Assembly: GCF_041821025.1 (NCBI RefSeq)
Contig: NZ_JBGUAY010000005.1
Coordinates: 1 to 64,000, forward strand
Direction of reading: 5' to 3'
DNA from: Egicoccus sp. AB-alg6-2
Lineage (GTDB): Bacteria; Actinomycetota; Nitriliruptoria; Nitriliruptorales; Nitriliruptoraceae
Length of the DNA: 64,000 nucleotides
Positions 1-64,000 of this stretch are shown here, piece after piece. Under the pieces are notes generated by a model that was not told where the DNA came from, did no database searches, and was given only the letters and a program-made list of their open reading frames with translations. A program made the translations under genes and the position numbers. Every line of letters begins with the position of its first letter. The first letter of the stretch is position 1.

Positions 1-324
1 CGCTCCTCCGACGCGGTCGGTGCCTGATCGGCACCGGGGTCGGTGATCCTCGTAGCTCCCGGGCGGTCGCGGTCGATGCCCGCGGCGCGTCGGTGACGGC
101 TCGAGGTGGAAGGAGCGTGGGCCCGTTTCGGGCCGGTCGTCTACGGTACCGGGCTCGCGCCCGGGTGTCCAACCGCGCCCTGGTGGGCTGCGGTGGCCGT
201 TCCCGCTGACGGGTGGAACAGTATCCGGACGGCGCGGGGGCGCAAACCAGGCGTTGGTACCGCGCTGTGATCGCGCAGAAATCGGCCTCGAGTTGCGTTC
301 CGCAGCACAGGCCCGCCGGTGGGC
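1..324. other. left-edge non-coding stretch
   Basis: No reading frame here looks like a gene; the open frames are short and Arg/Pro/Ala-rich, as expected for shadows in high-GC DNA. It lies just past the stop of the last gene of the Liv operon and probably holds the end of that transcript plus leader DNA of a gene to the left. A small hairpin (GGCCCG-TTT-CGGGCC) sits at 120-134. A weak minus-strand promoter candidate is listed separately. Confidence 0.5.
218..245 (-). promoter_or_regulatory. possible minus-strand promoter
   Basis: On the minus strand the hexamers TTGCGC and TACTGT are 16 bp apart and resemble -35 and -10 elements. They would drive transcription leftwards out of the window. 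No gene start is visible inside the window to confirm this. Confidence 0.25.
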
Positions 325-786
325 TCAGCCCACCAGGTTCGTCAGCGGCCGGCAGACGCGGCAGGCGACCAGACCGCGCTGCTGGGCGTCTGGCGTGCTC
401 ATGGCCTGCAGACCAGGTCGTGCCTCGACGAGGCGGCAGTGCGGGGCGTGGAACACCGCCCGCCCGGCGACGACCGCGGTGCCATCGGTGGGGACGGCGG
501 TCGGCCCACCGATGTCGACCCCGCGCTCGGCGGCGACGAGTTCGGTGAGCATGTCGAGGCGCGCGCTGGTCTCGGCGTTGGTACGGCGCATCTCCTGGAC
601 GATGGCGAGCATCAGTCCGAGCCCGATGAGGCCCAGTCCGGCGATCCCACCCGAGATCAGGAACGGCACCTGTCCCTGCACGTAGTCGAGGCTGGCGGCC
701 CCGTTCCAGCCGAGTGCGATCAGGAGGAAGCCGACCGCGGTGAAGCCGACGGCGATCTGCATCGTCGTGCGGGTCCGGTCCTGCAT
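325..786 (-). CDS. small two-helix membrane protein with Ada-like metal-binding motif
   Basis: Predicted 153 residues. Two hydrophobic helices (about 10-28 and 41-63) are followed by a short charged stretch and a soluble tail. The tail carries the pattern FHxxxC...AxxxGxxxCxxCxP (HAPHCRLVE, then GLVACRVCRPL), which resembles the metal-binding segment of Ada-type proteins; that match is inference from the Cys spacing. It is the last gene of the Liv transporter operon. The ATG at 786 is preceded by GAAAGGACC. An earlier ATG at 819 overlaps the livF stop (ATGA) and would add 11 residues. Its role in transport is unknown; a metal- or redox-sensing accessory is only a guess. Confidence 0.75.
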   Translation of the reverse strand: MQDRTRTTMQIAVGFTAVGFLLIALGWNGAASLDYVQGQVPFLISGGIAGLGLIGLGLMLAIVQEMRRTNAETSARLDMLTELVAAERGVDIGGPTAVPTDGTAVVAGRAVFHAPHCRLVEARPGLQAMSTPDAQQRGLVACRVCRPLTNLVG

Positions 787-815
787 CGTCGGTCCTTTCG
801 TGTCGTGACGGATGT

Positions 816-1595
816 TCATCCCATCAGGGCTTCGCTGACCGCGGTGCGGTCGCGCAGCTCGTCGCCGGTGAGGGCCCGCACGACGCGCCCGCGCTCCATG
901 ACGAGTCCGACGTCGGCCACCTCGAGGGCGCCGACGTTCTGCTCGATCAGCAAGACCGTGACCCCGTCGGCGTTGATGCGTCGCACGATGTCGAAGACGT
1001 CCTTGACGATGACCGGCGCGAGACCCATGGAGGCCTCGTCGATGATCAACAGCCGGGGCCGCGCCATCAGGCCGCGCGCTATGGCGAGCATCTGCTGCTC
1101 GCCGCCCGACAGCGTCCCGGCCAGCTGCCCCAGGCGCTCCCGCAGCCGTGGGAAGTAGTCCAGGACCTGTTCGAGCTGCTCGTCGACCCAGGCACGGTCG
1201 CGCCGTTGCGACCACGCGCCGACCTGCAGGTTCTTGGCCACGTTCAGCTCGGGGAACACGCGCCGGCCCTCGGGCACCATCACGATGCCGGCATCCACGC
1301 ACCGCTTCGTGCTCCAGTGGGTGGTGTCCTGCCCGTCGAAGGCGATGGTCCCCGACCAGGTCCGAAGCGAGCCGCAGATGTTCTGCGCCGTCGTGGTCTT
1401 GCCCGCACCGTTGAGTCCGAGCAGAACGGCGGTCTGGCCGCGCCGGATCGCGAGGTCGACCCCGTGCAACACCGGCAGGTTGCCGTAGCCGGAGCGGACG
1501 CTGCGCACCTCCAGCAGGGCGTCGTCGTCGGAAGCGCCGGCCGGGACCGCCGGCAGCGCGTCCGTGGTCTCGTCGGCCTCCTCGAGCAGCGACAT
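816..1595 (-). CDS. livF: branched-chain amino acid ABC transporter, ATP-binding protein LivF
   Basis: Second ATPase of a HAAT-family importer; it powers uptake of branched-chain amino acids or similar amides at the inner face of the membrane. Walker A is GLNGAGKTT (about residue 60), the ABC signature is LSGGEQQ, and Walker B ends LLIIDEASMGL, as in LivF. Predicted 259 residues, slightly longer than usual because of an acidic N-terminus. I chose the ATG at 1595, preceded by AAGGAG six bases upstream; an ATG at 1610 overlapping the livG stop (ATGA) is the alternative. Substrate specificity cannot be read from the ATPase. Confidence 0.93.
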   Translation of the reverse strand: MSLLEEADETTDALPAVPAGASDDDALLEVRSVRSGYGNLPVLHGVDLAIRRGQTAVLLGLNGAGKTTTAQNICGSLRTWSGTIAFDGQDTTHWSTKRCVDAGIVMVPEGRRVFPELNVAKNLQVGAWSQRRDRAWVDEQLEQVLDYFPRLRERLGQLAGTLSGGEQQMLAIARGLMARPRLLIIDEASMGLAPVIVKDVFDIVRRINADGVTVLLIEQNVGALEVADVGLVMERGRVVRALTGDELRDRTAVSEALMG

Positions 1596-1606
1596 GGTGC
1601 GCTCCT

Positions 1607-2383
1607 TCATGCCAGCGCCACCGCGCCCTTGCCGAGGTAGGCCTCGGCGACGTCGCGGTTGCTGCGGATCTCGTCGGGTCGTCCCTGTGCCAGCAGCTGC
1701 CCGAAGTTGAGGACGTAGACGTAGTCACAGATGCGCAGCATGAACGGCACGTGGTGCTCGATGACCACGAGGGTCAGCCCGAGATCACGACGCATGGCGA
1801 GCAGACGCTCGGCGAAGGCGTCCGCTTCCTCGGGCCCGAGGCCGGCCAGGGGTTCGTCGAGCATCAGCACGTCGGGATCGGTGGCCAGGACGGCGGCCAC
1901 CTCGACCTGCTTGAGCATGCCGTAGGACAACCCGCCCAACGGTTCGTCGGCGAGATGGCGGAGGCCGAGCTCGTCGAGCAGCGTCAGGGCGCGTCGGCGC
2001 AGCAGCCGCTCCTCGGCACGGGCTCGGGGCAGACCGAGCAGTCCGCCGGCGACCCGGTACCCGACGTTACGGTGCTGGGCGACCAGCAGGTTCTCGAGCA
2101 CGGAGAACGACCGCACCAGTCCGACGTGCTGGAAGGTCCGGCCGACGCCCCGAACGGTGCGCTGGTCCGGGCGCAGGTCGGTGACCCGCTCGCCGCGGAC
2201 GTAGACGTCGCCCTCGGTCGGGGCGTAGAAGCCGGTGACGCAGTTGAAGAAGGTCGTCTTGCCGGCGCCGTTCGGTCCGATCAGTCCGACGATCTCGTGC
2301 TCGTTGACCTCGAAGCTGACGTCCTGCAGGGCCTGCAGGCCCCCGAAACGGATGGAGACGTTGCGCGCACTAAGGACGGACAT
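1607..2383 (-). CDS. livG: branched-chain amino acid ABC transporter, ATP-binding protein LivG
   Basis: First ATPase of the HAAT-type importer, partner of LivF. Walker A GPNGAGKTT lies at residues 36-44, the signature region reads LSYGMLKQVEVA and Walker B is VLMLDEPLAGL. The atypical signature LSYG in place of LSGG is common in LivG. The start at 2383 is preceded by a GGGGG tract and overlaps the livM stop by 14 bases; a start at 2413 is possible but has no better ribosome site. The stop overlaps livF's upstream ATG (ATGA), so translation is probably coupled. Confidence 0.93.
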   Translation of the reverse strand: MSVLSARNVSIRFGGLQALQDVSFEVNEHEIVGLIGPNGAGKTTFFNCVTGFYAPTEGDVYVRGERVTDLRPDQRTVRGVGRTFQHVGLVRSFSVLENLLVAQHRNVGYRVAGGLLGLPRARAEERLLRRRALTLLDELGLRHLADEPLGGLSYGMLKQVEVAAVLATDPDVLMLDEPLAGLGPEEADAFAERLLAMRRDLGLTLVVIEHHVPFMLRICDYVYVLNFGQLLAQGRPDEIRSNRDVAEAYLGKGAVALA

Positions 2384-3488
2384 CGCCACCCCCGGTGTCC
2401 GCGCCGCCGACACGGCTGCCTGCGGCGGATCGGAACGGCTTGAACGTGCACCAGCGGACGAACGGTGCCAGCAGGCCCGCGATGCCGCCGGGGAACCACA
2501 CGAGGACGGCCAGCAGCAGCGCGGCGCCCAGTACCTGTGCCGCGGAGCCGTCCAGCGGGAAGGCGGCGTACCGCTCCCCCAGCGCGTCGAGCACGTTCGG
2601 CAGGGCGGTGAACAGCGCCGCCCCGACCACGACGCCGAGGCGTGAGCCGAGTCCGCCGACCACCACCATCATCAGGAACGTCAGTGAGAGCATGAAGCTG
2701 AACGTCAGGGGCGAGACGATCTCGGTGATCGACGCGAACAGCGCGCCGGCGAGGCCGGCGATCGCCCCCGAGATCACGAACGCCAGCAGCTTGTAGCGCG
2801 TGACGTCGATGCCCCACGAGGCGGCGACGCGCTCGGAGTCGCGCAGGGCGCGGATCGCCCGGCCGGCCTTCGAGGCGGTCAACCGCCAGTCGAGCAGCCA
2901 CACCAGCGCCAGACCGGCGTAGCAGACGTAGGCGTAGGCGAGGTCGCCGGCCGCCCAGGACGGCCGGTCCGCCGTCTGGCCCGCACCACCGCCGGTCAGG
3001 GGCTCGATGCCGAACAGCACCCGCTCGGCGAACAGCCCCAGCGCCAGCGTGACCAGGGCGAGGTAGAGACCGCGCACGCGCAGCGCGACCACGCCCAGGA
3101 GCAGCGCGATCGTGGCGCCGAGTACGACCCCGGCAGCCGCGGCCACCTCCCAGGGCATCGAGAGTTCGGTCAGCACGAACCCGGCCGCGAACGCGCCGAT
3201 GCCGAGGAAGGCGGAGTGGCCCAGCGACACCTGGCCCGTGTAGCCGACGAGGACGTTGAGGCTCAGGGCGACCATGCCGTAGACCGCGATGGTCGCCACG
3301 ACGTTGCGGGTCAGCGGCGTCACCACCAGCGGGAGCACGGCAACGGTGCCGAGGATGGCGGTGACCACGAGCAGGCGGGCGACGGCCCCTCCCGCCGTCG
3401 GGCGCCAGGGCGCCTGCTCCTGGACCCTGCCGGGGACCGCACCCATGCCCGTGGGTGCGGCGCTGGGTCGCACGGTGGTGGCGGACAT
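2370..3488 (-). CDS. livM: branched-chain amino acid ABC transporter, permease LivM
   Basis: Permease half of the importer, 372 residues with 8-10 hydrophobic segments. The loop LRDSERVAASWGIDVTRYKL matches the cytoplasmic coupling loop of LivM (RxSExxAxxxGxxxxxxKL). Gly-rich helices such as MMVVVGGLGSRLGVVVGAA are typical. The ATG at 3488 has AAGGAGG seven bases upstream and lies 2 bases after the livH stop. Pairs with LivH to form the channel. Confidence 0.92.
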   Translation of the reverse strand: MSATTVRPSAAPTGMGAVPGRVQEQAPWRPTAGGAVARLLVVTAILGTVAVLPLVVTPLTRNVVATIAVYGMVALSLNVLVGYTGQVSLGHSAFLGIGAFAAGFVLTELSMPWEVAAAAGVVLGATIALLLGVVALRVRGLYLALVTLALGLFAERVLFGIEPLTGGGAGQTADRPSWAAGDLAYAYVCYAGLALVWLLDWRLTASKAGRAIRALRDSERVAASWGIDVTRYKLLAFVISGAIAGLAGALFASITEIVSPLTFSFMLSLTFLMMVVVGGLGSRLGVVVGAALFTALPNVLDALGERYAAFPLDGSAAQVLGAALLLAVLVWFPGGIAGLLAPFVRWCTFKPFRSAAGSRVGGADTGGGDVRP

Positions 3489-3490
3489 CC

Positions 3491-4582
3491 TCAGGCCTCC
3501 TTGCCGAGCAGGCCCAGCGGACGGAAGACGAGCACCAGCAGCAGCACGGCGAAGGCCGCCAACGTGGGTGCGTTCGGCACGGAGATGCCGAGCCCGACGG
3601 TGAGCGTGTTCGCGGTCGCGGCGACCTGGCCGAGCAGCAGCCCGCCCACGACGGCGCCGGCCGGGGACGCGATACCGCCGAGCACGGCCGCCGTGAAGGC
3701 CGGGATCAGGAACGTGCTGGTCATCAGCCCGGGGGTGATGCCCTCGAAGACGCCGGCGCCGAGCACCCCACCGAGGGCGGCGAGACCCCCGGCGATCCCC
3801 CAGGCCAACGAGGACATGGCGCGGGCCGAGACCCCGTGGAGTTCGGCCGCGAAGGGGTCCTGCGCACTGGCCAGCAGGGCAACCCCCAACTGCGTGCGGA
3901 ACAGCGCGATCAGCACCACCGACGCGGCCGCCAGGACGCAGGCGACGACCAGGGTGTGCGCCGGGAACCGCAGGCCGAGTACCCGCACGCTGCCACTGAA
4001 GAACTGCGGGAAGGTGCGCGACTGCAGGTCGAAGACGACCACCTGCACCCCGATGAGCAGCAGGGCGACCCCGGCGGTCGCCACCAGGCTCGTCACGGGG
4101 CTGCGATCGGCCAGCTTCTGGATCACGAACAGGTTGACCGCCACGGCCAGCGCGGCGCCCACGACGACGGCGACCCCGGTGAGCGCCAAGAGGCGCCCGA
4201 ACGAGACCTGGCTCGGATCCACGAACGCCTCGAGGTCCCCGCCGAGCAGGATGAGCACGACCACGAACGCGGGCATGGTCCCGAGCTCGCCCTGCGCGAA
4301 GTTGAGCACCCGGGTGGCGCGGTAGACGAGGGCGATGCCGAGGGCGACGAGGGCGTAGACGGCTCCCGAGCCGAGCCCGTTGACGATCGTGGCCCCGACG
4401 TTCATCCCTGCGGCCGCCATGGCCCCGGCGGCGACGAGCACCCCCACGCTCCACGTCACGCCGACGTGGTGGCGGGCGAGCCCGTCGCCGAGACGGTCCG
4501 ACCAGGAACGACGCGGCGCGACCTCGACCTCGTCGACCGAGATCTCGGCCTCGAGGGGTGGCGGAGGCGTCGAGGTCCGCAT
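3491..4582 (-). CDS. livH: branched-chain amino acid ABC transporter, permease LivH
   Basis: First permease of the importer, 363 residues. The family core begins with NGLGSGAVYALVALGIALVY and continues through VLNFAQGELGTM, the conserved LivH segment. The coupling loop SAQDPFAAELHGVSARAMSS is recognisable. About 40 residues of acidic/Pro-rich sequence plus an extra helix precede the usual LivH start. The ATG at 4582 follows the livK stop by 2 bases; its ribosome site is weak, so translation may depend on livK. Confidence 0.92.
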   Translation of the reverse strand: MRTSTPPPPLEAEISVDEVEVAPRRSWSDRLGDGLARHHVGVTWSVGVLVAAGAMAAAGMNVGATIVNGLGSGAVYALVALGIALVYRATRVLNFAQGELGTMPAFVVVLILLGGDLEAFVDPSQVSFGRLLALTGVAVVVGAALAVAVNLFVIQKLADRSPVTSLVATAGVALLLIGVQVVVFDLQSRTFPQFFSGSVRVLGLRFPAHTLVVACVLAAASVVLIALFRTQLGVALLASAQDPFAAELHGVSARAMSSLAWGIAGGLAALGGVLGAGVFEGITPGLMTSTFLIPAFTAAVLGGIASPAGAVVGGLLLGQVAATANTLTVGLGISVPNAPTLAAFAVLLLVLVFRPLGLLGKEA

Positions 4583-4584
4583 CG

Positions 4585-6123
4585 TCAGAATCCCGACTTG
4601 AAGGTGCCGCCGTCCTTGTACGTCCGCGAGCCGCAATCGGCCCGCAGGACGTGGACGCCGGTACCACCGAAGTGGTTGTCCGGTCGGTAGTTCACGTCCG
4701 GGTAGACCCCCGTCGACAGCTTGCCGGCCGACTCGACGAGCGCCCGGAAGTCCTCACGGGTCAGATCGTTTCCGAAGGTCTGCTCGTAGCGCTTGAAGGC
4801 CGCGTGCTGGAGCTTGCTGGCGCCCCAGATGGCCCAGGCGATGTCGTCGGCGGCCACCCCGAACTTGCTGGCTGCCTGCTGGAACTCCGGATCGAACTTG
4901 CCGGCGGTCTCGAGCGCCGGGAAGGGCGAGAGGAACGTCCCCTTCCCGACGTGCGGGCAGCCGGAACGCAAGACGTCGTTGAGCCCCTTGCTGACCCCGA
5001 CGCCGACGAACTGAAAGTCCTTCTCCGCCGTCTGCGCGAAGCGGATGTAGTCGAGGGGGCTGGTGAGGATGAAGACCACCTCGGCGCCCTTCTTCTCCAG
5101 ATCCGCCGACAGCGTCGAGTACCAGGTCGTGTCGCCCTTCGGGTGGCGGTGCGTGGTCGTGTAGGGCAGTCCGTGCCGCTTGACCGCCGCTTCCCAGCCG
5201 GCGACCGCGTCGTTGAAGTTCGGCGTCTGGGTGACGATGGCGCCGACCTTCTTGCCCGGGTAGTTCTTCTTGACGTACTGCGCCAGCAGTTCGGTCTGCT
5301 GCTTGTAGGTCATCGAGGCCGCGAAGTACCACGGGTTGCCCTCGAGTCCGGTCTCGGTGACCCCGGCGGAGAAGTACGGCACCCGTTCCTGTCCCATCCG
5401 GCGACCGCAGGCCTGGATCTGGTCGGTACCGCCACCTCCCATCAGCAGGAACGCGCGTGCCGCCAGGTTGCGGCAGACCTGGATCGCCGAGTTCGGGTCG
5501 TAGCGGTCGTCGGCGAAGATCACCTCGACCTTGTCGCGTCCGAGGACCTTCTCACCCTTGCCCTCGGTGACCCACCGCCAGTAGAGGTCGCGCGACTTCT
5601 CGAACGACGTGGAGGGCAGGGGGGCCGCTCCGGTCACGGGCGCATGGATGGCCAGGGTGATCGCGGCATCCGTCACGCCGGTGCGGTCGCTGCCCTGTGG
5701 CTGCCGGGCGCCGCCACCGCCGCCGTCGCCACCGCCACCGCCACCGCTGCCGCCGCCGGCAGCACCGCCGCCGCCCTCCGCGCCGCCGCCAGTCGTTCCG
5801 CCACCGTCGCCCGCGGAGCCGGAACCGTCGGTGGCACCGCCCTCGCCCGGGTCGCCCGCGGCGACCTCGCCGCCGCCCTCGACGTCGACGTCCTCGCCCT
5901 CGACCACCTCGAGATCGACGGCGTCGCCCTCGACCGGTTGCTCGCCGAGCCCGTCGTCGAAGGCCATGCCGTCGTCACCGGCGACGGTGCCGGGTGCACC
6001 CGGGGTGCCGCCCTGCGCCAGCGGTCCGGTCTCGACGTGGACGCCGGGCTTCTGCCCGCAGGCCAGCAGCACCATGGCCAGGGCGACCGGCGCCGCCAGT
6101 CCTCGCATCGTGGTGGTTCGCAT
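4585..6123 (-). CDS. livK: branched-chain amino acid ABC transporter, substrate-binding lipoprotein LivK-like
   Basis: Receptor that captures substrate outside the membrane, 512 residues. A signal peptide ends in a lipobox (MVLLAC, Cys about residue 19), so it should be lipid-anchored. A long low-complexity tether follows, first acidic and then almost pure Gly with Ala/Ser/Thr (about residues 40-145). The periplasmic-binding-protein type I domain then starts near ITLAIHAPVTGAAPLPSTSF. Family members usually have a much shorter linker. The ATG at 6123 follows GGAGGCGGCGACGAGG; an ATG at 6108 is the alternative. Ligand is not predictable from sequence. Confidence 0.9.
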   Translation of the reverse strand: MRTTTMRGLAAPVALAMVLLACGQKPGVHVETGPLAQGGTPGAPGTVAGDDGMAFDDGLGEQPVEGDAVDLEVVEGEDVDVEGGGEVAAGDPGEGGATDGSGSAGDGGGTTGGGAEGGGGAAGGGSGGGGGGDGGGGGARQPQGSDRTGVTDAAITLAIHAPVTGAAPLPSTSFEKSRDLYWRWVTEGKGEKVLGRDKVEVIFADDRYDPNSAIQVCRNLAARAFLLMGGGGTDQIQACGRRMGQERVPYFSAGVTETGLEGNPWYFAASMTYKQQTELLAQYVKKNYPGKKVGAIVTQTPNFNDAVAGWEAAVKRHGLPYTTTHRHPKGDTTWYSTLSADLEKKGAEVVFILTSPLDYIRFAQTAEKDFQFVGVGVSKGLNDVLRSGCPHVGKGTFLSPFPALETAGKFDPEFQQAASKFGVAADDIAWAIWGASKLQHAAFKRYEQTFGNDLTREDFRALVESAGKLSTGVYPDVNYRPDNHFGGTGVHVLRADCGSRTYKDGGTFKSGF

Positions 6124-6173
6124 CCTCGTCGCCGCCTCCGTACGTCGCGCGTGCACGCGTTGCGGGTCGTTGG

Positions 6174-7640
6174 TCACACCGGGGCCGTGGTGCCTCGCCT
6201 GGCCATCAGCCGGCTGAGGGCGCCACCTCCCCCGGCGGCCGCACCACCGGCGGCCGCCCCACCCCCACCGAGCGCGGCAGCGGCACCGGTTGCGGTGAGC
6301 GCCTGCGTCGTCAAGTAGGCGCCACCGGCGAAGACGGGCACGAGCAGCCACGTCCACCACGGCTGCCCGGGCTCGGCGTCGCTGGCCGTCAGCGCCGACG
6401 CCTGGGGGCCGTCACCGCCACCACCGGGCCCCGCCACGTCAGCTCCGGGGGCCGCCTCGTCGTCGGCCAGGTCGGCCTCGTCGAACTCCGGACCGTCGGC
6501 GAACCCGTCGTCGCCCCCGAGATCCTCGAATCCGCCGCCGTCGTCGAAGCCACCGCCGTCGTCGAAGCCGCCACCGGCGTCGAATCCGCCGGAGTCGGCG
6601 ACCACGGCGTCGTCGAAGCCACCGCCTCCGTCCATGCCCGGCAGCGTGTCGAGCGGCGGGGCCGGCTCCGCGGTCTGCATGGCGGCACGCACCTCGGTCA
6701 GGTCCAGAGCCACCTGCGCGGTCGTCGAGGTGTCGGGATCACCGAAGGCGAGGTTGGGCGCGCCGATGGGGCGGAGCAGCACGCCGTGGTTGGCCAACTC
6801 GCCGCTGGCCCAGGCCTCGGCCGCGAAGGTCAGGTCGAAGCTCCAGCGGTCTCCGTCGACCCTCACCCCGTTGCTGCCGAAGATGCAGTCGACGTCCACG
6901 ACCTTCTCGTCGCCCTCCTCGCGCTGGGGCAGGTCGTCGTCGGACGAGGCCTGCGGGGCCCCGCCGGGCTCGAACGGGCTCAGCAGCGGGCAGGCCTCGA
7001 TCCCGATCAGTTCGGGGTCGATCTCGACCGGGTCCTCCTGCAGCGCCGCAGCCAGTCCCTCGCCGAGCACGGCCGGGTCCTGCGGACCGATCGTCTCGAA
7101 GACGGCCAGGACGGCGCGCCGGAACGCGGGCGAGCCGACCTCGTAGCTCGGCTGGGCCTGCGGCAGGGTGACGGTGAACTGCACGACCTCCTGGCCGGCC
7201 GGCACCGGGGGCAGTTCGAACTGGATGGCGGTCTGGTAGCGGGTCTGGCCGCCGAAGAACGAGACGGCGGCCGTGTCGGCGGGAACCGGTTGGACCGGGC
7301 TGGCCGGCTCGTTGGCGTTGACCTCGCGGATCGCCGTGACCACGCCCTCGCGGACGGGTTCGGTGGACTCGGGACACAGCTCGGGCCGCACGACGCAGAC
7401 CGCGGCGGGCGGGAACTGCTTCCGCAGCGTCGGCGGCACGGCGTCGCTGGTGCGCGAGACGTACAGCGTGGAGGCCTCGATCTCCAGTGGTGTACCGCCA
7501 GCGGCGTCACCGCCCTCGGCCTCCTGCGCCCCCACGGGGGCGACACCGGCGGTGCCGACCAGCAGTGCCGCCGCCATCGTCAGGCTGCCGAGCAACCGTC
7601 GCCGCCGGTGCAGGTTCGCAGCGTGTGAGGGCATGGTCAT
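6174..7640 (-). CDS. secreted DNRLRE-like protein with C-terminal membrane anchor
   Basis: Predicted 488 residues. It has an Arg-rich signal peptide (about 1-38) and an extracellular region where YQTAIQFELPPVPAGQEVV and WSFDLTFAAEAWASGE recall DNRLRE-type jelly-roll domains (xxIxFxLPxxPxGxxV ... WxxDLTxxxxxWxxG). Next come an acidic GGGFDDG-type repeat tract, a single helix (WWTWLLVPVFAGGAYLTTQAL) and a Gly/Ala-rich tail ending in basic residues, a surface-anchor layout. The ATG at 7640 has GGGAGG five bases upstream. It lies 50 bases before livK on the same strand and is probably in the Liv transcript. Function unknown; the domain call is by pattern and uncertain. Confidence 0.75.
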   Translation of the reverse strand: MTMPSHAANLHRRRRLLGSLTMAAALLVGTAGVAPVGAQEAEGGDAAGGTPLEIEASTLYVSRTSDAVPPTLRKQFPPAAVCVVRPELCPESTEPVREGVVTAIREVNANEPASPVQPVPADTAAVSFFGGQTRYQTAIQFELPPVPAGQEVVQFTVTLPQAQPSYEVGSPAFRRAVLAVFETIGPQDPAVLGEGLAAALQEDPVEIDPELIGIEACPLLSPFEPGGAPQASSDDDLPQREEGDEKVVDVDCIFGSNGVRVDGDRWSFDLTFAAEAWASGELANHGVLLRPIGAPNLAFGDPDTSTTAQVALDLTEVRAAMQTAEPAPPLDTLPGMDGGGGFDDAVVADSGGFDAGGGFDDGGGFDDGGGFEDLGGDDGFADGPEFDEADLADDEAAPGADVAGPGGGGDGPQASALTASDAEPGQPWWTWLLVPVFAGGAYLTTQALTATGAAAALGGGGAAAGGAAAGGGGALSRLMARRGTTAPV

Positions 7641-7710
7641 CGTCGCCTCCCGTGGCCGTCCCGCTGGCCATCTGCCGCACCCAACGACCGAGCGGCGCGG
7701 AGGTCACGCG

Positions 7711-7730
7711 CCGACGGAAGATTCCGCCGG
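7711..7730. terminator. inverted repeat after mpg
   Basis: CCGACGGAA-GA-TTCCGCCGG is an inverted repeat with one mismatch, 10 bases beyond the mpg stop and upstream of the secreted-protein gene. It could end the mpg transcript or regulate the next gene; there is no T-run. Confidence 0.35.
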
Positions 7731-7738
7731 CAGCGGGA

Positions 7739-8386
7739 TCACCCCGGGAGGGGTGCGCGGGGGTGTCGGCGGTACGCGCTGACCTCCGCGGCCTCGGCAA
7801 CGGCGAAGCGCCACGGGACGTCGGCGGCGAGTCGCACGCCGACGCGGGGCCCGGCGACCACCGCCCGGGGCCGGAACCCGTCGTCGAGCAGTTGGACCTC
7901 GGCCGCCGGCGACAGCAGGTCGATGCCGTCGTGGTCGGGTGCGGAGATGGCCAGCGCCTGGCACAGCCGGCCGGGCCCGCGCAGCAGGTCGCGGTCGGTG
8001 CGCGCGGCCGGCCGTCGGGCGCGCAGGCGCTCGTGGCCGGCGAGCACGACCGCGGCGCGGACCAGGGCCGCCGCTCCGACGCCGACCGGTTCGGCGGTGA
8101 CGTTGAGGCACCAGTGCATCCCGTAAGAGCGGTAGACGTAGGCGGTACCTGGCTGCTCGAACATCGGGGCGGTCCTGGCGGTGCGCCCCGCCGCGCTGTG
8201 GCTGGCGGGGTCGTCCTCGCGGTAGGCCTCGGTCTCGACCACGCGCACGGCACTCCACGTGCCGTCGGCCTCCCGCCGGCGAACCACCGCACCGAGCAGC
8301 GCCACGGCGGCCTCGGGTGCGGAGTCGGCGAGCCGCTCGCGCGCGAACGGTGCGAGTCGGCCCGCCTGGCGCAGGCCCGGGGTCAC
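7739..8386 (-). CDS. mpg: DNA-3-methyladenine glycosylase (AAG/Mpg family)
   Basis: Base-excision repair enzyme that removes alkylated purines such as 3-methyladenine. 215 residues, normal for the family. Family landmarks: VVETEAYREDDPASHS, holding the catalytic Glu; GTAYVYRSYGMHWCLNV, the intercalating-Tyr/active-site segment; and LLRGPGRLCQALAI. The GTG start overlaps the polX stop (GTGA), so it is translated with polX, another repair gene. No frameshift or missing key residue seen. Confidence 0.92.
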   Translation of the reverse strand: MTPGLRQAGRLAPFARERLADSAPEAAVALLGAVVRRREADGTWSAVRVVETEAYREDDPASHSAAGRTARTAPMFEQPGTAYVYRSYGMHWCLNVTAEPVGVGAAALVRAAVVLAGHERLRARRPAARTDRDLLRGPGRLCQALAISAPDHDGIDLLSPAAEVQLLDDGFRPRAVVAGPRVGVRLAADVPWRFAVAEAAEVSAYRRHPRAPLPG

Positions 8387-10191
8387 GTGCCGCGAACCTG
8401 GTCGATCCAGGCGCTGAAGCGCTCCAGCGGCCAGCTGTTGGCGACCTGCTGGCGGTCCAGCCCGCCGCGACGCGCGTTGGCCACCCCGTGCCGCAGGTTG
8501 TCGAGCTCGGGAACGCTGTGGGCGTCGGTCGAGATCACGAAGGTGACCCCGCGCGCCGCGCCCTCGCGGATCACCTCCGCCGAGGCGTCCAGGCGCCGCA
8601 GGTTGCAGTTGATCTCGATCGCCGTGCCCGTTTCGGCGGCCGCGTCCAGGGCCTGCTCGAGGTCGAGCTCGATCCCGGGTCGCTTGCCGATCATGCGCCC
8701 GTGCAGGTGTCCGATGGCGGTCACCGACGGGTGCCGGATGGCGGCGACCACGCGTGCGGTCTGCTCGGCGACGGGACGGCTGAAGTGCGAATGGACGCTG
8801 GCGACCAGCCAGTCGTAGCCGGCGAGGAAGTCCGCGTCGTAGTCGAGGCTGCCGTCGACGCCGATGTTGAGCTCGGCGCCGTGGAACAGCCGGATGTCGC
8901 CGCGCCGCTGCTCGAGCTCACGCACGAGCCGGCGCTGCTGCAGCATGCCTTCGCGCGAGATGCCGTTGATGCGCAGGTCCTCGGCGTGGTCGGTGAGGCC
9001 GAGGTAGACGTGCCCGCGCTCGACGGCTCCCGCCACCATGTCCTCGAGCGAGGCGCGGCCGTCGCCCGACCAGTCGGTGTGGTCGTGCAGGTCGCCGCGG
9101 ATGTCCTCGCGTGTGACCAGGGTCGGAGCGGTGTCGGCCTCGGCGGCCTCGATCTCACCCGCGTCCTCGCGCTGTTCGGCCGCGATCCACGGCAGGTCGA
9201 GCGCCGCGTAGATGTCGGCCTCGGTGCGCTGCGCGACGACCTCGAGTTGCGCGGTGTCCGGCACGGCCGGTTCGTCCCCGGCGGCGGCGGCGGTCTCCTC
9301 GGCATCCGCGTCGTCGGGCAGACGCGCGAGCGCGTACTCGTTGAGGGTCAGGCCGCGCTTCAGTGCCCGCTGGCGCAACCGGATGTTGTGGGCCTTGGAG
9401 CCGGTGAAGTACAGCAGCGCCGCTCCGAAGCTCTCGGGCGGCACCACCCGGAGGTCGACCTGGACCCCTTCACGCGTCAGGATCGAGGTCTTCGTCTCGC
9501 CCGAACCGATGGTCTGCGCCACGTCGTCGAAGCCCAGGAACGCCTCGGTGACGGCCGCCGGGTCGGTCGTCGCGACCAGGACGTCGAGGTCGCCGATGGT
9601 CTCGCGGAAGCGGCGGACCGACCCCGCGTAGGCCGCCTGCTCGACGTCCGGAAGACGCGACAGCCTGGCGACGAGGCGTTCGGCGAGCGGCACCGCGACA
9701 TACAGCGGGACGCGGGTCTGCTTCGACGACAACCCGAGCTGGTCGATCGCGCGTTGGAGGTTCTCGGCCGTCTTCTCCCCGAGGCCTGGCAGCGCGGCGA
9801 TGCGACCGTCGTCGATGGCCGCCCGGAGTCCTTCGAGGTCGCGAACGCCCAACAGTTCGTCGAGCAGGCCGATCGTCTTCGGTCCCAGGCCCGGGACCTT
9901 CAACAACTCCTGCTTGCCGACGGGATGCTTTGCCCGCAACACCTCGAGTTTGGCCATCGTCCCGGTCTCGACGTACTCACGGATCTTCGCCGCCGTGCTC
10001 TTCCCGATGCCCTTCAACTCGGCGAGCTGGGACACGCTCAGGTCGGCGACGTCGCGGGTGAGGGTCTCGATCGCGCGCTGCGCGTTCTGGTAGGCGCGGA
10101 CGCGGAACGCCTGTGGGCTCCCCTCGTCGATCTCGGTGAGCGTCGCGAGCTCGCCGAGCGCCCGTGCCACCTCGTCGTTGGTCCTGGCCAC
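8383..10191 (-). CDS. polX: family X DNA polymerase with PHP domain (PolX)
   Basis: Gap-filling repair polymerase with a C-terminal PHP phosphoesterase (3'-5' exonuclease/AP processing in studied bacterial PolX). 602 residues. Helix-hairpin-helix segments occur at LKGIGKSTAAKI and VPGLGPKTI. The nucleotidyltransferase core has GSVRRFRETIGDLDVLV (GS and DxD) and VQVDLRVV (third Asp). The PHP domain starts at GDLHDHTDWSGDG and continues through GLTDHAEDL, HGAELNIG, ASVHSHFS, IGHLHGR and STDAHS, so its metal ligands look intact. The GTG at 10191 has a GAGGAAGAG tract upstream; longer starts would add non-homologous Pro/Ser-rich sequence. Confidence 0.92.
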   Translation of the reverse strand: MARTNDEVARALGELATLTEIDEGSPQAFRVRAYQNAQRAIETLTRDVADLSVSQLAELKGIGKSTAAKIREYVETGTMAKLEVLRAKHPVGKQELLKVPGLGPKTIGLLDELLGVRDLEGLRAAIDDGRIAALPGLGEKTAENLQRAIDQLGLSSKQTRVPLYVAVPLAERLVARLSRLPDVEQAAYAGSVRRFRETIGDLDVLVATTDPAAVTEAFLGFDDVAQTIGSGETKTSILTREGVQVDLRVVPPESFGAALLYFTGSKAHNIRLRQRALKRGLTLNEYALARLPDDADAEETAAAAGDEPAVPDTAQLEVVAQRTEADIYAALDLPWIAAEQREDAGEIEAAEADTAPTLVTREDIRGDLHDHTDWSGDGRASLEDMVAGAVERGHVYLGLTDHAEDLRINGISREGMLQQRRLVRELEQRRGDIRLFHGAELNIGVDGSLDYDADFLAGYDWLVASVHSHFSRPVAEQTARVVAAIRHPSVTAIGHLHGRMIGKRPGIELDLEQALDAAAETGTAIEINCNLRRLDASAEVIREGAARGVTFVISTDAHSVPELDNLRHGVANARRGGLDRQQVANSWPLERFSAWIDQVRGT

Positions 10192-10308
10192 CGCGTCGCT
10201 CTTCCTCGCCGGTCGTGTGCCGCCGTCACGGCCCGCGGACGAGACTACTTCCGGATGCGGACCGATTCGGCGGCCGCCCCGTTCCTGGCGACACCCGATC
10301 ACGTCGGC

Positions 10309-10314
10309 TAGTTG
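10309..10314 (+). promoter_or_regulatory. -10-like hexamer before the 10343 gene
   Basis: TAGTTG lies 29 bases before the GTG of the next plus-strand gene, between divergent genes. Hexamers of the form TAnnnT recur at comparable distances before other plus-strand genes here. No clear -35. Confidence 0.3.
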
Positions 10315-10342
10315 TGTCCGCCCCCGACCAGGAGTGCACACG

Positions 10343-10954
10343 GTGAAGCTGTACGCCGATGTGGCGAGCGTGCGCGCCCGCCAGGTCCTGGGCGATGTCC
10401 TGGTGCTCGTCGTCACCTGGCTGGTGGTCCGCCAGGCCGCCCGCGTGCGCCGGCAGTTGCTCGACTTCCGGTCGGCGGCGGAGCGGGTCGAGTCGGCCGG
10501 ACGCAACGTCGTCCGGGGCGCCGACGCGGCCGGCAGCGCCCTGCAGGACGTGCCGGTGGTCGGCGGCGCACTGTCGGCCCCCTTCGGCGCGGTCGCCGAC
10601 GCCGGACGCGACCTCAGCGCGGCAGGCACCGACGCCGGCGCGGCGATCGAGGGCCTCGGCCTGTTCGTGCCGCTGCTGCTCGTGGGACTGGTGCTCGGGT
10701 ACGTGCTGTTCCGGTACCTGCCCGGGCGACTGGCGTGGATGCGGGAGACCGCCGAGGTGGCCCGCGTCCTGGGGACCGCCGACGGCGAGCGGTTGCTGGC
10801 CCACCGGGCCGTCGCCGGCCGACCGCTGCGGCTGCTGCGCCAGTCCGTCGTCGATCCCGGGGCGGCACTCGCGCACGGGGACTGGGCCCCACTCGCGGCC
10901 GTGGAACTGCAGGAGCTCGGCCTTCGCCGATCGCCTCCCGACGGCCACGCGTAG
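10343..10954 (+). CDS. hypothetical two-helix membrane protein
   Basis: 203 residues, not recognised. A hydrophobic helix near residues 13-31 (VLGDVLVLVVTWLVV) leads into a basic amphipathic stretch and an Ala/Gly/Asp-rich segment resembling a flexible or coiled region. A second helix follows (about 105-125, FVPLLLVGLVLGYVLF), then a cytoplasmic tail ending ELGLRRSPPDGHA. GTG start with AGGAG eight bases upstream. Divergent from polX; the next gene is also a membrane protein 54 bases on. Confidence 0.8.
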   Translation: MKLYADVASVRARQVLGDVLVLVVTWLVVRQAARVRRQLLDFRSAAERVESAGRNVVRGADAAGSALQDVPVVGGALSAPFGAVADAGRDLSAAGTDAGAAIEGLGLFVPLLLVGLVLGYVLFRYLPGRLAWMRETAEVARVLGTADGERLLAHRAVAGRPLRLLRQSVVDPGAALAHGDWAPLAAVELQELGLRRSPPDGHA

Positions 10955-11008
10955 CGCGTATCGTGTGCCCGCCGCGCAGCGGGGCGCTGACGCGACACCG
11001 GGGGAACC

Positions 11009-11650
11009 GTGCACGGGCAGAGGCGGGCGGCGGGACTGGCCTTCTGGGGCCTGCTGCTGGTCGCCTTCGACCTCGACGTCGGCGGGTTCGACCTGCTCAG
11101 CGACCCCGTCGGGGCCTTCCTGTGCGTGGCCGCACTCGGGCACCTGCGCGCCGCGTCGCCCCACGGCGACGACGCGAACGTGTCCGCCGCCCGCCGCTGG
11201 TGGGTCGTCGCCGTCGTCGTCACGGGCCTGTCCGAGCTCGCCGTCCTGAGCGGCGTCGCCGCCCCGGACGCGCCGATCCAGGTCGTGGACACGATGCTGG
11301 GCGACGTACGCCCCGCGGCCGCTGTCTCGCTGCTCGAACTGGTACTGCTCCCGGCGCAGCTGGCGCTGATCGCGGCCTTCGCCGCCGTCGTCCGCTCTCC
11401 TCGGATGGTCCAGAGCTGGGCGACCTCGCGCCGCCTGCTCCTGCTGGTCGGCGTGCCGGTCGCCGTGGCCTCCGCCGCCGGCGACCTCTACCTGCTCGCC
11501 ACCGGGCGCTGGTTCAGCATCACGCTCGGCTCGGGTGCCGCTTCCCTGGCGCTGCTGGGTGCCCTCGCTGCACTCGCCGCGGCCGCGCACGTCCTGGTCT
11601 CGCTGCACCGCACACGCACGGCGCCCGAGCACGAGCCGCTCCCGGTCTGA
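11009..11650 (+). CDS. hypothetical polytopic membrane protein
   Basis: 213 residues with about five or six hydrophobic segments (from LAFWGLLLVAFDLDVGGFDL to SLALLGALAALAAAAHVLVSL). No family recognised. The start is a GTG at 11009 with GGGGGAACC just upstream. A TATCGT hexamer at 10959-10964, about 45 bases before the start, may be its own -10 element. The gene ends against a minus-strand cluster, with a hairpin between. Confidence 0.75.
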   Translation: MHGQRRAAGLAFWGLLLVAFDLDVGGFDLLSDPVGAFLCVAALGHLRAASPHGDDANVSAARRWWVVAVVVTGLSELAVLSGVAAPDAPIQVVDTMLGDVRPAAAVSLLELVLLPAQLALIAAFAAVVRSPRMVQSWATSRRLLLLVGVPVAVASAAGDLYLLATGRWFSITLGSGAASLALLGALAALAAAAHVLVSLHRTRTAPEHEPLPV

Positions 11651-11686
11651 CCCCGACCCGGCCGTCGCTCGCGACCGTCCGGGGTC
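11649..11686. terminator. bidirectional terminator-like hairpin
   Basis: GACCCCG (11649-11655) pairs with CGGGGTC (11680-11686) around further GC pairing (CCGTCGCTCGCGACCG). It overlaps the stop of the plus-strand membrane-protein gene and faces the end of the arginine cluster, so it may end both transcripts. No T-run, as is common in high-GC Actinobacteria. Confidence 0.5.
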
Positions 11687-11714
11687 GCCCGCCGGCCGCC
11701 GGGGTGACGGCTGC

Positions 11715-11849
11715 TCAGCCGCCGGCGCCGACGTCGGTCTGCGGGCCGGCGTCGTTCGCGACCTCTGCCGACCAGCGGGTCACGACGAACACCGCCGCGA
11801 ACACCACCAGCACGACGACCACGCCGAGAACGGCTCGGCGCATGGTCAT
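11715..11849 (-). CDS. 44-residue single-helix membrane peptide overlapping argH
   Basis: Short frame starting MTMRRAVLGVVVVLVVFAAV and ending after DVGAGG. It has a basic N-terminus, one clear transmembrane helix (about 5-23) and an acidic/Gly tail. Its ATG overlaps the argH TGA (ATGA), the arrangement used by most neighbouring real genes, which favours translation by coupling. It could be a small membrane protein or a chance frame in high-GC DNA. No family recognised. Confidence 0.5.
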   Translation of the reverse strand: MTMRRAVLGVVVVLVVFAAVFVVTRWSAEVANDAGPQTDVGAGG

Positions 11850-13279
11850 GACGTCCGCCGATCGGCAGCGACGTTGGCGGACGCGGCCGCGCGGGCGCGG
11901 CGGAGCTGGTCGCGGACGGCGCTGGACGCGGTCCCCAGGCTGCTGTCGCGCCGGTCCACGGCCTGGCGCGGATCGAGCAGGTCCGCCACGCCGCGGTCGA
12001 GGACCGGATGTGCTGCGGCCAGTTCACCGGGGTCGAGGCCGTCGAGGTCGACGCCCTTCGACTCGGCCAGCCGCACCACCTCGCCGACCACCTCGTGGGC
12101 TTCGCGGAACGGCACCCCCCGACGCACGAGTTCCTCGGCCAGGTCGGTGGCGAGGGCGAACCCGCCGACCGATGCGGCCGCCAGGCGGTCGCGGTCGAAG
12201 GTCAGCGACGCCACGGTGCCCGCGATCGCGGGGAGCACCAGCCGGAGGGTGGCCACCGCATCGAAGACCGGCTCCTTGTCCTCCTGCAGGTCCCGGTCGT
12301 AGGTCATCGGCAGGCCCTTGACCGTCGTCAGGAGCGACACGAGGTCGCCGATGACCCGGCCGGCCTTGCCGCGCACGAGCTCGGCGATGTCGGGGTTGCG
12401 CTTCTGGGGCATGATCGACGACCCGGTCGAGAACGCGTCACCGACCCGGACGAAGCCGAACTCCGCGGTGGCCCACAGCACGATCTCCTCGCCGAGGCGC
12501 GAGACGTGGACCGCCAGGATCGCGCAGGCCGACAGCACCTCGAGCGCGAAGTCGCGGGAAGCCACCGCGTCCATCGAGTTCTCGGTCACCCGCGAGAAGC
12601 CGAGGTGGTCGGCGTAGGCGGCGGGGTCGAGGCCGAGCGTGGTTCCCGCCAGGGCCCCCGAACCCAGCACCGAGGCGTCCAGCCGATCACGCGCGTCACG
12701 TAGACGCCCGGCGTCACGGTCGAGCATCCACACGTAGGCGAGCAGGTGGTGGCTCAGGAGCACGGGCTGGCCACGCTGCAGGTGGGTGTAGCCCGGCGCC
12801 AACCAGTCGAGGTGGGCCTCGGCCTGGTCGGTCAGCGCCTGCTGCAACGCGCCGACCAGGGCGACCAGTTCGTCACAGGCGTCGCGGCACCACAGGCGCA
12901 GGTCGTTCGCGATCTGGTCGTTGCGTGAGCGGCCGGCCCGCAGCTTCCCGCCGAGGGGACCGAGCTCGTCGACCAGCCAGCGCTCGATGGCGCCGTGGAC
13001 GTCTTCGTCGGTGGGCAGGAACGCGAACTCGTCGTGCGCGAACTGCCGGGCGCACCGGTCGAGGGCGGCCAGCATGTGTTGCAGTTCCTCGGCGTCGAGG
13101 ACCCCGATGCGGTGCAGTTCACGGGCGTGCGCGCGGGAGCCGTCGAGGTCCTGGCGCCACAGTTGCCGGTCGACGTGGGTGGAGACCCCCAGCTGCCAGG
13201 CGGCCTCGTCCGGGCCGGCCGTGAACCGCCCACCCCACAGTCTGCCGGCGTCGGTCGCGGCGTCGCGTGCTTCGCTCAC
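11846..13279 (-). CDS. argH: argininosuccinate lyase
   Basis: Last step of arginine synthesis: argininosuccinate to arginine plus fumarate, in the cytoplasm. 477 residues. The fumarase/aspartase superfamily signature is GSSIMPQKRNPD, with the catalytic Ser in that loop; GRSRNDQIANDLRLW and TENSMDAVASRDF are further ASL blocks. The GTG at 13279, preceded by GAGGGCACGAC, begins SEARDAATDAGRLWGGRF, matching the usual N-terminal LWGGRF. It is separated from argG by a satD/DUF3307-like pair, so it may not share the argC promoter. Confidence 0.96.
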   Translation of the reverse strand: MSEARDAATDAGRLWGGRFTAGPDEAAWQLGVSTHVDRQLWRQDLDGSRAHARELHRIGVLDAEELQHMLAALDRCARQFAHDEFAFLPTDEDVHGAIERWLVDELGPLGGKLRAGRSRNDQIANDLRLWCRDACDELVALVGALQQALTDQAEAHLDWLAPGYTHLQRGQPVLLSHHLLAYVWMLDRDAGRLRDARDRLDASVLGSGALAGTTLGLDPAAYADHLGFSRVTENSMDAVASRDFALEVLSACAILAVHVSRLGEEIVLWATAEFGFVRVGDAFSTGSSIMPQKRNPDIAELVRGKAGRVIGDLVSLLTTVKGLPMTYDRDLQEDKEPVFDAVATLRLVLPAIAGTVASLTFDRDRLAAASVGGFALATDLAEELVRRGVPFREAHEVVGEVVRLAESKGVDLDGLDPGELAAAHPVLDRGVADLLDPRQAVDRRDSSLGTASSAVRDQLRRARAAASANVAADRRTS

Positions 13280-13337
13280 GTCGTGCCCTCGGTGTCGGTG
13301 CGGCGACGATAGCCGGGCCGCCTTCGGGGTCGGTGCG

Positions 13338-13946
13338 TCAGGCATGGGCGACGAGCAGGCCCAGGGCGATGGCCTGGGCCCACGAGGCGAGCGAACCCAC
13401 GATGACGTAGTCGACCAGGGCGTCGCGGGGTGGCTGCGTCTCACCGTCGTCGGACGGTCCCAGCAGGCGGGGGCGATCCGCCCGCGCGTCCGCCAACACC
13501 TCGGCGTAGCGGAACAGCGCCTTGCCGCCGATCGGGATCACGGCCAGCGCGGGCTGTCCCCCGGCGATGCACAGCAGCAGCAACCAGCGCTCGAGCCGCC
13601 CGATCCAGCGGCCGGCGCGGAGGCCGGCCGACTCGGCGAGCTCGGGCGCGGGCAGTCGGGTCGCCCGCAACACGCCCCGGACAAGGACGTCGGCGGCCGG
13701 CCCGCACCACACCAGCGCGCCGACGAGCGCGGCACGTGCCGCCGGACCCACCCCGGCGAGCCCGAGCAGGTCGATCCGTTCGAGCGGGCGCGAGGCGTTG
13801 GCGATGGCCGCCGGAGCCACGGCGTCGACCACGATGCCGACCAGGACCAGGGCCGCGGCCGACCACAACGCCGCCACCCCACCGATGCGTCGCGCGAGCA
13901 CCGGCACCAGGGCGGCGGCGACGAGCAGGGCGAACCCGAAGGTCAC
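13338..13946 (-). CDS. DUF3307-like membrane protein
   Basis: 202 residues with five or six hydrophobic segments. The C-terminal half, with RWIGRLERWLLLL, then GGKALFRYAEV, then DYVIVGSLASWAQAI, follows the pattern of DUF3307 proteins (IGxLERxL...K..xRxxE...(E/D)YxxxGxxxS). This is a pattern call, supported by the satD gene in front; satD and DUF3307 genes are frequent partners. The GTG overlaps the satD stop (GTGA). Function unknown; published SatD work concerns secretion in streptococci and may not apply. Confidence 0.6.
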   Translation of the reverse strand: MTFGFALLVAAALVPVLARRIGGVAALWSAAALVLVGIVVDAVAPAAIANASRPLERIDLLGLAGVGPAARAALVGALVWCGPAADVLVRGVLRATRLPAPELAESAGLRAGRWIGRLERWLLLLCIAGGQPALAVIPIGGKALFRYAEVLADARADRPRLLGPSDDGETQPPRDALVDYVIVGSLASWAQAIALGLLVAHA

Positions 13947-14563
13947 GGCAGCTCCTCCGTCAGGGTCTGCAGGGTTCGTACCCAGCCGTACACCCCGTGG
14001 CCGTGCAGACGCTCGGCGACCGACTGCGGGGTGATGCCGTGGTCGTCCGCGAGCTTGCGGGCGGTTTCTCCGGCCAGCAGACCACACGCCAGTGACACGT
14101 CGAGCGGGTCGAAGCGCTGGGTCAGGCTGTCCAGCGCCACGAGCAGGGCCCGGCCGGACGCGAGGTCGCCGACGCCGTCGAGCCACCACCCCAGCCGCGG
14201 CCAGGCGCGACGCGGGGCGGTGAGGAACTCCAGGGCGGCGCGCGCGTGCCACCAGCCCGGGTCCGCCTGACCGGGGGCGCCGGCATCGACGGGGGCGTCG
14301 CCGGGTGCGACGCCGATGCCGACCCGCAACTCGACGGGCCGGTCGGCGGGCGGATCGTCCAACAGGCGCAGACGCAGGCCGGCGAGCGATCGGATGGCGG
14401 CCGGAAGGTCGTCGTAGACCGCCTGGAACTCGTCGCCGGTGGTCGGCGCGGCCGAGCGCGCCTCCTCGAGCCCGCGCACCGCGTCGCCGAGGCCGGCGAG
14501 CAGCCGCCGCTGGTCGGTATGGCGCCGGCTGTCGACGACGTCCGCGATCACGTAGACCGGCAC
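13943..14563 (-). CDS. SatD-family protein with C-terminal helix-turn-helix
   Basis: 206 residues. The N-terminus VPVYVIADVVDSRR and the motif PTTGDEFQAVY fit the SatD family (xYVIIGDIVxSR, TxGDEFQ), as does VELRVGIGV. The C-terminal stretch KLADDHGITPQSVAERLHGH looks like a helix-turn-helix, suggesting DNA binding. I chose the GTG at 14563, with AGGAG five bases upstream and the conserved start directly after; longer starts read into the promoter repeats. The gene has its own repeat-rich upstream region, unlike the arg genes around it. Confidence 0.75.
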   Translation of the reverse strand: MPVYVIADVVDSRRHTDQRRLLAGLGDAVRGLEEARSAAPTTGDEFQAVYDDLPAAIRSLAGLRLRLLDDPPADRPVELRVGIGVAPGDAPVDAGAPGQADPGWWHARAALEFLTAPRRAWPRLGWWLDGVGDLASGRALLVALDSLTQRFDPLDVSLACGLLAGETARKLADDHGITPQSVAERLHGHGVYGWVRTLQTLTEELP

Positions 14564-14571
14564 GGGCGCTC

Positions 14572-14638
14572 CTGTCAGGCAATGGAACTGTGTCAGCGTG
14601 CCGACAGGTGTATTGCCTGTCAAACGGCGAGGTCAGGC
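14572..14638 (-). promoter_or_regulatory. satD promoter with repeated CTGTCA-type half-sites (putative operator)
   Basis: Five related half-sites sit in 67 bp: CTGTCAGG (14572-14579), TGTCAG (14591-14596), CGACAGG (14602-14608), CCTGTCAA (14616-14623) and GGTCAGGC (14631-14638). The outer pair forms an inverted repeat, CAGGCAAT at 14576-14583 and ATTGCCTG at 14612-14619. On the minus strand 14618-14623 reads TTGACA, identical to a consensus -35. The first half-site overlaps the ribosome site. Binding by SatD's own HTH is inference. Confidence 0.5.
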
Positions 14639-14677
14639 GATCCACCTGGCAGGATCCCGAGTGCGCATCGCCTCGCC

Positions 14678-14760
14678 ATGTCACGCCACCACGTCAATGT
14701 CGCGCCGATCCCGCATCCGTGCGGGGCTGCCGCGACATCGAGGTGGAGACGCGACATGAT
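14678..14760. repeat. long palindromic element, copy A
   Basis: An imperfect palindrome with about 38-bp arms around a TCCG loop: core CCCGCA-TCCG-TGCGGG, with TGTCACG and TGTCGCG on the left and two CGCGACA on the right, half-sites 19 bp apart on each side. A second copy at 58977-59059 aligns without gaps at roughly 75% identity. It lies about 70 bases beyond the argG stop. It may act as a terminator or be a dispersed REP-like element. Confidence 0.65.
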
Positions 14761-14827
14761 GGAGCCGCGCCGCGCCGCGCCGCACCGCATCGCGCCGGTG
14801 ACGGGGGCGACGCCGAGCGTCGACGCG

Positions 14828-16084
14828 TCAGAACTTCTCGCCGAGGCCCTTGACCCGTGCCGCCCAGGTCTTCAAGGGCAGGCCCCACAGCTTGACGAAG
14901 CCCTCGGCCAGCGACTGGTCGAACTGGTCCTGCGCGTCGTAGGTCGCCATCTCGTAGTCGTACAGGCCGGAGTCCTCGCTGCGGCGGCCGACGACCGTCG
15001 CGTGGCCCTTGAACAGCTCGACGCGCACCTCGCCGTTGACGTAGTGGTTGGCCTCGTCCATGAAGGCGTCCAGCGCCTTCTTCAGCGGCCCCCACCACAG
15101 CCCGTTGTAGATCAGCTGGGCATAGCGGCCCTCCTCGGCGCGCTTGTGCTCGGCGAGCTCCTGCTCGAGGCACAGGTCCTCGAGGTCGCGGTGGGCCGTC
15201 AGGAGGGTGATCGCACCCGGGCACTCGTAGATCTCGCGGCTCTTGATGCCGACCAGGCGGTCCTCGATCATGTCGATGCGCCCGACGCCGTGGGCACCGG
15301 CGCGGGTGTCGATCTCCGCGACGAGTTCCGCCAGAGGGAGCTCTTTGCCGTCCAGGCTGACGGGGACGCCTGCCTGGAATCCGATGACGACCTCCTCGGG
15401 CGTGTCGGGGGCATCCTTGACGCTGACCGTGCGCTCGAAGACGTCCTCCGGCGGCGCCTCCCACGGGTCCTCGAGGATCCCGCACTCGGCGGTGCGGCCC
15501 CAGGCGTTCTCGTCGATCGAGTACGGCGACGCCTTGGACTTGACCGGGATCGGGATGCCGCGCTCGTTGGCGTAGTCGATGGCGGCGTCGCGCGACAGGC
15601 CCCACTCCCGGATCGGGGCGATGGTGTCGAGGTCCGGTGCGAGGCACATCGTGCCGACCTCGAAGCGGACCTGGTCGTTGCCCTTGCCGGTGCAGCCGTG
15701 CGCAACGCCGGCCGCGCCGGTCTCGCGCGCGACCCGGACGAGGTGCTTGACGATCAGCGGTCGGGACAGGGCCGACACCAGCGGGTACTTGCCCATGTAC
15801 ATCGCGTTGGCCTTGAGGGCCGGGCGGATGAAGTCGGTGGCGTACTCGTCGCGCGCGTCGACGACCACCGACTCGACCGCACCGCAGTCGAGCGCCCGCT
15901 GGCGGATCTCCTCGAGGTCGTCGACACCCTGACCGACGTCGATGGCGCACGCGACGACGTCGACGTTCTTGTGCTCCTGCATCCACTGGATGGCGACGGA
16001 GGTGTCGAGGCCGCCGGAATAGGCGAGGACGATACGAGGGCGAGTTCCGGCGTTCGCCGGCTGCTCGACGCTGGGCTTGGACAT
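14828..16084 (-). CDS. argG: argininosuccinate synthase
   Basis: ATP-dependent joining of citrulline and aspartate, the penultimate step of arginine synthesis. 418 residues. The N-type ATP pyrophosphatase loop is [30 protein letters not shown] and [20 protein letters not shown] are typical ArgG blocks. ATG with AGGAG six bases upstream, 20 bases after the argR stop. The roughly 264-base stretch downstream carries a palindromic element and the satD promoter region. Confidence 0.97.
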
Positions 16085-16104
16085 GGAGGACTCCTGGGAG
16101 GTGC

Positions 16105-16593
16105 TCAGGCGGGAGGGGTCGGGATCGCGTCGGCGAGGCCGGCGCGGGATCGCAGGTCGGCGGCGAGGTCGCGGCCGGGGAGCGTCTCGGCGGCGACCAC
16201 GAGGACCGTGTCGTCGCCGGAGACGGTGGCGAGCACCCCGTCGAGTTCGGCGAGGTCGATCGCCGAGGCGACGGGGTGGGCGCAGGCGGGCGGCGTGCGC
16301 AGGACCGTGAGATTGGCGCTGTGCGAGACGGAGACGACGAACTGGCGCAGTGTCTCGTCGAGGCGGCTGCGTGCCGACCCCGGACCGGGATCGACGGCGA
16401 GGCGGTACACCAGCGTGCCGTCCGCGCCACGGACCTTCACCGCGCCCAGTTCGTCGAGGTCGCGACTGACGGTCGCCTGGTGGGCGTCGACACCGCGTGC
16501 GGCCAGCGCGGCGCGGACCTCGCTCTGCGAGCCGAGGTCGTGGTCGCTGATCAGCTCGCGCAGCAACTGCTGGCGGCGACGCTTGTCTGCCAT
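16105..16593 (-). CDS. argR: arginine repressor ArgR
   Basis: Arginine-dependent repressor of the pathway encoded around it. 162 residues. The winged-helix N-terminal domain has [34 protein letters not shown], with the ATVSRDL recognition segment. The C-terminal oligomerisation and arginine-binding domain contains [25 protein letters not shown], with the GDDT motif. The ATG at 16593 has GAGGAG eight bases upstream. The likely operator is the ARG box before argC. Confidence 0.95.
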
Positions 16594-16613
16594 GGCGGCG
16601 GCTCCTCGGGCGC

Positions 16614-17558
16614 TCAGGCCATCAGCCCGGCCAGCAGCGCCTTCTGGGCGTGCAGCCGGTTCTCGGCCTGGTCGAACACGCGCGAGGCCGGACCGTCGAT
16701 GACCTCGGCGGTCACCTCCTCGCCACGGTGCGCGGGCAGGCAGTGCAGGAAGACCGCGTCGGCGGCGGCGTGCCCCATCAGCTCGGGCGTCACGCGGTAG
16801 GGAACGAACCGGTCGGCACGCTCCCCCGCCTCGGACTCCTGTCCCATCGACGCCCACACGTCGGCGTAGACGGCGTCGGCGTCCAGCACCGCCTCGATGG
16901 GATCGGTCGTGAGCAGGATGCTGGCGCCGCGGTCGGCCGCCAGCTCCCGCGCCCGGGCGACGATGGCGGTGTCGGGGGCGTAGCCCTCGGGATGGCCGAC
17001 GCGCACCGACAGGCCGACCTTGGCGCCCGCCAGCAGCAGGGAGTTCGCGACGTTGTTGCCGTCGCCGACGTAGGCGAGGCTGCGACCCTCGAACCCGCCA
17101 TGGACCTCGCGGAAGGTCTGCAGGTCGGCGACCGCCTGGCAGGGGTGTTCGAGATCGGTCAACGCGTTGACGACCGGGATGTCGGCCGCGTCGGCGAGCT
17201 CCTGGAGCCGGTCCTGGCCGAAGGTGCGGACGACGATGGCATGGACGTAGCGCGAGAGCACGGCGCCCGTGTCGGCGACGGTCTCGCCACGGCCCAGTTG
17301 CAGTTCGGCGGACGACAGCGGTAGGGGCTGCCCGCCGAGCTCGGTCACCGCGACCTGGAACGACACGCGCGTGCGGGTCGACGGCTTCTCGAACACCAGC
17401 GCAACGGTGCGTCCGCGCAGCCCCCCGTGGGCGAGTTCGGACCCGGCGGCCAGTCGCTCCGCCCGGTCGGCCTTGAACGCGTCCGCGGCGTCGAGGACCC
17501 GCAGGAGCTGCTCGGTCGAGAGGTCGTCGATGGACAGGAAGTGCTCCGGGAACGGCAT
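16614..17558 (-). CDS. argF: ornithine carbamoyltransferase
   Basis: Makes citrulline from ornithine and carbamoyl phosphate. 314 residues. Carbamoyl-phosphate loop [20 protein letters not shown], and the ornithine-specific [13 protein letters not shown] near the C-terminus separate it from aspartate carbamoyltransferase. Sits between argD (11-base gap) and argR (20-base gap). Carbamoyl phosphate would come from CarAB; carB is at the right edge of the window. Confidence 0.96.
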
Positions 17559-17569
17559 GCGGTTGCCTT

Positions 17570-18787
17570 TCAGGCCGACGGATCGGCGGCGACGGCCGCG
17601 AGGGACTCGTCGATGGCCGACAGTGCGACGTCGATCTCCTGGCGCGTCACCGTCAGCGGCGGCGCCAGGCGGAGGACGTCCGGCGCGACGGCGTTGACGA
17701 CCAGGAACCGGTCACGGCAGGCGGTCTCCACCTCGGCGGCGATCGGGGCGTCGAGTTCGAGTCCCAGCAGCAGTCCCTTGCCACGCACGCCGATCGCCGA
17801 CGGCGAGGTCGCCACCAGCGTCTCGAGCCCCTCGCGCAGCCGCTTCGCACGGGTCGCAGCCGCGGCGAGGATTCCCTCGGAGGCGATGGTGTCGATCACC
17901 GCGTTGGCGGCCGCGCACGTCACCGGGTTGCCACCGAAGGTGGTGCCGTGGTCGCCGACACCGAAGCCGTCGGCAGCGGGGCCGCGTGCGATGCAGGCGC
18001 CGATCGGCAGGCCGTTGGCGAGCGCCTTCGCGACCGTGACGACGTCGGGGACGACCGGGGTGTCCTGGAACGCGAACCACGGGCCGGTGCGGCCGAAGCC
18101 GGTCTGGACCTCGTCCACGACCAGCAACGCGCCGTTGGCGTCGCACGCCTCGCGGGCGGCCACCAGCATCGCGTCGCTCAGCGGCCGTACGCCACCCTCG
18201 CCCTGGACCACCTCGAGCAGTACGGCGCAGGTGGTCTCGTTCACAGCCGCCCGCAGCGCGTCGGGATCGTCGTGGGCGACATGGTCGACGAACCCGGCCA
18301 GTGGAGCGAACGGCGCGTGCTTGGCCGACTGTCCGGTCGCCTCCAGCGTCGCGAGCGTCCGGCCGTGGAACGAGCCCTCGAGCGCGACCACGCGCGTCTT
18401 GTCGGCGCGCTGGTGCTTGCCGTGTCGGCGTGCCAGCTTGATCGCGGCCTCGTTGGCGGTGGCGCCGCACTGCGCGAAGAAGACCTTGGCGTCCTCCCAC
18501 GCCAGGATCCGCGCCAGCCGCTCCGCGAGGGCGACCGCCGGCTCGGAGACGAACAGGTTCGAGGTGTGCACCAGCGTGCCGACCTGGTGCGTGACCGCGG
18601 CGGTGACGGCGGGATGCGCGTGCCCGAGGTTGGTGACGCCGAGTCCGCAGAGGAAGTCGAGGTACACGTTGCCGTCCGCATCGAACAGCGCGGTGCCCTT
18701 GCCCCGCACGAACGCGGCCTTCGGCGTCGGGTAGGTCGGCATGACGTGCTGGGCGGCCCGGCCGGCCAGGTCCTGGGCGATGGTCAC
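17570..18787 (-). CDS. argD: acetylornithine aminotransferase
   Basis: PLP enzyme converting N-acetylglutamate semialdehyde to N-acetylornithine. 405 residues. Class III aminotransferase landmarks: GSFHGRTLATLEATGQ, LLVVDEVQTGFGRTG and the PLP lysine in VTVAKALANGLPIGA. The GTG start overlaps the argB stop (GTGA). Some ArgD enzymes also transaminate succinyldiaminopimelate; nothing here decides that. Confidence 0.95.
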   Translation of the reverse strand: MTIAQDLAGRAAQHVMPTYPTPKAAFVRGKGTALFDADGNVYLDFLCGLGVTNLGHAHPAVTAAVTHQVGTLVHTSNLFVSEPAVALAERLARILAWEDAKVFFAQCGATANEAAIKLARRHGKHQRADKTRVVALEGSFHGRTLATLEATGQSAKHAPFAPLAGFVDHVAHDDPDALRAAVNETTCAVLLEVVQGEGGVRPLSDAMLVAAREACDANGALLVVDEVQTGFGRTGPWFAFQDTPVVPDVVTVAKALANGLPIGACIARGPAADGFGVGDHGTTFGGNPVTCAAANAVIDTIASEGILAAAATRAKRLREGLETLVATSPSAIGVRGKGLLLGLELDAPIAAEVETACRDRFLVVNAVAPDVLRLAPPLTVTRQEIDVALSAIDESLAAVAADPSA

Positions 18788-19728
18788 GATGCCACCACCG
18801 CGGGCCGCGCGGCCCCTGGGGTGATCATGGTGCCGACGCCCTCGTCGGTGAAGATCTCGATCAGGACCGCGTGCAGCACCCGGCCGTCGAGGATGTGCGC
18901 CTGCGGGACGCCATCCGCCAACGCCTGGACGATGGAGCGCACCTTCGGCCGCATGCCCTCGTGCAACTCGCCTGCCTCGAGCATGGCCTGCAGGCCGCCG
19001 GCCGACACCTCGCTCATCAGGCTCTGGCGCTCGGGGTCACCGAAGTCCTGGTAGAGGCCCTCGACGTCGGTGAGGTAGACCAGCTTCGAGGCTCCCAATG
19101 CCGCGGCGATCGCGCCGGCCGCGAGGTCGGCGTTGACGTTGCGTTCGTTGCCGTCCGCGTCGCGACCGACCGTTGCGACGACGGGGAGGAAGTGGTCACC
19201 GAGCAGTTCGTCGATGTAGGAGGTGTCGACGTGGTCCACCTCGCCGACGAGGCCGAGGTCCTCGCCGCCGGGCCCGACCGCGGGACGCACCTGCAGCAGG
19301 CCGGCGTCGGTCCCGGCGATGCCGACCGCCGGCGCTCCGGCCGCCTGGACCAGGCCGACCAGTTCGGGGTTCACCTGTCCGAGCAGCGACATCCGCACCA
19401 CGTCCATCATCGCCGCGTCGGTGACCCGCAGGCCCCCGACGAACGTCGACGCGACGCCGAGCTGGGTCGCCAGCGCGCTGATCTGCGGCCCTCCCCCGTG
19501 GACGATCACCGGGCGGAGGCCGACGAAGTGCAGCAGGGCGACATCGGCGGCGAACGAACGCTTGAGCTCGTCGTCGATCATGGCGTTGCCGCCGTACTTG
19601 ATGACGACGGTCTGTCCGTGGAACCGGGTGATCCACGGCAGGGCCTCGCGCAGCACCGCGGCCTTGCCCTGGGCGGCGACGACGCGCTGGTGGCCGGCGT
19701 CCTGCCCGGCGTCCTCGGCGGTGGTCAT
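18784..19728 (-). CDS. argB: acetylglutamate kinase
   Basis: Phosphorylates N-acetylglutamate; in many bacteria it is feedback-inhibited by arginine. 314 residues. Amino-acid-kinase landmarks: TVVIKYGGNAMID, PVIVHGGGPQISA and NVNADLAAGAIAAALGASKLVYLTDVEG. I chose the ATG at 19728, with GAGG six bases upstream; a GTG at 19749 overlapping the argJ stop (GTGA) would add seven residues but has no ribosome site. Confidence 0.95.
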   Translation of the reverse strand: MTTAEDAGQDAGHQRVVAAQGKAAVLREALPWITRFHGQTVVIKYGGNAMIDDELKRSFAADVALLHFVGLRPVIVHGGGPQISALATQLGVASTFVGGLRVTDAAMMDVVRMSLLGQVNPELVGLVQAAGAPAVGIAGTDAGLLQVRPAVGPGGEDLGLVGEVDHVDTSYIDELLGDHFLPVVATVGRDADGNERNVNADLAAGAIAAALGASKLVYLTDVEGLYQDFGDPERQSLMSEVSAGGLQAMLEAGELHEGMRPKVRSIVQALADGVPQAHILDGRVLHAVLIEIFTDEGVGTMITPGAARPAVVAS

Positions 19729-19745
19729 GATGGGCCTCGTGTCAC

Positions 19746-20963
19746 TCACGTCGTGTACTCGGCGTTGAACCGGACGTACTCGGGGGTCAGGTCGCAGGTC
19801 AGGACGGTGGCCGAGGCCGCGCCCGTGCCGAGGTCGACCTCGATGGTGACCTCGGGCTTGCGCATCGCGGCGGCGGCCTGACCCCGGTCGAAGCTGGCCG
19901 CGACCCCGAACCGGCAGACGGTGATGCCGCCGCAGCGGACCGTGACCCGCCGTGGGTCGAACTCGACCCCGGCGTTGCCCATCGCCATCAGGATCCGGCC
20001 CCAGTTGGGGTCGCCGCCGTGGATGGCCGCCCGGACGAGCAGCGACGTCGCGACGGCGCGGGCGATCCGTTCCGCGTCGGCCTCGATCGCCGCCTCGCGC
20101 ACGGTCACGGCCGCGACACGCGTCGCACCCTCACCGTCGGCGACGACCGCGTGGGCGAGATCGGCGCAGACGGCGTGCACCGCACGGGCGAGGGTGTCCA
20201 GGCCCGGTGGCTGCGCCGCCGTCCCGCTGGCGAGCAACGCCACGGTGTCGCTGGTGGACCCGTCGCCGTCGACGCTGATGCGGTTGAAGGTGGTCGACAC
20301 CGCGGCACGCAGCAGCTTGCGGGCGATCGGACCGCCCAGCGGTGCATCCGTGGTGATGGCCACCAGCAGCGTGGCCATCGTGGGCTCGATCATGCCGACG
20401 CCCTTGGCCATGCCGCCGACGACGCAGGTGCCGTGGTCGTCGGTGACCCGGAACGCGACCTGCTTGGTCCGGGTGTCGGTGGTCAGCATCGCGGTCGCGG
20501 CGGCGTCGCCGCCGTCCGCGGTCAGCGCGGCGACGGCGGTCGGCAGCGCCGCCTCGATCCGCTCGATGGGCAGGGGCACCCCGATGACCCCCGTCGACAT
20601 GACGATGACGTCGCCCGCGGCGATGCCCAGGCGGTCTGCCGTGACGGCCGCCAGGCGTTGGGCGTGGGCCTCGCCCTGGGGCGTGCACACGTTGGCGTTG
20701 CCGGCGTTGACGACGATGGCCTGCGCCCGTCCGTCGGCGACGTGGCGGTCGGTGAGCGTGCAGGCGGGCGCCTTGACGAGGTTGGTGGTCGTGACGGCAG
20801 CGGCGCCGGCCGGTGCGTCGGCCACGAGCAGGGCGAGGTCCGGCCGCCCGGAGGGCTTCACGCCGCTGACGACACCCGAGGCACGAAACCCGGCCGCCGC
20901 GGTCGCGCCGCCCTCGACCGGTTCGAGCCCGCTGCGGTCGCCGGGGCCCCAGCCGCCGATCAC
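19746..20963 (-). CDS. argJ: bifunctional ornithine acetyltransferase / N-acetylglutamate synthase
   Basis: Recycles the acetyl group from acetylornithine to glutamate. 405 residues. The autoprocessing site and nucleophilic Thr are in KGVGMIEPTMATLLVAITTDA (cleavage before TLL, as in ArgJ). NWGRILMAMGNAGVEFD and the C-terminal VRFNAEYTT are typical. The GTG overlaps the argC stop. Whether it also uses acetyl-CoA as a true synthase cannot be told from sequence; no separate argA is visible. Confidence 0.95.
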   Translation of the reverse strand: MIGGWGPGDRSGLEPVEGGATAAAGFRASGVVSGVKPSGRPDLALLVADAPAGAAAVTTTNLVKAPACTLTDRHVADGRAQAIVVNAGNANVCTPQGEAHAQRLAAVTADRLGIAAGDVIVMSTGVIGVPLPIERIEAALPTAVAALTADGGDAAATAMLTTDTRTKQVAFRVTDDHGTCVVGGMAKGVGMIEPTMATLLVAITTDAPLGGPIARKLLRAAVSTTFNRISVDGDGSTSDTVALLASGTAAQPPGLDTLARAVHAVCADLAHAVVADGEGATRVAAVTVREAAIEADAERIARAVATSLLVRAAIHGGDPNWGRILMAMGNAGVEFDPRRVTVRCGGITVCRFGVAASFDRGQAAAAMRKPEVTIEVDLGTGAASATVLTCDLTPEYVRFNAEYTT

Positions 20964-21982
20964 GGGTACACCCCGACGGCGGTGAGCCCCGTCGCCTCCT
21001 CGAGCCCGAGCATGAGGTTGGCGTTCTGCAGCGCCTGTCCGGCGGCACCCTTGCCGAGGTTGTCGGTCACGCTGACGACGGTGACCCGGCCGGTGCGTGG
21101 GTCGACCACCGCCGAGAGCTGACAGCCGTTCGATCCCGTGACCGACTTCACCACCGGGAAGGTTCCGGCCGGCAGGACGTGCACGAAGGGTTCGTTGCGG
21201 TAGGCGTCGACGAGGGCGTCCTGCACGTCGGCAGCCGTCACGCCGTCGTCCAGGCTGGCGTAGCTGGTCGTCAGCAGGCCCCGCGCGATGGGCAGCAGGT
21301 GGGGGGTGAAGCTGATCGCACCGAGGTCCGCGCCGTACCGGGCCAGTGCGGTCTCGATCTCGCCGGTGTGGCGGTGACCCGGCGCGCCGTAGGCAGTGAC
21401 GCTGCCAGCCACGTGGGTCGCGTGCAGCGCGTCCTTCGCGGCGCGGCCGGCGCCCGACGTTCCCGACTTGCCGTCGACGACGACCGTGCCCGGCTGGAGC
21501 AACCCGGCGATGGGGACCAACCCGAGCAGCGCGGTCGTGACGTAGCAGCCCGGGTTGGCGACCAGCGTCGCGTCGACGACCTGCTTCCGGTTGAACTCGG
21601 GCAGGCCGTAGACCGCCGGTGCCAGGTCGGGACGGGGATGCGGTTCGCCGTACCAGGTGGCGAAGTCCTCCGCGCTGGAGCGGAACGCACCCGAGAGGTC
21701 GACGGTGCGCACGCCGGCGTCGTGGAGCGCAGCGCCCAGTTCCAGCGAGGGACCGTGCGGCGTCGACAGGAACACCAGGTCGAGGGTGCGGAGTCGGTCG
21801 AGTTCGACCGCGTCGAAACGGCGATCCGCGGCGAGGTTGGGGAACGTCGCGGCGACGGGCGCACCCGCCTGCGAGTGCGCGGCCACGACCTCGGCATGCA
21901 GGGCGGGATGGCCGTCGAGCAGGCGCAGCAGCTCCGCGCCTCCATACCCGGAGGCGCCGACGATGCCGACCGTGGCGGTCAT
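20960..21982 (-). CDS. argC: N-acetyl-gamma-glutamyl-phosphate reductase
   Basis: NADPH-dependent reduction of acetylglutamyl phosphate. 340 residues. Nucleotide-binding GIVGASGYGGAELLRLL at the N-terminus; the catalytic Cys is in VANPGCYVTTALLGL; the active-site His lies in APGHRHTGEIE. ATG with AGGAA four bases upstream. First gene of the arginine operon, about 40 bases below a probable ARG box and promoter. Confidence 0.96.
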   Translation of the reverse strand: MTATVGIVGASGYGGAELLRLLDGHPALHAEVVAAHSQAGAPVAATFPNLAADRRFDAVELDRLRTLDLVFLSTPHGPSLELGAALHDAGVRTVDLSGAFRSSAEDFATWYGEPHPRPDLAPAVYGLPEFNRKQVVDATLVANPGCYVTTALLGLVPIAGLLQPGTVVVDGKSGTSGAGRAAKDALHATHVAGSVTAYGAPGHRHTGEIETALARYGADLGAISFTPHLLPIARGLLTTSYASLDDGVTAADVQDALVDAYRNEPFVHVLPAGTFPVVKSVTGSNGCQLSAVVDPRTGRVTVVSVTDNLGKGAAGQALQNANLMLGLEEATGLTAVGVYP

Positions 21983-22020
21983 GCGGTTCCTGTCCGAACG
22001 CGAGGCGGCGAGTCTGCACG

Positions 22021-22048
22021 ATCATGCATGTTTATGCAACCTCCGCAA
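22021..22048 (-). promoter_or_regulatory. argC promoter with ARG box
   Basis: On the minus strand, TTGCGG, a 16-bp spacer and CATGAT look like -35 and -10. Across the spacer and -10 lies GTTGCATAAACATGCATGAT (22021-22040), an imperfect palindrome of TTGCAT/ATGCAT half-sites like actinobacterial ARG boxes. ArgR bound there would block RNA polymerase. The short AT-rich patch stands out in this very GC-rich DNA. Confidence 0.65.
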
Positions 22049-22079
22049 GCGTCATCGGCACTCCACCCGCGTCATCCGC

Positions 22080-22502
22080 TCAGAGGTCGGGCCGTTGCCG
22101 GAGTCGCTTCGTCTCGCTGCGCTGCTTCTTGGCCTGCAGCCGGCGTTCCTTCGACGCGCGGGTGCGGCGCGTCGGACGCCGCACCTTCGGCGGTTCGAGC
22201 GCCTCGCCGACGACGGCCTGGAAGCGGGCGAGCGCCGCGGCGCGATTCTGGTGCTGGCTGCGGTGCTCGGAGGCCTGCAGGATCAGGATCCCGTCGTCGG
22301 TGATCCGGTTGCCCAGCCGCTCGAGCACGCGCTGCCGTTGCGCTTCGGTGAGCGAGGGCGTCGATCTGACGTCCCAGCGCAACTCCACCTTGCTGTCCGT
22401 GGTGTTGACGCCCTGACCACCGGGGCCCGACGAACGCGAGACACGCACGTCGAACTCCGCCTCCGGAACGGAGACGCCTCGGCGCAGACGGATATCGGCC
22501 AT
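22080..22502 (-). CDS. arfB: peptidyl-tRNA hydrolase ArfB (alternative ribosome rescue)
   Basis: Codon-independent release factor that frees ribosomes stalled without a stop codon. 140 residues. The catalytic GGQ is in SRSSGPGGQGVNTTDSKVEL. The basic C-terminal tail (from VRRPTRRTRASKERRLQAKK) is the helix that enters the empty mRNA channel in known ArfB/YaeJ/ICT1 proteins. Too short for a class I release factor and without a codon-recognition domain. Divergent from the S9 peptidase. Confidence 0.92.
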   Translation of the reverse strand: MADIRLRRGVSVPEAEFDVRVSRSSGPGGQGVNTTDSKVELRWDVRSTPSLTEAQRQRVLERLGNRITDDGILILQASEHRSQHQNRAAALARFQAVVGEALEPPKVRRPTRRTRASKERRLQAKKQRSETKRLRQRPDL

Positions 22503-22573
22503 GCCGCGAGACTAAGGCCAGGCGGGCGGCGTCACGTGGGCGCGCCCCCGTCAGCCGTCCGCGGGCATTCGAT

Positions 22574-22587
22574 TAGCCTCGGACGGC
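22574..22587 (+). promoter_or_regulatory. -10-like hexamer directly before the S9 peptidase start
   Basis: TAGCCT ends 8 bases before the ATG at 22588, and no ribosome site is visible. If this is the -10 element, transcription would begin at or near the A of ATG and give a leaderless mRNA, which is common in Actinobacteria. Confidence 0.4.
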
Positions 22588-24648
22588 ATGACGACTCCTT
22601 TCGAACTCCAGACCTTCCTCCGCCAGCCGCGTCTGTCCGGCCTGGTCCTCTCCCCCGACGGCGACCAGTTGGTCGTCGCGGTGGCGACCGAGGCGCCCGA
22701 CGGCAAGCGCTACCGCAGCGCCCTGTGGGCGCTCGACCCGCACGGAAGCGCTGCGCCGCGCCAGCTGACCCGCTCCGCGCCCGGTGAGTCCAGTCCGACG
22801 TTCGCGCCGGACGGCACCCTGCTGTTCGCCTCGGCGCGCCCCGATCCCGACGTCGCCACCGACGGCGAGCCGACGACGGCCCTTTGGGCGCTGCCGCGCG
22901 ACGGCGGCGAGGCACGGCTCGTGGTCTCCCCACCCGGCGGGGTCGGCGGCGTCGAGGTCGCCCGTGCCTCCGGCGACGTCGTCCTGCACGCCCCGATCCA
23001 TCCCGGGGCCGCCACGTTCGCCGACGACCGAGAACGTGCGAAGGCCCGGGATGAGGCTGGCGTCAGCGCCCAGTTGTTCGACGACTATCCGATCCGGCAC
23101 TGGGACGCCTACCTCGGCCCCCGCGAGCCCGGACGCTGGTTCGTCGCCGCTGATCGGTTGACGGCGCCTCAGGAACCGGCCTGGTCAACCGCGGAGGACG
23201 AGGAGGCGACGGGCACCGTCCCCGAGCCGACCATCCTCGCCCGGGGCAGCACGCTGCACAACGGCACGGGGGATCTCGCGCCCGACGGACACACGTATGC
23301 GACCACCTGGCGGCGCGCCGGGGAAACCCGTGCCCGGCGACAGCCGGACGACCTCGCGACCGATCTCGTGGTGATCGACGTCACCAGCGGGGAGCGCCGC
23401 CGACTGGTCGCCGACGGGCGCTTCTGGTCCTCGCCGAGGTTCTCCCCGGACGGCACGCGGTTGGTCTGCCTGGTCATGGACGTCGGCCGGCCGGACCGGG
23501 CCGCCAGCCACCACCTCGCCGTCGTCGACGTGGCCTCCGGCGAGGTCCGCGAGCTGGCCACGGGCCACGACGTCTGGCCGGAGCGGCCCCAGTGGCTGCC
23601 CTCCGGTGACGCCATCGTCTTCGAGGCCGACGAGCACGGCCATCGCCCGATCTTCCGGCTCGACCTCGCGGACGGACAGGTGACACGGCTGACGGCCGAC
23701 GGCGCCCACACCGACACCTGCGTGGCGCCGGACGGTGCCAGCGTCTACGCACTGCGCGCCACGGTCGGTCAACCGCCGCGGCCGGTCCGCTACGCCACCG
23801 ATCGCGCCGACCAGGCGGCGCACGTCGTGCCCTCGCCGGTCGGAAACGACCCGGCCGTCACCGTCGAGCGGATCATCACGACTGCCGAAGACGGTGTCGA
23901 GGTCGGCTCCTGGCTCGTCCTGCCCGAGACCCTGGACGGCCAGGTGCCGTTGGTGGTGTTCATCCACGGCGGCCCGCTGGGCTCCTGGAACAACTGGTCG
24001 TGGCGCTGGTGTCCGGCGGTGCTGGCCGCCCAGGGCTACGCGGTCCTGCTCCCCGACCCGGCCCTGTCCACCGGCTACGGCCAGGACTTCATCCAGCGCG
24101 GCTGGGGGCGCTGGGGCCAGGAGCCCTACACCGACCTGCTGGCCGCCGTCGACGCGGCCATCGCGCACGACGCCATCGACGCCGACCGTACCGCCGCGAT
24201 GGGCGGCTCCTTCGGCGGCTACATGGCGAACTGGGTCGCCGGGCACACCGACCGGTTCCGCTGCATCGTGACCCACGCGTCGCTGTGGAACCTCGAGGGC
24301 TTCCACGGGACCACCGACCTCGGTCTGATCTGGGAGCGCGAGTTCGGCGACCCCTACGCCGACCGTTCGGTCTACACCGAGAACTCGCCGCACCGCTTCG
24401 TCGGCGAGATCCGGACCCCCATGCTGGTGATCCACGGCGAACTCGACTACCGGGTCCCGATCAGCGAGGGCCTGACGTTGTGGACCGATCTGTCGCGAAA
24501 CGGCGTGGATGCGAAGTTCCTGTACTTCCCCGACGAGAACCACTGGGTGCTCAAGCCACAGAACGCCCGGCTGTGGTACGAGACGGTCCTGTCGTTCCTC
24601 GACGAACACCTGCACGGCAAGGCGTTCGCCCGTCCCGACCTGCTGTAG
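22588..24648 (+). CDS. S9 family serine peptidase (prolyl oligopeptidase/acylaminoacyl peptidase type)
   Basis: 686 residues without a signal peptide, so probably cytoplasmic; cleaves short peptides. The N-terminal ~430 residues form a WD40/TolB-like propeller with SPDG, FAPDG and FSPDG turns. The C-terminal alpha/beta hydrolase holds the nucleophile in MGGSFGGYMANW (Ser about 541), Asp in ELDYRVP (about 620) and His in DENHWVL (about 652). The oxyanion-side motif VFIHGGPLGSW is present. Closest by layout to acylaminoacyl peptidases. Substrate unknown. Confidence 0.9.
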   Translation: MTTPFELQTFLRQPRLSGLVLSPDGDQLVVAVATEAPDGKRYRSALWALDPHGSAAPRQLTRSAPGESSPTFAPDGTLLFASARPDPDVATDGEPTTALWALPRDGGEARLVVSPPGGVGGVEVARASGDVVLHAPIHPGAATFADDRERAKARDEAGVSAQLFDDYPIRHWDAYLGPREPGRWFVAADRLTAPQEPAWSTAEDEEATGTVPEPTILARGSTLHNGTGDLAPDGHTYATTWRRAGETRARRQPDDLATDLVVIDVTSGERRRLVADGRFWSSPRFSPDGTRLVCLVMDVGRPDRAASHHLAVVDVASGEVRELATGHDVWPERPQWLPSGDAIVFEADEHGHRPIFRLDLADGQVTRLTADGAHTDTCVAPDGASVYALRATVGQPPRPVRYATDRADQAAHVVPSPVGNDPAVTVERIITTAEDGVEVGSWLVLPETLDGQVPLVVFIHGGPLGSWNNWSWRWCPAVLAAQGYAVLLPDPALSTGYGQDFIQRGWGRWGQEPYTDLLAAVDAAIAHDAIDADRTAAMGGSFGGYMANWVAGHTDRFRCIVTHASLWNLEGFHGTTDLGLIWEREFGDPYADRSVYTENSPHRFVGEIRTPMLVIHGELDYRVPISEGLTLWTDLSRNGVDAKFLYFPDENHWVLKPQNARLWYETVLSFLDEHLHGKAFARPDLL

Positions 24649-24649
24649 C

Positions 24650-24690
24650 CGCGGTCACGTCGCCCGGCGCGTCGGGCGACGTGACCCGCG
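24650..24690. terminator. strong bidirectional terminator-like hairpin
   Basis: CGCGGTCACGTCGCCCG pairs with CGGGCGACGTGACCCGCG around a 6-base loop, the only flaw being one extra C. It begins 1 base after the S9 peptidase stop and faces the end of the minus-strand LVIVD gene, so it can end both transcripts. No T-run. Confidence 0.7.
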
Positions 24691-24696
24691 GTTCGC

Positions 24697-26235
24697 TCAG
24701 GACGCGGTCGGCAGCTTGCAACGCAGCGCGATGTCCGCCAGCTCGGTGGGCGAGAGCGGCTCGCTCGGCAACTGCAGCAGGGCCTGCTCCGCGGACAACC
24801 ACTGGTCGAGACCGGTGCCCGCGGTCGCCTTGGACAGGTCGACACGGTAGACGTCGAGGCCGCGGGCGATGTCGTTGCCGTAGACGTGGAAGGGCCGGTC
24901 GCGGGACACCGACGGTGCCTTCACGGCCCACGTGTCGCTGTCCTGGAAACGGAACGAGGCGACCTCGCGCATCCCGACGCCGAGTTCGCCGAGGGCGACC
25001 CCGACCAGGCCCGACAGATCGACCACGCGCACGCCACCGTTGTAGAACGCGATCGTCATCAGGGCCTCGTCCTCGTGGATCTCGAAGACGTGGGCGGTGC
25101 AGGTGCCGAGCCCGTCGGTGGTGAGGCCGACGTCACGGATGTTCCAGTAGCCGACCTTGCGTGGCGTCCGTTCGAGGTCGCCGGTGATGTCGTAGACGTG
25201 GACGCCGCCGTTGGGGCACTGCCCCGTCGGCGACGCGCCGGCCACCTCGTCCTCGACGACGAGGAACTCGCGGCGACCGAGGATCGGGTCGGTCAGCGTG
25301 ACCGGGTTCGCCTGGTGCTCGACGTTGATCGCCGGATCGACGAAGGACGACACGACGGACGGATCGGCGGGGTCGGTGGTGTCGATGATGACGGTCTGGG
25401 ACAGGGCGGCCGAGTAGGCACGCGTGCCGTCGGCGTTGAACGTGATGTCGTGCGACTCGGTGCCCAGTCCCGGCCGGATCGGCAGCGGGACGAATGCGAC
25501 CTGGACCGGGGCGGCGAGGTCGCGGATGTCGACGACCTCGATGCCGACCTCGCCGACGACGGAGGTGATCAGCTCCGAGTTGGAGTTGTAGAGGTAGTCG
25601 CCGCTCGGGTGCACGGTCTGGTTGTGCGAGCCCTTCGGGAACGACACGAACGACGCCAGCGTCGGCGCGTGGGGATCGGTCACGTCGACGACGAAGGTGC
25701 CGGGACCGAGGGCGTCGCGCGCGCCGAACCCGAGCGCCTCGGCCTCACGGAAGCAGGCGGAGTCCGTGCGGGTCTGGCTCGCATACCCGAGGTCCCGGGT
25801 GTAGGTGACGTACCAGCGTGCGTCGCGTTCGAACACCTGCACGTCGCCCTGCGCGATGGCACAGTCGTAGACGGCCACCGGCCGTGGGCGGCCCGGGTCG
25901 GTGACGTCGAGGATCTGCAGGCCGTTGGTGTAGGTCCCGGCGAAGACGAAGGTGCGGTCCTCGACCTCGGTCCGGGTCCGGACCGCTCCCCCACCCCGCC
26001 CGAGGCCGACCCGCTCCTCGACGGTGCGCGCGACCGGGATGGTCGCGAACTCGAGGTCGGTTCCCTGGTTCGGCCCGGTGCCGTGGGCGTTCGCGTACGG
26101 GACGTTGGCGACGTGCTCCATCGGTCCGGCGCCCGTCCCGTCGAGCACGCCGCCGACCAGGTCGGGCGCGGGGACGAGCGCGAGCGAGCCGACGGCCACG
26201 ACCGCCAGCAGGGACAGGGGGGTTCGGGCCGGCAT
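24697..26235 (-). CDS. secreted LVIVD-repeat beta-propeller protein
   Basis: 512 residues. A signal peptide (about 1-23, TPLSLLAVVAVGSLALVPAP) is followed by repeats of the LVIVD type: LQILDVTDPGRPRPVAVYD, TFVVDVTDPHAPTLASFV, IEVVDIRDLAAPVQVAFV, TVIIDTTDPADPSVVSSFV, VHVYDITG and VRVVDLSG. These form a propeller-like extracellular domain. No anchor helix or catalytic motif seen. Family function is unknown; cell-surface or secreted binding is inference. The initiator is at 26235. Confidence 0.8.
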   Translation of the reverse strand: MPARTPLSLLAVVAVGSLALVPAPDLVGGVLDGTGAGPMEHVANVPYANAHGTGPNQGTDLEFATIPVARTVEERVGLGRGGGAVRTRTEVEDRTFVFAGTYTNGLQILDVTDPGRPRPVAVYDCAIAQGDVQVFERDARWYVTYTRDLGYASQTRTDSACFREAEALGFGARDALGPGTFVVDVTDPHAPTLASFVSFPKGSHNQTVHPSGDYLYNSNSELITSVVGEVGIEVVDIRDLAAPVQVAFVPLPIRPGLGTESHDITFNADGTRAYSAALSQTVIIDTTDPADPSVVSSFVDPAINVEHQANPVTLTDPILGRREFLVVEDEVAGASPTGQCPNGGVHVYDITGDLERTPRKVGYWNIRDVGLTTDGLGTCTAHVFEIHEDEALMTIAFYNGGVRVVDLSGLVGVALGELGVGMREVASFRFQDSDTWAVKAPSVSRDRPFHVYGNDIARGLDVYRVDLSKATAGTGLDQWLSAEQALLQLPSEPLSPTELADIALRCKLPTAS

Positions 26236-26310
26236 CGGACGCTCCTCGGGGACGGCGTGATGCCGACGACAACGAGGTGGGGTCCGCGGCGATCCGACGG
26301 CGCGCGGCGG

Positions 26311-26336
26311 CCGCCCGGCACGTGCGTGCCGGGCGG
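26311..26336. terminator. hairpin after pheT
   Basis: Perfect 12-bp inverted repeat CCGCCCGGCACG / CGTGCCGGGCGG with a 2-base centre, 19 bases past the pheT stop. It probably ends the pheST transcript. Between them, at 26331-26355, the 10-bp unit GGGCGGGTCC occurs twice plus a partial third copy. Confidence 0.55.
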
Positions 26337-26355
26337 GTCCGGGCGGGTCCGGGCG

Positions 26356-28851
26356 TCAGCGGCGCAGGGTCGCGCCGAGTGCCTCGGCACGTGCCGCGAC
26401 CGCGTCGATGACGGCCTCGGCGTCGGCGTCGGTCAGTTGCCGCTCCGGCGACTGCAGGCGCAACCGGATCGCGATGCTGCGGCGACCGTCACCGACCTGT
26501 TCGCCGCGGTACTCGTCGAACCACCACAACCCGTCGAGCAACGGACCCGCCCCGTCGCGGACGGCGGCCTCGAGCGTCGCGTAGGGCACGTCCTCGTCGG
26601 CGACGAGCGCCACGTCGAGGCTCATGGCCGGGTGCCGGACCAGCGTGCGTGCCGCGACGGGCGGATGCCCCTCGGGTGGGACCGCGCGCAGCAACGGTTC
26701 CAGCAGCAACTCGGCGACCACGACCGGCTCGGGCAGGTCACGGCGGTCGGCCTCCTGCGGGTGGAGTTGCCCGGCGAAGCCGATCTCGACCGCATCGGCA
26801 TCCGGCGTGGGGCGCAACAGCAGGGCGGCCGAGCGTCCCGGGTGGAAGCCGTCGCGTTCCGCGGGGCGTCGCTCCAGGGTCCACGTCACCGACGGCGGCG
26901 CCGCGCGTCGCACCATCTCGTCGAGGACGGCGAGCAGGTCGTACACGCTCCAGCGGTCCTCGGGGTCGAGGTGGTCGGGCCCCAGCCGGAGGCCCTGGGC
27001 CGCCAGGGCCACGGTGCGGGGTTGGATCGGCAGGGGCGTGCCGTCGGGCGCGGCCCAGCGCCAGCTGCCGCCGGCCGCGATCGGCTCGAAGGCGTCGAGG
27101 GCGTCGGCGAGGGCGTCGCCGTCGGGCCGGAACAGGCGCCCGAACTCGACCAGTGCGGTGCCGGGGCGTCCCTGCCCGGTGTTGCGGCGCAGCGCGACGA
27201 GCAGCCCCTCGACCAGCGACGGCCGCATCGAGGAGGCGTCCTTGGCCAACGGGTTGCTGAGTTCGACGCGACCCTCCGTCGGCACGACCCCGCCCAGCGC
27301 CTGCGCGCCGACGAACGGGCGGGTGATCGCCTCGGACAGGCCGGCGGCGAGCGCCACGGCGCGCAGCTCCGCCTCCAACCGCTGCGCCGGCGACCGTCCC
27401 CCCACCATCGTGACCTTCGGCAACGTGGCCGGGATGCGTTCGTAGCCGTGCAACCGCGCCACCTCCTCGGCGACGTCGGCCTCGCGCAGCAGGTCACCAC
27501 GCCAGGTCGGCGCGGTCACCGCCAGCAGGTCGCCCTCGGGCTGGACGTAGCTGCCGCTGCGGGTGAGCAACTGGCTCTGCCGTTCCCGGTCGAGTTCGTC
27601 GACCGCGAGCAGGCGGCGGATCCGTTCGGGGTCGACCGTGATGGTCGCCCGGCCGCTCCAGGCCACGTCACGGCGGACGGCGTCGGTCCCGACCGGCCGG
27701 GCGCCTGCGAGCTGCGTCAGCAGCTGGACGGCCCGGGCGACCCCGCGGGCCGCGCCCTCGGGATCGACCCGCCGTTCGAAGCGTTGGCTGGCCTCGGACA
27801 CCAGGTTCAGCCGCCGCGACGTGCGACGGATGCGGGCGGGGTCCCAGACGGCGCCCTCGAGCAGGACCCGGCTGGTGCCGGCGACGACCTCGGTGCTGGC
27901 GCCGCCCATGACCCCGGCGAGGCTGACCGGACCGTCCGCGTCGTCGATCACGACGTCGCCGGCGACCAGTTCGCGCTCCTGGTCGTCGAGGGTGACGAGC
28001 CGATCACCGTCGCGGGCGTCGCGCACCACGAGGCGCGGGCCGGCGATGCGCTCGAGGTCGAAGGCGTGCAGGGGCTGGCCGAGTTCGAGCATCACGTAGT
28101 TGGTGACGTCGACCACGACGTCGATGGAGCGGACGCCGCACTGACCCAGTCGTTGGCGCAGCCAGGGCGGTGACGGCTGGACCCGGACGTCCTCGAGCGC
28201 CCAGGTGACGAACCGCTCGCAGGCGTCGGTCTGCAACTCCACCGGGATCGTGAGGGTGTCCAGCGCGGCGGGGATGTCCTGGGGCTCGCGCCAGCTGGTG
28301 TCGAGGATGGCGGCGAGGTCACGTGCGACGCCGAGCACCGAGAGGTGGTCGCCGCGGTCGGGTTGGACCGCCACCTCGATGACCGGCTCGCCGAGCGGCA
28401 GCAGCTCGAGCAGGTCGGCACCGAGCGGGGTGTCCCCGGGGAGCCGGAGGATGCCCTCGTGCTCGTCGGACAGCTGCAGTTCACGCGCGGACGCCAGCAT
28501 GCCGTTGGAGACCACGCCGCGGATCGAACGCGCCTCCATCGTCATCCCGGGAATGGACGCACCCGGAACGGCATGCGCGACCACGTCGCCGACGTCGAAG
28601 TTCGCGGCGCCACAGACCAGCTCGATCTCGCCGTCACCTCCTTCGCCGGTGACCCGGACCACCCGCAGCCGGTCGGCGTCGGGATGCGGCTGCCAGTGCA
28701 GGACACGGGCGGTCCGCACGCCGGCGGTGCCGGCACCGGGCGTCTCCACGGACTCGACCTCGAGCCCGTTGAGGCTCATCACGTCGACGAGTTCCTCGAC
28801 CGACAGGTCGACGTCGACGAACGTGCGCAGCCACGAGAGCGGGAGTTTCAC
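26356..28851 (-). CDS. pheT: phenylalanine--tRNA ligase beta subunit
   Basis: Structural and editing subunit of the (alpha-beta)2 enzyme. 831 residues, full length. Starts VKLPLSWLRTFVDVDLSVEEL, then a tRNA-binding (EMAP-like) domain, B3/B4 editing domain, B5 (RIRRLLAVDEL region) and a C-terminal ferredoxin-like anticodon-binding domain (FHPGRSAALLL, ending GATLRR). GTG start with GGAG close upstream, 54 bases after pheS. Confidence 0.97.
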   Translation of the reverse strand: MKLPLSWLRTFVDVDLSVEELVDVMSLNGLEVESVETPGAGTAGVRTARVLHWQPHPDADRLRVVRVTGEGGDGEIELVCGAANFDVGDVVAHAVPGASIPGMTMEARSIRGVVSNGMLASARELQLSDEHEGILRLPGDTPLGADLLELLPLGEPVIEVAVQPDRGDHLSVLGVARDLAAILDTSWREPQDIPAALDTLTIPVELQTDACERFVTWALEDVRVQPSPPWLRQRLGQCGVRSIDVVVDVTNYVMLELGQPLHAFDLERIAGPRLVVRDARDGDRLVTLDDQERELVAGDVVIDDADGPVSLAGVMGGASTEVVAGTSRVLLEGAVWDPARIRRTSRRLNLVSEASQRFERRVDPEGAARGVARAVQLLTQLAGARPVGTDAVRRDVAWSGRATITVDPERIRRLLAVDELDRERQSQLLTRSGSYVQPEGDLLAVTAPTWRGDLLREADVAEEVARLHGYERIPATLPKVTMVGGRSPAQRLEAELRAVALAAGLSEAITRPFVGAQALGGVVPTEGRVELSNPLAKDASSMRPSLVEGLLVALRRNTGQGRPGTALVEFGRLFRPDGDALADALDAFEPIAAGGSWRWAAPDGTPLPIQPRTVALAAQGLRLGPDHLDPEDRWSVYDLLAVLDEMVRRAAPPSVTWTLERRPAERDGFHPGRSAALLLRPTPDADAVEIGFAGQLHPQEADRRDLPEPVVVAELLLEPLLRAVPPEGHPPVAARTLVRHPAMSLDVALVADEDVPYATLEAAVRDGAGPLLDGLWWFDEYRGEQVGDGRRSIAIRLRLQSPERQLTDADAEAVIDAVAARAEALGATLRR

Positions 28852-28905
28852 GGGATCTCCACGGGCGGGATCGGGAGCGGTGTCGCGGGGGGCGCGTCGG
28901 TGCGC

Positions 28906-29949
28906 TCAGAAGTGGGTCAGGAAGCGGGCGTCGGCGTCGTAGAAGTCGCGGATGTCGCGGACGCCGTGACGCAGCATCGCGACACGTTCGACGCCGATGC
29001 CGAACGCGAAGCCCGACACCTGCGACGGGTCGTAGCCGCAGGCGCTGAGCACGTTGGGGTCGACCATGCCCGCACCGAGGATCTCGATCCACCCGGTTCC
29101 CGAACACACGCGGCAGTCGGGGTCGCCGGCGCGCCCGTCGGCGGCACCGCAGAACCCGCAGGCGACGTCCACCTCGGCGCTCGGTTCCGTGAACGGGAAG
29201 AACGACGGCCGCAGGCGGATCTCGCGGTCCGCCCCGAAGAGCGCCCGGGAGAACGCGAGCAGGGTGCCGCGCAGGTCGGCCATGGAGACGTCCTCGGCGA
29301 CGAGCAGCCCCTCGACCTGGGTGAACACCGGCGAGTGCGTCGCGTCGACGCTGTCGGCCCGGTAGACCCGGCCCGGGCACACCACCGCTACCGGCGGCGG
29401 CTGGGTGGTCATGGTGCGGGCCTGGACGGCGGAGGTCTGGGTACGCAGCACGACGTCGGCGGCGCCGGCGACGTAGATCGTGTCCTGCTCCTGCCGCGCC
29501 GGGTGGTCGGGCGGGGTGTTGAGCAGGTCGAAGTTGAAGGTGCCGGCCTCGACCTCGGGGCCCTCGGCGACCCGGTAGCCCAGGCCGACGAAGACGTCGA
29601 CGATCTCGTTCTCGACCTGGGTCAGCAGGTGCGGCCGGCCGGGCGGCAGACGCCGCGGGGGCAGGCTGAGGTCGAGACGTTCGGCGTCGAGTCGCTCGCG
29701 CAACGCGCCTGCCGACAGCGCCTCGTGGCGGTCGTCGAACGCGGACTGGAACGCTTCGCGAAAGGCGTTGAGTTGCTGGCCGAGCTGCTTGCGGCCCTCG
29801 GGCGGCAGGTCGCGCATCTGCTGCTGGATGCCGACGAGGTCGGACTTCTTGCCGGTGAACCGCACGCGGGCGTCGTCGAGCGCGTCGAGGCTGTCGGCAG
29901 CCGCGATCGCGGCCAGCGCATCGCGTTGCAGGGTCTGCAGTTCGGTCAC
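28906..29949 (-). CDS. pheS: phenylalanine--tRNA ligase alpha subunit
   Basis: Catalytic subunit, 347 residues. An N-terminal coiled coil (about 1-85) is followed by the class II synthetase core: motif 2 around GRVYRADSVDATHSPVFTQVEG and motif 3 in FAFGIGVERVAMLRHGV. A zinc-ribbon insert (CGFCGAADGRAGDPDCRVC, then SGTGWIEILG) is present, as in many Gram-positive PheS. GTG at 29949 preceded by GGTGAGAGAGAC. No T-box leader is visible upstream. Confidence 0.96.
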   Translation of the reverse strand: MTELQTLQRDALAAIAAADSLDALDDARVRFTGKKSDLVGIQQQMRDLPPEGRKQLGQQLNAFREAFQSAFDDRHEALSAGALRERLDAERLDLSLPPRRLPPGRPHLLTQVENEIVDVFVGLGYRVAEGPEVEAGTFNFDLLNTPPDHPARQEQDTIYVAGAADVVLRTQTSAVQARTMTTQPPPVAVVCPGRVYRADSVDATHSPVFTQVEGLLVAEDVSMADLRGTLLAFSRALFGADREIRLRPSFFPFTEPSAEVDVACGFCGAADGRAGDPDCRVCSGTGWIEILGAGMVDPNVLSACGYDPSQVSGFAFGIGVERVAMLRHGVRDIRDFYDADARFLTHF

Positions 29950-30028
29950 GTCTCTCTCACCTTCGAGCCCGGTCGGGGGCGAGCGTGCAGGGTAGACGCC
30001 GCGTGCCGGTGGCCCCGACGCGTCCGGG

Positions 30029-31039
30029 TCAGGCGCTGGCGGGCAGGACGACGTGGAAGCTGGCACCGTCGTGCCGCTCGGTGTCGAGCCAGACCCGCCC
30101 TCCGTGCGCCTCGACCAGCCCCCGGGTGATGTAGAGCCCGAGGCCGGTGCCGGCCCGCCGGTTGTCGCGGCCGCGGCCGAACTTGCGGAACACCGTGCGC
30201 ACGTCGTCGGCGGCGATGCCTTCGCCGTCGTCCTCGACGCTGATCTGCACGCCGTCGGCGATCGGGACCACCCGCACCCGGACCTCGCTGTCGGGCGCAT
30301 ACGCGAGCGCGTTCTCGAGCAGGTTGACCAGGACCTGCTCGACCTTGTCCGGGTCGGCGAGCACCCGCGGGGGCGGAGCTTCGACCAGCAGGCGCAGGTC
30401 GCGTTCCGCCGCGAGGTCGCCGAGCGCGAGCTTGTCGACGACCCGCTGTGCCAGCACGGCGACGTCGACCGGCTGCCGCTGCAACTGCACCCGCCCGGCG
30501 TCGATGCGCGAGACGTCGAGCAGTTCGCGCAGCAGTCGGGTCACCCGGTCGGCGTCCGCGTCGACGGTCTCGAGCATCGCGCGCTTCTGCTCGTCGGAGA
30601 ACCGGTCCCAGCGCGACAGCAGGGTGCGCGTGAATCCCTTGATGCTGGTCAGCGGGGAGCGGATCTCGTGCGAGACCGTCGCCACGACGTCGCCCCGGAC
30701 GGCGTCGAGCGCCTCGCGACGGGCCGCGCTCCGCAGCGTCACGACCAGGACGTCGTCGTGCCACCGGCCCGCGACCGCCACCGGCCGGACCCGCCCTGCG
30801 GCGCGCAGGTGGAGCACCCGCTCGCTCAGCCGGTCCCCCAGCCGCGGCGGCCCGCCGTCGATGCCGAAGCGCACCCCGGCGTCGTCATGCAGCTCGAGCG
30901 CGTCGGCGAAGGGCTTCCCGACCGGGTCGGCCCCCCCGAGCAGCACGCGCGCACGGTCGTTGACGGCGACGACCACACCGTCCGCGTCCATGACGAGGAC
31001 CGCCTCCGGAAGGAGGTCGAACGCCTCGTACCCGCGCAT
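30029..31039 (-). CDS. PAS-domain sensor histidine kinase (orphan)
   Basis: 336 residues without transmembrane helices, so a cytoplasmic sensor. PAS-like domain at about 8-60 (FDLLPEAVLVMDADGVVVAVND). HisKA H-box is VVATVSHEIRSPLTSIKGF. The HATPase domain has N-box LVNLLENALAYAP, G1 EDDGEGI and G2 AGTGLGLYITRGLVEAHGG. The ATG at 31039 has AAGG seven bases upstream (a GTG one codon earlier is possible). No response regulator is adjacent; the nearest receiver protein in the window is 11 kb away. Signal unknown. Confidence 0.88.
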   Translation of the reverse strand: MRGYEAFDLLPEAVLVMDADGVVVAVNDRARVLLGGADPVGKPFADALELHDDAGVRFGIDGGPPRLGDRLSERVLHLRAAGRVRPVAVAGRWHDDVLVVTLRSAARREALDAVRGDVVATVSHEIRSPLTSIKGFTRTLLSRWDRFSDEQKRAMLETVDADADRVTRLLRELLDVSRIDAGRVQLQRQPVDVAVLAQRVVDKLALGDLAAERDLRLLVEAPPPRVLADPDKVEQVLVNLLENALAYAPDSEVRVRVVPIADGVQISVEDDGEGIAADDVRTVFRKFGRGRDNRRAGTGLGLYITRGLVEAHGGRVWLDTERHDGASFHVVLPASA

Positions 31040-31063
31040 CACGGTGCCTTGTGCCTCGGCCGC

Positions 31064-31867
31064 TCACCCTACCGGCGGGCGACCCGGCATGGCAGGGACG
31101 TGGTGGGTGGCCCGGGCGGCCGCGTAGACCGCCACGGCCGCCGCGGCGGCGACGTTGAGGGATTCGGCGCGGCCCCACCGCGGGATGGCGACGACGTCGT
31201 CGAGAAGCGCCGCTCCGTCCGGCTCGAGGCCGTGCGCCTCGTTGCCGAGCACCAGCGCCAGCGGCGACGACATGCGTTCGAGGTCGAAGACCTCCCGTGA
31301 GCCCGCGGCGTCCAGGCCGAGCAGCGGCTGCCCGACCCCGCCGCAGGCGGCAGCCACCTCGGCGAGGGTCACGTCGACCACCAGCGGCAGGTGATAGGTC
31401 GACCCCACCGCTGCCCGCACCGTCTTCGGCGCGAAGGGATCCACGCTGCCCGCGGTCAGGACGACGCCGGTGGCGCCGGCGGCATCGGCCGTGCGGATGA
31501 TCGTCCCCGCGTTGCCCGGGTCCGCCACCTCGTGCAGGACCACGAGCAGGCCACGACCGACCACCTCCGACAGCGACGCCGTCCGACTGACCGCGACCGC
31601 GACCACGCCCTGTGGCGTGGTGGCGTCGGCCAGGCGCTCGAGGACGTGCTCGGCCACGGGTTGGACACGGATCCCGACGGGGACCGTGATGCGGGCCAGC
31701 GCCTCGTCGGTGCCGAAGACCTCCTCGACCACGCCGGCGTCCAGCGCCTCGGTCACGGCGTTGGGCCCCTCGACGAGGTGGCGGCCCGTGGACCTGCGTT
31801 CGCGTCGCCGGGCGAGCGCGGCGAGCTCCCGCACGCGTGCGTTGCGGACCGACGTGATGGGTTCCAT
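31064..31867 (-). CDS. TrmH/SpoU-family RNA 2'-O-methyltransferase
   Basis: 267 residues. SPOUT methyltransferase motifs: LHEVADPGNAGTIIRTADAAG (motif 1), LVLGNEAHGLEP (motif 2) and IPRWGRAESLNVAAAAAVAVY (motif 3). An N-terminal substrate-binding domain precedes it (VRNARVRELAALARRRERR). Likely 2'-O-methylates rRNA or tRNA with SAM. In many Actinobacteria such a gene lies by rplT and pheS, as here. The ATG at 31867 has GGAGG eight bases upstream. The exact target is unclear. Confidence 0.88.
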   Translation of the reverse strand: MEPITSVRNARVRELAALARRRERRSTGRHLVEGPNAVTEALDAGVVEEVFGTDEALARITVPVGIRVQPVAEHVLERLADATTPQGVVAVAVSRTASLSEVVGRGLLVVLHEVADPGNAGTIIRTADAAGATGVVLTAGSVDPFAPKTVRAAVGSTYHLPLVVDVTLAEVAAACGGVGQPLLGLDAAGSREVFDLERMSSPLALVLGNEAHGLEPDGAALLDDVVAIPRWGRAESLNVAAAAAVAVYAAARATHHVPAMPGRPPVG

Positions 31868-31917
31868 GCGATCCACCTCCCTGCCGGGGTCGAGCGCGGC
31901 GGACGGGACCCGACGCA

Positions 31918-31946
31918 GCGAGCGCCGGCCATCGGCCGGCGCTCGC
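31918..31946. terminator. rplT terminator hairpin
   Basis: Perfect 13-bp stem GCGAGCGCCGGCC / GGCCGGCGCTCGC with a 3-base loop, 23 bases past the rplT stop on the minus strand. It probably ends the infC-rpmI-rplT transcript. No T-run follows. Confidence 0.65.
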
Positions 31947-31969
31947 GTCACGACGGTGCTACCTGCTGC

Positions 31970-32338
31970 TCAGGCCGCTTCGGACTCGAGCGCGGACTTG
32001 GCGGCGGTGACCAGCGCCCCGAACGCGGCCTGGTCGTGCACGGCCAGGTCGGCCAGGTTCTTGCGGTCGAGTTCGATGCCGGCCAGCTTGAGGCCGTGCA
32101 TGAGCCGGCTGTAGCTGAGGCCCTCCTGGCGGGCGGCGGCGTTGATGCGGGCGATCCACAGCTTGCGGAAGTCGCCCTTGCGCGCACGGCGGTCGCGGTA
32201 GGCATAACGATCCGCGTGGTAGACGGCTTCCTTGGCCACCTTGAATCGGCGGCTGCGGGCACCGCGGAATCCCTTGGCGCGGTCCATGACCGCCTTGTGG
32301 CTCTTCTTGGCGTGAACGCCACCCTTGACGCGTGCCAT
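31970..32338 (-). CDS. rplT: 50S ribosomal protein L20
   Basis: 122 residues, normal length. Family blocks: [29 protein letters not shown]-type segment ([20 protein letters not shown]) and [21 protein letters not shown]. Binds 23S rRNA early in 50S assembly. Last gene of the infC-rpmI-rplT operon. In some bacteria L20 represses this operon through a leader RNA; a conserved L20-binding leader was not recognised here. Confidence 0.97.
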
Positions 32339-32441
32339 GGGGGGTCCTCCTCCTCGCGCCCCGGACGTGGGGCGATCTCGTGGCTGTTTCGGTGCTCTTC
32401 GACGGGACGGGTGCAGCGCCTGCTGCGGTCGCGCGGGGCGA

Positions 32442-32636
32442 CTAGGTGTTGAGGAGGCGCTTGATGTTCTTGGCCGGCTTGCCGGTGACCTCGGTCTCGC
32501 CGGCGAGACGCCGCTTGCGACGGGCGTCCTTCTTCTCGAGCAGGTGCTTACGGTTCTTCTGCGCGACCATGACCTTGCCGTTGCGGGTCACGCGGAACCG
32601 CTTCTTCGCACCGCTGTGCGTCTTCTGCTTCGGCAT
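32442..32636 (-). CDS. rpmI: 50S ribosomal protein L35
   Basis: 64 residues, normal length. Starts [20 protein letters not shown], continues [14 protein letters not shown] and ends IKRLLNT, typical of L35. Very basic. ATG with an AAGG tract about nine bases upstream. Between infC and rplT with gaps of about 95 and 103 bases. Confidence 0.97.
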
Positions 32637-32730
32637 GAACTGCTGCCTTCGTCTCGGGCGCGCGTGACGCGCCGGGCGTGCGGGGGGGAGCCGGTCGGCG
32701 ATGGGTGCCGATCGGCGACGTCTGGGACGG

Positions 32731-33390
32731 TCAGGCCTGTGGGTCGGGCTCGGCCGTCGCCTCCGGCGTCGCGGTGGCCTCGGGCTCGGAGTCGGACCCG
32801 GCCGGCGCCTTGGAGTTGTCGGCCTCGACCGGCGGTTCTCCGGCCACGTGGGCGGGCTTTTCGGCCTTGGGCTGCTTGGGCTTGACCGGAGCGAGCACCA
32901 TGACCATGTTGCGGCCGTCGACCTTGGGGCTGGCTTCGACCGTGGCGAGCTCCTTCATGTCCTCGGCGAGGCGGTCCAGCAGACGCAGACCGAGCTCGGT
33001 GTGGCTCATCTCGCGGCCACGGAACATGATCGACGCACGGACCTTGGAGCCGTCGTTGAGGAACCGGCGCACGTGACCGGACTTGGTCCCGTAGTCGTTG
33101 TCGGAGATCTTGGGGCGCATCTTGATCTCCTTGACGGAGATCTGGTTCTGCCGCTTGCGCGCCTCCTTCTCCTTCTGTTCCTGCTCGTACTTGTTCTTGC
33201 CGTGGTCCATGATGCGGCACACCGGCGGGTCGGCCTGGGGTGCCACTTCGACGAGGTCGAGTTCCTGCTCCCGGGCGCGGCGCAGGGCCTGGGCCAGGGG
33301 CACGATGCCCACCTGCGTGCCGTCGGCGTCCACGAGACGGACGCGCGGAACCTTGATGTCGGCGTTCAGCCGCTGCTGCTGATCGTTGAT
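32731..33390 (-). CDS. infC: translation initiation factor IF-3 (apparent AUC start)
   Basis: Binds the 30S subunit and checks start codons. 219 residues from the proposed start. N-domain INDQQQRLNADIKVPRVRLV and GIVPLAQALRRAREQELDLVEV; C-domain KMRPKISDNDYGTKSGHVRRFL and SIMFRGREMSHTELG. An Ala/Pro/Glu-rich tail of about 45 residues follows the usual end. At the homologous start an ATC follows GAGGAGG by seven bases and no ATG is near; the nearest in-frame upstream starts are GTGs from 33423. infC often uses a rare codon (AUU in E. coli), allowing autocontrol, so AUC is plausible. Confidence 0.93.
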   Translation of the reverse strand: MNDQQQRLNADIKVPRVRLVDADGTQVGIVPLAQALRRAREQELDLVEVAPQADPPVCRIMDHGKNKYEQEQKEKEARKRQNQISVKEIKMRPKISDNDYGTKSGHVRRFLNDGSKVRASIMFRGREMSHTELGLRLLDRLAEDMKELATVEASPKVDGRNMVMVLAPVKPKQPKAEKPAHVAGEPPVEADNSKAPAGSDSEPEATATPEATAEPDPQA

Positions 33391-33696
33391 GCTGCTGCCT
33401 CCTCGAGACGGCGCTCGCGCCACGCGGTGCGGCACGACGAAAGAACGGCGACCCGAGGGTCGCCGTCCAGGACACGTCGCCGCCGACGCCCGGCGCACGA
33501 GGTGCGCGGGACGCGAGCGAGCTCCGGACCCGGGGAGGTGCGACCTGCCGGGTGGGCACCGGCCCGGGCGTCGACGCCCGGCGTGCCGCTTGTCTTCAGT
33601 TGTGCGCGACCGTCACGGCGGTCGCGCGGGCCCACGGTACCAGCCGGCCCACGGCGCGTCGAGCGCACGCGGGGGGTGCCGACGGGTCCGGAGGCG
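33391..33696 (-). other. infC leader and upstream region
   Basis: No gene seen. It holds the infC leader with an attenuator-like hairpin and, nearer the DUF1844 gene, a hairpin GCGACCG-CCGTGA-CGGTCGC that may end that transcript. A promoter for the infC operon should lie about 33480-33620, but I could not point to convincing hexamers. Confidence 0.4.
33438..33466 (-). terminator. attenuator-like terminator upstream of infC
   Basis: Read on the minus strand: ACGGCGACC, loop CTCG, GGTCGCCGT, then TCTTTCG. This is a 9-bp perfect stem followed by one of the few T-rich patches in the window, 55 bases before the IF-3 start. Position and form suggest premature termination in the infC leader, as known for IF3 operons in other phyla. 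The signal controlling it is unknown. Confidence 0.55.
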
Positions 33697-34134
33697 TCAG
33701 GAGCCGGGCACCCACAGCCGCGAGGCGGCGGATGGCGTCTGCGGTGGCGTCTCGGGCGCGGCCGCCGGTGGGGCGGCGCCGTCGGCGTCGAGGTCGCCCT
33801 CCTCGGTGTGGCCCTGCGCGGTGGCCTGCTGCACCTCGCGCTCGGCCTCGACCTGGGCCAGGCGCAGCTGCGACAGCGCCTGGTCGAGCTGCGAGGTCAG
33901 TTCCTCGGGCAGGCGCGAGCGACCCTGCTCGGTCAGGCCCGCCACCATGTCCAACAGCAGACGGCCGTCCTGGCGCCCGAGCTTGACCTGGGCCGCGTTC
34001 AGCAGCGCGGACGCGACCTCGGCGACGACCTGCTCCACCGGAGCCGCGCGCAGCTGACCCAGGTACGCACGGACCTCCTCCTCGGAGGGTTCCTGCCCGG
34101 AGGCCTGGGACGGATCGAACGGCACGTCGCTCAC
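33697..34134 (-). CDS. DUF1844-family protein
   Basis: 145 residues, soluble. The core VEQVVAEVASALLNAAQVKLG, then DGRLLLDMVAGL, then LDQALSQLRLAQVE fits DUF1844, whose genes commonly sit beside infC in Actinobacteria. The C-terminus is Ala/Pro/Glu-rich and disordered. The GTG at 34134 has GAGGAG seven bases upstream and begins SDVPFDPSQ. Function unknown. Divergent from hisE. Confidence 0.8.
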   Translation of the reverse strand: MSDVPFDPSQASGQEPSEEEVRAYLGQLRAAPVEQVVAEVASALLNAAQVKLGRQDGRLLLDMVAGLTEQGRSRLPEELTSQLDQALSQLRLAQVEAEREVQQATAQGHTEEGDLDADGAAPPAAAPETPPQTPSAASRLWVPGS

Positions 34135-34219
34135 GCGGCGCTCCTCGCTGGTCGAGTCGTGGTGGTGGCCAACGAGCCTAGCGACCCCGCGGGGGCACGG
34201 GTCCTGCCCGTCACTGCCG

Positions 34220-34225
34220 TAGGCT
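34220..34225 (+). promoter_or_regulatory. -10-like hexamer before hisE
   Basis: TAGGCT, 36 bases before the hisE GTG. The same hexamer with similar flanks (ATAGGCTCG) precedes pyrE at 56116. No -35 is obvious. Confidence 0.35.
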
Positions 34226-34261
34226 CGCCGCCGAACCGTGTCCAGACCGTAGGCCACCCAC

Positions 34262-34525
34262 GTGAAGACCTTCGACGAACTCTTCGACGAGCTGTCCGAC
34301 CGGGCCGCGCGCCGGCCGCCGGGCTCGGGCACGGTCGCGGCGCTCGACGCCGGCGTCCACGCGATCGGCAAGAAGATCGTCGAGGAGGCCGCCGAGGTCT
34401 GGATGGCTGCCGAGCACGAGAGCGCCGAGCGCACCGCCGAGGAGGCGTCGCAGCTGCTCTACCACCTGCAGGTGCTGCTCCTCGCCCGCGGCCTGACGCT
34501 GCAGGACGTCTACCGCCACCTGTGA
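34262..34525 (+). CDS. hisE: phosphoribosyl-ATP pyrophosphatase
   Basis: Second step of histidine synthesis, hydrolysing PR-ATP to PR-AMP. 87 residues, normal for stand-alone HisE. MazG-like metal-binding helices: [15 protein letters not shown] (EExxE) and [22 protein letters not shown] start; hisG follows 34 bases later, so the two act as an operon. hisI and the other his genes are not in this window. Confidence 0.95.
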
Positions 34526-34559
34526 CCACCGCCCCCGCTCCCCCGCCCCGAGGCTGCTG

Positions 34560-35408
34560 ATGCTGCGTGTTGCCGTTCCCAACAAGGGGTCGCTGTCCGA
34601 GCCGGCCATCGAGATGCTGCGCGAGGCCGGCTACCGCCAGCGTTCCGCCCGCCACGAACTCGTCCTGGTCGACGCCGACAACGACACCGAGTTCTTCTTC
34701 CTGCGTCCCCGCGACATCGCCACCTACGTCGGTGCGGGACAGCTCGACGTCGGTATCACCGGACGCGACCTGCTGCTCGACGGGCACAGCGACGCCGAGG
34801 AACTGCTGCCGCTGGGCTTCGCCCGCTCGACGTTCCGCTACGCCGCCGTTCCGGGGACGGCCGAGGACGTCGCCGGCTTCGCGGGCAAGCGGATCGCGAC
34901 CAGCTACCCCGGCATCGTCCGCCGCGACCTCGAACGTCGGGGGATCGAGGCCGAGGTGATCCGGCTCGACGGCGCGGTCGAGACGGCGGTGCGGCTCGGC
35001 GTCGCCGACATCGTGGCCGACGTGGTCGAGACCGGCGCGACCCTGCGTCAGGCCGGCCTGGAGGTGCTCGGCGACCCGATCCTGCAGTCCGAGGCCGTGC
35101 TGGTGCGTGACGCACGGAACGGCGAACCGAGCCCGCAGGTCGAGCAGCTCGCGCGCCGGCTCAACGGCGTCATCATCGCGCGGCAGTACGTGATGATCGA
35201 CTACGACGTGCGCGTCGAAGCGGTCGACGCGGCCTGTGAGCTGACGCCCGGCATCGAGTCGCCCACCGTGTCCCCGCTGCACGACAAGGGCTGGGTCGCC
35301 GTCCGCGCCATGGTCAAGCGGAAGGACACCAACCTGATCATGGACCAGCTGTGGGACCTCGGTGCGCGCGGCATCCTGGTCACCGACATCCTCGCCTGCC
35401 GCCTCTGA
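34560..35408 (+). CDS. hisG: ATP phosphoribosyltransferase, long form
   Basis: First and committed step of histidine synthesis. 282 residues, so the long form with a C-terminal ACT-like regulatory domain (LHDKGWVAVRAMVKRKDTNLIMDQLWDLGARGILVTDI), expected to be feedback-inhibited by histidine and not to need HisZ. Catalytic domain: VPNKGSLSEPAIEMLREAGY, DVGITGRDLL, and the PRPP loop in GVADIVADVVETGATLRQAGL. Confidence 0.95.
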   Translation: MLRVAVPNKGSLSEPAIEMLREAGYRQRSARHELVLVDADNDTEFFFLRPRDIATYVGAGQLDVGITGRDLLLDGHSDAEELLPLGFARSTFRYAAVPGTAEDVAGFAGKRIATSYPGIVRRDLERRGIEAEVIRLDGAVETAVRLGVADIVADVVETGATLRQAGLEVLGDPILQSEAVLVRDARNGEPSPQVEQLARRLNGVIIARQYVMIDYDVRVEAVDAACELTPGIESPTVSPLHDKGWVAVRAMVKRKDTNLIMDQLWDLGARGILVTDILACRL

Positions 35409-35410
35409 TC

Positions 35411-35920
35411 ATGGCGCGCTCTGGACACGTCGCCGAGATCCGGGCGCTGGTGGGCACCCACCGCTTGCTGCTGCCCTCGGTCGGAACGGCCGTCTTCGAC
35501 CGCGACCGGCTGCTGCTGGTGCGCCACGCCGACGGCAGCCACGACTGGGGGCTGCCGGGTGGCGCGATCGAACCGGGCGAGCACCCGGCCGACGCCGCGG
35601 TCCGCGAGGTCCACGAGGAGACGGGGCTGCTCGTCGAGGTGACCGCGATCGCCGGGGTGCTCGGGGGTCCGGAGGCCGAGATCCGCTACGACAACGGCGA
35701 CCGCACCTGTTACGTGACCACCGTGTTCACCGCGCGCCTGCGCTCCACCGCCGCCATCGACCTCGACCGTGGCGAGCTGGCCGAGGCCGGCTGGTTCGAC
35801 GCCGAGGCACTCGCCGACGTCGAGCTCCCGGGGCATGCGCGCGCGGCCGTCGCGGCCGCCGTCGACGTCCACCATGGTGGGCCGCCCGCCTTCCGGCGCC
35901 CGACCTGGCAGCCGGGATAG
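35411..35920 (+). CDS. NUDIX hydrolase
   Basis: 169 residues. The NUDIX box reads GAIEPGEHPADAAVREVHEE followed by TGL, with all catalytic acidic residues present (REVHEE). The fold around it (VGTAVFDRDRLLLVRHADG) suits a housekeeping nucleotide-pyrophosphate or ADP-sugar hydrolase. ATG two bases after the hisG stop, so probably co-transcribed. Substrate unknown; it might act on a nucleotide linked to the his pathway, which is a guess. Confidence 0.9.
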   Translation: MARSGHVAEIRALVGTHRLLLPSVGTAVFDRDRLLLVRHADGSHDWGLPGGAIEPGEHPADAAVREVHEETGLLVEVTAIAGVLGGPEAEIRYDNGDRTCYVTTVFTARLRSTAAIDLDRGELAEAGWFDAEALADVELPGHARAAVAAAVDVHHGGPPAFRRPTWQPG

Positions 35921-35935
35921 CGCCGCCGCGGCCGG

Positions 35936-38188
35936 TCATGCCCGCGTGAGGTGCTCCTCGCCGGGTACGTGAGCGTCCGGGTCGGCGACGACCGCAAGCG
36001 ACCGCGTCGCGCGGGTCACGGCGACGTAGAGCTGGTGCAGGCCGACCGCCGACGCCGCGGCGATCCGGTCGGGCGCGACCACGACGACGTCGTCGAACTC
36101 GAGGCCCTTGACGGTTCGGGCGTCGTGCACGCGCAGGCGATCCCTGACCTCCGCGCCGGCGACGAGGCGGTCGACCCGTGCCTCGAGGTCGGCCAGCATC
36201 TCGGGTGGCGCGATCAGCACGACCGTCCCGTCCGCACGTTCGGCCGCGTCGACCGCAGCACGCACCGCCGTGGTCGGCAGGTCCTGCGTGCGGTACAGCA
36301 CGGGACGACGCCCGCTCTCGCGCACCGCCTGGGGCACCGCGTCGGGGTCGTAGCCGGCGGCCGCGAGGACGGCGCGCGCGACCTCGACGATCTCGACCGG
36401 GGTGCGGTAGTTGACCGTAAGCCCCTGGACCGCGACCTGCCGCCGGCCGATCAGCCGCGCCACGGCGTCCCAGTCGCGCGGTTCGGCGACCCGGCTGCGC
36501 TGGGCGAGATCGCCGACCACGGTCCACGAGGCGTACGGGCCGCGGCGCGCCACCATCCGCCACTGCATCGGCGTCAGGTCCTGGGCCTCGTCGACGACGA
36601 CGTGAGCAAAGTCGCGGTAGTCGTCGTCCTCGACGTCGGCATAGAGCACCTCGGCGTCGGGCACGTCGCCCGTGACCCGCAGCCCCGGATCGGACTCGCG
36701 GGGCCGGTCGGACGTCGGCGCCGGCACGGTGCCGAGCACGGCGCGGACCTCGTCGAGGAGCGCGACGTCGTCGACGGTCCAGCCGTCGGCGGCGGCCCAG
36801 GCGTCGCGCAGCAGCCGGCGCTGCCCGGCGTCCAGCAGGCCGTCGGCGAGCCGGTCGAGGTCGACGCGCCCGGTGGCGACGGCCTCGAGCACCCCGGTCG
36901 CGTCCAGCACCGGCCAGAAGCAGCGTCGCAGCATCGTCACCTGGGCCGAGTCGTCCAGGGCCTGGTCGAAACCGGTGCCCGAACGCTCCTCGGGGGGGCG
37001 CCCCCCGGACGCACGGCGGGCGCTGCGCCATGCCTTCCACAGCGCGGCACGCAGCGCGTCGTCCGCCGCGCCCGCCCGGGCGTGGTAGGTGCTCTGCGCA
37101 CGGTCGGCGGACGTACGCCCCAGCAGCCGCCGCCGGATCTGCGCCAGGCTGCGCGCATCCACCTGGGCCGTACTGCCGTCGAAGCTGACGCGCGTCGTCG
37201 GCGGCAGCGGCGGCACGGCGGCCGCCACGGCACGGCGGCACAACTCGGCCATGGCCAGGTCGCCCTTGACCGCCGCCACGTCGGGCTCGTCCCAGCCGGT
37301 GACCCGGAGCCCGCGCGGGGCGAAGCCGTCGAGCGAACGCTGCACCGCCCGGTCCTCCCCGAGCGAGGGCAGGACGCGGGCCGTGTACTCGGTGAAGGCG
37401 CGCGAGGGACCGACGACGAGGATGCCGCGGCCCTCGAACCGGTCGCGGTCGCCGTAGAGCAGGTAGGCGACCCGGTGCAGGGCGACCACGGTCTTGCCCG
37501 TCCCTGGCCCGCCCGTGACCACCAGCGTCCCGGTGGCGGGCGAGCGGATGATGCGGTCCTGGTCGGCCTGGATCGTGGCCACGATGTCGCGCATGTGGGC
37601 GGTACGGGTCCGCGAGAGCGCCGCGAGCAGCGCACCCTGCCCGGTCACCGACCCGAGCCCGAGCCGTTCGGCGGCGTCGGCGTCCAGCAGTTCGTCGTCG
37701 AGGTCGCGCAGGTCGCGCCCCCGCGTCACCAGCGTCCGGCGACGCACCACGTCCATGGGCGAGGCTGGAGTGGCCTGGTAGAAGGCCGCGGAGGCGGGGG
37801 CACGCCAGTCGACCAGCAGGACGTCGCCCCGGTCGTCGACGACCGAGACGCGGCCCACGTGCAGGTGGTCGCCGTCGACGAGGTCGAGGCGTCCGAACGC
37901 GAGCGACTCGACGTCGCCGAACGTGTAGCGCGCCGCCCTCGAGGCGTGGTGGTGCGCCGTCACGTCGCGCTCGAACCGGGCCTGGAACGTCGATCCGCTG
38001 TGGTCGGCCGCGGCCTGGGCCGCGCGCTCGTCGGCCCGGCGGCGCAGGTGTTCGACGCGGTCGTGGACGCGGTCGAGGTGGGCCTGCTCGGCCTCGATGG
38101 CGGCACGCTTCGCGCCGGCCTCGGGCTCGGTCGGGGCGACGTCGGCGCCCGTGGGGTCGCGACGGGAGTCGGGAGCGGGGGCCGTCAC
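35936..38188 (-). CDS. HelD-like superfamily 1 helicase
   Basis: 750 residues. An N-terminal coiled coil (about 25-65) precedes a motor with Walker A VTGGPGTGKTVVALHR, Walker B VVVDEAQDLTPMQW, motif III WTVVGDLAQRS, motif IV LTVNYRTP and motif VI YVAVTRATRSL. The coiled coil plus a motor split by a large insertion resembles HelD, which strips RNA polymerase off DNA, more than UvrD. The GTG overlaps the ribH stop (GTGA), so it is coupled to the riboflavin operon. A UvrD/Rep-type repair helicase is the alternative. Confidence 0.85.
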   Translation of the reverse strand: MTAPAPDSRRDPTGADVAPTEPEAGAKRAAIEAEQAHLDRVHDRVEHLRRRADERAAQAAADHSGSTFQARFERDVTAHHHASRAARYTFGDVESLAFGRLDLVDGDHLHVGRVSVVDDRGDVLLVDWRAPASAAFYQATPASPMDVVRRRTLVTRGRDLRDLDDELLDADAAERLGLGSVTGQGALLAALSRTRTAHMRDIVATIQADQDRIIRSPATGTLVVTGGPGTGKTVVALHRVAYLLYGDRDRFEGRGILVVGPSRAFTEYTARVLPSLGEDRAVQRSLDGFAPRGLRVTGWDEPDVAAVKGDLAMAELCRRAVAAAVPPLPPTTRVSFDGSTAQVDARSLAQIRRRLLGRTSADRAQSTYHARAGAADDALRAALWKAWRSARRASGGRPPEERSGTGFDQALDDSAQVTMLRRCFWPVLDATGVLEAVATGRVDLDRLADGLLDAGQRRLLRDAWAAADGWTVDDVALLDEVRAVLGTVPAPTSDRPRESDPGLRVTGDVPDAEVLYADVEDDDYRDFAHVVVDEAQDLTPMQWRMVARRGPYASWTVVGDLAQRSRVAEPRDWDAVARLIGRRQVAVQGLTVNYRTPVEIVEVARAVLAAAGYDPDAVPQAVRESGRRPVLYRTQDLPTTAVRAAVDAAERADGTVVLIAPPEMLADLEARVDRLVAGAEVRDRLRVHDARTVKGLEFDDVVVVAPDRIAAASAVGLHQLYVAVTRATRSLAVVADPDAHVPGEEHLTRA

Positions 38189-38670
38189 AGCTGGCGCAGC
38201 ACCTGCGCCGTCTCCACGGCCGAGATCGCCGCTTCGGCGCCCTTGTTGCCCAGCTTGCCGCCGGCGCGCTCCACCGCCTGCTCCCAGGTGTCGGTGGTCA
38301 GCACCCCGAAGGCGACCGGCATGCCGTGTTCGCCGGCCACGGCGGCGACGCCGGTCGCCACGCCACCGGCGACGTAGTCGAAGTGCGGGGTCGAACCGCG
38401 GACCACGCAGCCGAGCGCGACCAGGGCGTCGTAGCCACCCTCGGCGGCCATGCGGCGCAGCACGACCGGCACCTCGAAGGCGCCGGGCACCCAGGCCACG
38501 GTGAGATCGGAGGCCGAGGCACCGTGCCGGACCAACGCCGCGACGGCGCCGTCGACGAGACGTTCCACGATCGCCTCGTTGAAGCGGGCGGCGACGATGC
38601 CGACCCGCAGGCCGGACGCGTCGAGGTTGCCGGCGACGACGTTGACGTCGAGATCGTTGGGGCTGGTCAC
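38185..38670 (-). CDS. ribH: 6,7-dimethyl-8-ribityllumazine synthase
   Basis: Penultimate riboflavin step: condenses DHBP with the ribityl pyrimidine. 161 residues, normal length. Motifs: [54 protein letters not shown] (active-site region) and [18 protein letters not shown] start overlaps the ribBA stop; AAAGGA lies about seven bases upstream. Confidence 0.96.
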
Positions 38671-40010
38671 GCGGAGTCCTTTCGGAGGTCGTCCTGCGGC
38701 GGCGGGGCCATGCCGACGCCGCGGGGGGAAGGCTTCTCGACCGCTGCCGGGGCGGTCGGACGCTGCTTGGCGATGTCGCCGACGCCGGTGGACACCACGA
38801 CGTCCTGGCCGGTGTACTCGTGACCCATGCGGTCGGCCTTGGTCTGCAGGTACTGCTCGTTCGCGTCGTTGGGGCGGACCTCGACGGGCACGCGTTCGGC
38901 GATGGTGAGCCCGAAGCCGCCGAGGGCGGCGCGCTTGGCCGGGTTGTTGGTGAGCAGGCGGAGGCTGGACAGACCGAGGTCGGCGAGGATCAGGGCGCCG
39001 ACGCCGTAGTCGCGGGCGTCCGCCGGCAGGCCGAGCTGCAGGTTGGCGTCCACGGTGTCCACCCCGGCGTCCTGCAACTCGTAGGCCTGCAGCTTGTGCA
39101 GCAGACCGATGCCGCGCCCCTCGTGGCCACGAAGGTAGACGATGACCCCCTCCCCCTCGTCGGCGATGCGGGCCATGGCGAGGTCCAGCTGCGGTCCGCA
39201 GTCGCAGCGCAGCGACCGGAACACGTCCCCGGTGAGGCACTCGGAGTGCATGCGGACCAGGACGTCGGGCTTGCCCTCCGGCGCACCGTGGATCAGCGCC
39301 ATCGACTCGGTGGCCGAGGCCCCCGACCGGTAGCCGATCATGCGCCAGTCGCCGTACGGGGTCGGCAGCTTGGCGACCGCGACACGCTCGATGAAGTCCT
39401 CGCGGGCGCGGCGGTAGGCGACCAGGTCGGCGATGGTGACCATGAGCAGGTCGTGTTCGGCGGCGAAGACCTCCAGGTCCGGCACGCGCGCCATGGTGCC
39501 GTCGCGGTTGACGACCTCGGCGATGACGGCCGCCGGCCGGCGGCCGGCCAGGCGGGCGAGGTCGACGGATGCCTCGGTGTGACCCGGCCGGCGCAGGACC
39601 CCGCCCGGGTGGTAGCGCAGCGGGAACACGTGTCCTGGGCGGTTGACGTCGCCGTCCGAGGAATCCGGGTCGGCCAGCACGCGGATGGTGCGCGCACGGT
39701 CCGCCGCGGAGATGCCGGTCGAGGTCCCCTCCGCCGCGTCGACCGACACGGTGTAGGCGGTCCCCTTCGGATCCTGGTTGTCCACGACCATCAGGGGGAT
39801 CCGCAGGCGGTCGAGGTCCTCGCCGAGCATGGGCACGCAGATCACGCCGCTGGTGTGGTTGACGAGGAAGGCGACCTGCTCGTCGGTCGCCGCGTCGGCG
39901 GCCAGGACGAGGTCGCCCTCGTTCTCGCGGTCCTCGTCGTCGACGACCACGACCATGCCACCGGCACGGATGACCTCGATGGCCGCTTCGATGGAAGCGA
40001 AGTTGCTCAT
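38667..40010 (-). CDS. ribBA: bifunctional DHBP synthase / GTP cyclohydrolase II
   Basis: Opens both branches of riboflavin synthesis. 447 residues. N-terminal DHBP synthase: [20 protein letters not shown] (metal and substrate acids) and [22 protein letters not shown]-terminal GTP cyclohydrolase II: zinc Cys cluster in [19 protein letters not shown], then [14 protein letters not shown]. Both domains look active. A short Pro-rich tail follows. The ATG overlaps the ribE stop (ATGA). Confidence 0.96.
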
Positions 40011-40660
40011 GGGTGGCTGGTCTCCTGTGCGGTGACGGCGTAGGGCGAGACGGTGCCGCCCGAGAGCAGGCGCTCGACGTACTTGGCGATCACGTCGGCC
40101 TCGAGGTTCACGCGCCGTCCGGGCCGCAGCCGAACGCCGAAGGTGGTCGCCTCGAGGGTGTGCGGGATGAGCCCGACCCGGAAGCGGCCAGCGGCGACGT
40201 CCACGACGGTCAGGCTGACGCCCGCCACCGTGATCGACCCCTTGGGCACCAGGTAGCGGGCGATCCCGTCGGATGCCGCGACGGTCACGAAGACGGTTCC
40301 GGGCTGTTCGTCGCGGGCGACGACCTCGCCGACGCCGTCGACGTGCCCCTGCACCAGGTGCCCGCCGAAGCGGGCGTCAGCCCGCATGGCACGCTCGAGG
40401 TTGACACCGTCGCCCGCCTCGAGGTCGCCGAGGGCGGTGGCCCGCAGCGTCTCGGCCATCAGGTCGGCGCTGAACCCGCGGCGCTCGCCGTCGACGTCGA
40501 GGAACGACGTCACCGTCAGGCAGCAACCGTCCACGGCGATGGAGTCGCCCACCGCCGCGTCGCGGACGACCTCGGCGCAGCCGATCTCGAGCCGGGCATG
40601 GCCGGCGTGGCGCTCGACGGCCGCGACGCTGCCGACCTCCTCGACGATCCCGGTGAACAT
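40007..40660 (-). CDS. ribE: riboflavin synthase alpha chain
   Basis: Dismutates two lumazines to riboflavin. 217 residues made of two lumazine-binding repeats: [16 protein letters not shown] with [15 protein letters not shown], and [14 protein letters not shown] with [16 protein letters not shown]. The ATG at 40660 follows AGGAAGG, and its T is shared with the ribD stop (TGATG). Start MFTGIVEE is diagnostic. Confidence 0.96.
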
Positions 40661-41754
40661 CAGCGACCTTCCTGGGCGGCGCACGGACGGAGTTGGAGGA
40701 TGAGATCGGGGCCGGCACCACCGACACGTTCGGTGGCCCACCCGGGCCCGGACGGCGGGGTCAGCGCACGACGTGCCGGGCCGGTTCCCAGGTCCGCGAC
40801 GTGCAGCACGAGGCGGTCCACGACGGCGGCGTCCAGCATGGCGCGCGCGAGCGTGGCGCCGGGCTCGGCCAACAGGTTACGGACGCCGTCCGCCGCGAGT
40901 GTCGCCATGGCCGCGGCCAGCCAGCCGCTCCCGTCGGCGGCGAGCCGACGGACGTCCGCGCCCGCGGTGCGCAACGCCTGCTCGGCTCCGGTCGGCGCGT
41001 CGGCAGCCGTGAGGACCAGGGCACCTCTGGCCACGACCTGCGCGTCCGGGGGGGTGCGCAACCGTCGGTCGAGCACGACGGCACGCGGCTGGACGCGGCT
41101 GGACACCAGGCGGACGTCGAGCCGTGGGTCGTCGGCCAGGACGGTGCCCGAACCGACCAGGACGGCGTCGACCTCGGCGCGCCAGCGATGGACCGCCGCG
41201 CGCGCGGCGGGTCCGGTGATCCAGCGGCGGTCGTCCGGCGGTCGCAGGTGGCCGTCGGCCGTCTGCGCCGCCTTGAGGGTGACGTGGGGTCGCTCGTGTG
41301 TCGCGACGGTCAGGAACCCCTCGAGCTGCGCCGCGACGGCGTGGTGGAACACTCCCCCGACCGTGTCCGGACCGACCACCTCGACGCCGCGGGCGCGCAG
41401 TTCGTCCGCCCCGCCCGATGCCAGCGCGTGCGGGTCGGCGTGCGCATAGACGACACGGCGGACACCGGCGTCGGCCAGAGCGGGCGCACACGGCGGCGTC
41501 CGGCCGTGGTGGGCGCAGGGCTCGAGCGTGACGCAGGCGGTCGCCCCCGCGGCGCGTGGCCCGGCCGCCGCCAGGGCGGCGGCCTCTGCGTGGTGACCAC
41601 CGGGCGGGTGCGTGACGCCCTCGCCGACGACGTCGCCGTCGCGCAGGAGCACACAGCCGACGGCCGGATTCGGCGCGGTGGAGGGGCGGGCGCGCTCGGC
41701 CAGGGCGATGGCGCGCGCCAGGGCGCGCCGCTCGTCGACGGTCGGAGCACGCAC
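40660..41754 (-). CDS. ribD: bifunctional pyrimidine deaminase/reductase RibD
   Basis: Deaminates and then reduces the pyrimidine intermediate. 364 residues. Deaminase zinc motifs: GGHHAEAAAL and TLEPCAHHGRTPPC. Reductase domain: KAAQTADGHLRPPDDRRWITG and EVDAVLVGSGTVLADDPRLDVR. I prefer the GTG at 41754, which begins RAPTVDERRALARAIALAERA as RibD normally does; GTGs at 41763 and 41826 are alternatives. First gene below the FMN riboswitch. Confidence 0.93.
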   Translation of the reverse strand: MRAPTVDERRALARAIALAERARPSTAPNPAVGCVLLRDGDVVGEGVTHPPGGHHAEAAALAAAGPRAAGATACVTLEPCAHHGRTPPCAPALADAGVRRVVYAHADPHALASGGADELRARGVEVVGPDTVGGVFHHAVAAQLEGFLTVATHERPHVTLKAAQTADGHLRPPDDRRWITGPAARAAVHRWRAEVDAVLVGSGTVLADDPRLDVRLVSSRVQPRAVVLDRRLRTPPDAQVVARGALVLTAADAPTGAEQALRTAGADVRRLAADGSGWLAAAMATLAADGVRNLLAEPGATLARAMLDAAVVDRLVLHVADLGTGPARRALTPPSGPGWATERVGGAGPDLILQLRPCAAQEGR

Positions 41755-41865
41755 GTCGGCCACTTCCCGCGTCGGACGACCGCGTCGGACGACGGGGCCG
41801 GCACTCGCGGAGGTGACGGAAGGCACGCGGACCGCCGGCCGCTGACCGGTGCGCCGGGCGGCCGG

Positions 41866-41893
41866 GGCGTCGGATGCCCGCAGGCACGACGCC
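41866..41893 (-). promoter_or_regulatory. expression-platform hairpin of the FMN riboswitch
   Basis: Minus-strand hairpin GGCGTCG / CGACGCC with a nested TGCC-TGCG-GGCA stem, directly 3' of the aptamer. It could be the terminator or switching stem; no T-run follows, so control of translation or factor-dependent termination is also possible. Confidence 0.4.
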
Positions 41894-41897
41894 GCCC

Positions 41898-42027
41898 GCG
41901 CTCCCTCTCATCCGGACTCTGACCGTCGGCCCCGGAGTTCCACCGGGTCAACCTTCACGCCCCGAAGGGCGATCCGGGTCGCGGGCTGTCACCGCCGGTA
42001 GGGAATTCCACCCCTCCCCGGGAACGC
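41898..42027 (-). ncRNA. FMN riboswitch (RFN element)
   Basis: Minus-strand sequence carries the conserved RFN blocks in order: GGGGAGGGGTGGAATTCCC, ACCGGCGGTGACAGCCCGCGA, GACCCGGTGGAACTCCGGGG, CCGACGGTCAGAGTCCGGAT and GAGAGGGAG. Closing stem P1 pairs GCGTTCCC (42020-42027) with GGGAGCGC (41898-41905), one G-U pair. FMN binding should lower expression of ribD-ribE-ribBA-ribH and possibly the coupled helicase gene. Confidence 0.93.
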
Positions 42028-42031
42028 CCGG

Positions 42032-42088
42032 CCAGCATATCGCCGTCCCGTACGCCGTCCCGTACGCCGCCCCGTACGCCGTCCCGTA
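42032..42088 (-). promoter_or_regulatory. riboflavin operon promoter region
   Basis: The stretch GATATGCT just upstream of the aptamer is the best -10 candidate (TATGCT) on the minus strand. The -35 region would fall inside a 12-bp tandem repeat array. No consensus -35 is visible. Confidence 0.4.
42041..42088. repeat. 4 x 12-bp tandem repeat
   Basis: Unit CGCCGTCCCGTA occurs at 42041, 42053, 42065 (one T to C change) and 42077, head to tail. Each junction creates the palindrome CGTACG. It lies where the -35 of the riboflavin promoter should be. Confidence 0.9.
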
Positions 42089-42166
42089 CGCGCCTGGTCG
42101 CCGACCCGAGGTGATGCCGACCCGCGGCCGTGCGGTCGTGCGGAGGTGCACCTCGGCTTCGCCGCA

Positions 42167-42198
42167 CCGCCGCGCCCTGGCATCACGGCGCGCGGCGG
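42167..42198. terminator. terminator-like hairpin after the GGDEF gene
   Basis: CCGCCGCGC (42167-42175) pairs with GCGCGGCGG (42190-42198), starting immediately after the stop on the minus strand. The remaining non-gene DNA at 42089-42166 also holds a perfect 12-bp palindrome GAGGTGCACCTC (42143-42154) but nothing gene-like. Confidence 0.55.
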
Positions 42199-43167
42199 CT
42201 ACGGGAGGTCGACCTCGAGGTCGACGGGGTCGCCGACGTGACGACGGTCGACGGCATAGCTCGAACCCGGCTTGCCATGCGACTTGGCGTAGCGCTTCAT
42301 CTCGGTGGCGATCGCGACGAGCTCGCCGTGGTGGACGACCTCGCCGCTGATCGTCGCGGCCACGCCGACCGACACCGAGAGCAGGCCGAACTTCTGCGGC
42401 ACCCCCCGCCGGTCGGCGACCTCGATGCCACCCGCACGCCGGTCGTCGGGGTCGTACAGCGACGGGGCCAGCGCGTCGAAGCGTGCACACAGCGTCTTGG
42501 CCAGCGGTTCGGCGAGCTCGGGCGCCACCACGACCACGAAGTCGTCGCCGCCGACGTGCCCGAGGAAGGTCTCCTCGTCCCCGGTGTCCCGCGCCACCTC
42601 GCGCAGGAGGCCCGCCAGCGCGCGAAGCGCCTCGTCCCCGCGCAGGAACCCGTAGTGGTCGTTGAAGGGCTTGAACTGGTCGAGGTCGACATAGAGCAGC
42701 GCGACCGGTTCCTCGAGCTGCAGCCGAGCGGCGAGCTCGGTGAGGATGCGTTCGTTGCCCGGCAGGCCGGTGAGCGGGTTGAGTGAGCGCTGCAGGTCCG
42801 CGCGACGCAGTGCCGCGCGGACGTGGGCGACCAGCACGTCGGCGGGGATCGGCTTCTCGAGCGTGTCGTCGGCACCCGCGTCGAGCCCCTCGACGGCGTC
42901 GCGGTGACGTCCGGCGGCGGTGGTCAGCAGTACCGGCAGATGGCTGGTGCGGGCGTCGCTGCGGAGCCTGCGCACCGTCTGCAGACCGTCGAGACGGGGC
43001 ATCATCACGTCGAGGACGACCAGGTCGATGTCCTGGCTGCGCGCGACCATCAGGCCGGCGACACCGGTGGCGGCAGCGGTCACCTCGAAGCCGGCGAGGT
43101 CCAGCGTCTCGGCCAGGAAGTCGCGGTCACCGGCGTCGGCGTCGACGACCAGCACGTGGCGTGTCAC
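42199..43167 (-). CDS. response regulator with GGDEF-type output domain
   Basis: 322 residues. Receiver domain about 1-120: phospho-acceptor Asp in DLVVLDVMMPRLDGL, Lys in TLEKPIPADVL. Output domain: NPLTGLPGNERI, LLYVDLDQFKPFNDHYGFLRGDE and GHVGGDDFVVVV. The signature is GGDDF rather than GGDEF/GGEEF; the acidic ligands are kept, so cyclic-di-GMP synthesis is possible but unproven. No RxxD inhibitory motif is obvious just before it. The GTG overlaps the rpe stop. No kinase is adjacent. Confidence 0.9.
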   Translation of the reverse strand: MTRHVLVVDADAGDRDFLAETLDLAGFEVTAAATGVAGLMVARSQDIDLVVLDVMMPRLDGLQTVRRLRSDARTSHLPVLLTTAAGRHRDAVEGLDAGADDTLEKPIPADVLVAHVRAALRRADLQRSLNPLTGLPGNERILTELAARLQLEEPVALLYVDLDQFKPFNDHYGFLRGDEALRALAGLLREVARDTGDEETFLGHVGGDDFVVVVAPELAEPLAKTLCARFDALAPSLYDPDDRRAGGIEVADRRGVPQKFGLLSVSVGVAATISGEVVHHGELVAIATEMKRYAKSHGKPGSSYAVDRRHVGDPVDLEVDLP

Positions 43168-43853
43168 GCCCGGGCCTGTGCACCGGCACCCAGTGCGGCG
43201 TGCGCAGCGTCGAGCACCGCCCGGGCCGCGGCGACCCGGTCAGGATGGTCGAAGACCGCCGACCCGGCAACGAAGGTGTCCGCCCCCGCCGCGGCGGTGC
43301 TGCCGACGGTGGCCACCGAGATGCCCCCGTCGACCTCGATCCGGAACCGTGCCCGGAGCGACGCCCTGGCTTCGACGGCCTCCGCGATCTTGGGGACCAC
43401 GTCGGGCTGGAAAGCCTGCCCGCCGAACCCCGGCTGCACCGTCATGATCAGCAGCATGTCGATGTGCGGCAGCAGTTCCTCGACCAGCGACAGTGGCTGG
43501 TGGGGCCGTATGGCGACCCCGACCTGGCTGCCGGCGTCGCGCAGCAGTTCGACCAGGCCGAGGGGGTCGTCCTCGACCTCAGGGTGGAAGGTCACCGAGT
43601 CGGCGCCCGCGGCGACGATCTGTGGCGCGTAGGTGCGCGGGTCGCTGATCATCAGGTGGGCGTCGAGGAACAGCTCGGTGGCCGCCCGCAGGCTGCGGAC
43701 CACGGGCGGGCCCAGGGTCAGGTTGGGGACGTAGTGCCCGTCCATGACGTCGACGTGGACCATGCGGACCGCTGGTGCGACGTCGGCGACCTCGTCGGCG
43801 AGCCGGGCGAAGTCGGCGGACAGGATGGACGGGGCAACCCGAAGGTCGTGCAC
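43164..43853 (-). CDS. rpe: ribulose-phosphate 3-epimerase
   Basis: Interconverts ribulose 5-phosphate and xylulose 5-phosphate in the pentose phosphate pathway. 229 residues. TIM-barrel landmarks: APSILSADFARLADEV, VHVDVMDGHYVPNLTLGPPVV (metal His/Asp), LDAHLMISDP, LIMTVQPGFGGQAF and IEVDGGIS. About 82 bases below rsmB. Its product pool feeds ribulose 5-phosphate to the rib enzymes nearby. Confidence 0.96.
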   Translation of the reverse strand: MHDLRVAPSILSADFARLADEVADVAPAVRMVHVDVMDGHYVPNLTLGPPVVRSLRAATELFLDAHLMISDPRTYAPQIVAAGADSVTFHPEVEDDPLGLVELLRDAGSQVGVAIRPHQPLSLVEELLPHIDMLLIMTVQPGFGGQAFQPDVVPKIAEAVEARASLRARFRIEVDGGISVATVGSTAAAGADTFVAGSAVFDHPDRVAAARAVLDAAHAALGAGAQARA

Positions 43854-43935
43854 GTTCGATGCTTTCTGGCCCGCGGCTCAGGGGGCATCACCCTAGCTGG
43901 GAGCCCGCGCCCGATCCGTCGGTTCGCGCGTCGGC

Positions 43936-45237
43936 TCAGGACCGTCGACGCCAGGTCGTCACGTACATCCCGTCGGTGTCGTCGGCGTCGGGCAGCAACT
44001 GCCGTCGCTCCTGCGCTTCGAAGCGGCTGCCGTGCGCGGCGTCGAACCAGCGTGCGACCTGTTCGGTCTCGCCGGTGGTCCAGGTGCACACCGAATACGT
44101 CAGCGTGCCGCCCGGTGCCACGCGTTCCGCGGCCGCTTCGAGCAGTTGGCGCTGCAGCCCGGCGAGGTCGGCGACGTCGGTGGCCTGTCGCCGCCAGCGC
44201 ACCTCCGGCCGGCGCCGGCCCGTACCGAGCCCGGTGCAGGGGGCGTCGAGCAGGACGCGTTCGTAGCTGGCCTGTGGGGGCACCGGCGGCTTCGTGGCGT
44301 CACCGACGTGGACGGTGACGGCGACCCCGAGCCGTTCGGCCGTCTCGCGGATCAGCCGGGCGCGGTGGGGATGGAGTTCGACGGCGTCGATGTGGCCGTC
44401 CTCGCCGACCAGCGTCGCCAGGTGGGCGCTCTTGCCGCCGGGGCCGGCGCACAGGTCCAGGACCCGGTCCCCCGGGCGGGCGCCGGTCGCGTGGGCGACC
44501 GCCATGGACGCCTCGTCCTGGACCGCCGCCCGGCCCTCGCGCACGGCCGCGAGGCGGCGGGGATCGGCGCCGGGGACGCGAACGGCCTCGGGCAGCGCCC
44601 CCGGGCGTGCGTCCAGCCCCTCGGCGAGGAGTTCGGCGACCAGGGCGTCGCGGTCACCGGTGGCCCGCAGCGTGACCCCCGGCGGGGCGTCGTCGGCCTC
44701 GAGGATCGCACGGGTGCGGTCGCGGTCGTAGCGCGTCAACAGGTCGCGGACGACCCATTCGGGGTGGGCGGTCGTCAGCGCCAGGCTCGCGACCGGGTCG
44801 TCGTCGGGATCGGGCCAAGGCAGTGCGTCCCGCCGCCGGTCGAGATTGCGCAGGACGCCGTTGACGAAGCCACCGGCGCCCTGGGCACGACGGGCCGGGA
44901 CGGCTTCACGCGCCAGCGTGACCGAGGTGGAGACCGAGGCGCGCGACGGAACGCCGCTGCGCAGCAGCTGCAGGGCGCCGAGGCGCAGCACCCGCCGCAG
45001 CGCGGGTTCGACGTCGGTCAGGGGCCGGCTGAGCACGTGCTGCAGGGCCCAGTCGAGCGTGCCCTGCCACCGCAGCGTGTCGTAGGCGAGGTGGGACGCG
45101 AACGCGCGGTCGCGGGCGTCCTCGAGGTGCTCGACCGCGGCCGGGACCGCGAGGTTGCCGTAGGCGTCGTCCTCGTCGACGGCGGCCAGCGCGGCGAGCG
45201 CCGCACGGCGGGCGGGCAGTCCGGTCGCCTCGCTCAC
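43936..45237 (-). CDS. rsmB: 16S rRNA (cytosine-967-C5) methyltransferase RsmB
   Basis: 433 residues. An N-terminal NusB-like RNA-binding domain (DRAFASHLAYDTLRWQGTLDW) is followed by the SAM-dependent domain: VLDLCAGPGGKSAHLATL (motif I), LLDAPCTGLGTGRRRPEVRW (motif IV) and the catalytic Cys in TYSVCTW (motif VI). GTG start overlaps the fmt stop. Member of the def-fmt-rsmB translation cluster. Confidence 0.95.
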   Translation of the reverse strand: MSEATGLPARRAALAALAAVDEDDAYGNLAVPAAVEHLEDARDRAFASHLAYDTLRWQGTLDWALQHVLSRPLTDVEPALRRVLRLGALQLLRSGVPSRASVSTSVTLAREAVPARRAQGAGGFVNGVLRNLDRRRDALPWPDPDDDPVASLALTTAHPEWVVRDLLTRYDRDRTRAILEADDAPPGVTLRATGDRDALVAELLAEGLDARPGALPEAVRVPGADPRRLAAVREGRAAVQDEASMAVAHATGARPGDRVLDLCAGPGGKSAHLATLVGEDGHIDAVELHPHRARLIRETAERLGVAVTVHVGDATKPPVPPQASYERVLLDAPCTGLGTGRRRPEVRWRRQATDVADLAGLQRQLLEAAAERVAPGGTLTYSVCTWTTGETEQVARWFDAAHGSRFEAQERRQLLPDADDTDGMYVTTWRRRS

Positions 45238-46169
45238 GCCGCGGTGTCCGCACCCAGTCGTTCGCCCGGATCCGGTCGGTAGCCGTTGGCGAAGGCCGCT
45301 CCGTCCATCGCCTGCTTGCCCTCGGGCTGGACCCGGCGCAGCACGAGGGCATCCGCCGCGGTCGCGACCACGACGCCGTCGGCGGTGCGTTCGAGGACGG
45401 TGCCCGGGGACGCGGCGTCGGCCTCGACGACGTCGACCGCGCGCACCTTCAGCCGCTTGCCGCGGAAGGTGGTGTGGGCCCCGGGAGCAGGCTCGGCACT
45501 GCGTACGAGGTCCTTGATCTCACGCGCGGGGCGCGTCCAGTCGATGCGGACGTCGTCGGGTTCGATCTTCGGCGCCAGCGTCGCGCCCTCGGCCGGTTGC
45601 GGAACGGGCACCTCCCCTGCCACCAGGCGACGCAGCGAGTCGACGAGCACGGGTCCGCCGAGTTCGGCCAGCCGGGTCAGCAGCTCGCCCGCCGACTCGT
45701 CCGGCTGGATCGGGACCTCGACGCGGTCGAGCACCGGGCCGGTGTCCATCCCCTTGTCGAGCACGAAGGTGGTGATGCCGGTCACCGTGTCCCCCGCCCG
45801 CAGGGCGTGCTGGACCGGGGCGGCTCCTCGCCAGCGCGGCAGCAACGAGAAGTGCAGGTTGACGAAACCGGCGCCTCCGACGTCGAGGACCCGCTGGGGC
45901 AACAGGGCGCCGTAGGCCACGACGGCGCACGCGTCCAGCTCCAGCGCGGCCAGTTCGTCGAGCACCTCGGCCGGCTTGACGGGCTGCCACACCTCCAGGC
46001 CCAGCTCCTGCGCGGCCACCTTCACGGGAGGCGCGACCAGTGACCTGGAACGTCCCTTCGGCCGGTCGGGATTGGTGACGACGGCGGCCACCTCCAGGTC
46101 CGTGGCGGCCACGAGCGAACGGAGTGCGGGCACGGCCACGTCGGGCGTGCCGAGGAAGGCGACGCGCAC
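45234..46169 (-). CDS. fmt: methionyl-tRNA formyltransferase
   Basis: Formylates initiator Met-tRNA. 311 residues. Catalytic segment NLHFSLLPRWRGAAPVQ (Asn, His) and the Asp in TTFVLDKGMDTGPV. C-terminal tRNA-binding domain RPAREIKDLVRSAEPAPGAH. GTG start at 46169. Forms a pathway with def, 57 bases upstream. Confidence 0.96.
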   Translation of the reverse strand: MRVAFLGTPDVAVPALRSLVAATDLEVAAVVTNPDRPKGRSRSLVAPPVKVAAQELGLEVWQPVKPAEVLDELAALELDACAVVAYGALLPQRVLDVGGAGFVNLHFSLLPRWRGAAPVQHALRAGDTVTGITTFVLDKGMDTGPVLDRVEVPIQPDESAGELLTRLAELGGPVLVDSLRRLVAGEVPVPQPAEGATLAPKIEPDDVRIDWTRPAREIKDLVRSAEPAPGAHTTFRGKRLKVRAVDVVEADAASPGTVLERTADGVVVATAADALVLRRVQPEGKQAMDGAAFANGYRPDPGERLGADTAA

Positions 46170-46226
46170 GAGCGGTGATCCTTCGTCGGAGGGGGCCGGC
46201 CGTCGCGGGTCCGACGGCGGCTGCGT

Positions 46227-46799
46227 CTAGTGGGGACGACGTCCCAGGAGCAGACCGCCCGGCCGGGGCGGCGTCGGGTCGTCCATGCCCTGCTGGATGC
46301 GGTAGTCGCGGATGCGCTTGAGCGCTTCCTGCTTGTCGTGCTTGGCGAGGTGGTCCACGAACAGGATGCCGTTGAGGTGGTCCATCTCGTGGAGCCACAC
46401 CCGCGCCAGGTAGCCCTCGAGCTGCACCGTGTGGTCCTCGCCCCCGAGGTCCTGGTAGGCGACCTCGACCCGCAGCGGACGTTGCAGGGGATAGAACAGG
46501 CCAGGGAAGGACAGGCAGCCCTCGTCGCCGTCCTGCAGTTCGTCCTCGGAGGCGTCGAGCAGGGTCGGGTTCACCACGGCGCCGCCGAGGTCGTCGCCGT
46601 CCTCCTGGGGGTATTCCCACGTGAACAGGCGCTTGAGCACGCCGACCTGGTTCGCCGCGAGTCCGACGCCCTCGGCGGCCCGCATCGTGTCGAACATGTC
46701 GCCCGCCAGCTTGGCGAGGCGACCGTCGAAGTCCTCGACCTCGTGGGCGCGCTGGCGCAGCACGGGGTCGCCGAAGATGCGGATCTCGAGCAGGCTCAC
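46227..46799 (-). CDS. def: peptide deformylase
   Basis: Metalloenzyme removing the N-formyl group from nascent proteins. 190 residues. All three motifs present: GVGLAANQVG, EGCLSFPG (Cys ligand) and HEMDHLNG (HExxH). The C-terminus is longer than minimal deformylases (PRPGGLLLGRRPH). GTG start; an AGGAG lies about 11 bases upstream, rather far. Confidence 0.96.
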   Translation of the reverse strand: MSLLEIRIFGDPVLRQRAHEVEDFDGRLAKLAGDMFDTMRAAEGVGLAANQVGVLKRLFTWEYPQEDGDDLGGAVVNPTLLDASEDELQDGDEGCLSFPGLFYPLQRPLRVEVAYQDLGGEDHTVQLEGYLARVWLHEMDHLNGILFVDHLAKHDKQEALKRIRDYRIQQGMDDPTPPRPGGLLLGRRPH

Positions 46800-46854
46800 G
46801 GCGCTGAGGGCTCCTGGAGTCGTCGTGGGACGCCCAGCGTACGTCAGCCGTGGC

Positions 46855-48777
46855 TCACCACGCGTCGACGGGATCGACGTCGAGGCGCACGTCGAGGTTG
46901 GCCGCGCTCCACTCCTCGCGCAGCGGTCGTAGCGCAGCGAGCGTTTCCGGCCGGTCGTCGACCTTCAACAGCAGCTGCCACCGCCCGTCGGAGGGAACGG
47001 GGCCGAGGACGGCGTCGCCGGCCGGCAGGGCCTGCGTGATCCCGCCGAGCAGCGGGGTGGGGTCGATGGCGAAGTCGAGCCGCACGGCGTGTGCGAGCGG
47101 CGGGAACCGCAACGGTGCACGCACCTGCACCTCGGCGCGCCAGAACGCGCCGGGGTCCCACGCCACCAGGGCGCCGATGGCGGGATGGTCGGGCTCGCGG
47201 GTCTGGGCGACCACCACGCCGGGAGTGGTGCGGCGACGGCCGTGGACCGTCCAGGCGGCGACGGCCATGGCCAGGCGCAGCGTGTCCTCGGCGGCGTCCA
47301 GGGACGGGCGCCGCAGCGATCCGTCGAGGTCGGGCAGCACCACCGCGCCGACCGGCCCCGGCGGCTGGTCGAGCACCGAGCCGCGCGTCATCACCAGCAC
47401 GGCGGGCGGCGGTGGAGCCGGCTGGCCGTAGCCCTCGAGCACCGCGACCGGCACCTCGAAGGTCCGGGAGAGCTCGCTGCCGAGCCGGACGGCGCCGGCC
47501 GCCAGCGGCACGACCCGCCGGTCACCGCACGCGGCGCAGGCGGGCACCCGGGGTGCCTGCCAGCCGCAACCGACACACGCGACGGCGACGCCGTGCAACG
47601 CCAGCGAGGACGCACACCGCGGGCAGGCCGTGCGCTCGCCGCAGACGGCGCAGACCAGCGCACGTCCCTCACCCCGGCGGCTGGCGAGGACGACGCCGTA
47701 GGCATCCGCGCGCACGGCGTCGCGCAATGCCCGCAGCGAGGCTCGGGTGAGCCGGGCGCGCGGTTCGCCCTCGCCCGTGTCGACCTGCACGTCGGGTCGG
47801 GCGCGCCGTTCGGCGTCCCGCGACGGCGTCACCGCCGCCACACGCCGCTCGCGCAGCAGCCGCCACGCGACGGCGCTCGGAACGGTCCCGATAGCGAGGC
47901 CGACCGCGCCGGCCCGGCGTGCGCGTTCCAGCACCACGTCACGGGCGTGGTGGCGCGGGCTGCGGCGTTCCTTGTAGGCCGGGTTCGCCTCGTCGAACAC
48001 GACGGCCAGCCCGAGCCGGTCGAGCGGCATCCAGGCCGCCCCACGCTCACCGACGACCACCCGCGCGACGCCGCAGCGTGCCTCGAGCCAGCGGCGGTAG
48101 GTCACCCGAGGCGAGGGGCCGCCGCGCAGGTCCACGGCCAGGTCACCGGCGGCGGCGACGACGGCGTCGGCGACCGGCGAGTCGGGGTCGGGCACCAGCA
48201 GCAGGACGTCGCGGTCGGTGGCGAGACAGTGCTGCGCCAACTCGGCGATGCGGGCGGCGACGTCCTCGCCGGGCAGGGGTCGCCAGACGAACGAGCCCTG
48301 ACCGCCCCCGATCGCCGCGAGCAGGCGCTGCCCCTGCTCGCCGTACACGGACCAGGCCGCCGCGATCTCGTCCTGCGGCGGGGGCGGATCGGAGGTCGCA
48401 CGCCGCGCGGCACCGGGCGGGTACCACCCGGCGTCGGCCGCGCGACGTTCGACGTCGACGGTCCGCGCCGGCAGGGCATGGCGCACCACGTCGGCGAGCG
48501 GGGCACCGAAGCGTTCGGCCGCCCAGCGCAGCAGTTCGAGCTCGTCGGGACGGACCCAGACGTGCGCACCCAGGGTCCGTTTCAGGGGACGAAGCCGGGC
48601 GGTCGGCACCTCGCTGGTGTCGGTGGTCTCGAGCACCAGCCCGCGCACCGACCGGCCGGCGAAGGCGACCTGCACGCGCTGGCCGGCGACCACCTCGACG
48701 TCGTCGGGGACGAGGTAGTCGAACGGGCGGTCGAGGTGGATCGGTTCGACCTCGACCGCGACGCGCGCGATGCGCAG
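46855..48777 (-). CDS. priA: PriA-like primosomal protein N', helicase-deficient actinobacterial type (apparent CUG start)
   Basis: Replication-restart factor. 640 residues from the proposed start. The 3'-DNA-binding domain begins RIARVAVEVEPIHLDRPFDY. The only codon giving this whole domain is CTG at 48777, seven bases after GGAGG and directly after an in-frame stop; the next start (GTG, 48693) would cut 28 conserved residues. Walker A is absent (IGGGQGSFVW replaces GxTGSGKT) and DEEH is DEAN, as in other Actinobacteria. The zinc region has paired cysteines (CAVCGERTACPRC, then CVGC and CAAC). Confidence 0.9.
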   Translation of the reverse strand: MRIARVAVEVEPIHLDRPFDYLVPDDVEVVAGQRVQVAFAGRSVRGLVLETTDTSEVPTARLRPLKRTLGAHVWVRPDELELLRWAAERFGAPLADVVRHALPARTVDVERRAADAGWYPPGAARRATSDPPPPQDEIAAAWSVYGEQGQRLLAAIGGGQGSFVWRPLPGEDVAARIAELAQHCLATDRDVLLLVPDPDSPVADAVVAAAGDLAVDLRGGPSPRVTYRRWLEARCGVARVVVGERGAAWMPLDRLGLAVVFDEANPAYKERRSPRHHARDVVLERARRAGAVGLAIGTVPSAVAWRLLRERRVAAVTPSRDAERRARPDVQVDTGEGEPRARLTRASLRALRDAVRADAYGVVLASRRGEGRALVCAVCGERTACPRCASSLALHGVAVACVGCGWQAPRVPACAACGDRRVVPLAAGAVRLGSELSRTFEVPVAVLEGYGQPAPPPPAVLVMTRGSVLDQPPGPVGAVVLPDLDGSLRRPSLDAAEDTLRLAMAVAAWTVHGRRRTTPGVVVAQTREPDHPAIGALVAWDPGAFWRAEVQVRAPLRFPPLAHAVRLDFAIDPTPLLGGITQALPAGDAVLGPVPSDGRWQLLLKVDDRPETLAALRPLREEWSAANLDVRLDVDPVDAW

Positions 48778-48827
48778 TGGTCAGCCTCCGGTGCGGGTGC
48801 GCGACGCGGCTGCGGCCCGCACGCGGG

Positions 48828-50018
48828 TCACTGGGCCGCGCTGCGCAGCGCGTCGGCGCGGTCCGTGCGCTCCCACGTGAACCGGTCGCCCTCGCGGCCG
48901 AAGTGTCCGTAGGCGGCGGTCTCGCGGTAGCCCGGCGAGCGCAGGTTCAGGGCCTCGATGATCGCCGCCGGCCGCAGGTCGAAGACCTCACGCACCGCGG
49001 CAAGGATGGCGTCGGGGTCGACGGTCTCCGTGCCGAACGTCTCGAGGTTGAGCGACACCGGCGACGCGACCCCGATGGCGTAGGCGACCTGCAGCTCCGC
49101 CCGCTTCGCCAGCCCCGCGGCCACGATGTTCTTGGCCACCCATCGCACGGCGTAGGCCGCCGAGCGGTCCACCTTCGAGGGGTCCTTGCCCGAGAAGGCG
49201 CCACCGCCGTGGCGGGCCATGCCGCCGTAGGTGTCGACGATGATCTTGCGACCGGTCAGGCCGGCGTCCGCGACCGGGCCACCGAGCTCGAACCTCCCGG
49301 TGGGGTTGACGTAGATCTGCAACCCGTCGGTGTCGATGTCGTCTGGCAGCAACGGCCGGATGACGTGGTCCTCGATGTCGGGACGCAGCAGGGTCTCGAG
49401 GTCGATCTCGGCCCGGTGCTGCGTCGACACGACCGCCGCGGTGACCGCCTTCGGGACGCCGTCCTCGTAGTCGACGGTCACCTGCGTCTTGCCGTCGGGA
49501 CGCAGGTAGGACACCTCGCCCGACTTGCGGACCGCCGACAGCCGCTGCGCCATCCGGTGCGCGAGGTGGATCGGCATCGGCATCAGCGACGGGGTCTCGT
49601 CCGTCGCGTACCCGAACATCATCCCCTGGTCACCGGCGCCCTGCAGCGAGTACGGGTCGGTGTCGGCGCCACTGCGGGACTCGTAGGCCGTGTCCACGCC
49701 CTGGGCGATGTCGGGCGACTGTTCGTCGATCGCGACCGAGACCCCGCAGGTGTTGCCGTCGAAGCCCACGTCGTGCGAGTCGTAGCCGATGGACAGGATC
49801 GTGTCGCGCACCACGCGGGGGATGTCGGCATAGGTCTTGGTGGAGATCTCGCCGGCGATCATCACCTGTCCCGTGGTGACCAGCGTCTCGCACGCCACCC
49901 GCGCATTCGGATCCTCGGTCAGGATCGCGTCGAGGATCGCGTCCGAGATCTGGTCGGCCACCTTGTCGGGATGACCCTCGGTCACCGACTCGGACGTGAA
50001 CAGGCTTCGACGGGACAA
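48828..50018 (-). CDS. metK: S-adenosylmethionine synthetase
   Basis: Makes SAM from methionine and ATP. 396 residues. Motifs: [29 protein letters not shown] and [17 protein letters not shown] chose TTG at 50018, six bases after AGGAG and starting [17 protein letters not shown] as the family does; the GTG at 50051 would add 11 non-homologous residues and has no ribosome site. No SAM riboswitch is visible in the 67 bases between coaBC and metK. Confidence 0.95.
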
Positions 50019-50085
50019 CGAATTCTCCTGGGCTGACGCTCGTCCACGCACGACCGGCGTGACGGCCGCTGCAGCCTAGCGAGGA

Positions 50086-51309
50086 TCAACTGGCGGGCAG
50101 GCGGCCGACGACCTCGTCGAGGACCCGGTCGGCGACCGCCGACTTGGCGGCCAGCTCGACCTCGGTGCGGCTGCCGTCACGGCCCAGGATGACGACCCGG
50201 TTGGTGTCGACACCGAACCCGGCGTCGGTCGCGCCGACGTCGTTGACGACCAGCAGGTCGGCGTTCTTGCGGGTGAGCTTGGCCCGGGCGTTGTCCTCGA
50301 CGTCGTCGGTCTCGGCGGCGAAACCGACCAGGAACGGACGCGGATGCCCCTCGGCGCGACGGGCACCGAGGTCGGCGAGGATGTCGGGGTTGGCGACCAA
50401 CTCCAGCCGCGGCGCACCGTCGGACTTCTTGACCTTGGACGACGCCACGTCGGCCGGGCGGAAGTCGGCGACGGCGGCGGCCTTCACCACCACGTCGACC
50501 ACGTCGACCAGGGCGAACACGGCGTCGTGCATCTGCCGGGCCGTGGTGACGTCGTGGCGCTCGACACCGGGCGGCGTCGGCAGCGCGCTCGGGGCCGCGA
50601 CCAGGTCGACCTTCGCGCCTCGGGCGGCCGCGGCCGCGGCGATCGCGAACCCCATCTTGCCGCTGGAGCGGTTGCCGAGGAAGCGGACGGGATCGAGGGG
50701 CTCGTGCGTGCCGCCCGCCGTGACGAGCACGCGACGACCGGCGAGGTCGTCCGCGCGCGAGCGCGCGGCGCGGAGCTGCGCCACCAGGCGCTCGAACGCC
50801 TCGTCGGGCTCGACCAGCCGGCCCGCGCCGAGATCGCCGCCCATCAGTCGCCCGACCGCGGGGCCCACCACGTCGACGCCCCGGCGACACAGGACGGCGA
50901 TGTTGTCGCGGGTGGCCGGGTGCTCCCACATCTCGGTGTGCATGGCGGGGGCGACCAGCAGCGGGCACGTGGCGGCCAGCAGCGTGGTCGTGAGGAGGTC
51001 GTCGGCGTGGCCGCCGGCCAGCTTCGCGATCACGTTGGCGGTGGCGGGGTAGACGATCGCGACGTCGGCCGCGCGGCCGAGGGCGACGTGGGTCTCGCCA
51101 GGGATGTCCTGCCACACCTCGTCGCGCACCGGACGGCCGGTGATGCCCTCGAAGGTCGCGGCACCGACGAAACGTCCCGCGCCACGGGTGAGCACCGGGT
51201 CGACCGTGGCGCCGGCACCGACGAGCAGGCGTGCGAGCAGCGCTGCCTTGTAGGCGGCGATGCCTCCGGTGACGCCGAGCAGGACGCGGCTGCCGTGCAG
51301 GTCGCTCAC
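50086..51309 (-). CDS. coaBC: bifunctional phosphopantothenoylcysteine decarboxylase / phosphopantothenate--cysteine ligase
   Basis: Two steps of coenzyme A synthesis. 407 residues. N-terminal flavoprotein CoaC: GVTGGIAAYKAALL, catalytic His in GETHVALGRAADV, and substrate clamp PAMHTEMWEHPAT, with His where many bacteria have Asn. C-terminal CoaB: VLVTAGGTHEPLDPVRFLGN, RSSGKMGFAIA, KAAAVADFRP and the KVKK motif. GTG start. Follows rpoZ by 38 bases, the usual actinobacterial order. Confidence 0.95.
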   Translation of the reverse strand: MSDLHGSRVLLGVTGGIAAYKAALLARLLVGAGATVDPVLTRGAGRFVGAATFEGITGRPVRDEVWQDIPGETHVALGRAADVAIVYPATANVIAKLAGGHADDLLTTTLLAATCPLLVAPAMHTEMWEHPATRDNIAVLCRRGVDVVGPAVGRLMGGDLGAGRLVEPDEAFERLVAQLRAARSRADDLAGRRVLVTAGGTHEPLDPVRFLGNRSSGKMGFAIAAAAAARGAKVDLVAAPSALPTPPGVERHDVTTARQMHDAVFALVDVVDVVVKAAAVADFRPADVASSKVKKSDGAPRLELVANPDILADLGARRAEGHPRPFLVGFAAETDDVEDNARAKLTRKNADLLVVNDVGATDAGFGVDTNRVVILGRDGSRTEVELAAKSAVADRVLDEVVGRLPAS

Positions 51310-51347
51310 CGGCGGGCTCCCGGTCCGGTCGTCACCGCGGGGGGTGC

Positions 51348-51617
51348 TCAGGCCTGCTCGTCACCCTCGATGAAGGCGAGCGGGTCCTCGGTGGTGCCGG
51401 TGGACTCGACGCCCTCGATCTTCGCCTGCGAGATCTCCTCGAGCGCGATCGAGAGCGGCTTGTTCGACTCGGTCTGCACCAGCGGCGGGACGTACTGGCC
51501 GAGGCCCTCACCGAGCTGCGCGTAGTAGCCGTTGATCTCGCGGGCGCGCTTGGCCGCGAGGTGCACGAGGTGGAACTTCGAGTCCACCTTGTCCATCAGG
51601 TCGTCGATGCGGGCGAT
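51348..51617 (-). CDS. rpoZ: RNA polymerase omega subunit (apparent AUC start)
   Basis: Small subunit assisting assembly of the beta' subunit. 89 residues from the proposed start. Core: [20 protein letters not shown], then [15 protein letters not shown], typical actinobacterial omega, with an acidic tail. An ATC at 51617 follows GGAGG by seven bases and begins [15 protein letters not shown]; the first ATG (51596, MDKVDSKF) has no ribosome site and loses the conserved IDDL. An upstream in-frame GTG would add Pro-rich sequence unlike omega. The AUC start is inference. Confidence 0.9.
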
Positions 51618-51780
51618 CGGAGTACCTCCGCGTACGTCGGGCGGGGAAGGTGCGGGTCGCGGCGGCAGGCACGCCGACGGCACGACCCGGCCACGGTCTG
51701 CCACAAGGCTACCGCCTCGACGGCCTCCCGCGCCGGCGCACCGTTTGCGAGGACGCCGCCGATCGCGGGTTCCGCCGCGA

Positions 51781-51786
51781 TACGGT
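51781..51786 (+). promoter_or_regulatory. -10-like hexamer before the DUF3137-like gene
   Basis: TACGGT, preceded by CGCGA, 42 bases before the proposed GTG. The 211-base region 51618-51828 between divergent rpoZ and this gene should contain both promoters; nothing stronger was seen. Confidence 0.3.
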
Positions 51787-51828
51787 TGCGCCGGCGCACC
51801 GGGCACGGTGGCGCAGACACCGGGGCAG

Positions 51829-52593
51829 GTGCACGTGGACGCCGGAATCATCATGGTCGTCCTGGCCGTCGTCGCGGTGTTCGGGCTGGTCCTGTACGTC
51901 CAGCACGCCCACCGCAAGCGCATGGAGGACGGGCTGGCGCGCCTGCTGGCCCGTGAGCCGGGACTGATGCCCACGGCGACGCCGATCGGACTGAGCGCGG
52001 CGCAGTTCGCCGACACCTTCGTCGGCTGCCCGCGCGGCGACCGGCGCAACGGGGTTCGTTGGGGCGTCGAGGGGCCGCTCGCCACCGAGTTCGAGCAGCA
52101 GCCCGTCACGTTGCGCTGCGCCGCCTTCGAGTGGTGGTGGGAGGAGCGGCGTGAGCACCGCGACGCCAACGGCAGCACCACGACCACCTACGCGACCCGC
52201 CGGACCATGGTCACCGCCACGCAGTTGCCCCGCGTGGTTCCCGACCACGTCCGCATCGGGCCGGAGTCCGTCCTGGGCCGCCTCGGCCTGACGCGCGGCG
52301 ACCACCAGCTCGAGTCCGACGCCTTCAACCGCCGGTTCCGGGTCGTCGCCCGGGACCGGATGCTGACCGTGCAGCTGCTCGACGCCGGGCTGCAGGAGTT
52401 GCTGCTGACCGCGTTCCAGGGCCGCACGATCGAGCTCAGCGGCGACCTGCTCGTCCTCGCCGGCGATCCCTCGGACCGCGACGACACCCTGCCGGGCTGC
52501 ATCGGCCGGCTGCCGACCGTCCGCCAGGACACCGCGCGCCTGCTGCAGGGCGTGCCGGCCCAGTTCTGGCGCGCACTGGACCGACAGGCCTAG
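51829..52593 (+). CDS. DUF3137-like membrane-anchored protein
   Basis: 254 residues. One N-terminal helix ([19 protein letters not shown]) then a soluble domain. The segment [19 protein letters not shown], followed by [11 protein letters not shown], recalls DUF3137 (FESxxFNxxFxVxxxDxxxA), and such genes often neighbour lemA, which follows here by 8 bases. A Trp/Glu/Arg-rich stretch [10 protein letters not shown] lies mid-protein. GTG at 51829 or 51835; the ribosome site is weak. Function unknown. Confidence 0.7.
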
Positions 52594-52601
52594 GAGTGGG
52601 G

Positions 52602-53171
52602 ATGGATCCGTTGGTCGTCGTGGTGGTCGCCGTCCTGCTGGCGGTCCCGCTTGCGTTGATCTACTCGTACAACCGGTTCGTGTCGCAGCGCGCCTCGATG
52701 GACGCCGCCTGGGCCGGCATCGACGTCGAGTTGCAGCGCCGCCACGACCTCGTGCCCAACCTGGTCCGCAGCGTGCAGGGCTACGCCGCACACGAGCGTG
52801 AACTGCTCGAGCAGGTGGTCGAGGCCCGCAACCGTGCGGTCGCCTCCGTCGACGCGCAGGTCGCGCTCGGCGACCAGGCACGCGCCGAGGACGCCCTGAC
52901 CGAGCGGTTGACCGGTCTGCTCGTGCTCGCCGAGGACTACCCGCAGCTGCGTGCCGACCGGGTCTTCCTCGACCTGCAGCGCCAACTCGTCGAGACCGAG
53001 GACCGCATCTCGGCCGCGCGGCGGCTGTACAACCTCGAGGTGGCCGCCTACGAACGGCGTCGCCAGGCCGTGCCGTCCAACGTGGTTGCGTCGATGTTCG
53101 GCTTCCAACGCCGCGAGCTGTTCGAGATCCTCGACGCCGCGGCCCGACACGCGCCACACGTCGCCACGTAG
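52602..53171 (+). CDS. lemA: LemA family protein
   Basis: 189 residues. An N-terminal helix (DPLVVVVVAVLLAVPLALIY) leads into a helical-bundle domain with the family signature: YNRFVSQRASMDAAWAGIDV, ELQRRHDLVPNLVRSVQGYA, then ARRLYNLEVAAYERRRQAVPSN. Conserved but of unknown role; often linked to membrane or surface stress. ATG with GGAG five bases upstream, just after the previous stop. Convergent with gmk. Confidence 0.92.
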   Translation: MDPLVVVVVAVLLAVPLALIYSYNRFVSQRASMDAAWAGIDVELQRRHDLVPNLVRSVQGYAAHERELLEQVVEARNRAVASVDAQVALGDQARAEDALTERLTGLLVLAEDYPQLRADRVFLDLQRQLVETEDRISAARRLYNLEVAAYERRRQAVPSNVVASMFGFQRRELFEILDAAARHAPHVAT

Positions 53172-53198
53172 CGTCCCACCACCGGGCCGACCGTTCCG

Positions 53199-53217
53199 CC
53201 CGGCGGGTGTCGCCGGG
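53199..53217. terminator. hairpin between convergent lemA and gmk
   Basis: CCCGGCG-GGTGT-CGCCGGG, a perfect 7-bp stem in the 58-base gap between two genes ending toward each other. A shared terminator is likely. Confidence 0.5.
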
Positions 53218-53229
53218 TGCGCCAGTCGG

Positions 53230-53799
53230 TCAGGCGGCGGCGCGGGCCGCGGTGATCGTGTCGAGGACCTCGGCGACGCAGCGGTCGAGGTCGTCGTTGA
53301 TCACCACCACGTCGAAGGCGTCACGTCGGGCCAGCTCAGCCCGCGCCACCTCCAGCCGAGCGGCGACGGTGGCGTCGTCCTCGGTCCCCCGCGTCCGGAG
53401 CCGGCGCTCCAGCTCGGCGAACGAGGGCGGGGCGAGGAAGACCAGCAGCGCGTCGGGCGCCTGCTCGCGCACCTGCAGGGCACCCTGCACCTCGATGTCG
53501 AGCACGACCACCTTGCCGTCCGCCACGGCCGCCTCGGCCTGGGCCCGCGGGGTGCCGTAGAGGTTGCCGGCGTACTCCGCCCACTCGAGCAACTCCCCCG
53601 CGGCGACCATGGCCTCGAACGCCGGACGGTCGACGAAGTGGTAGTGGACGCCGTCGACCTCGGTGGGTCGCGCGCGGCGTGTCGTCACCGAGATCGAGAG
53701 GGTCGCGTCGGGGAGCGAGGCGCGGACGCGGGCGTGGACGGTGCCCTTGCCGACGCCGCTGGGTCCGGCGATCACGACCAGGAGGCCGCGTGGGGTCAC
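53230..53799 (-). CDS. gmk: guanylate kinase
   Basis: Phosphorylates GMP to GDP. 189 residues. P-loop VIAGPSGVGKGTVHARV; GMP-binding SVTTRRARPTEVDGVHYHFV; LLEWAEYAGNLYGTP. GTG start overlaps the mihF stop (GTGA), an arrangement widely kept in Actinobacteria. Elsewhere rpoZ usually follows directly; here a plus-strand pair lies between. Confidence 0.96.
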   Translation of the reverse strand: MTPRGLLVVIAGPSGVGKGTVHARVRASLPDATLSISVTTRRARPTEVDGVHYHFVDRPAFEAMVAAGELLEWAEYAGNLYGTPRAQAEAAVADGKVVVLDIEVQGALQVREQAPDALLVFLAPPSFAELERRLRTRGTEDDATVAARLEVARAELARRDAFDVVVINDDLDRCVAEVLDTITAARAAA

Positions 53800-54116
53800 G
53801 GGCGCTTCTCGAACGTGGCGAGCAGCGCCTCGGTCTGCCGCGGTCCGAGGCCGCGCAGGCGTCGCGTCGAGGCGATGTCGAGCTCCTCCATGAGCCGCCT
53901 GGCCTTCACGGGGCCGTAGGCCGGCATGGCCTCGAGGACGTCGCAGACCTTCATCTTCGCCAGCGCATCGGCCGATTCCGCGCGCTCGATGACCTCGCGC
54001 AGGCTCACTTCGCCCGCCTTGAGCATCTGCTTCAGCTCGGCACGTATGCGGCGCGCCTCGGCCGCCTTGACGAGGGCGGCGCGGCGCTGCTCGGGATCGA
54101 GCTCGGGCAGCGGCAT
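53796..54116 (-). CDS. mihF: actinobacterial integration host factor mIHF
   Basis: Nucleoid-associated, sequence-independent DNA-binding protein of Actinobacteria. 106 residues. Matches mycobacterial mIHF in layout: MPLPELDPEQRRAALVKAAE, ARRIRAELKQMLKAGEVSL, MKVCDVLEAMPAYGPVKARR and STRRLRGLGPRQTEALLATF, with the helix-two-turn-helix region near the end. The ATG at 54116 has GGAG eight bases upstream. Upstream of gmk, as in relatives. Confidence 0.95.
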   Translation of the reverse strand: MPLPELDPEQRRAALVKAAEARRIRAELKQMLKAGEVSLREVIERAESADALAKMKVCDVLEAMPAYGPVKARRLMEELDIASTRRLRGLGPRQTEALLATFEKRP

Positions 54117-54210
54117 GCGTATCGCTCCAGTCGGCTCGTCGCCATCGGACACGTGACGGCGAGGCGGCTTCGAGGGGGTCGGGGGCACCCTAGTCCGCTC
54201 CCACGGCGTG

Positions 54211-54216
54211 TAGCTT
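54211..54216 (+). promoter_or_regulatory. -10-like hexamer before the 5'-nucleotidase gene
   Basis: TAGCTT, 42 bases before the GTG. A TAGTCC lies at 54191 as well. In the divergent region with mihF; no clear -35. Confidence 0.3.
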
Positions 54217-54258
54217 CGCGACCACGCAACCCGGGGCCGCAACGGGCGAGGAGCGGGC

Positions 54259-54876
54259 GTGAGCAGCATCGATCAGTTCGTGTTGGGCGTCGACCTCGAC
54301 GGGGTCTGCGCCGACTACGAGCAGGCGTTTCGCGCCTCGGTGGTCCGCCACCTCGGCCGTGCGCCGGAACAGCTGCCGCCCCAGACGGTGATGGACGCCT
54401 ACTCGCAGTGGGGGCTGACGTTCGAGCAGTTCGAGCAGGCCCACCGCACCGCGGTCGTCGAGGACCGGATGTTCCGACACATGCAGCCCCTGCCCGGAGT
54501 CTCCGAGGCGCTGTGGCGGCTGTCGAACCGCGGTGTGTGGATCCGCATCATCACGCACCGGCTGCTGTTCAACTGGGCCCACGAGTCCAGCGCCGCCGAC
54601 ACCGCCTACTGGCTCGACGCGAACGAGATCCCCTACCGCGACCTGTGCTTCATCGGTGACAAGCCCAACGTGGGCGCCGATCTCTACGTCGACGACTCCC
54701 CCAGCAACATCGTCGCGTTGCGCGCGGCCGGGCGGGCCGCGATCGTCTTCGACCAGCCCTACAACCGCGACCTGCCCGGCCCCCGCGCCCACACCTGGGA
54801 GGACGTCGTCGCCCTCGTCGAGGCCGAGTTCGCGGCGCGGGAGCGACAGGTCCCGTTGCCGCTCGAACTCGAATGA
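54259..54876 (+). CDS. HAD-family 5'-nucleotidase (5'(3')-deoxyribonucleotidase-like, NT5C type)
   Basis: 205 residues. HAD motif I VDLDGVCADYEQAF (nucleophile Asp and acid Asp), motif II IRIITHRLLF, motif III and IV region FIGDKPNVGADLYVDDSPSN. Resembles the NT5C branch of pyrimidine nucleotidases, which would hydrolyse a nucleoside monophosphate. GTG start; the stop overlaps the lhgO ATG (ATGA). Substrate is inferred from family only. Confidence 0.8.
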   Translation: MSSIDQFVLGVDLDGVCADYEQAFRASVVRHLGRAPEQLPPQTVMDAYSQWGLTFEQFEQAHRTAVVEDRMFRHMQPLPGVSEALWRLSNRGVWIRIITHRLLFNWAHESSAADTAYWLDANEIPYRDLCFIGDKPNVGADLYVDDSPSNIVALRAAGRAAIVFDQPYNRDLPGPRAHTWEDVVALVEAEFAARERQVPLPLELE

Positions 54877-56108
54877 GCGACCAGAGCGGGCAGCAGCTGC
54901 CGGGGTGGGTCGAGGACGCCGACGTGGTCGTGGTCGGCGGCGGGATCGTCGGTCTCGCCACGGCCCTCCGGCTGCTCGAGTCGCGTCCCGGTCTCGCGGT
55001 CGCGGTCCTCGAGCGCGAGGCCAGGGTCGGCACGGGACAGTCCTCGCGCAACTCCGGCGTGCTGCACGCCGGGCTGTACTACGCGCCGGGCTCGGCCAAG
55101 GCCCGCTTCTGTGTCGCCGGCAAGCGTGAGCTGGAACGGTTCTGCGACGAACACGGGGTCGCCGTTCGACGCACGGGCAAGGTCGTCGCCGCCGTCGACC
55201 GCTCCGAGCTGCCCGCCCTCGAGGCGCTGGCGGAGCGGGCGCGCACCAACGGCGTCGAGATCGAGCGGCTCGGCCCCGCGGGGGTGCGCGACCACGAGCC
55301 GCACGTCCAGGCGGTGGCCGGCCTGTGGTCGCCCAACACGGCGGTGACCGACTTCGGTGCCGTCTGCGAGGCCATGCGACGCGCCGTGGTCGATGCCGGT
55401 GGTCGCGTCGAACTGGGCACCGCGGTCACCGGCCTCGAACCGACCTCGAACGGCGTCCGCATCGTCACCTCCGGGGGGCGCTGGTGGGCCGGCGCGGTGG
55501 TCACCTGCACCGGGCTGCAGTCCGACCGCGTCGCCGCGATGACCGGCAGGAGGCGGGAACGACGGGTCGTGCCGTTCCGAGGCGCCTGGCTTCGCGTCCG
55601 GGACCAACGCGCTGATCTCGTCCGGGGCAACGTCTACCCGGTGCCGGTCGGCGCCGGTCTGCCCTTCCTCGGCGTCCACCTGACGCGCCGTATCGACGGC
55701 CAGCTGTGGGTCGGCCCGAACGCCGTCCTGGCGGCGGCACGCGAGGGACGCCGGCGATGGAGCGTCGACCCCGCCGACCTGCGTGACGCCCTCGGCTTCG
55801 CCGGCACCTGGCGACTGGCCGCCCGTTTCCCGAAGGTCGCCGCGGGCGAGCTGTGGCGGGACCTGGTCGTGCGGGCCGCGATGCGCGAGGTCCGCCGCTA
55901 CGTGCCGGACCTGCGGAACGAGGACGTCAGCCGTGGGCCGTGGGGCGTTCGGGCCCAGGTGGTCGACCGCACCGGTCACCTCGTCGACGACTTCGACGTC
56001 CGCGAGGACGGGCGCGTCGTGCACCTCGTGAACGCGCCCTCGCCGGCGGCCACGGCCTCACTCGCGATCGGCGCCGATCTCGCCGCCCGCGTCCTCGCCC
56101 GGCGCTGA
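54873..56108 (+). CDS. lhgO: L-2-hydroxyglutarate oxidase (LhgO-type FAD enzyme)
   Basis: Oxidises L-2-hydroxyglutarate, a metabolic side product, to 2-oxoglutarate. 411 residues. FAD-binding VVVVGGGIVGLATALRLLES; family motif QSSRNSGVLHAGLYYAPGS; substrate region VPFRGAWLRVR; C-terminal FAD contact LVNAPSPAATASLAIG. Of the DAO superfamily, this HAGLYY motif points to LhgO. ATG overlapping the previous stop. Confidence 0.9.
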   Translation: MSDQSGQQLPGWVEDADVVVVGGGIVGLATALRLLESRPGLAVAVLEREARVGTGQSSRNSGVLHAGLYYAPGSAKARFCVAGKRELERFCDEHGVAVRRTGKVVAAVDRSELPALEALAERARTNGVEIERLGPAGVRDHEPHVQAVAGLWSPNTAVTDFGAVCEAMRRAVVDAGGRVELGTAVTGLEPTSNGVRIVTSGGRWWAGAVVTCTGLQSDRVAAMTGRRRERRVVPFRGAWLRVRDQRADLVRGNVYPVPVGAGLPFLGVHLTRRIDGQLWVGPNAVLAAAREGRRRWSVDPADLRDALGFAGTWRLAARFPKVAAGELWRDLVVRAAMREVRRYVPDLRNEDVSRGPWGVRAQVVDRTGHLVDDFDVREDGRVVHLVNAPSPAATASLAIGADLAARVLARR

Positions 56109-56115
56109 CCGGCCA

Positions 56116-56121
56116 TAGGCT
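56116..56121 (+). promoter_or_regulatory. -10-like hexamer before pyrE
   Basis: TAGGCT, 37 bases before the pyrE GTG and 7 bases after the lhgO stop. It is identical to the hexamer before hisE, with the same following TCG. Confidence 0.35.
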
Positions 56122-56158
56122 CGCGGCGCCCCCACCTCGCCTGCCTCCGGAGCCCGCC

Positions 56159-56836
56159 GTGCACGAGCGCACCCGCGCCTTCGTCGACTTCATGGTCCGC
56201 TGCGACGTCCTGACCTTCGGCGACTTCGTCGCCAAGTCGGGTCGCAAGACGCCGTACTTCGTCAACGCGGGCCGCTACCGGACGGGTGCGCAGGTGGCGG
56301 AGCTCGGACGGTTCTATGCCGAGGTCATCGACGACGCGTTCGGGGACGGCGTCGACGTGCTGTTCGGGCCGGCCTACAAGGGCATCCCGCTGGCCGTGAC
56401 GACCGCCATCGCCATGTCCGAGCGCCACGGCCGCGACGTCGGCTTCTGCTTCGACCGCAAGGAGGCCAAGGACCACGGGGAAGGCGGCCAGCTCGTCGGC
56501 CATCCGCTGCAGGACGGCGACCGGGTCGTGGTCGTCGAGGACGTCACGACGGCGGGGACCTCCATCCGCTCGACCCTGCCGCTGTTGCGGGCCGCGGCCG
56601 ACGTCGAGGTCGTCGGGCTGGTCGTCGGCGTCGATCGACGCGAACGCGGCACACGCGGTGACGTGTCGGCGCTCGACGAGTTGGAGGAGGAGTTCGGCCT
56701 GCGGACGGTGTCGATCGCCAGCATCGACGACGTCGTCGAGCACCTGCGCGATCACGACGTCGACGGCCGCCGCGTCATCACCGACGACGACCTCGACCGC
56801 ATCGCCGCCTACCGGGCCGAGTTCGGCGCCGCCTGA
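56159..56836 (+). CDS. pyrE: orotate phosphoribosyltransferase
   Basis: Joins orotate to PRPP to form OMP. 225 residues. PRPP loop RVVVVEDVTTAGTSIRSTLP; N-terminal SGRKTPYFVNAGRYRTG; catalytic loop DRKEAKDHGEGG. GTG at 56159 with CGGAG six bases upstream. It supplies the substrate for pyrF, 4 kb away in the opposite-strand pyr operon. Confidence 0.94.
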   Translation: MHERTRAFVDFMVRCDVLTFGDFVAKSGRKTPYFVNAGRYRTGAQVAELGRFYAEVIDDAFGDGVDVLFGPAYKGIPLAVTTAIAMSERHGRDVGFCFDRKEAKDHGEGGQLVGHPLQDGDRVVVVEDVTTAGTSIRSTLPLLRAAADVEVVGLVVGVDRRERGTRGDVSALDELEEEFGLRTVSIASIDDVVEHLRDHDVDGRRVITDDDLDRIAAYRAEFGAA

Positions 56837-56854
56837 CTCGCCCGGCCACCCCCG

Positions 56855-56938
56855 CCCCGTGATGCGAGGCCGAGGCGGTGCTGGCAGGGCGAGGTCTGCC
56901 TCTGGTCGACCGCACGCCCGCGCCGCCGCATCACGGGG
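56855..56938. repeat. 12-bp perfect inverted repeat downstream of pyrE
   Basis: CCCCGTGATGCG (56855-56866) and CGCATCACGGGG (56927-56938) are exact complements 60 bases apart, with TTT just after the second arm. The spacer holds smaller stems such as GGCAG/CTGCC. It may be a long terminator stem for pyrE or a structured leader of the next gene. Confidence 0.55.
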
Positions 56939-57026
56939 TTTGCGCGGCCTTTACGGAAATCTCACCTTCGCGTGCGCATGCCGGCCCATGCGCTCGCGCC
57001 CGCGGGACCATGGCCGATGGGACGGT

Positions 57027-57032
57027 TAGCCT
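57027..57032 (+). promoter_or_regulatory. -10-like hexamer before the FtsH-like gene
   Basis: TAGCCT, preceded by GGT, 37 bases before the GTG of the protease gene. No -35 is obvious. Confidence 0.35.
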
Positions 57033-57069
57033 GATTGCCCGCTGCCTTGTCACGACCCGTGAGCACGCC

Positions 57070-58974
57070 GTGCAGAAGTCGCGCCGACCCGGATCGTCCC
57101 GGTCCGACACCGTCACCCGCCGCCGCACCTTCGGTTCCGGCCCACCGCCGGAGTCCGAGGCCTGGCGCGACAAGCGGGTCTGGCTCGCCACCGCCGCACT
57201 GGCCGTCCTCATCGGTGGCTGGATCGCGCTGAGCTGGCCGGCGCCCCAGGCGCTTCCTCAACGGGTCGTGCTCTCCGAGGCCATCGCGCACATCCGGACC
57301 GGCGAGGTGGCGTTCGCCAGCATCGACGACAGCCGCCGCGAAGTGCTGCTCGTGCTCGGCGCCCCCGCGGCCGACTCGCCGCAGGTCGCCGCCGACGGCA
57401 GCTTCGCGCTGCCCGAGGGCGAACAGGTGGTGGCGGCCTACAACGACGGCTACGGACGCGACCTCGCGGCGATGCTGGCCGAATCCGACGTGCCCTTCAC
57501 CGGCGAGCCGCGGCCGATCCCCGACCGCCTGACCCCGGTGCTGACCAACCTGCTGCCCGCCGTCATCATCGTCGGGTTCCTGCTGTGGTTCGTGGCCCGC
57601 AAGGGCGGCTTCGGCCAGTTCGGCAAGTCCAGCCGCGGGCCGGCCGCCGTGCCCTCGACCCGGTTCACCGACGTCGCCGGCGCCGACGAGGCCGTCTCCG
57701 AACTGGCCGAGGTCGTCGAGCTGCTGCACGACCCGTCCCGGTTCGCCGCCAGTGGCGCCACCGTCCCGCGCGGTTTCCTCCTCGAGGGCCCTCCCGGCAC
57801 CGGCAAGACCCTGCTCGCCCGTGCGGTCGCCGGCGAGGCCGGGGTCCCGTTCTTCTCGCTGTCGGGCTCGGAGTTCGTCGAGATGTTCGTCGGCGTCGGC
57901 GCCAGCCGCGTCCGCGACGTGTTCGCCAAGGCCCGCAAGCACGAGCGCGCCATCATCTTCATCGACGAGATCGACGCCATCGGCAAGTCGCGTGGCAACG
58001 GCCCCACCTCGGGCGCCAACGACGAGCGCGAGGCCACGCTCAACCAGCTGCTCGTCGAGATGGACGGCTTCGAGGGCTCGGGCATCATCACCCTGGCCGC
58101 CACCAACCGCGCCGACGTGCTCGACCAGGCACTGCTGCGGCCCGGCCGCTTCGACCGGCGCATCGTCGTCCCGGCGCCCGACCGTGTCGGCCGCACCCGC
58201 ATCCTCGAGCTGCACACCCGCAACCGCCACCTGCACGAGGACGTCGACCTGGTCGCCCTCGCCCGCCGCACCCCCGGCATGACGGGCGCCGACCTCGCCG
58301 CCCTCGTCAACAGCGCCACCCTGGAAGCGGCACGTCGCGGCGACGAACTGGTCGGCAACGACCACCTCGAAGCGGCCCTGTCGACCGCGATGCTCGGGCG
58401 CGAACGCCGCTCGGCCGTCACCACCGACCGCGACCGCACCATCACGGCATGGCACGAGGCCGGACACACCCTGGCGGCACTGCTGCAGCCCGACGCCGAC
58501 GACCCGGTCACGGTCACGATCGTCCCCCGCGGTCCCGCCGGCGGCGTCACGTGGATGAGCGGCAACGACAACGCGTTCCTCACCGCCGACGAGGCCCGCG
58601 CGAAGCTGGTCACGGCGATGGCCGGCCGCGCGGCCGAGGAACGCCTCCTCGACGGCTCGTACACCCAGGGCGCCGCGAGCGACTTCCACCACGCGACCGA
58701 GCTGGCCACCAACATGGTGACGCGGTTCGGCATGAGCCCGCTCGGGGTGGTGAGCCTGGCGCCGGAGCAGGTGGTCAACGGTCCGCTCGCCGAGCAGGTC
58801 CACGCCGCCGTCAGCACCCTCCTCGAGGAGGCGCTCGCCGAGGCCCGCGCGCTGCTGCAGGTCAACAGCGCCCTGCTCACCGCGGTCTCCGAGGGGCTGC
58901 TGCTCGAGGAGACGCTGCACCTCGCCGACATCCTGCGGATGCAGGCGGAGCTCGGCTCGGTCGGCGCCGTCTGA
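57070..58974 (+). CDS. FtsH-like ATP-dependent zinc metalloprotease
   Basis: 634 residues. Two membrane helices (about 41-60 and 155-178) flank an extracytoplasmic domain. AAA module: Walker [17 protein letters not shown], pore loop in [18 protein letters not shown], Walker [39 protein letters not shown]. Peptidase: HEAGH in [15 protein letters not shown] and third ligand in [17 protein letters not shown]. All catalytic features intact. It lacks the long C-terminal tail of many FtsH and may be a second, accessory FtsH. GTG at 57070; weak ribosome site. Confidence 0.92.
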
Positions 58975-58976
58975 CG

Positions 58977-59059
58977 ATGTCGCGCCTCCGCGTCCATGTC
59001 ATGCCGATCCCGCAGCGATGCGGGATCGCCGCGACAGAGCGCTGCTGACGCGACAAGGC
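58977..59059. repeat. long palindromic element, copy B
   Basis: Second copy of the element at 14678-14760, aligning end to end without gaps at about 75% identity. Core hairpin CGATCCCGCA-GCGA-TGCGGGATCG is a perfect 10-bp stem; flanking half-sites are TGTCGCG and TGTCATG on the left, CGCGACA twice on the right, and another CGCGAC at 59068. It starts 2 bases after the stop of the FtsH-like gene. Confidence 0.65.
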
Positions 59060-59139
59060 ACGGCCGACGCGACCTGGCGCGGGCGGCACTAGCGTCGCCG
59101 GTTCCACCCGACGTCGCGGGTGGCGCCGAGGAGGCCACC

Positions 59140-60105
59140 GTGCACGTCGATCTGCCGCTGGACGAGCTGTGGCGCTACCGCCACCGGGTCGACGAACCGG
59201 CCGACTTCGACGCCTTCTGGACGGCGCAGCGGGCCGAAGCGGACCGGCACGACCTCGCGGCCTCCTTCACGCCGGTGGACGCAGGGCTGACGACCGTCGA
59301 GGTGTTCGACGTCACGTTCGCCGGCCACGGTGGCGCGCCGATCCGCGGCTGGTTCCTGCTCCCCCGTGACCGGCGGGGTCCGCTGCCCGCGGTGGTCGAG
59401 TACGTCGGCTACGGCGGCGGGCGCGGCCTGCCGCACGAGCGGCTGTTCTGGTCGGCAGCCGGCTTCGCCCACCTCGTCATGGACACGCGCGGGCAGGGCG
59501 CGTCGTGGTCCGTCGGTGACACCCCCGATCCCGGTGACACCGGCGCACCGTCGACCCCGGGGTTCCTGACGCGCGGCATCGGCGATCCCCACGACCACTA
59601 CTACACCCGGCTGTTCGTCGACGCCGCCCGGGCCGTCGACGCGGTGCGCACCCGCACGGAGGTCGACCCCGACCGGGTCGCGGTCCTCGGGGGCAGTCAG
59701 GGCGGCGGGCTCGCGCTGGCGGCCGCGCATCTCGCCGAGCGCCCGGCCGCCGTCAGCGCCCAGGTGCCGTTCCTGGCCAACTTCCCGCGTGCCCTCGAGG
59801 TCACCGACGCCCGTCCCTACGCCGAGCTGGCGAAATACTGCAGCGCCCATCGCGACCGCGTCGACGACGTGTTCCGGACGCTGAGCTACCTCGACGTCGT
59901 CAACCACGCCACGCGGGCGTCCGCGCCGGCCCTGTTCTCGGTCGGGCTGGCCGACCGCGTCTGCCCCCCGTCGACGGTCTTCAGCGCCTTCCATGCCTAC
60001 GACGGCGACAAGGACATCGAGGTGTACGCGTTCAACGAGCACGAGGGCGGCGGTGCGCACCACGTGCGCAAGGAGCTGACGTTCCTGACCAAGGTGCTGG
60101 CGTAG
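59140..60105 (+). CDS. acetylxylan esterase / cephalosporin-C deacetylase family (CE7) esterase
   Basis: 321 residues, typical CE7 length, no signal peptide, so intracellular. N-terminal [20 protein letters not shown]; nucleophile in [15 protein letters not shown]; Asp in [14 protein letters not shown]; His in [12 protein letters not shown]7 enzymes remove acetyl groups from sugars and other small esters. GTG with GAGGAGG five bases upstream. A TAGCGT hexamer at 59090-59095 may be its -10. Natural substrate unknown. Confidence 0.9.
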
Positions 60106-60133
60106 AGGCCACGACGTGCCATGCGGCGCTGCT

Positions 60134-60823
60134 TCAGCCGAGGTCCGCGAGTGCCGCGGCGATCTGAACGGCGGCGGCCACCGGGTTGTCGGCACGGGTG
60201 ATGGGGCGGCCGACGACGAGCAGGTCGGCACCGTCACGCACGGCGGCGTCGGGCGTCGCAGCGCGGGCATGGTCGTCCTCCCCCGCACCGGCGGGACGCA
60301 CGCCGGGCGTGACCAACAGCACCTCGCTGCCGACCGTGTCGCGCACGGCCGACAGGTCCCGGGGGGCGCACACCAGTCCCGGCACGCCCGCGTCGACCGC
60401 CAGCCTGGCCAGGAGCGGCACCTGGGTCGCGGCGCCCGGCGCGCTGACGTCCGCGAGGTCCTGCTCCGACATCGAGGTGAGCACCGTCACCGCCAGCACA
60501 CGGCCGTGGTCACCGAGCCCCTCGACGGCGGCCTCGAGCATGGGCGTCCCCCCGCCGGCGTGGACGGTCAGCAGCCCCACACCGAGGTCGGCGATGCGCT
60601 GCGCCGCGCGTGCGACCGTGGTCGGGATGTCGTGCAGCTTGACGTCGAGGAAGACCGGGCCGAACGCCCGGATCGCTTCGACGGCCGCCGGTCCGTGCGC
60701 GGCGAACAGCTCCAGACCGACCTTGAACCAGCCGACGTGCCCGGCCAGCTGCCGTGCGAGCGCCTGCGCCTCGTCCAGCGTCGGGACGTCGAGCGCGACC
60801 GCGATCCGTTCGTGGGGTTGCAT
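60134..60823 (-). CDS. pyrF: orotidine 5'-phosphate decarboxylase
   Basis: Last step to UMP. 229 residues, type 1 family. ALDVPTLDEAQALARQL; catalytic DVKLHDIPTTVARAA (Asp, Lys, Asp); C-terminal phosphate-binding ADLLVVGRPITRADNP. Many Actinobacteria carry the other (type 2) PyrF, so this type is worth noting. ATG overlaps the pyrD stop (TGATG). Convergent with the esterase gene. Confidence 0.94.
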   Translation of the reverse strand: MQPHERIAVALDVPTLDEAQALARQLAGHVGWFKVGLELFAAHGPAAVEAIRAFGPVFLDVKLHDIPTTVARAAQRIADLGVGLLTVHAGGGTPMLEAAVEGLGDHGRVLAVTVLTSMSEQDLADVSAPGAATQVPLLARLAVDAGVPGLVCAPRDLSAVRDTVGSEVLLVTPGVRPAGAGEDDHARAATPDAAVRDGADLLVVGRPITRADNPVAAAVQIAAALADLG

Positions 60824-61806
60824 CAGTACACGGCTCCCTGGAGTTCGGCGATCGAGCGGATCCCGCGCGTCGCCAGCCACGCGCGCAGGTCGTTGACGAG
60901 GGTCTGGCCCGCGAAGGGGTCGACGAACGTGGCCGTGCCGACGGCGACCGCGGTCGCACCGGCGCGGGTGAACTCGATCACGTCGGCGACGTTTCGCACC
61001 CCGCCACACCCGATGATCGGCACCCCGGGCAGCGCCTGGTGCACCTGGTGGACGTTGCGGACCGCCACCGGTCGGATGGCCGGCCCCGAGAGTCCGCCGT
61101 AGGTGTTCGACAGCCGCGTCCGGCCCGTCTCGGGGTCGATCGCCATGCCGAGGAGGGTGTTGATCAGCGTCAGCCCGTCCGCGCCGGCGTCGACGACCGC
61201 GCGCGCCACCGCGACGATGTCGGTCACGTCGGCGGTGAGCTTGGCGAAGACCGGGACGTCGGCCTCGCGGGCGACGGCCGCGATGACGGTCGCGGACTGG
61301 TCGGGCGAACAGGCGAACACCAGACCGCGGTGTTCGACGTTCGGACACGACAGGTTCACCTCGAGCCCCACGATGCCGGCCTGACGCCGCAACCGATGGG
61401 CGACCTCGCGGTAGTCGTCGACGGTTCGACCCGCGATCGAGGCGATGACCTTGGCGCCCCGCCCCTGCAGCCACGGCAGGTCGCGGTCCAGCCAGGCGTC
61501 GATGCCGGGGTTCTGCAGGCCGATGGCGTTGAGCATGCCCGACGGCGTCTCGGCCATCCGGGGCGTCGGCAGCCCCTCGCGCGGTTCCAGGGTGATCGAC
61601 TTGACCACGATCGCCCCGAGTTCGGCGACGTCGTAGAAGCGATCGATCTCCGCGCCCGAGGCGAAACAGCCCGACGCCGTGGTGATCGGGTTGTCGAGCG
61701 CGATCCCGGCCAGGTCGACCGACAGGTCGACGTCGTCGGTCGGGATGGCGCGTTCGTCGACCTCCGCGAGGGCGGCCGGGTCGATGCGGCGGACGTCGGG
61801 GCTCAT
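60823..61806 (-). CDS. pyrD: dihydroorotate dehydrogenase, class 1B catalytic subunit
   Basis: Oxidises dihydroorotate to orotate. 327 residues. FMN barrel with ITTASGCFASGAEID; catalytic Cys in VNLSCPNVEHRG, as in class 1 enzymes; GLTLINTLLGMAIDPETGR and GCGGVRNVADVIEF. The adjacent pyrK makes this an NAD-linked 1B enzyme rather than the quinone-linked class 2 common in Actinobacteria. ATG overlaps the pyrK stop. Confidence 0.94.
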   Translation of the reverse strand: MSPDVRRIDPAALAEVDERAIPTDDVDLSVDLAGIALDNPITTASGCFASGAEIDRFYDVAELGAIVVKSITLEPREGLPTPRMAETPSGMLNAIGLQNPGIDAWLDRDLPWLQGRGAKVIASIAGRTVDDYREVAHRLRRQAGIVGLEVNLSCPNVEHRGLVFACSPDQSATVIAAVAREADVPVFAKLTADVTDIVAVARAVVDAGADGLTLINTLLGMAIDPETGRTRLSNTYGGLSGPAIRPVAVRNVHQVHQALPGVPIIGCGGVRNVADVIEFTRAGATAVAVGTATFVDPFAGQTLVNDLRAWLATRGIRSIAELQGAVY

Positions 61807-62738
61807 GCGTCACCCCACAGCTCGGCGTCGGTGAGCCGTTCGACGGGCTCGTCGGGTTCAGGTTCCTCGTCGAGTACCAGCGGTTGCGAGGCGTAGCGGG
61901 TCTGGTCCCAGGCGATCCGCGCACCGTTGAACACCGGGCCGTCGATGCAGCTGCGCTTCATGCGTACCTCGCCGTCCTTGGTCCGCAGCGGCAGGACGCA
62001 CGTGAAGCAGACCCCGATGCCGCAGGCCATCTGCTCCTCGACTGCGACCTGGACCGGCAGCTCGAGCTCCGCACAGCGCTCCGACACGGCGCGCAGCATC
62101 GGGTTGGGACCACACGCGTAGACCACACCGGTCCGGCACTGGGTCGCGACGTCCTCCAGCACGTCGGTCACCCGGCCCCGCTCCCCGAGCGAACCGTCCT
62201 CGGTGGTGAAGGTGACGCTGGCCGAGATGCGTTTCGCCTCGATGACGTTGAGCATCCGCGCCTGGCTGGCGGCGCCGACGATCATGTCGACCCGTAGGCC
62301 CTGGCGTGTGAGCTCCTCGGCGAGGAAGAACAGCGGCGCCGCGCCGTATCCGCCGCCGACGAGCAGGCAGGACACCTTCCGTTGTGGCAGCGGGAAAGCC
62401 CCGCCGAGCGGTCCGACGACGTCGATCACGTCGTGCACCGCGATGCCCGTCAACCACTCGGTGCCGGGCCCGTGGGCGTCGAACACCACGTCGACGGTCC
62501 CCGCGAAGGCGCCCTGCCGCGACACGCGGGCGATCGAGAACGGGCGCCGCAGCAGCGCACCGGGGCTCTGCACCGCAATGTTGACGAACTGTCCCGGACG
62601 GGCCCGTTCGGCGATCTCCGGCGAGGAGAACGAGAGCAGCCAGTACGCGCCCTCGCGGCGCCGGGCGACCACCTCGCACCGCGCCCGGACCGGCAGGTCC
62701 TTGTCGTCGCGACCCTGGACGGCGGCGGGCCGCCTCAT
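61803..62738 (-). CDS. pyrK: dihydroorotate dehydrogenase electron-transfer subunit
   Basis: Passes electrons from PyrD to NAD through FAD and a [2Fe-2S] cluster. 311 residues. FAD region [16 protein letters not shown] region [19 protein letters not shown]; iron-sulphur cysteines in [18 protein letters not shown] and [10 protein letters not shown]. The C-terminus extends about 25 acidic residues beyond the usual end. Its start overlaps the carB stop region. Confidence 0.94.
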
Positions 62739-64000
62739 ACCCCCACCTCCGCGTCCTGGTCCCGGAACGCCGCCTGGTACTCCTGCAGCGAGTGGACCTG
62801 GAACCGGCCCCGCTTCACGGCCTCGACGCCGTGGACGGCCGCGAGAATGCCCGACAGCGTCGTGATGCAGGGCACGCCGTTGGTCACCGCCGCCTGGCGG
62901 ATCTCGTAGCCGTCACCACGCGTGCTCGACCCGAACGGGGTGTTGAGCACGAGGCCCACCAGGCCGGACTCGATCCGGTCGAGGATCTCGCTGGATCCGT
63001 CGGAGACCTTCCGTACGACGCTGACCGGGATGCCGGCGCGGTCGAGCACCTCGGCGGTGCCCGCGGTGGCGACCACCTCGAAACCGAGGTCGATCAGGCG
63101 CATGACCGGGAACACGATGGCGCGCTTGTCGCGGTTGGCGACGGAGACGAACACCTGCGTCCGTCGCCCCGACACGTCGGTACCGGCCTGGTCGGCTCCG
63201 GGAGGAAGATCGGGCGCGGGCAGCACCATGGTCCCGGTGCCGGCCTGCGACTTGGCGAAGGCGGCCCCGAAGTCGTGGTCGATGCCCATGACCTCACCGG
63301 TCGAGCGCATCTCGGGGCCGAGCAGGGCATCCACGCCCGGGAAGCGGTCGAAGGGCAACACGGCCTCCTTGACGGCGATGTGGCGCGGCCGCGGTCCCTG
63401 CACGGCGTCGGTCGCGGGCAGCACCCCGGCGGTCCGCAGCTGCGCCAGGGTCTCGCCGGCCATCACGCGGGCCGCGACCTTCGCCAGTGGCACGCCGGTC
63501 GCCTTGGACACGAACGGCACGGTCCGCGAGGCCCGCGGGTTGGCCTCGATGCACCACAGGACGTCGTCCTTGAGGGCGTACTGGACGTTGATCAGGCCCC
63601 GGACACCGAGGCCGCGTGCGATGCCCTCGGTGACCCGGCGGATCTCCTCGACCTGTGCACCGCCCAGCGTGATCGGCGGCAGCGTGCAGGCCGAGTCGCC
63701 CGAGTGGATCCCGGCTTCCTCGATGTGTTCGAGCACCCCGCCGACGAAGATCTCGTCACCGTCGTAGACCGCGTCGACGTCGACCTCGATCGCCCCTTCG
63801 AGGAAGCGGTCGACGAGGATCGCAGGGGGCCGCGAGGCCGAAGGGTGGGCGGCATCGAACAGCTCGGGGGCGGCCCGGAGCGCTTCGCGCAGGTAGCGCT
63901 GCAGCCCCTCCTCCTCGTAGACGATCTGCATGGCCCGGCCGCCGAGCACGTACGAGGGCCGGACCAGGACCGGATAACCGATGGACCGCGCGATCTCGCG
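62735..64000 (-). CDS. carB: carbamoyl-phosphate synthase large subunit, C-terminal part (5' end outside window)
   Basis: Only the last 421 residues are seen; the frame is open through the window edge and the true start lies beyond. Visible are the second ATP-grasp half ([39 protein letters not shown]), then the oligomerisation/linker region and the MGS-like allosteric domain ([26 protein letters not shown]) that binds UMP or ornithine in known enzymes. It makes carbamoyl phosphate for both pyrimidines and ArgF. Confidence 0.96.

Follow-up and report, generated by a model that had tools for sequence, protein, structure and literature searches.

The name SatD comes from a streptococcal acid-tolerance operon, which is reportedly the subject of Kremer 2001, and we know of no molecular function assigned to the SatD family (PF16264). 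Several described proteins resemble parts of the SatD-like protein analysed here. The class III nucleotidyl cyclases and the archaeal GTP cyclohydrolase III have the fold of its residues 1-150, and PucR/CdaR-type regulators likewise join a palm-fold sensor-like domain to a C-terminal helix-turn-helix (HTH). KorA/TrfB, an autorepressor of IncP plasmids with a similar HTH, acts at palindromic operators lying over promoters, which are single sites and not arrays phased at 28 bp. Three published sources are linked to our protein at the level of the gene name. The excerpted part of a Streptococcus pyogenes study gives satD as essential in the tested strains and yet present in about 71% of genomes, and thus accessory (PMC11323703); a Streptococcus suis table, as excerpted, enters satD as a DNA-binding protein (PMC12005413), and part of a Fusobacterium annotation paper carries the acid-tolerance label (PMC10326533). 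A gene that is essential yet accessory, as in the S. pyogenes excerpt, fits a repressor of a harmful neighbour. No description of a SatD operator was found in the open-access literature among the matches listed.

The window (the whole 64,000-nucleotide stretch of DNA that was analysed) contains a satD-like gene and a probable co-transcribed partner:

13943..14563, minus strand: satD-like gene, GTG start, 206 aa, with a nucleotidyl-cyclase-like N-terminal domain and a C-terminal HTH (from Pfam, model and fold search)
13338..13946, minus strand: membrane protein gene, sharing 4 bp with the end of satD (from signature and alignment)

The window protein matches PF16264 over residues 6-115 (E 5.7e-5), and because the score of 23.3 bits is under the curated cut-off of 29 bits we refer to it as satD-like; the match covers the N-terminal 110 residues and ends ahead of the HTH. 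Ten of 16 aligned relatives (profile A1) match the same family, the best at 4.5e-16, and identity between the window protein and distant relatives is 26-36%; by alignment it is homologous to proteins that match the SatD family. Neither it nor the membrane protein has an NCBIfam match. An AlphaFold model built from 8 sequences (pLDDT 88.1, pTM 0.83) places residues 1-150 in the nucleotidyl-cyclase/GGDEF/GTP-cyclohydrolase-III fold, with fold-search matches to 2qv6_A (Z 13.5, 113 residues aligned, rmsd 2.5) and 5mbg (Z 12.6). Identity to these enzymes is 10-18%, and SatD differs from them in being fused to a DNA-binding domain. An Asp in strand 1 and the one in the GDEF motif are the same in all 104 relatives compared (the short clade F excluded), and a GP.WW.AR stretch, which presumably differs from the cyclase Asn/Arg motif, is conserved among the SatD relatives.

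The model has four helices within residues 153-202, a part that the structural matches of the cyclase-like domain barely cover. Its assignment as an HTH comes from sequence: among the 16 relatives, Pfam finds Sigma70_r4_2 in ten and KORA in three, and the C-terminal part has weak PDB matches to sigma factors, MntR and TrfB (E 0.03-0.06 for TrfB); the window protein searched on its own against Pfam matched no HTH model, only the SatD family. The HTH-like segment at the end of SatD pointed out in a first-pass annotation is thus a predicted HTH on the model helices and the matches of its relatives. KorA/TrfB differs in lacking a cyclase-like domain. The Foldseek top match of the model is 3onq (E 9e-4), which we take to be, with Rv2242 (9f80), of the PucR/CdaR type with a GGDEF-like domain and an HTH, but the TM score is 0.24 at an rmsd of 15 Å and an overall arrangement common to the two is unsupported at that value; no CdaR family occurs among the Pfam matches of the SatD relatives at E 0.1.

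The minus-strand DNA ahead of the GTG at 14563 is TTTGACAGGCAATACACCTGTCGGCACGCTGACACAGTTCCATTGCCTGACAGGAGCGCCCGTG, and within it we recognise the following features:

14634..14648, minus strand: P0, candidate operator palindrome CAG-N9-CTG, upstream of the -35 and 29 bp from P1
14618..14623, minus strand: TTGACA, probable -35 box, invariant in 4/4 close species
14605..14619, minus strand: P1, candidate operator palindrome, the core of TGACAGG-N7-CCTGTCG (14602-14622), overlapping the -35
14576..14590, minus strand: P2, candidate operator palindrome CAG-N9-CTG, with the putative -10 on one side and the ribosome site on the other, in the same register in 4/4 close species
14569..14573, minus strand: AGGAG ribosome-binding site, read from the sequence; the outer arm of P2 extends into it

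The three CAG-N9-CTG palindromes are separated from their neighbours by a step of exactly 29 bp, and the array spans the -35 box and the start and ribosome-site region; P0 extends slightly past the end of the interval first noted. Five CTGTCA/TGACAG-type half-sites had been reported in 67 bp, and all five lie where they were placed, although only CTGTCA at 14572 and 14617 are exact, with GTGTCA (14590) and CGACAG (14602) having one mismatch each and GGTCAG (about 14632) two. The other elements described there were confirmed, namely an 8-bp inverted pair, CAGGCAAT (14576-14583) and ATTGCCTG (14612-14619), each occurring once in the window, a TTGACA matching the consensus -35, and a half-site (14572) that overlaps AGGAG and lies 5 nt from the GTG. 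CACGCT (14595-14600) is a putative but weak -10; a consensus sigma-70 scan at satD found no promoter and no consensus -10, and no terminator-like site was found in the leader.

The density of half-sites is not unusual, as the window reaches 4 in 67 bp (counting those with one mismatch or fewer) and the densest 67 bp in 20 order-1 shuffles have 4-6. The arrangement is distinctive, with the palindromes in 29-bp order giving two instances of the double pattern and one of the triple, against shuffled means of 0.0 for both. The tandem double pattern has no further exact copy in the genome (3,737,302 bases in 24 contigs), and P1 is the best genome-wide match to TGACAGG-N7-CCTGTCA. Neither whole-genome search gave a regulon signal: this motif with three or fewer mismatches has 58 matches against 61 for a reversed control, and the tandem pattern with one mismatch has 12 against 54. 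The unique tandem pattern, and the lack of excess of the single motif over the reversed control, indicate that the array is local rather than part of a regulon. We also note that TGACAG/CTGTCA occurs 4 times in the 64 kb where order-1 shuffles predict 22, and that two of the four are in the satD promoter.

Three other genomes (L003, L004 and L005) carry satD-like genes with 64-70% protein identity to that of the window. In a gapless alignment of the four promoters anchored on TTGACA, both arms of P2 (CAG at columns 33-35, CTG at 45-47) are identical in all four species. The left arm of P1 (columns 4-6) is also kept in 4/4, and its right-arm CTG (columns 16-18) in 3/4, L004 having CTT. At P0 the right arm, within CCTGAC at -14, is kept in 4/4, and the left arm is present in the window only. 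Outside the -35, 12 of 13 palindrome-core columns are invariant, compared with 6 of 77 others; the associated p of 8e-10 is only indicative, since the columns were chosen after viewing the sequences and the unconserved left arm of P0 was omitted.

A wider survey used profile A1 as the query, which matched 25 of 396 genomes of the phylum, 33 of 150 of one family, 37 of 98 of one genus, and 124 of 245 of one order. Up to 30 loci were retained per search, and the resulting 142 loci yielded 117 non-identical full-length relatives once surplus loci, partial matches and duplicates of the same protein had been removed, which we sorted into clades A-G by search source and kinship, not from a tree. Inverted half-sites with a 7-8 bp spacer and a period of about 28 bp are recurrent among the 117 promoters, and each lineage has its own spelling of the half-site (ACAGG, ATAAC, ACAAC, ATAAG, TGAAG or TCAAG). 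A search for GACAG half-sites before other satD genes had been suggested; these are indeed present at the three closest relatives found, but the spelling is limited to the window clade (4 of 117 promoters), and the other clades have palindromes of their own that share this geometry.

When exact 5+5 inverted repeats are tallied for each spacer, the most frequent is TGAAG-N7-CTTCA in clade E (31/31 promoters) and clade G (18/30), ATAAC-N7-GTTAT in clade B (5/7), and ATAAG-N7-CTTAT in clade D (9/26), while the commonest repeats of clade F are CTTGA-N10 (7/13), TTGAT-N8 (7/13) and TCAAG-N8 (5/13); in shuffled promoters the best inverted repeat occurs in at most three loci. With one or no mismatch, N7 palindromes are found in 3/4 promoters of clade A (ACAGG), 5/7 of B, 1/1 of C (ACAAC), 14/26 of D, 31/31 of E and 22/30 of G. 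Matches to the type of another clade are few (TGAAG in 2/26 clade D promoters; ATAAG in one and TGAAG in two of five unassigned promoters), and the five N7 motifs are absent from control DNA (0 of 117 coding stretches and 0 of 115 stretches 500-700 bp upstream), so that by computation these sites are restricted to satD promoters. Tolerating up to three mismatches of ten, gaps of 28 bp between palindromes account for 60/66 in clade E, 37/47 in G, 15/22 in D, 15/23 in F and 3/3 in C, and gaps of 29 bp for 5/7 in the window clade; in clade B a promoter mostly has just one palindrome, and the palindrome of this clade is missing from two of the seven (L009, L010). In 29/31 clade E promoters a TANNNT lies inside a palindrome spacer, and in 29/31 a half-site is followed directly by the start codon. 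Mapped on a tree built from the N-terminal part with the HTH left off, operator type requires seven changes where five is the least possible, omitting the 25 of 117 promoters to which a single half-site type was not assignable at one mismatch or fewer. The recognition-helix segment also varies by clade, being of the TPQSVAERLHDHG type in the window clade, QPAIARR in B, QSAVSQ in D and SASAVSQRA in E. As one set of promoters served both to discover and to count the half-sites, only the shuffles, the control stretches and the comparison within one genus described below are independent tests. A clade of shorter SatD-like proteins (L043-L046, L081-L089) has TCAAG-N8-CTTGA arrays mostly at 28 bp and is without the membrane partner.

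In one genus, arrays of the form TGAAG-N7-CTTCA-N11-TGAAG-N7-CTTCA (up to 2 mismatches of 20) are present in 38 of 98 genomes, with none for a reversed control, and satD is present in 37; the two occur together in 36 (Fisher p 3e-23, a value that counts kin genomes, those of one genus not being independent). Among the exceptions, the array that accompanies satD in G580 is degenerate, and G607 and G655 have arrays with no satD at those places. The G655 array is flanked by alcohol-dehydrogenase-like and nitronate-monooxygenase-like genes (named by eye) that flank satD in its relatives, and by eye both lone arrays look like leftovers of satD loss.

The probable membrane partner has a signature, GGRWIGxLER..K..RFPE..VGSLASW, that adjoins satD in 65 of the 117 loci (A 3/4, B 0/7, C 0/1, D 18/26, E 27/31, F 0/13, G 15/30, others 2/5). 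It matched no Pfam family; the name DUF3307 was dropped on finding no Pfam match to DUF3307 among seven such proteins, and a role in anti-phage defence was set aside, the matches being weak and to one relative. In some of four clade B loci without the partner (L006, L008, L011, L012), a gene that by eye is chlorite-dismutase/HemQ-like follows about 0.6 kb downstream. In the window, L004 and L005, argG and argH are separated by the satD and membrane protein pair, whereas in a sister genome (G009, L145) argG and argH abut, with no satD and no space for an array; the pair and its operator thus appear to come and go as a cassette. This junction (13279-14828 in the window) is variable across the family, and a glyoxalase/VOC-like gene (by eye) follows argG in L143, L149 and L146 and precedes satD in L015. 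One plasmid record is represented among the relatives, the Arthrobacter plasmid pZXY21 (CP017422.1, L060), which is typed as conjugative and carries the pair.

We propose, with a probability of about 0.8, that SatD is an autorepressor that would act on a phased operator array to control itself and the co-transcribed membrane protein. The C-terminal HTH, in SatD dimers, would bind palindromes in which a 7-bp spacer separates two half-sites of 5-6 bp, with two to four palindromes covering the promoter at a step of 28 bp (29 bp in the window clade). Filled sites would bar RNA polymerase from the -35 and -10, and in the window also cover the transcription start and ribosome site, silencing the operon of satD and the membrane protein gene. 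The cyclase-like domain, with its two invariant acidic positions, is probably a sensor whose ligand, perhaps a nucleotide, would lift repression. Self-repression would account for the association of array and satD, for the clade-specific spelling and for the lack of a regulon. That SatD represses is suggested by the position of the array, which in the window lies on the -35 and between promoter and ribosome site, and in clade E on the TANNNT -10. The comparative genomics, to the depth that it allows, supports the earlier suggestion of a DNA-binding SatD that represses its own gene.

The same sites could serve an activating SatD, perhaps working through its HTH, which resembles sigma-70 region 4, and P0 lies upstream in a possible position for activator binding; sites that cover the -35, the ribosome site and the putative start region in the window, and the -10 in clade E, are however typical of repression, and we consider activation unlikely. 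Slightly less likely still is that another protein binds the array, either ArgR (encoded at 16105-16650) or a host factor, with satD downstream by coincidence. The location between argG and argH in three genomes, with argR in the same cluster, is in keeping with this, but arrays accompany satD in further gene contexts and follow it within one genus, their spelling shifts with the SatD clade, and the abutting argG and argH of G009 have neither satD nor space for an array.

It is very improbable that the inverted repeats form RNA hairpins in the leader, acting in attenuation or translational control. P2 would be transcribed and touches the ribosome site, but P0 and P1 lie ahead of the -35 or on it and would stay outside the transcript, the arms are just 3-6 bp, the constant 28/29-bp phase suits protein contacts, and the leader has no terminator-like site. 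Chance repeats in a GC-rich promoter have the least to recommend them, for although shuffles equal the raw half-site count, they do not explain a register kept in four species, the genome-wide uniqueness of the array, or the survey of 117 promoters with its controls.

Autorepression by SatD would connect this family with a defined operator whose half-site is lineage-specific and whose phase is fixed, making it a directly testable repressor, and the matched recognition helices and half-sites are a natural set in which to study specificity change. More tentatively, and we think this rather doubtful in full, SatD-like proteins may be widespread one-component nucleotide-sensing repressors that bind cooperatively to 28-bp arrays, have repeatedly switched half-site and HTH together, and curb a membrane protein that is potentially harmful. 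This suggests a reason for satD being essential in the strains examined without being universal: if true, its essentiality where present in S. pyogenes would reflect loss of the brake on the membrane protein.
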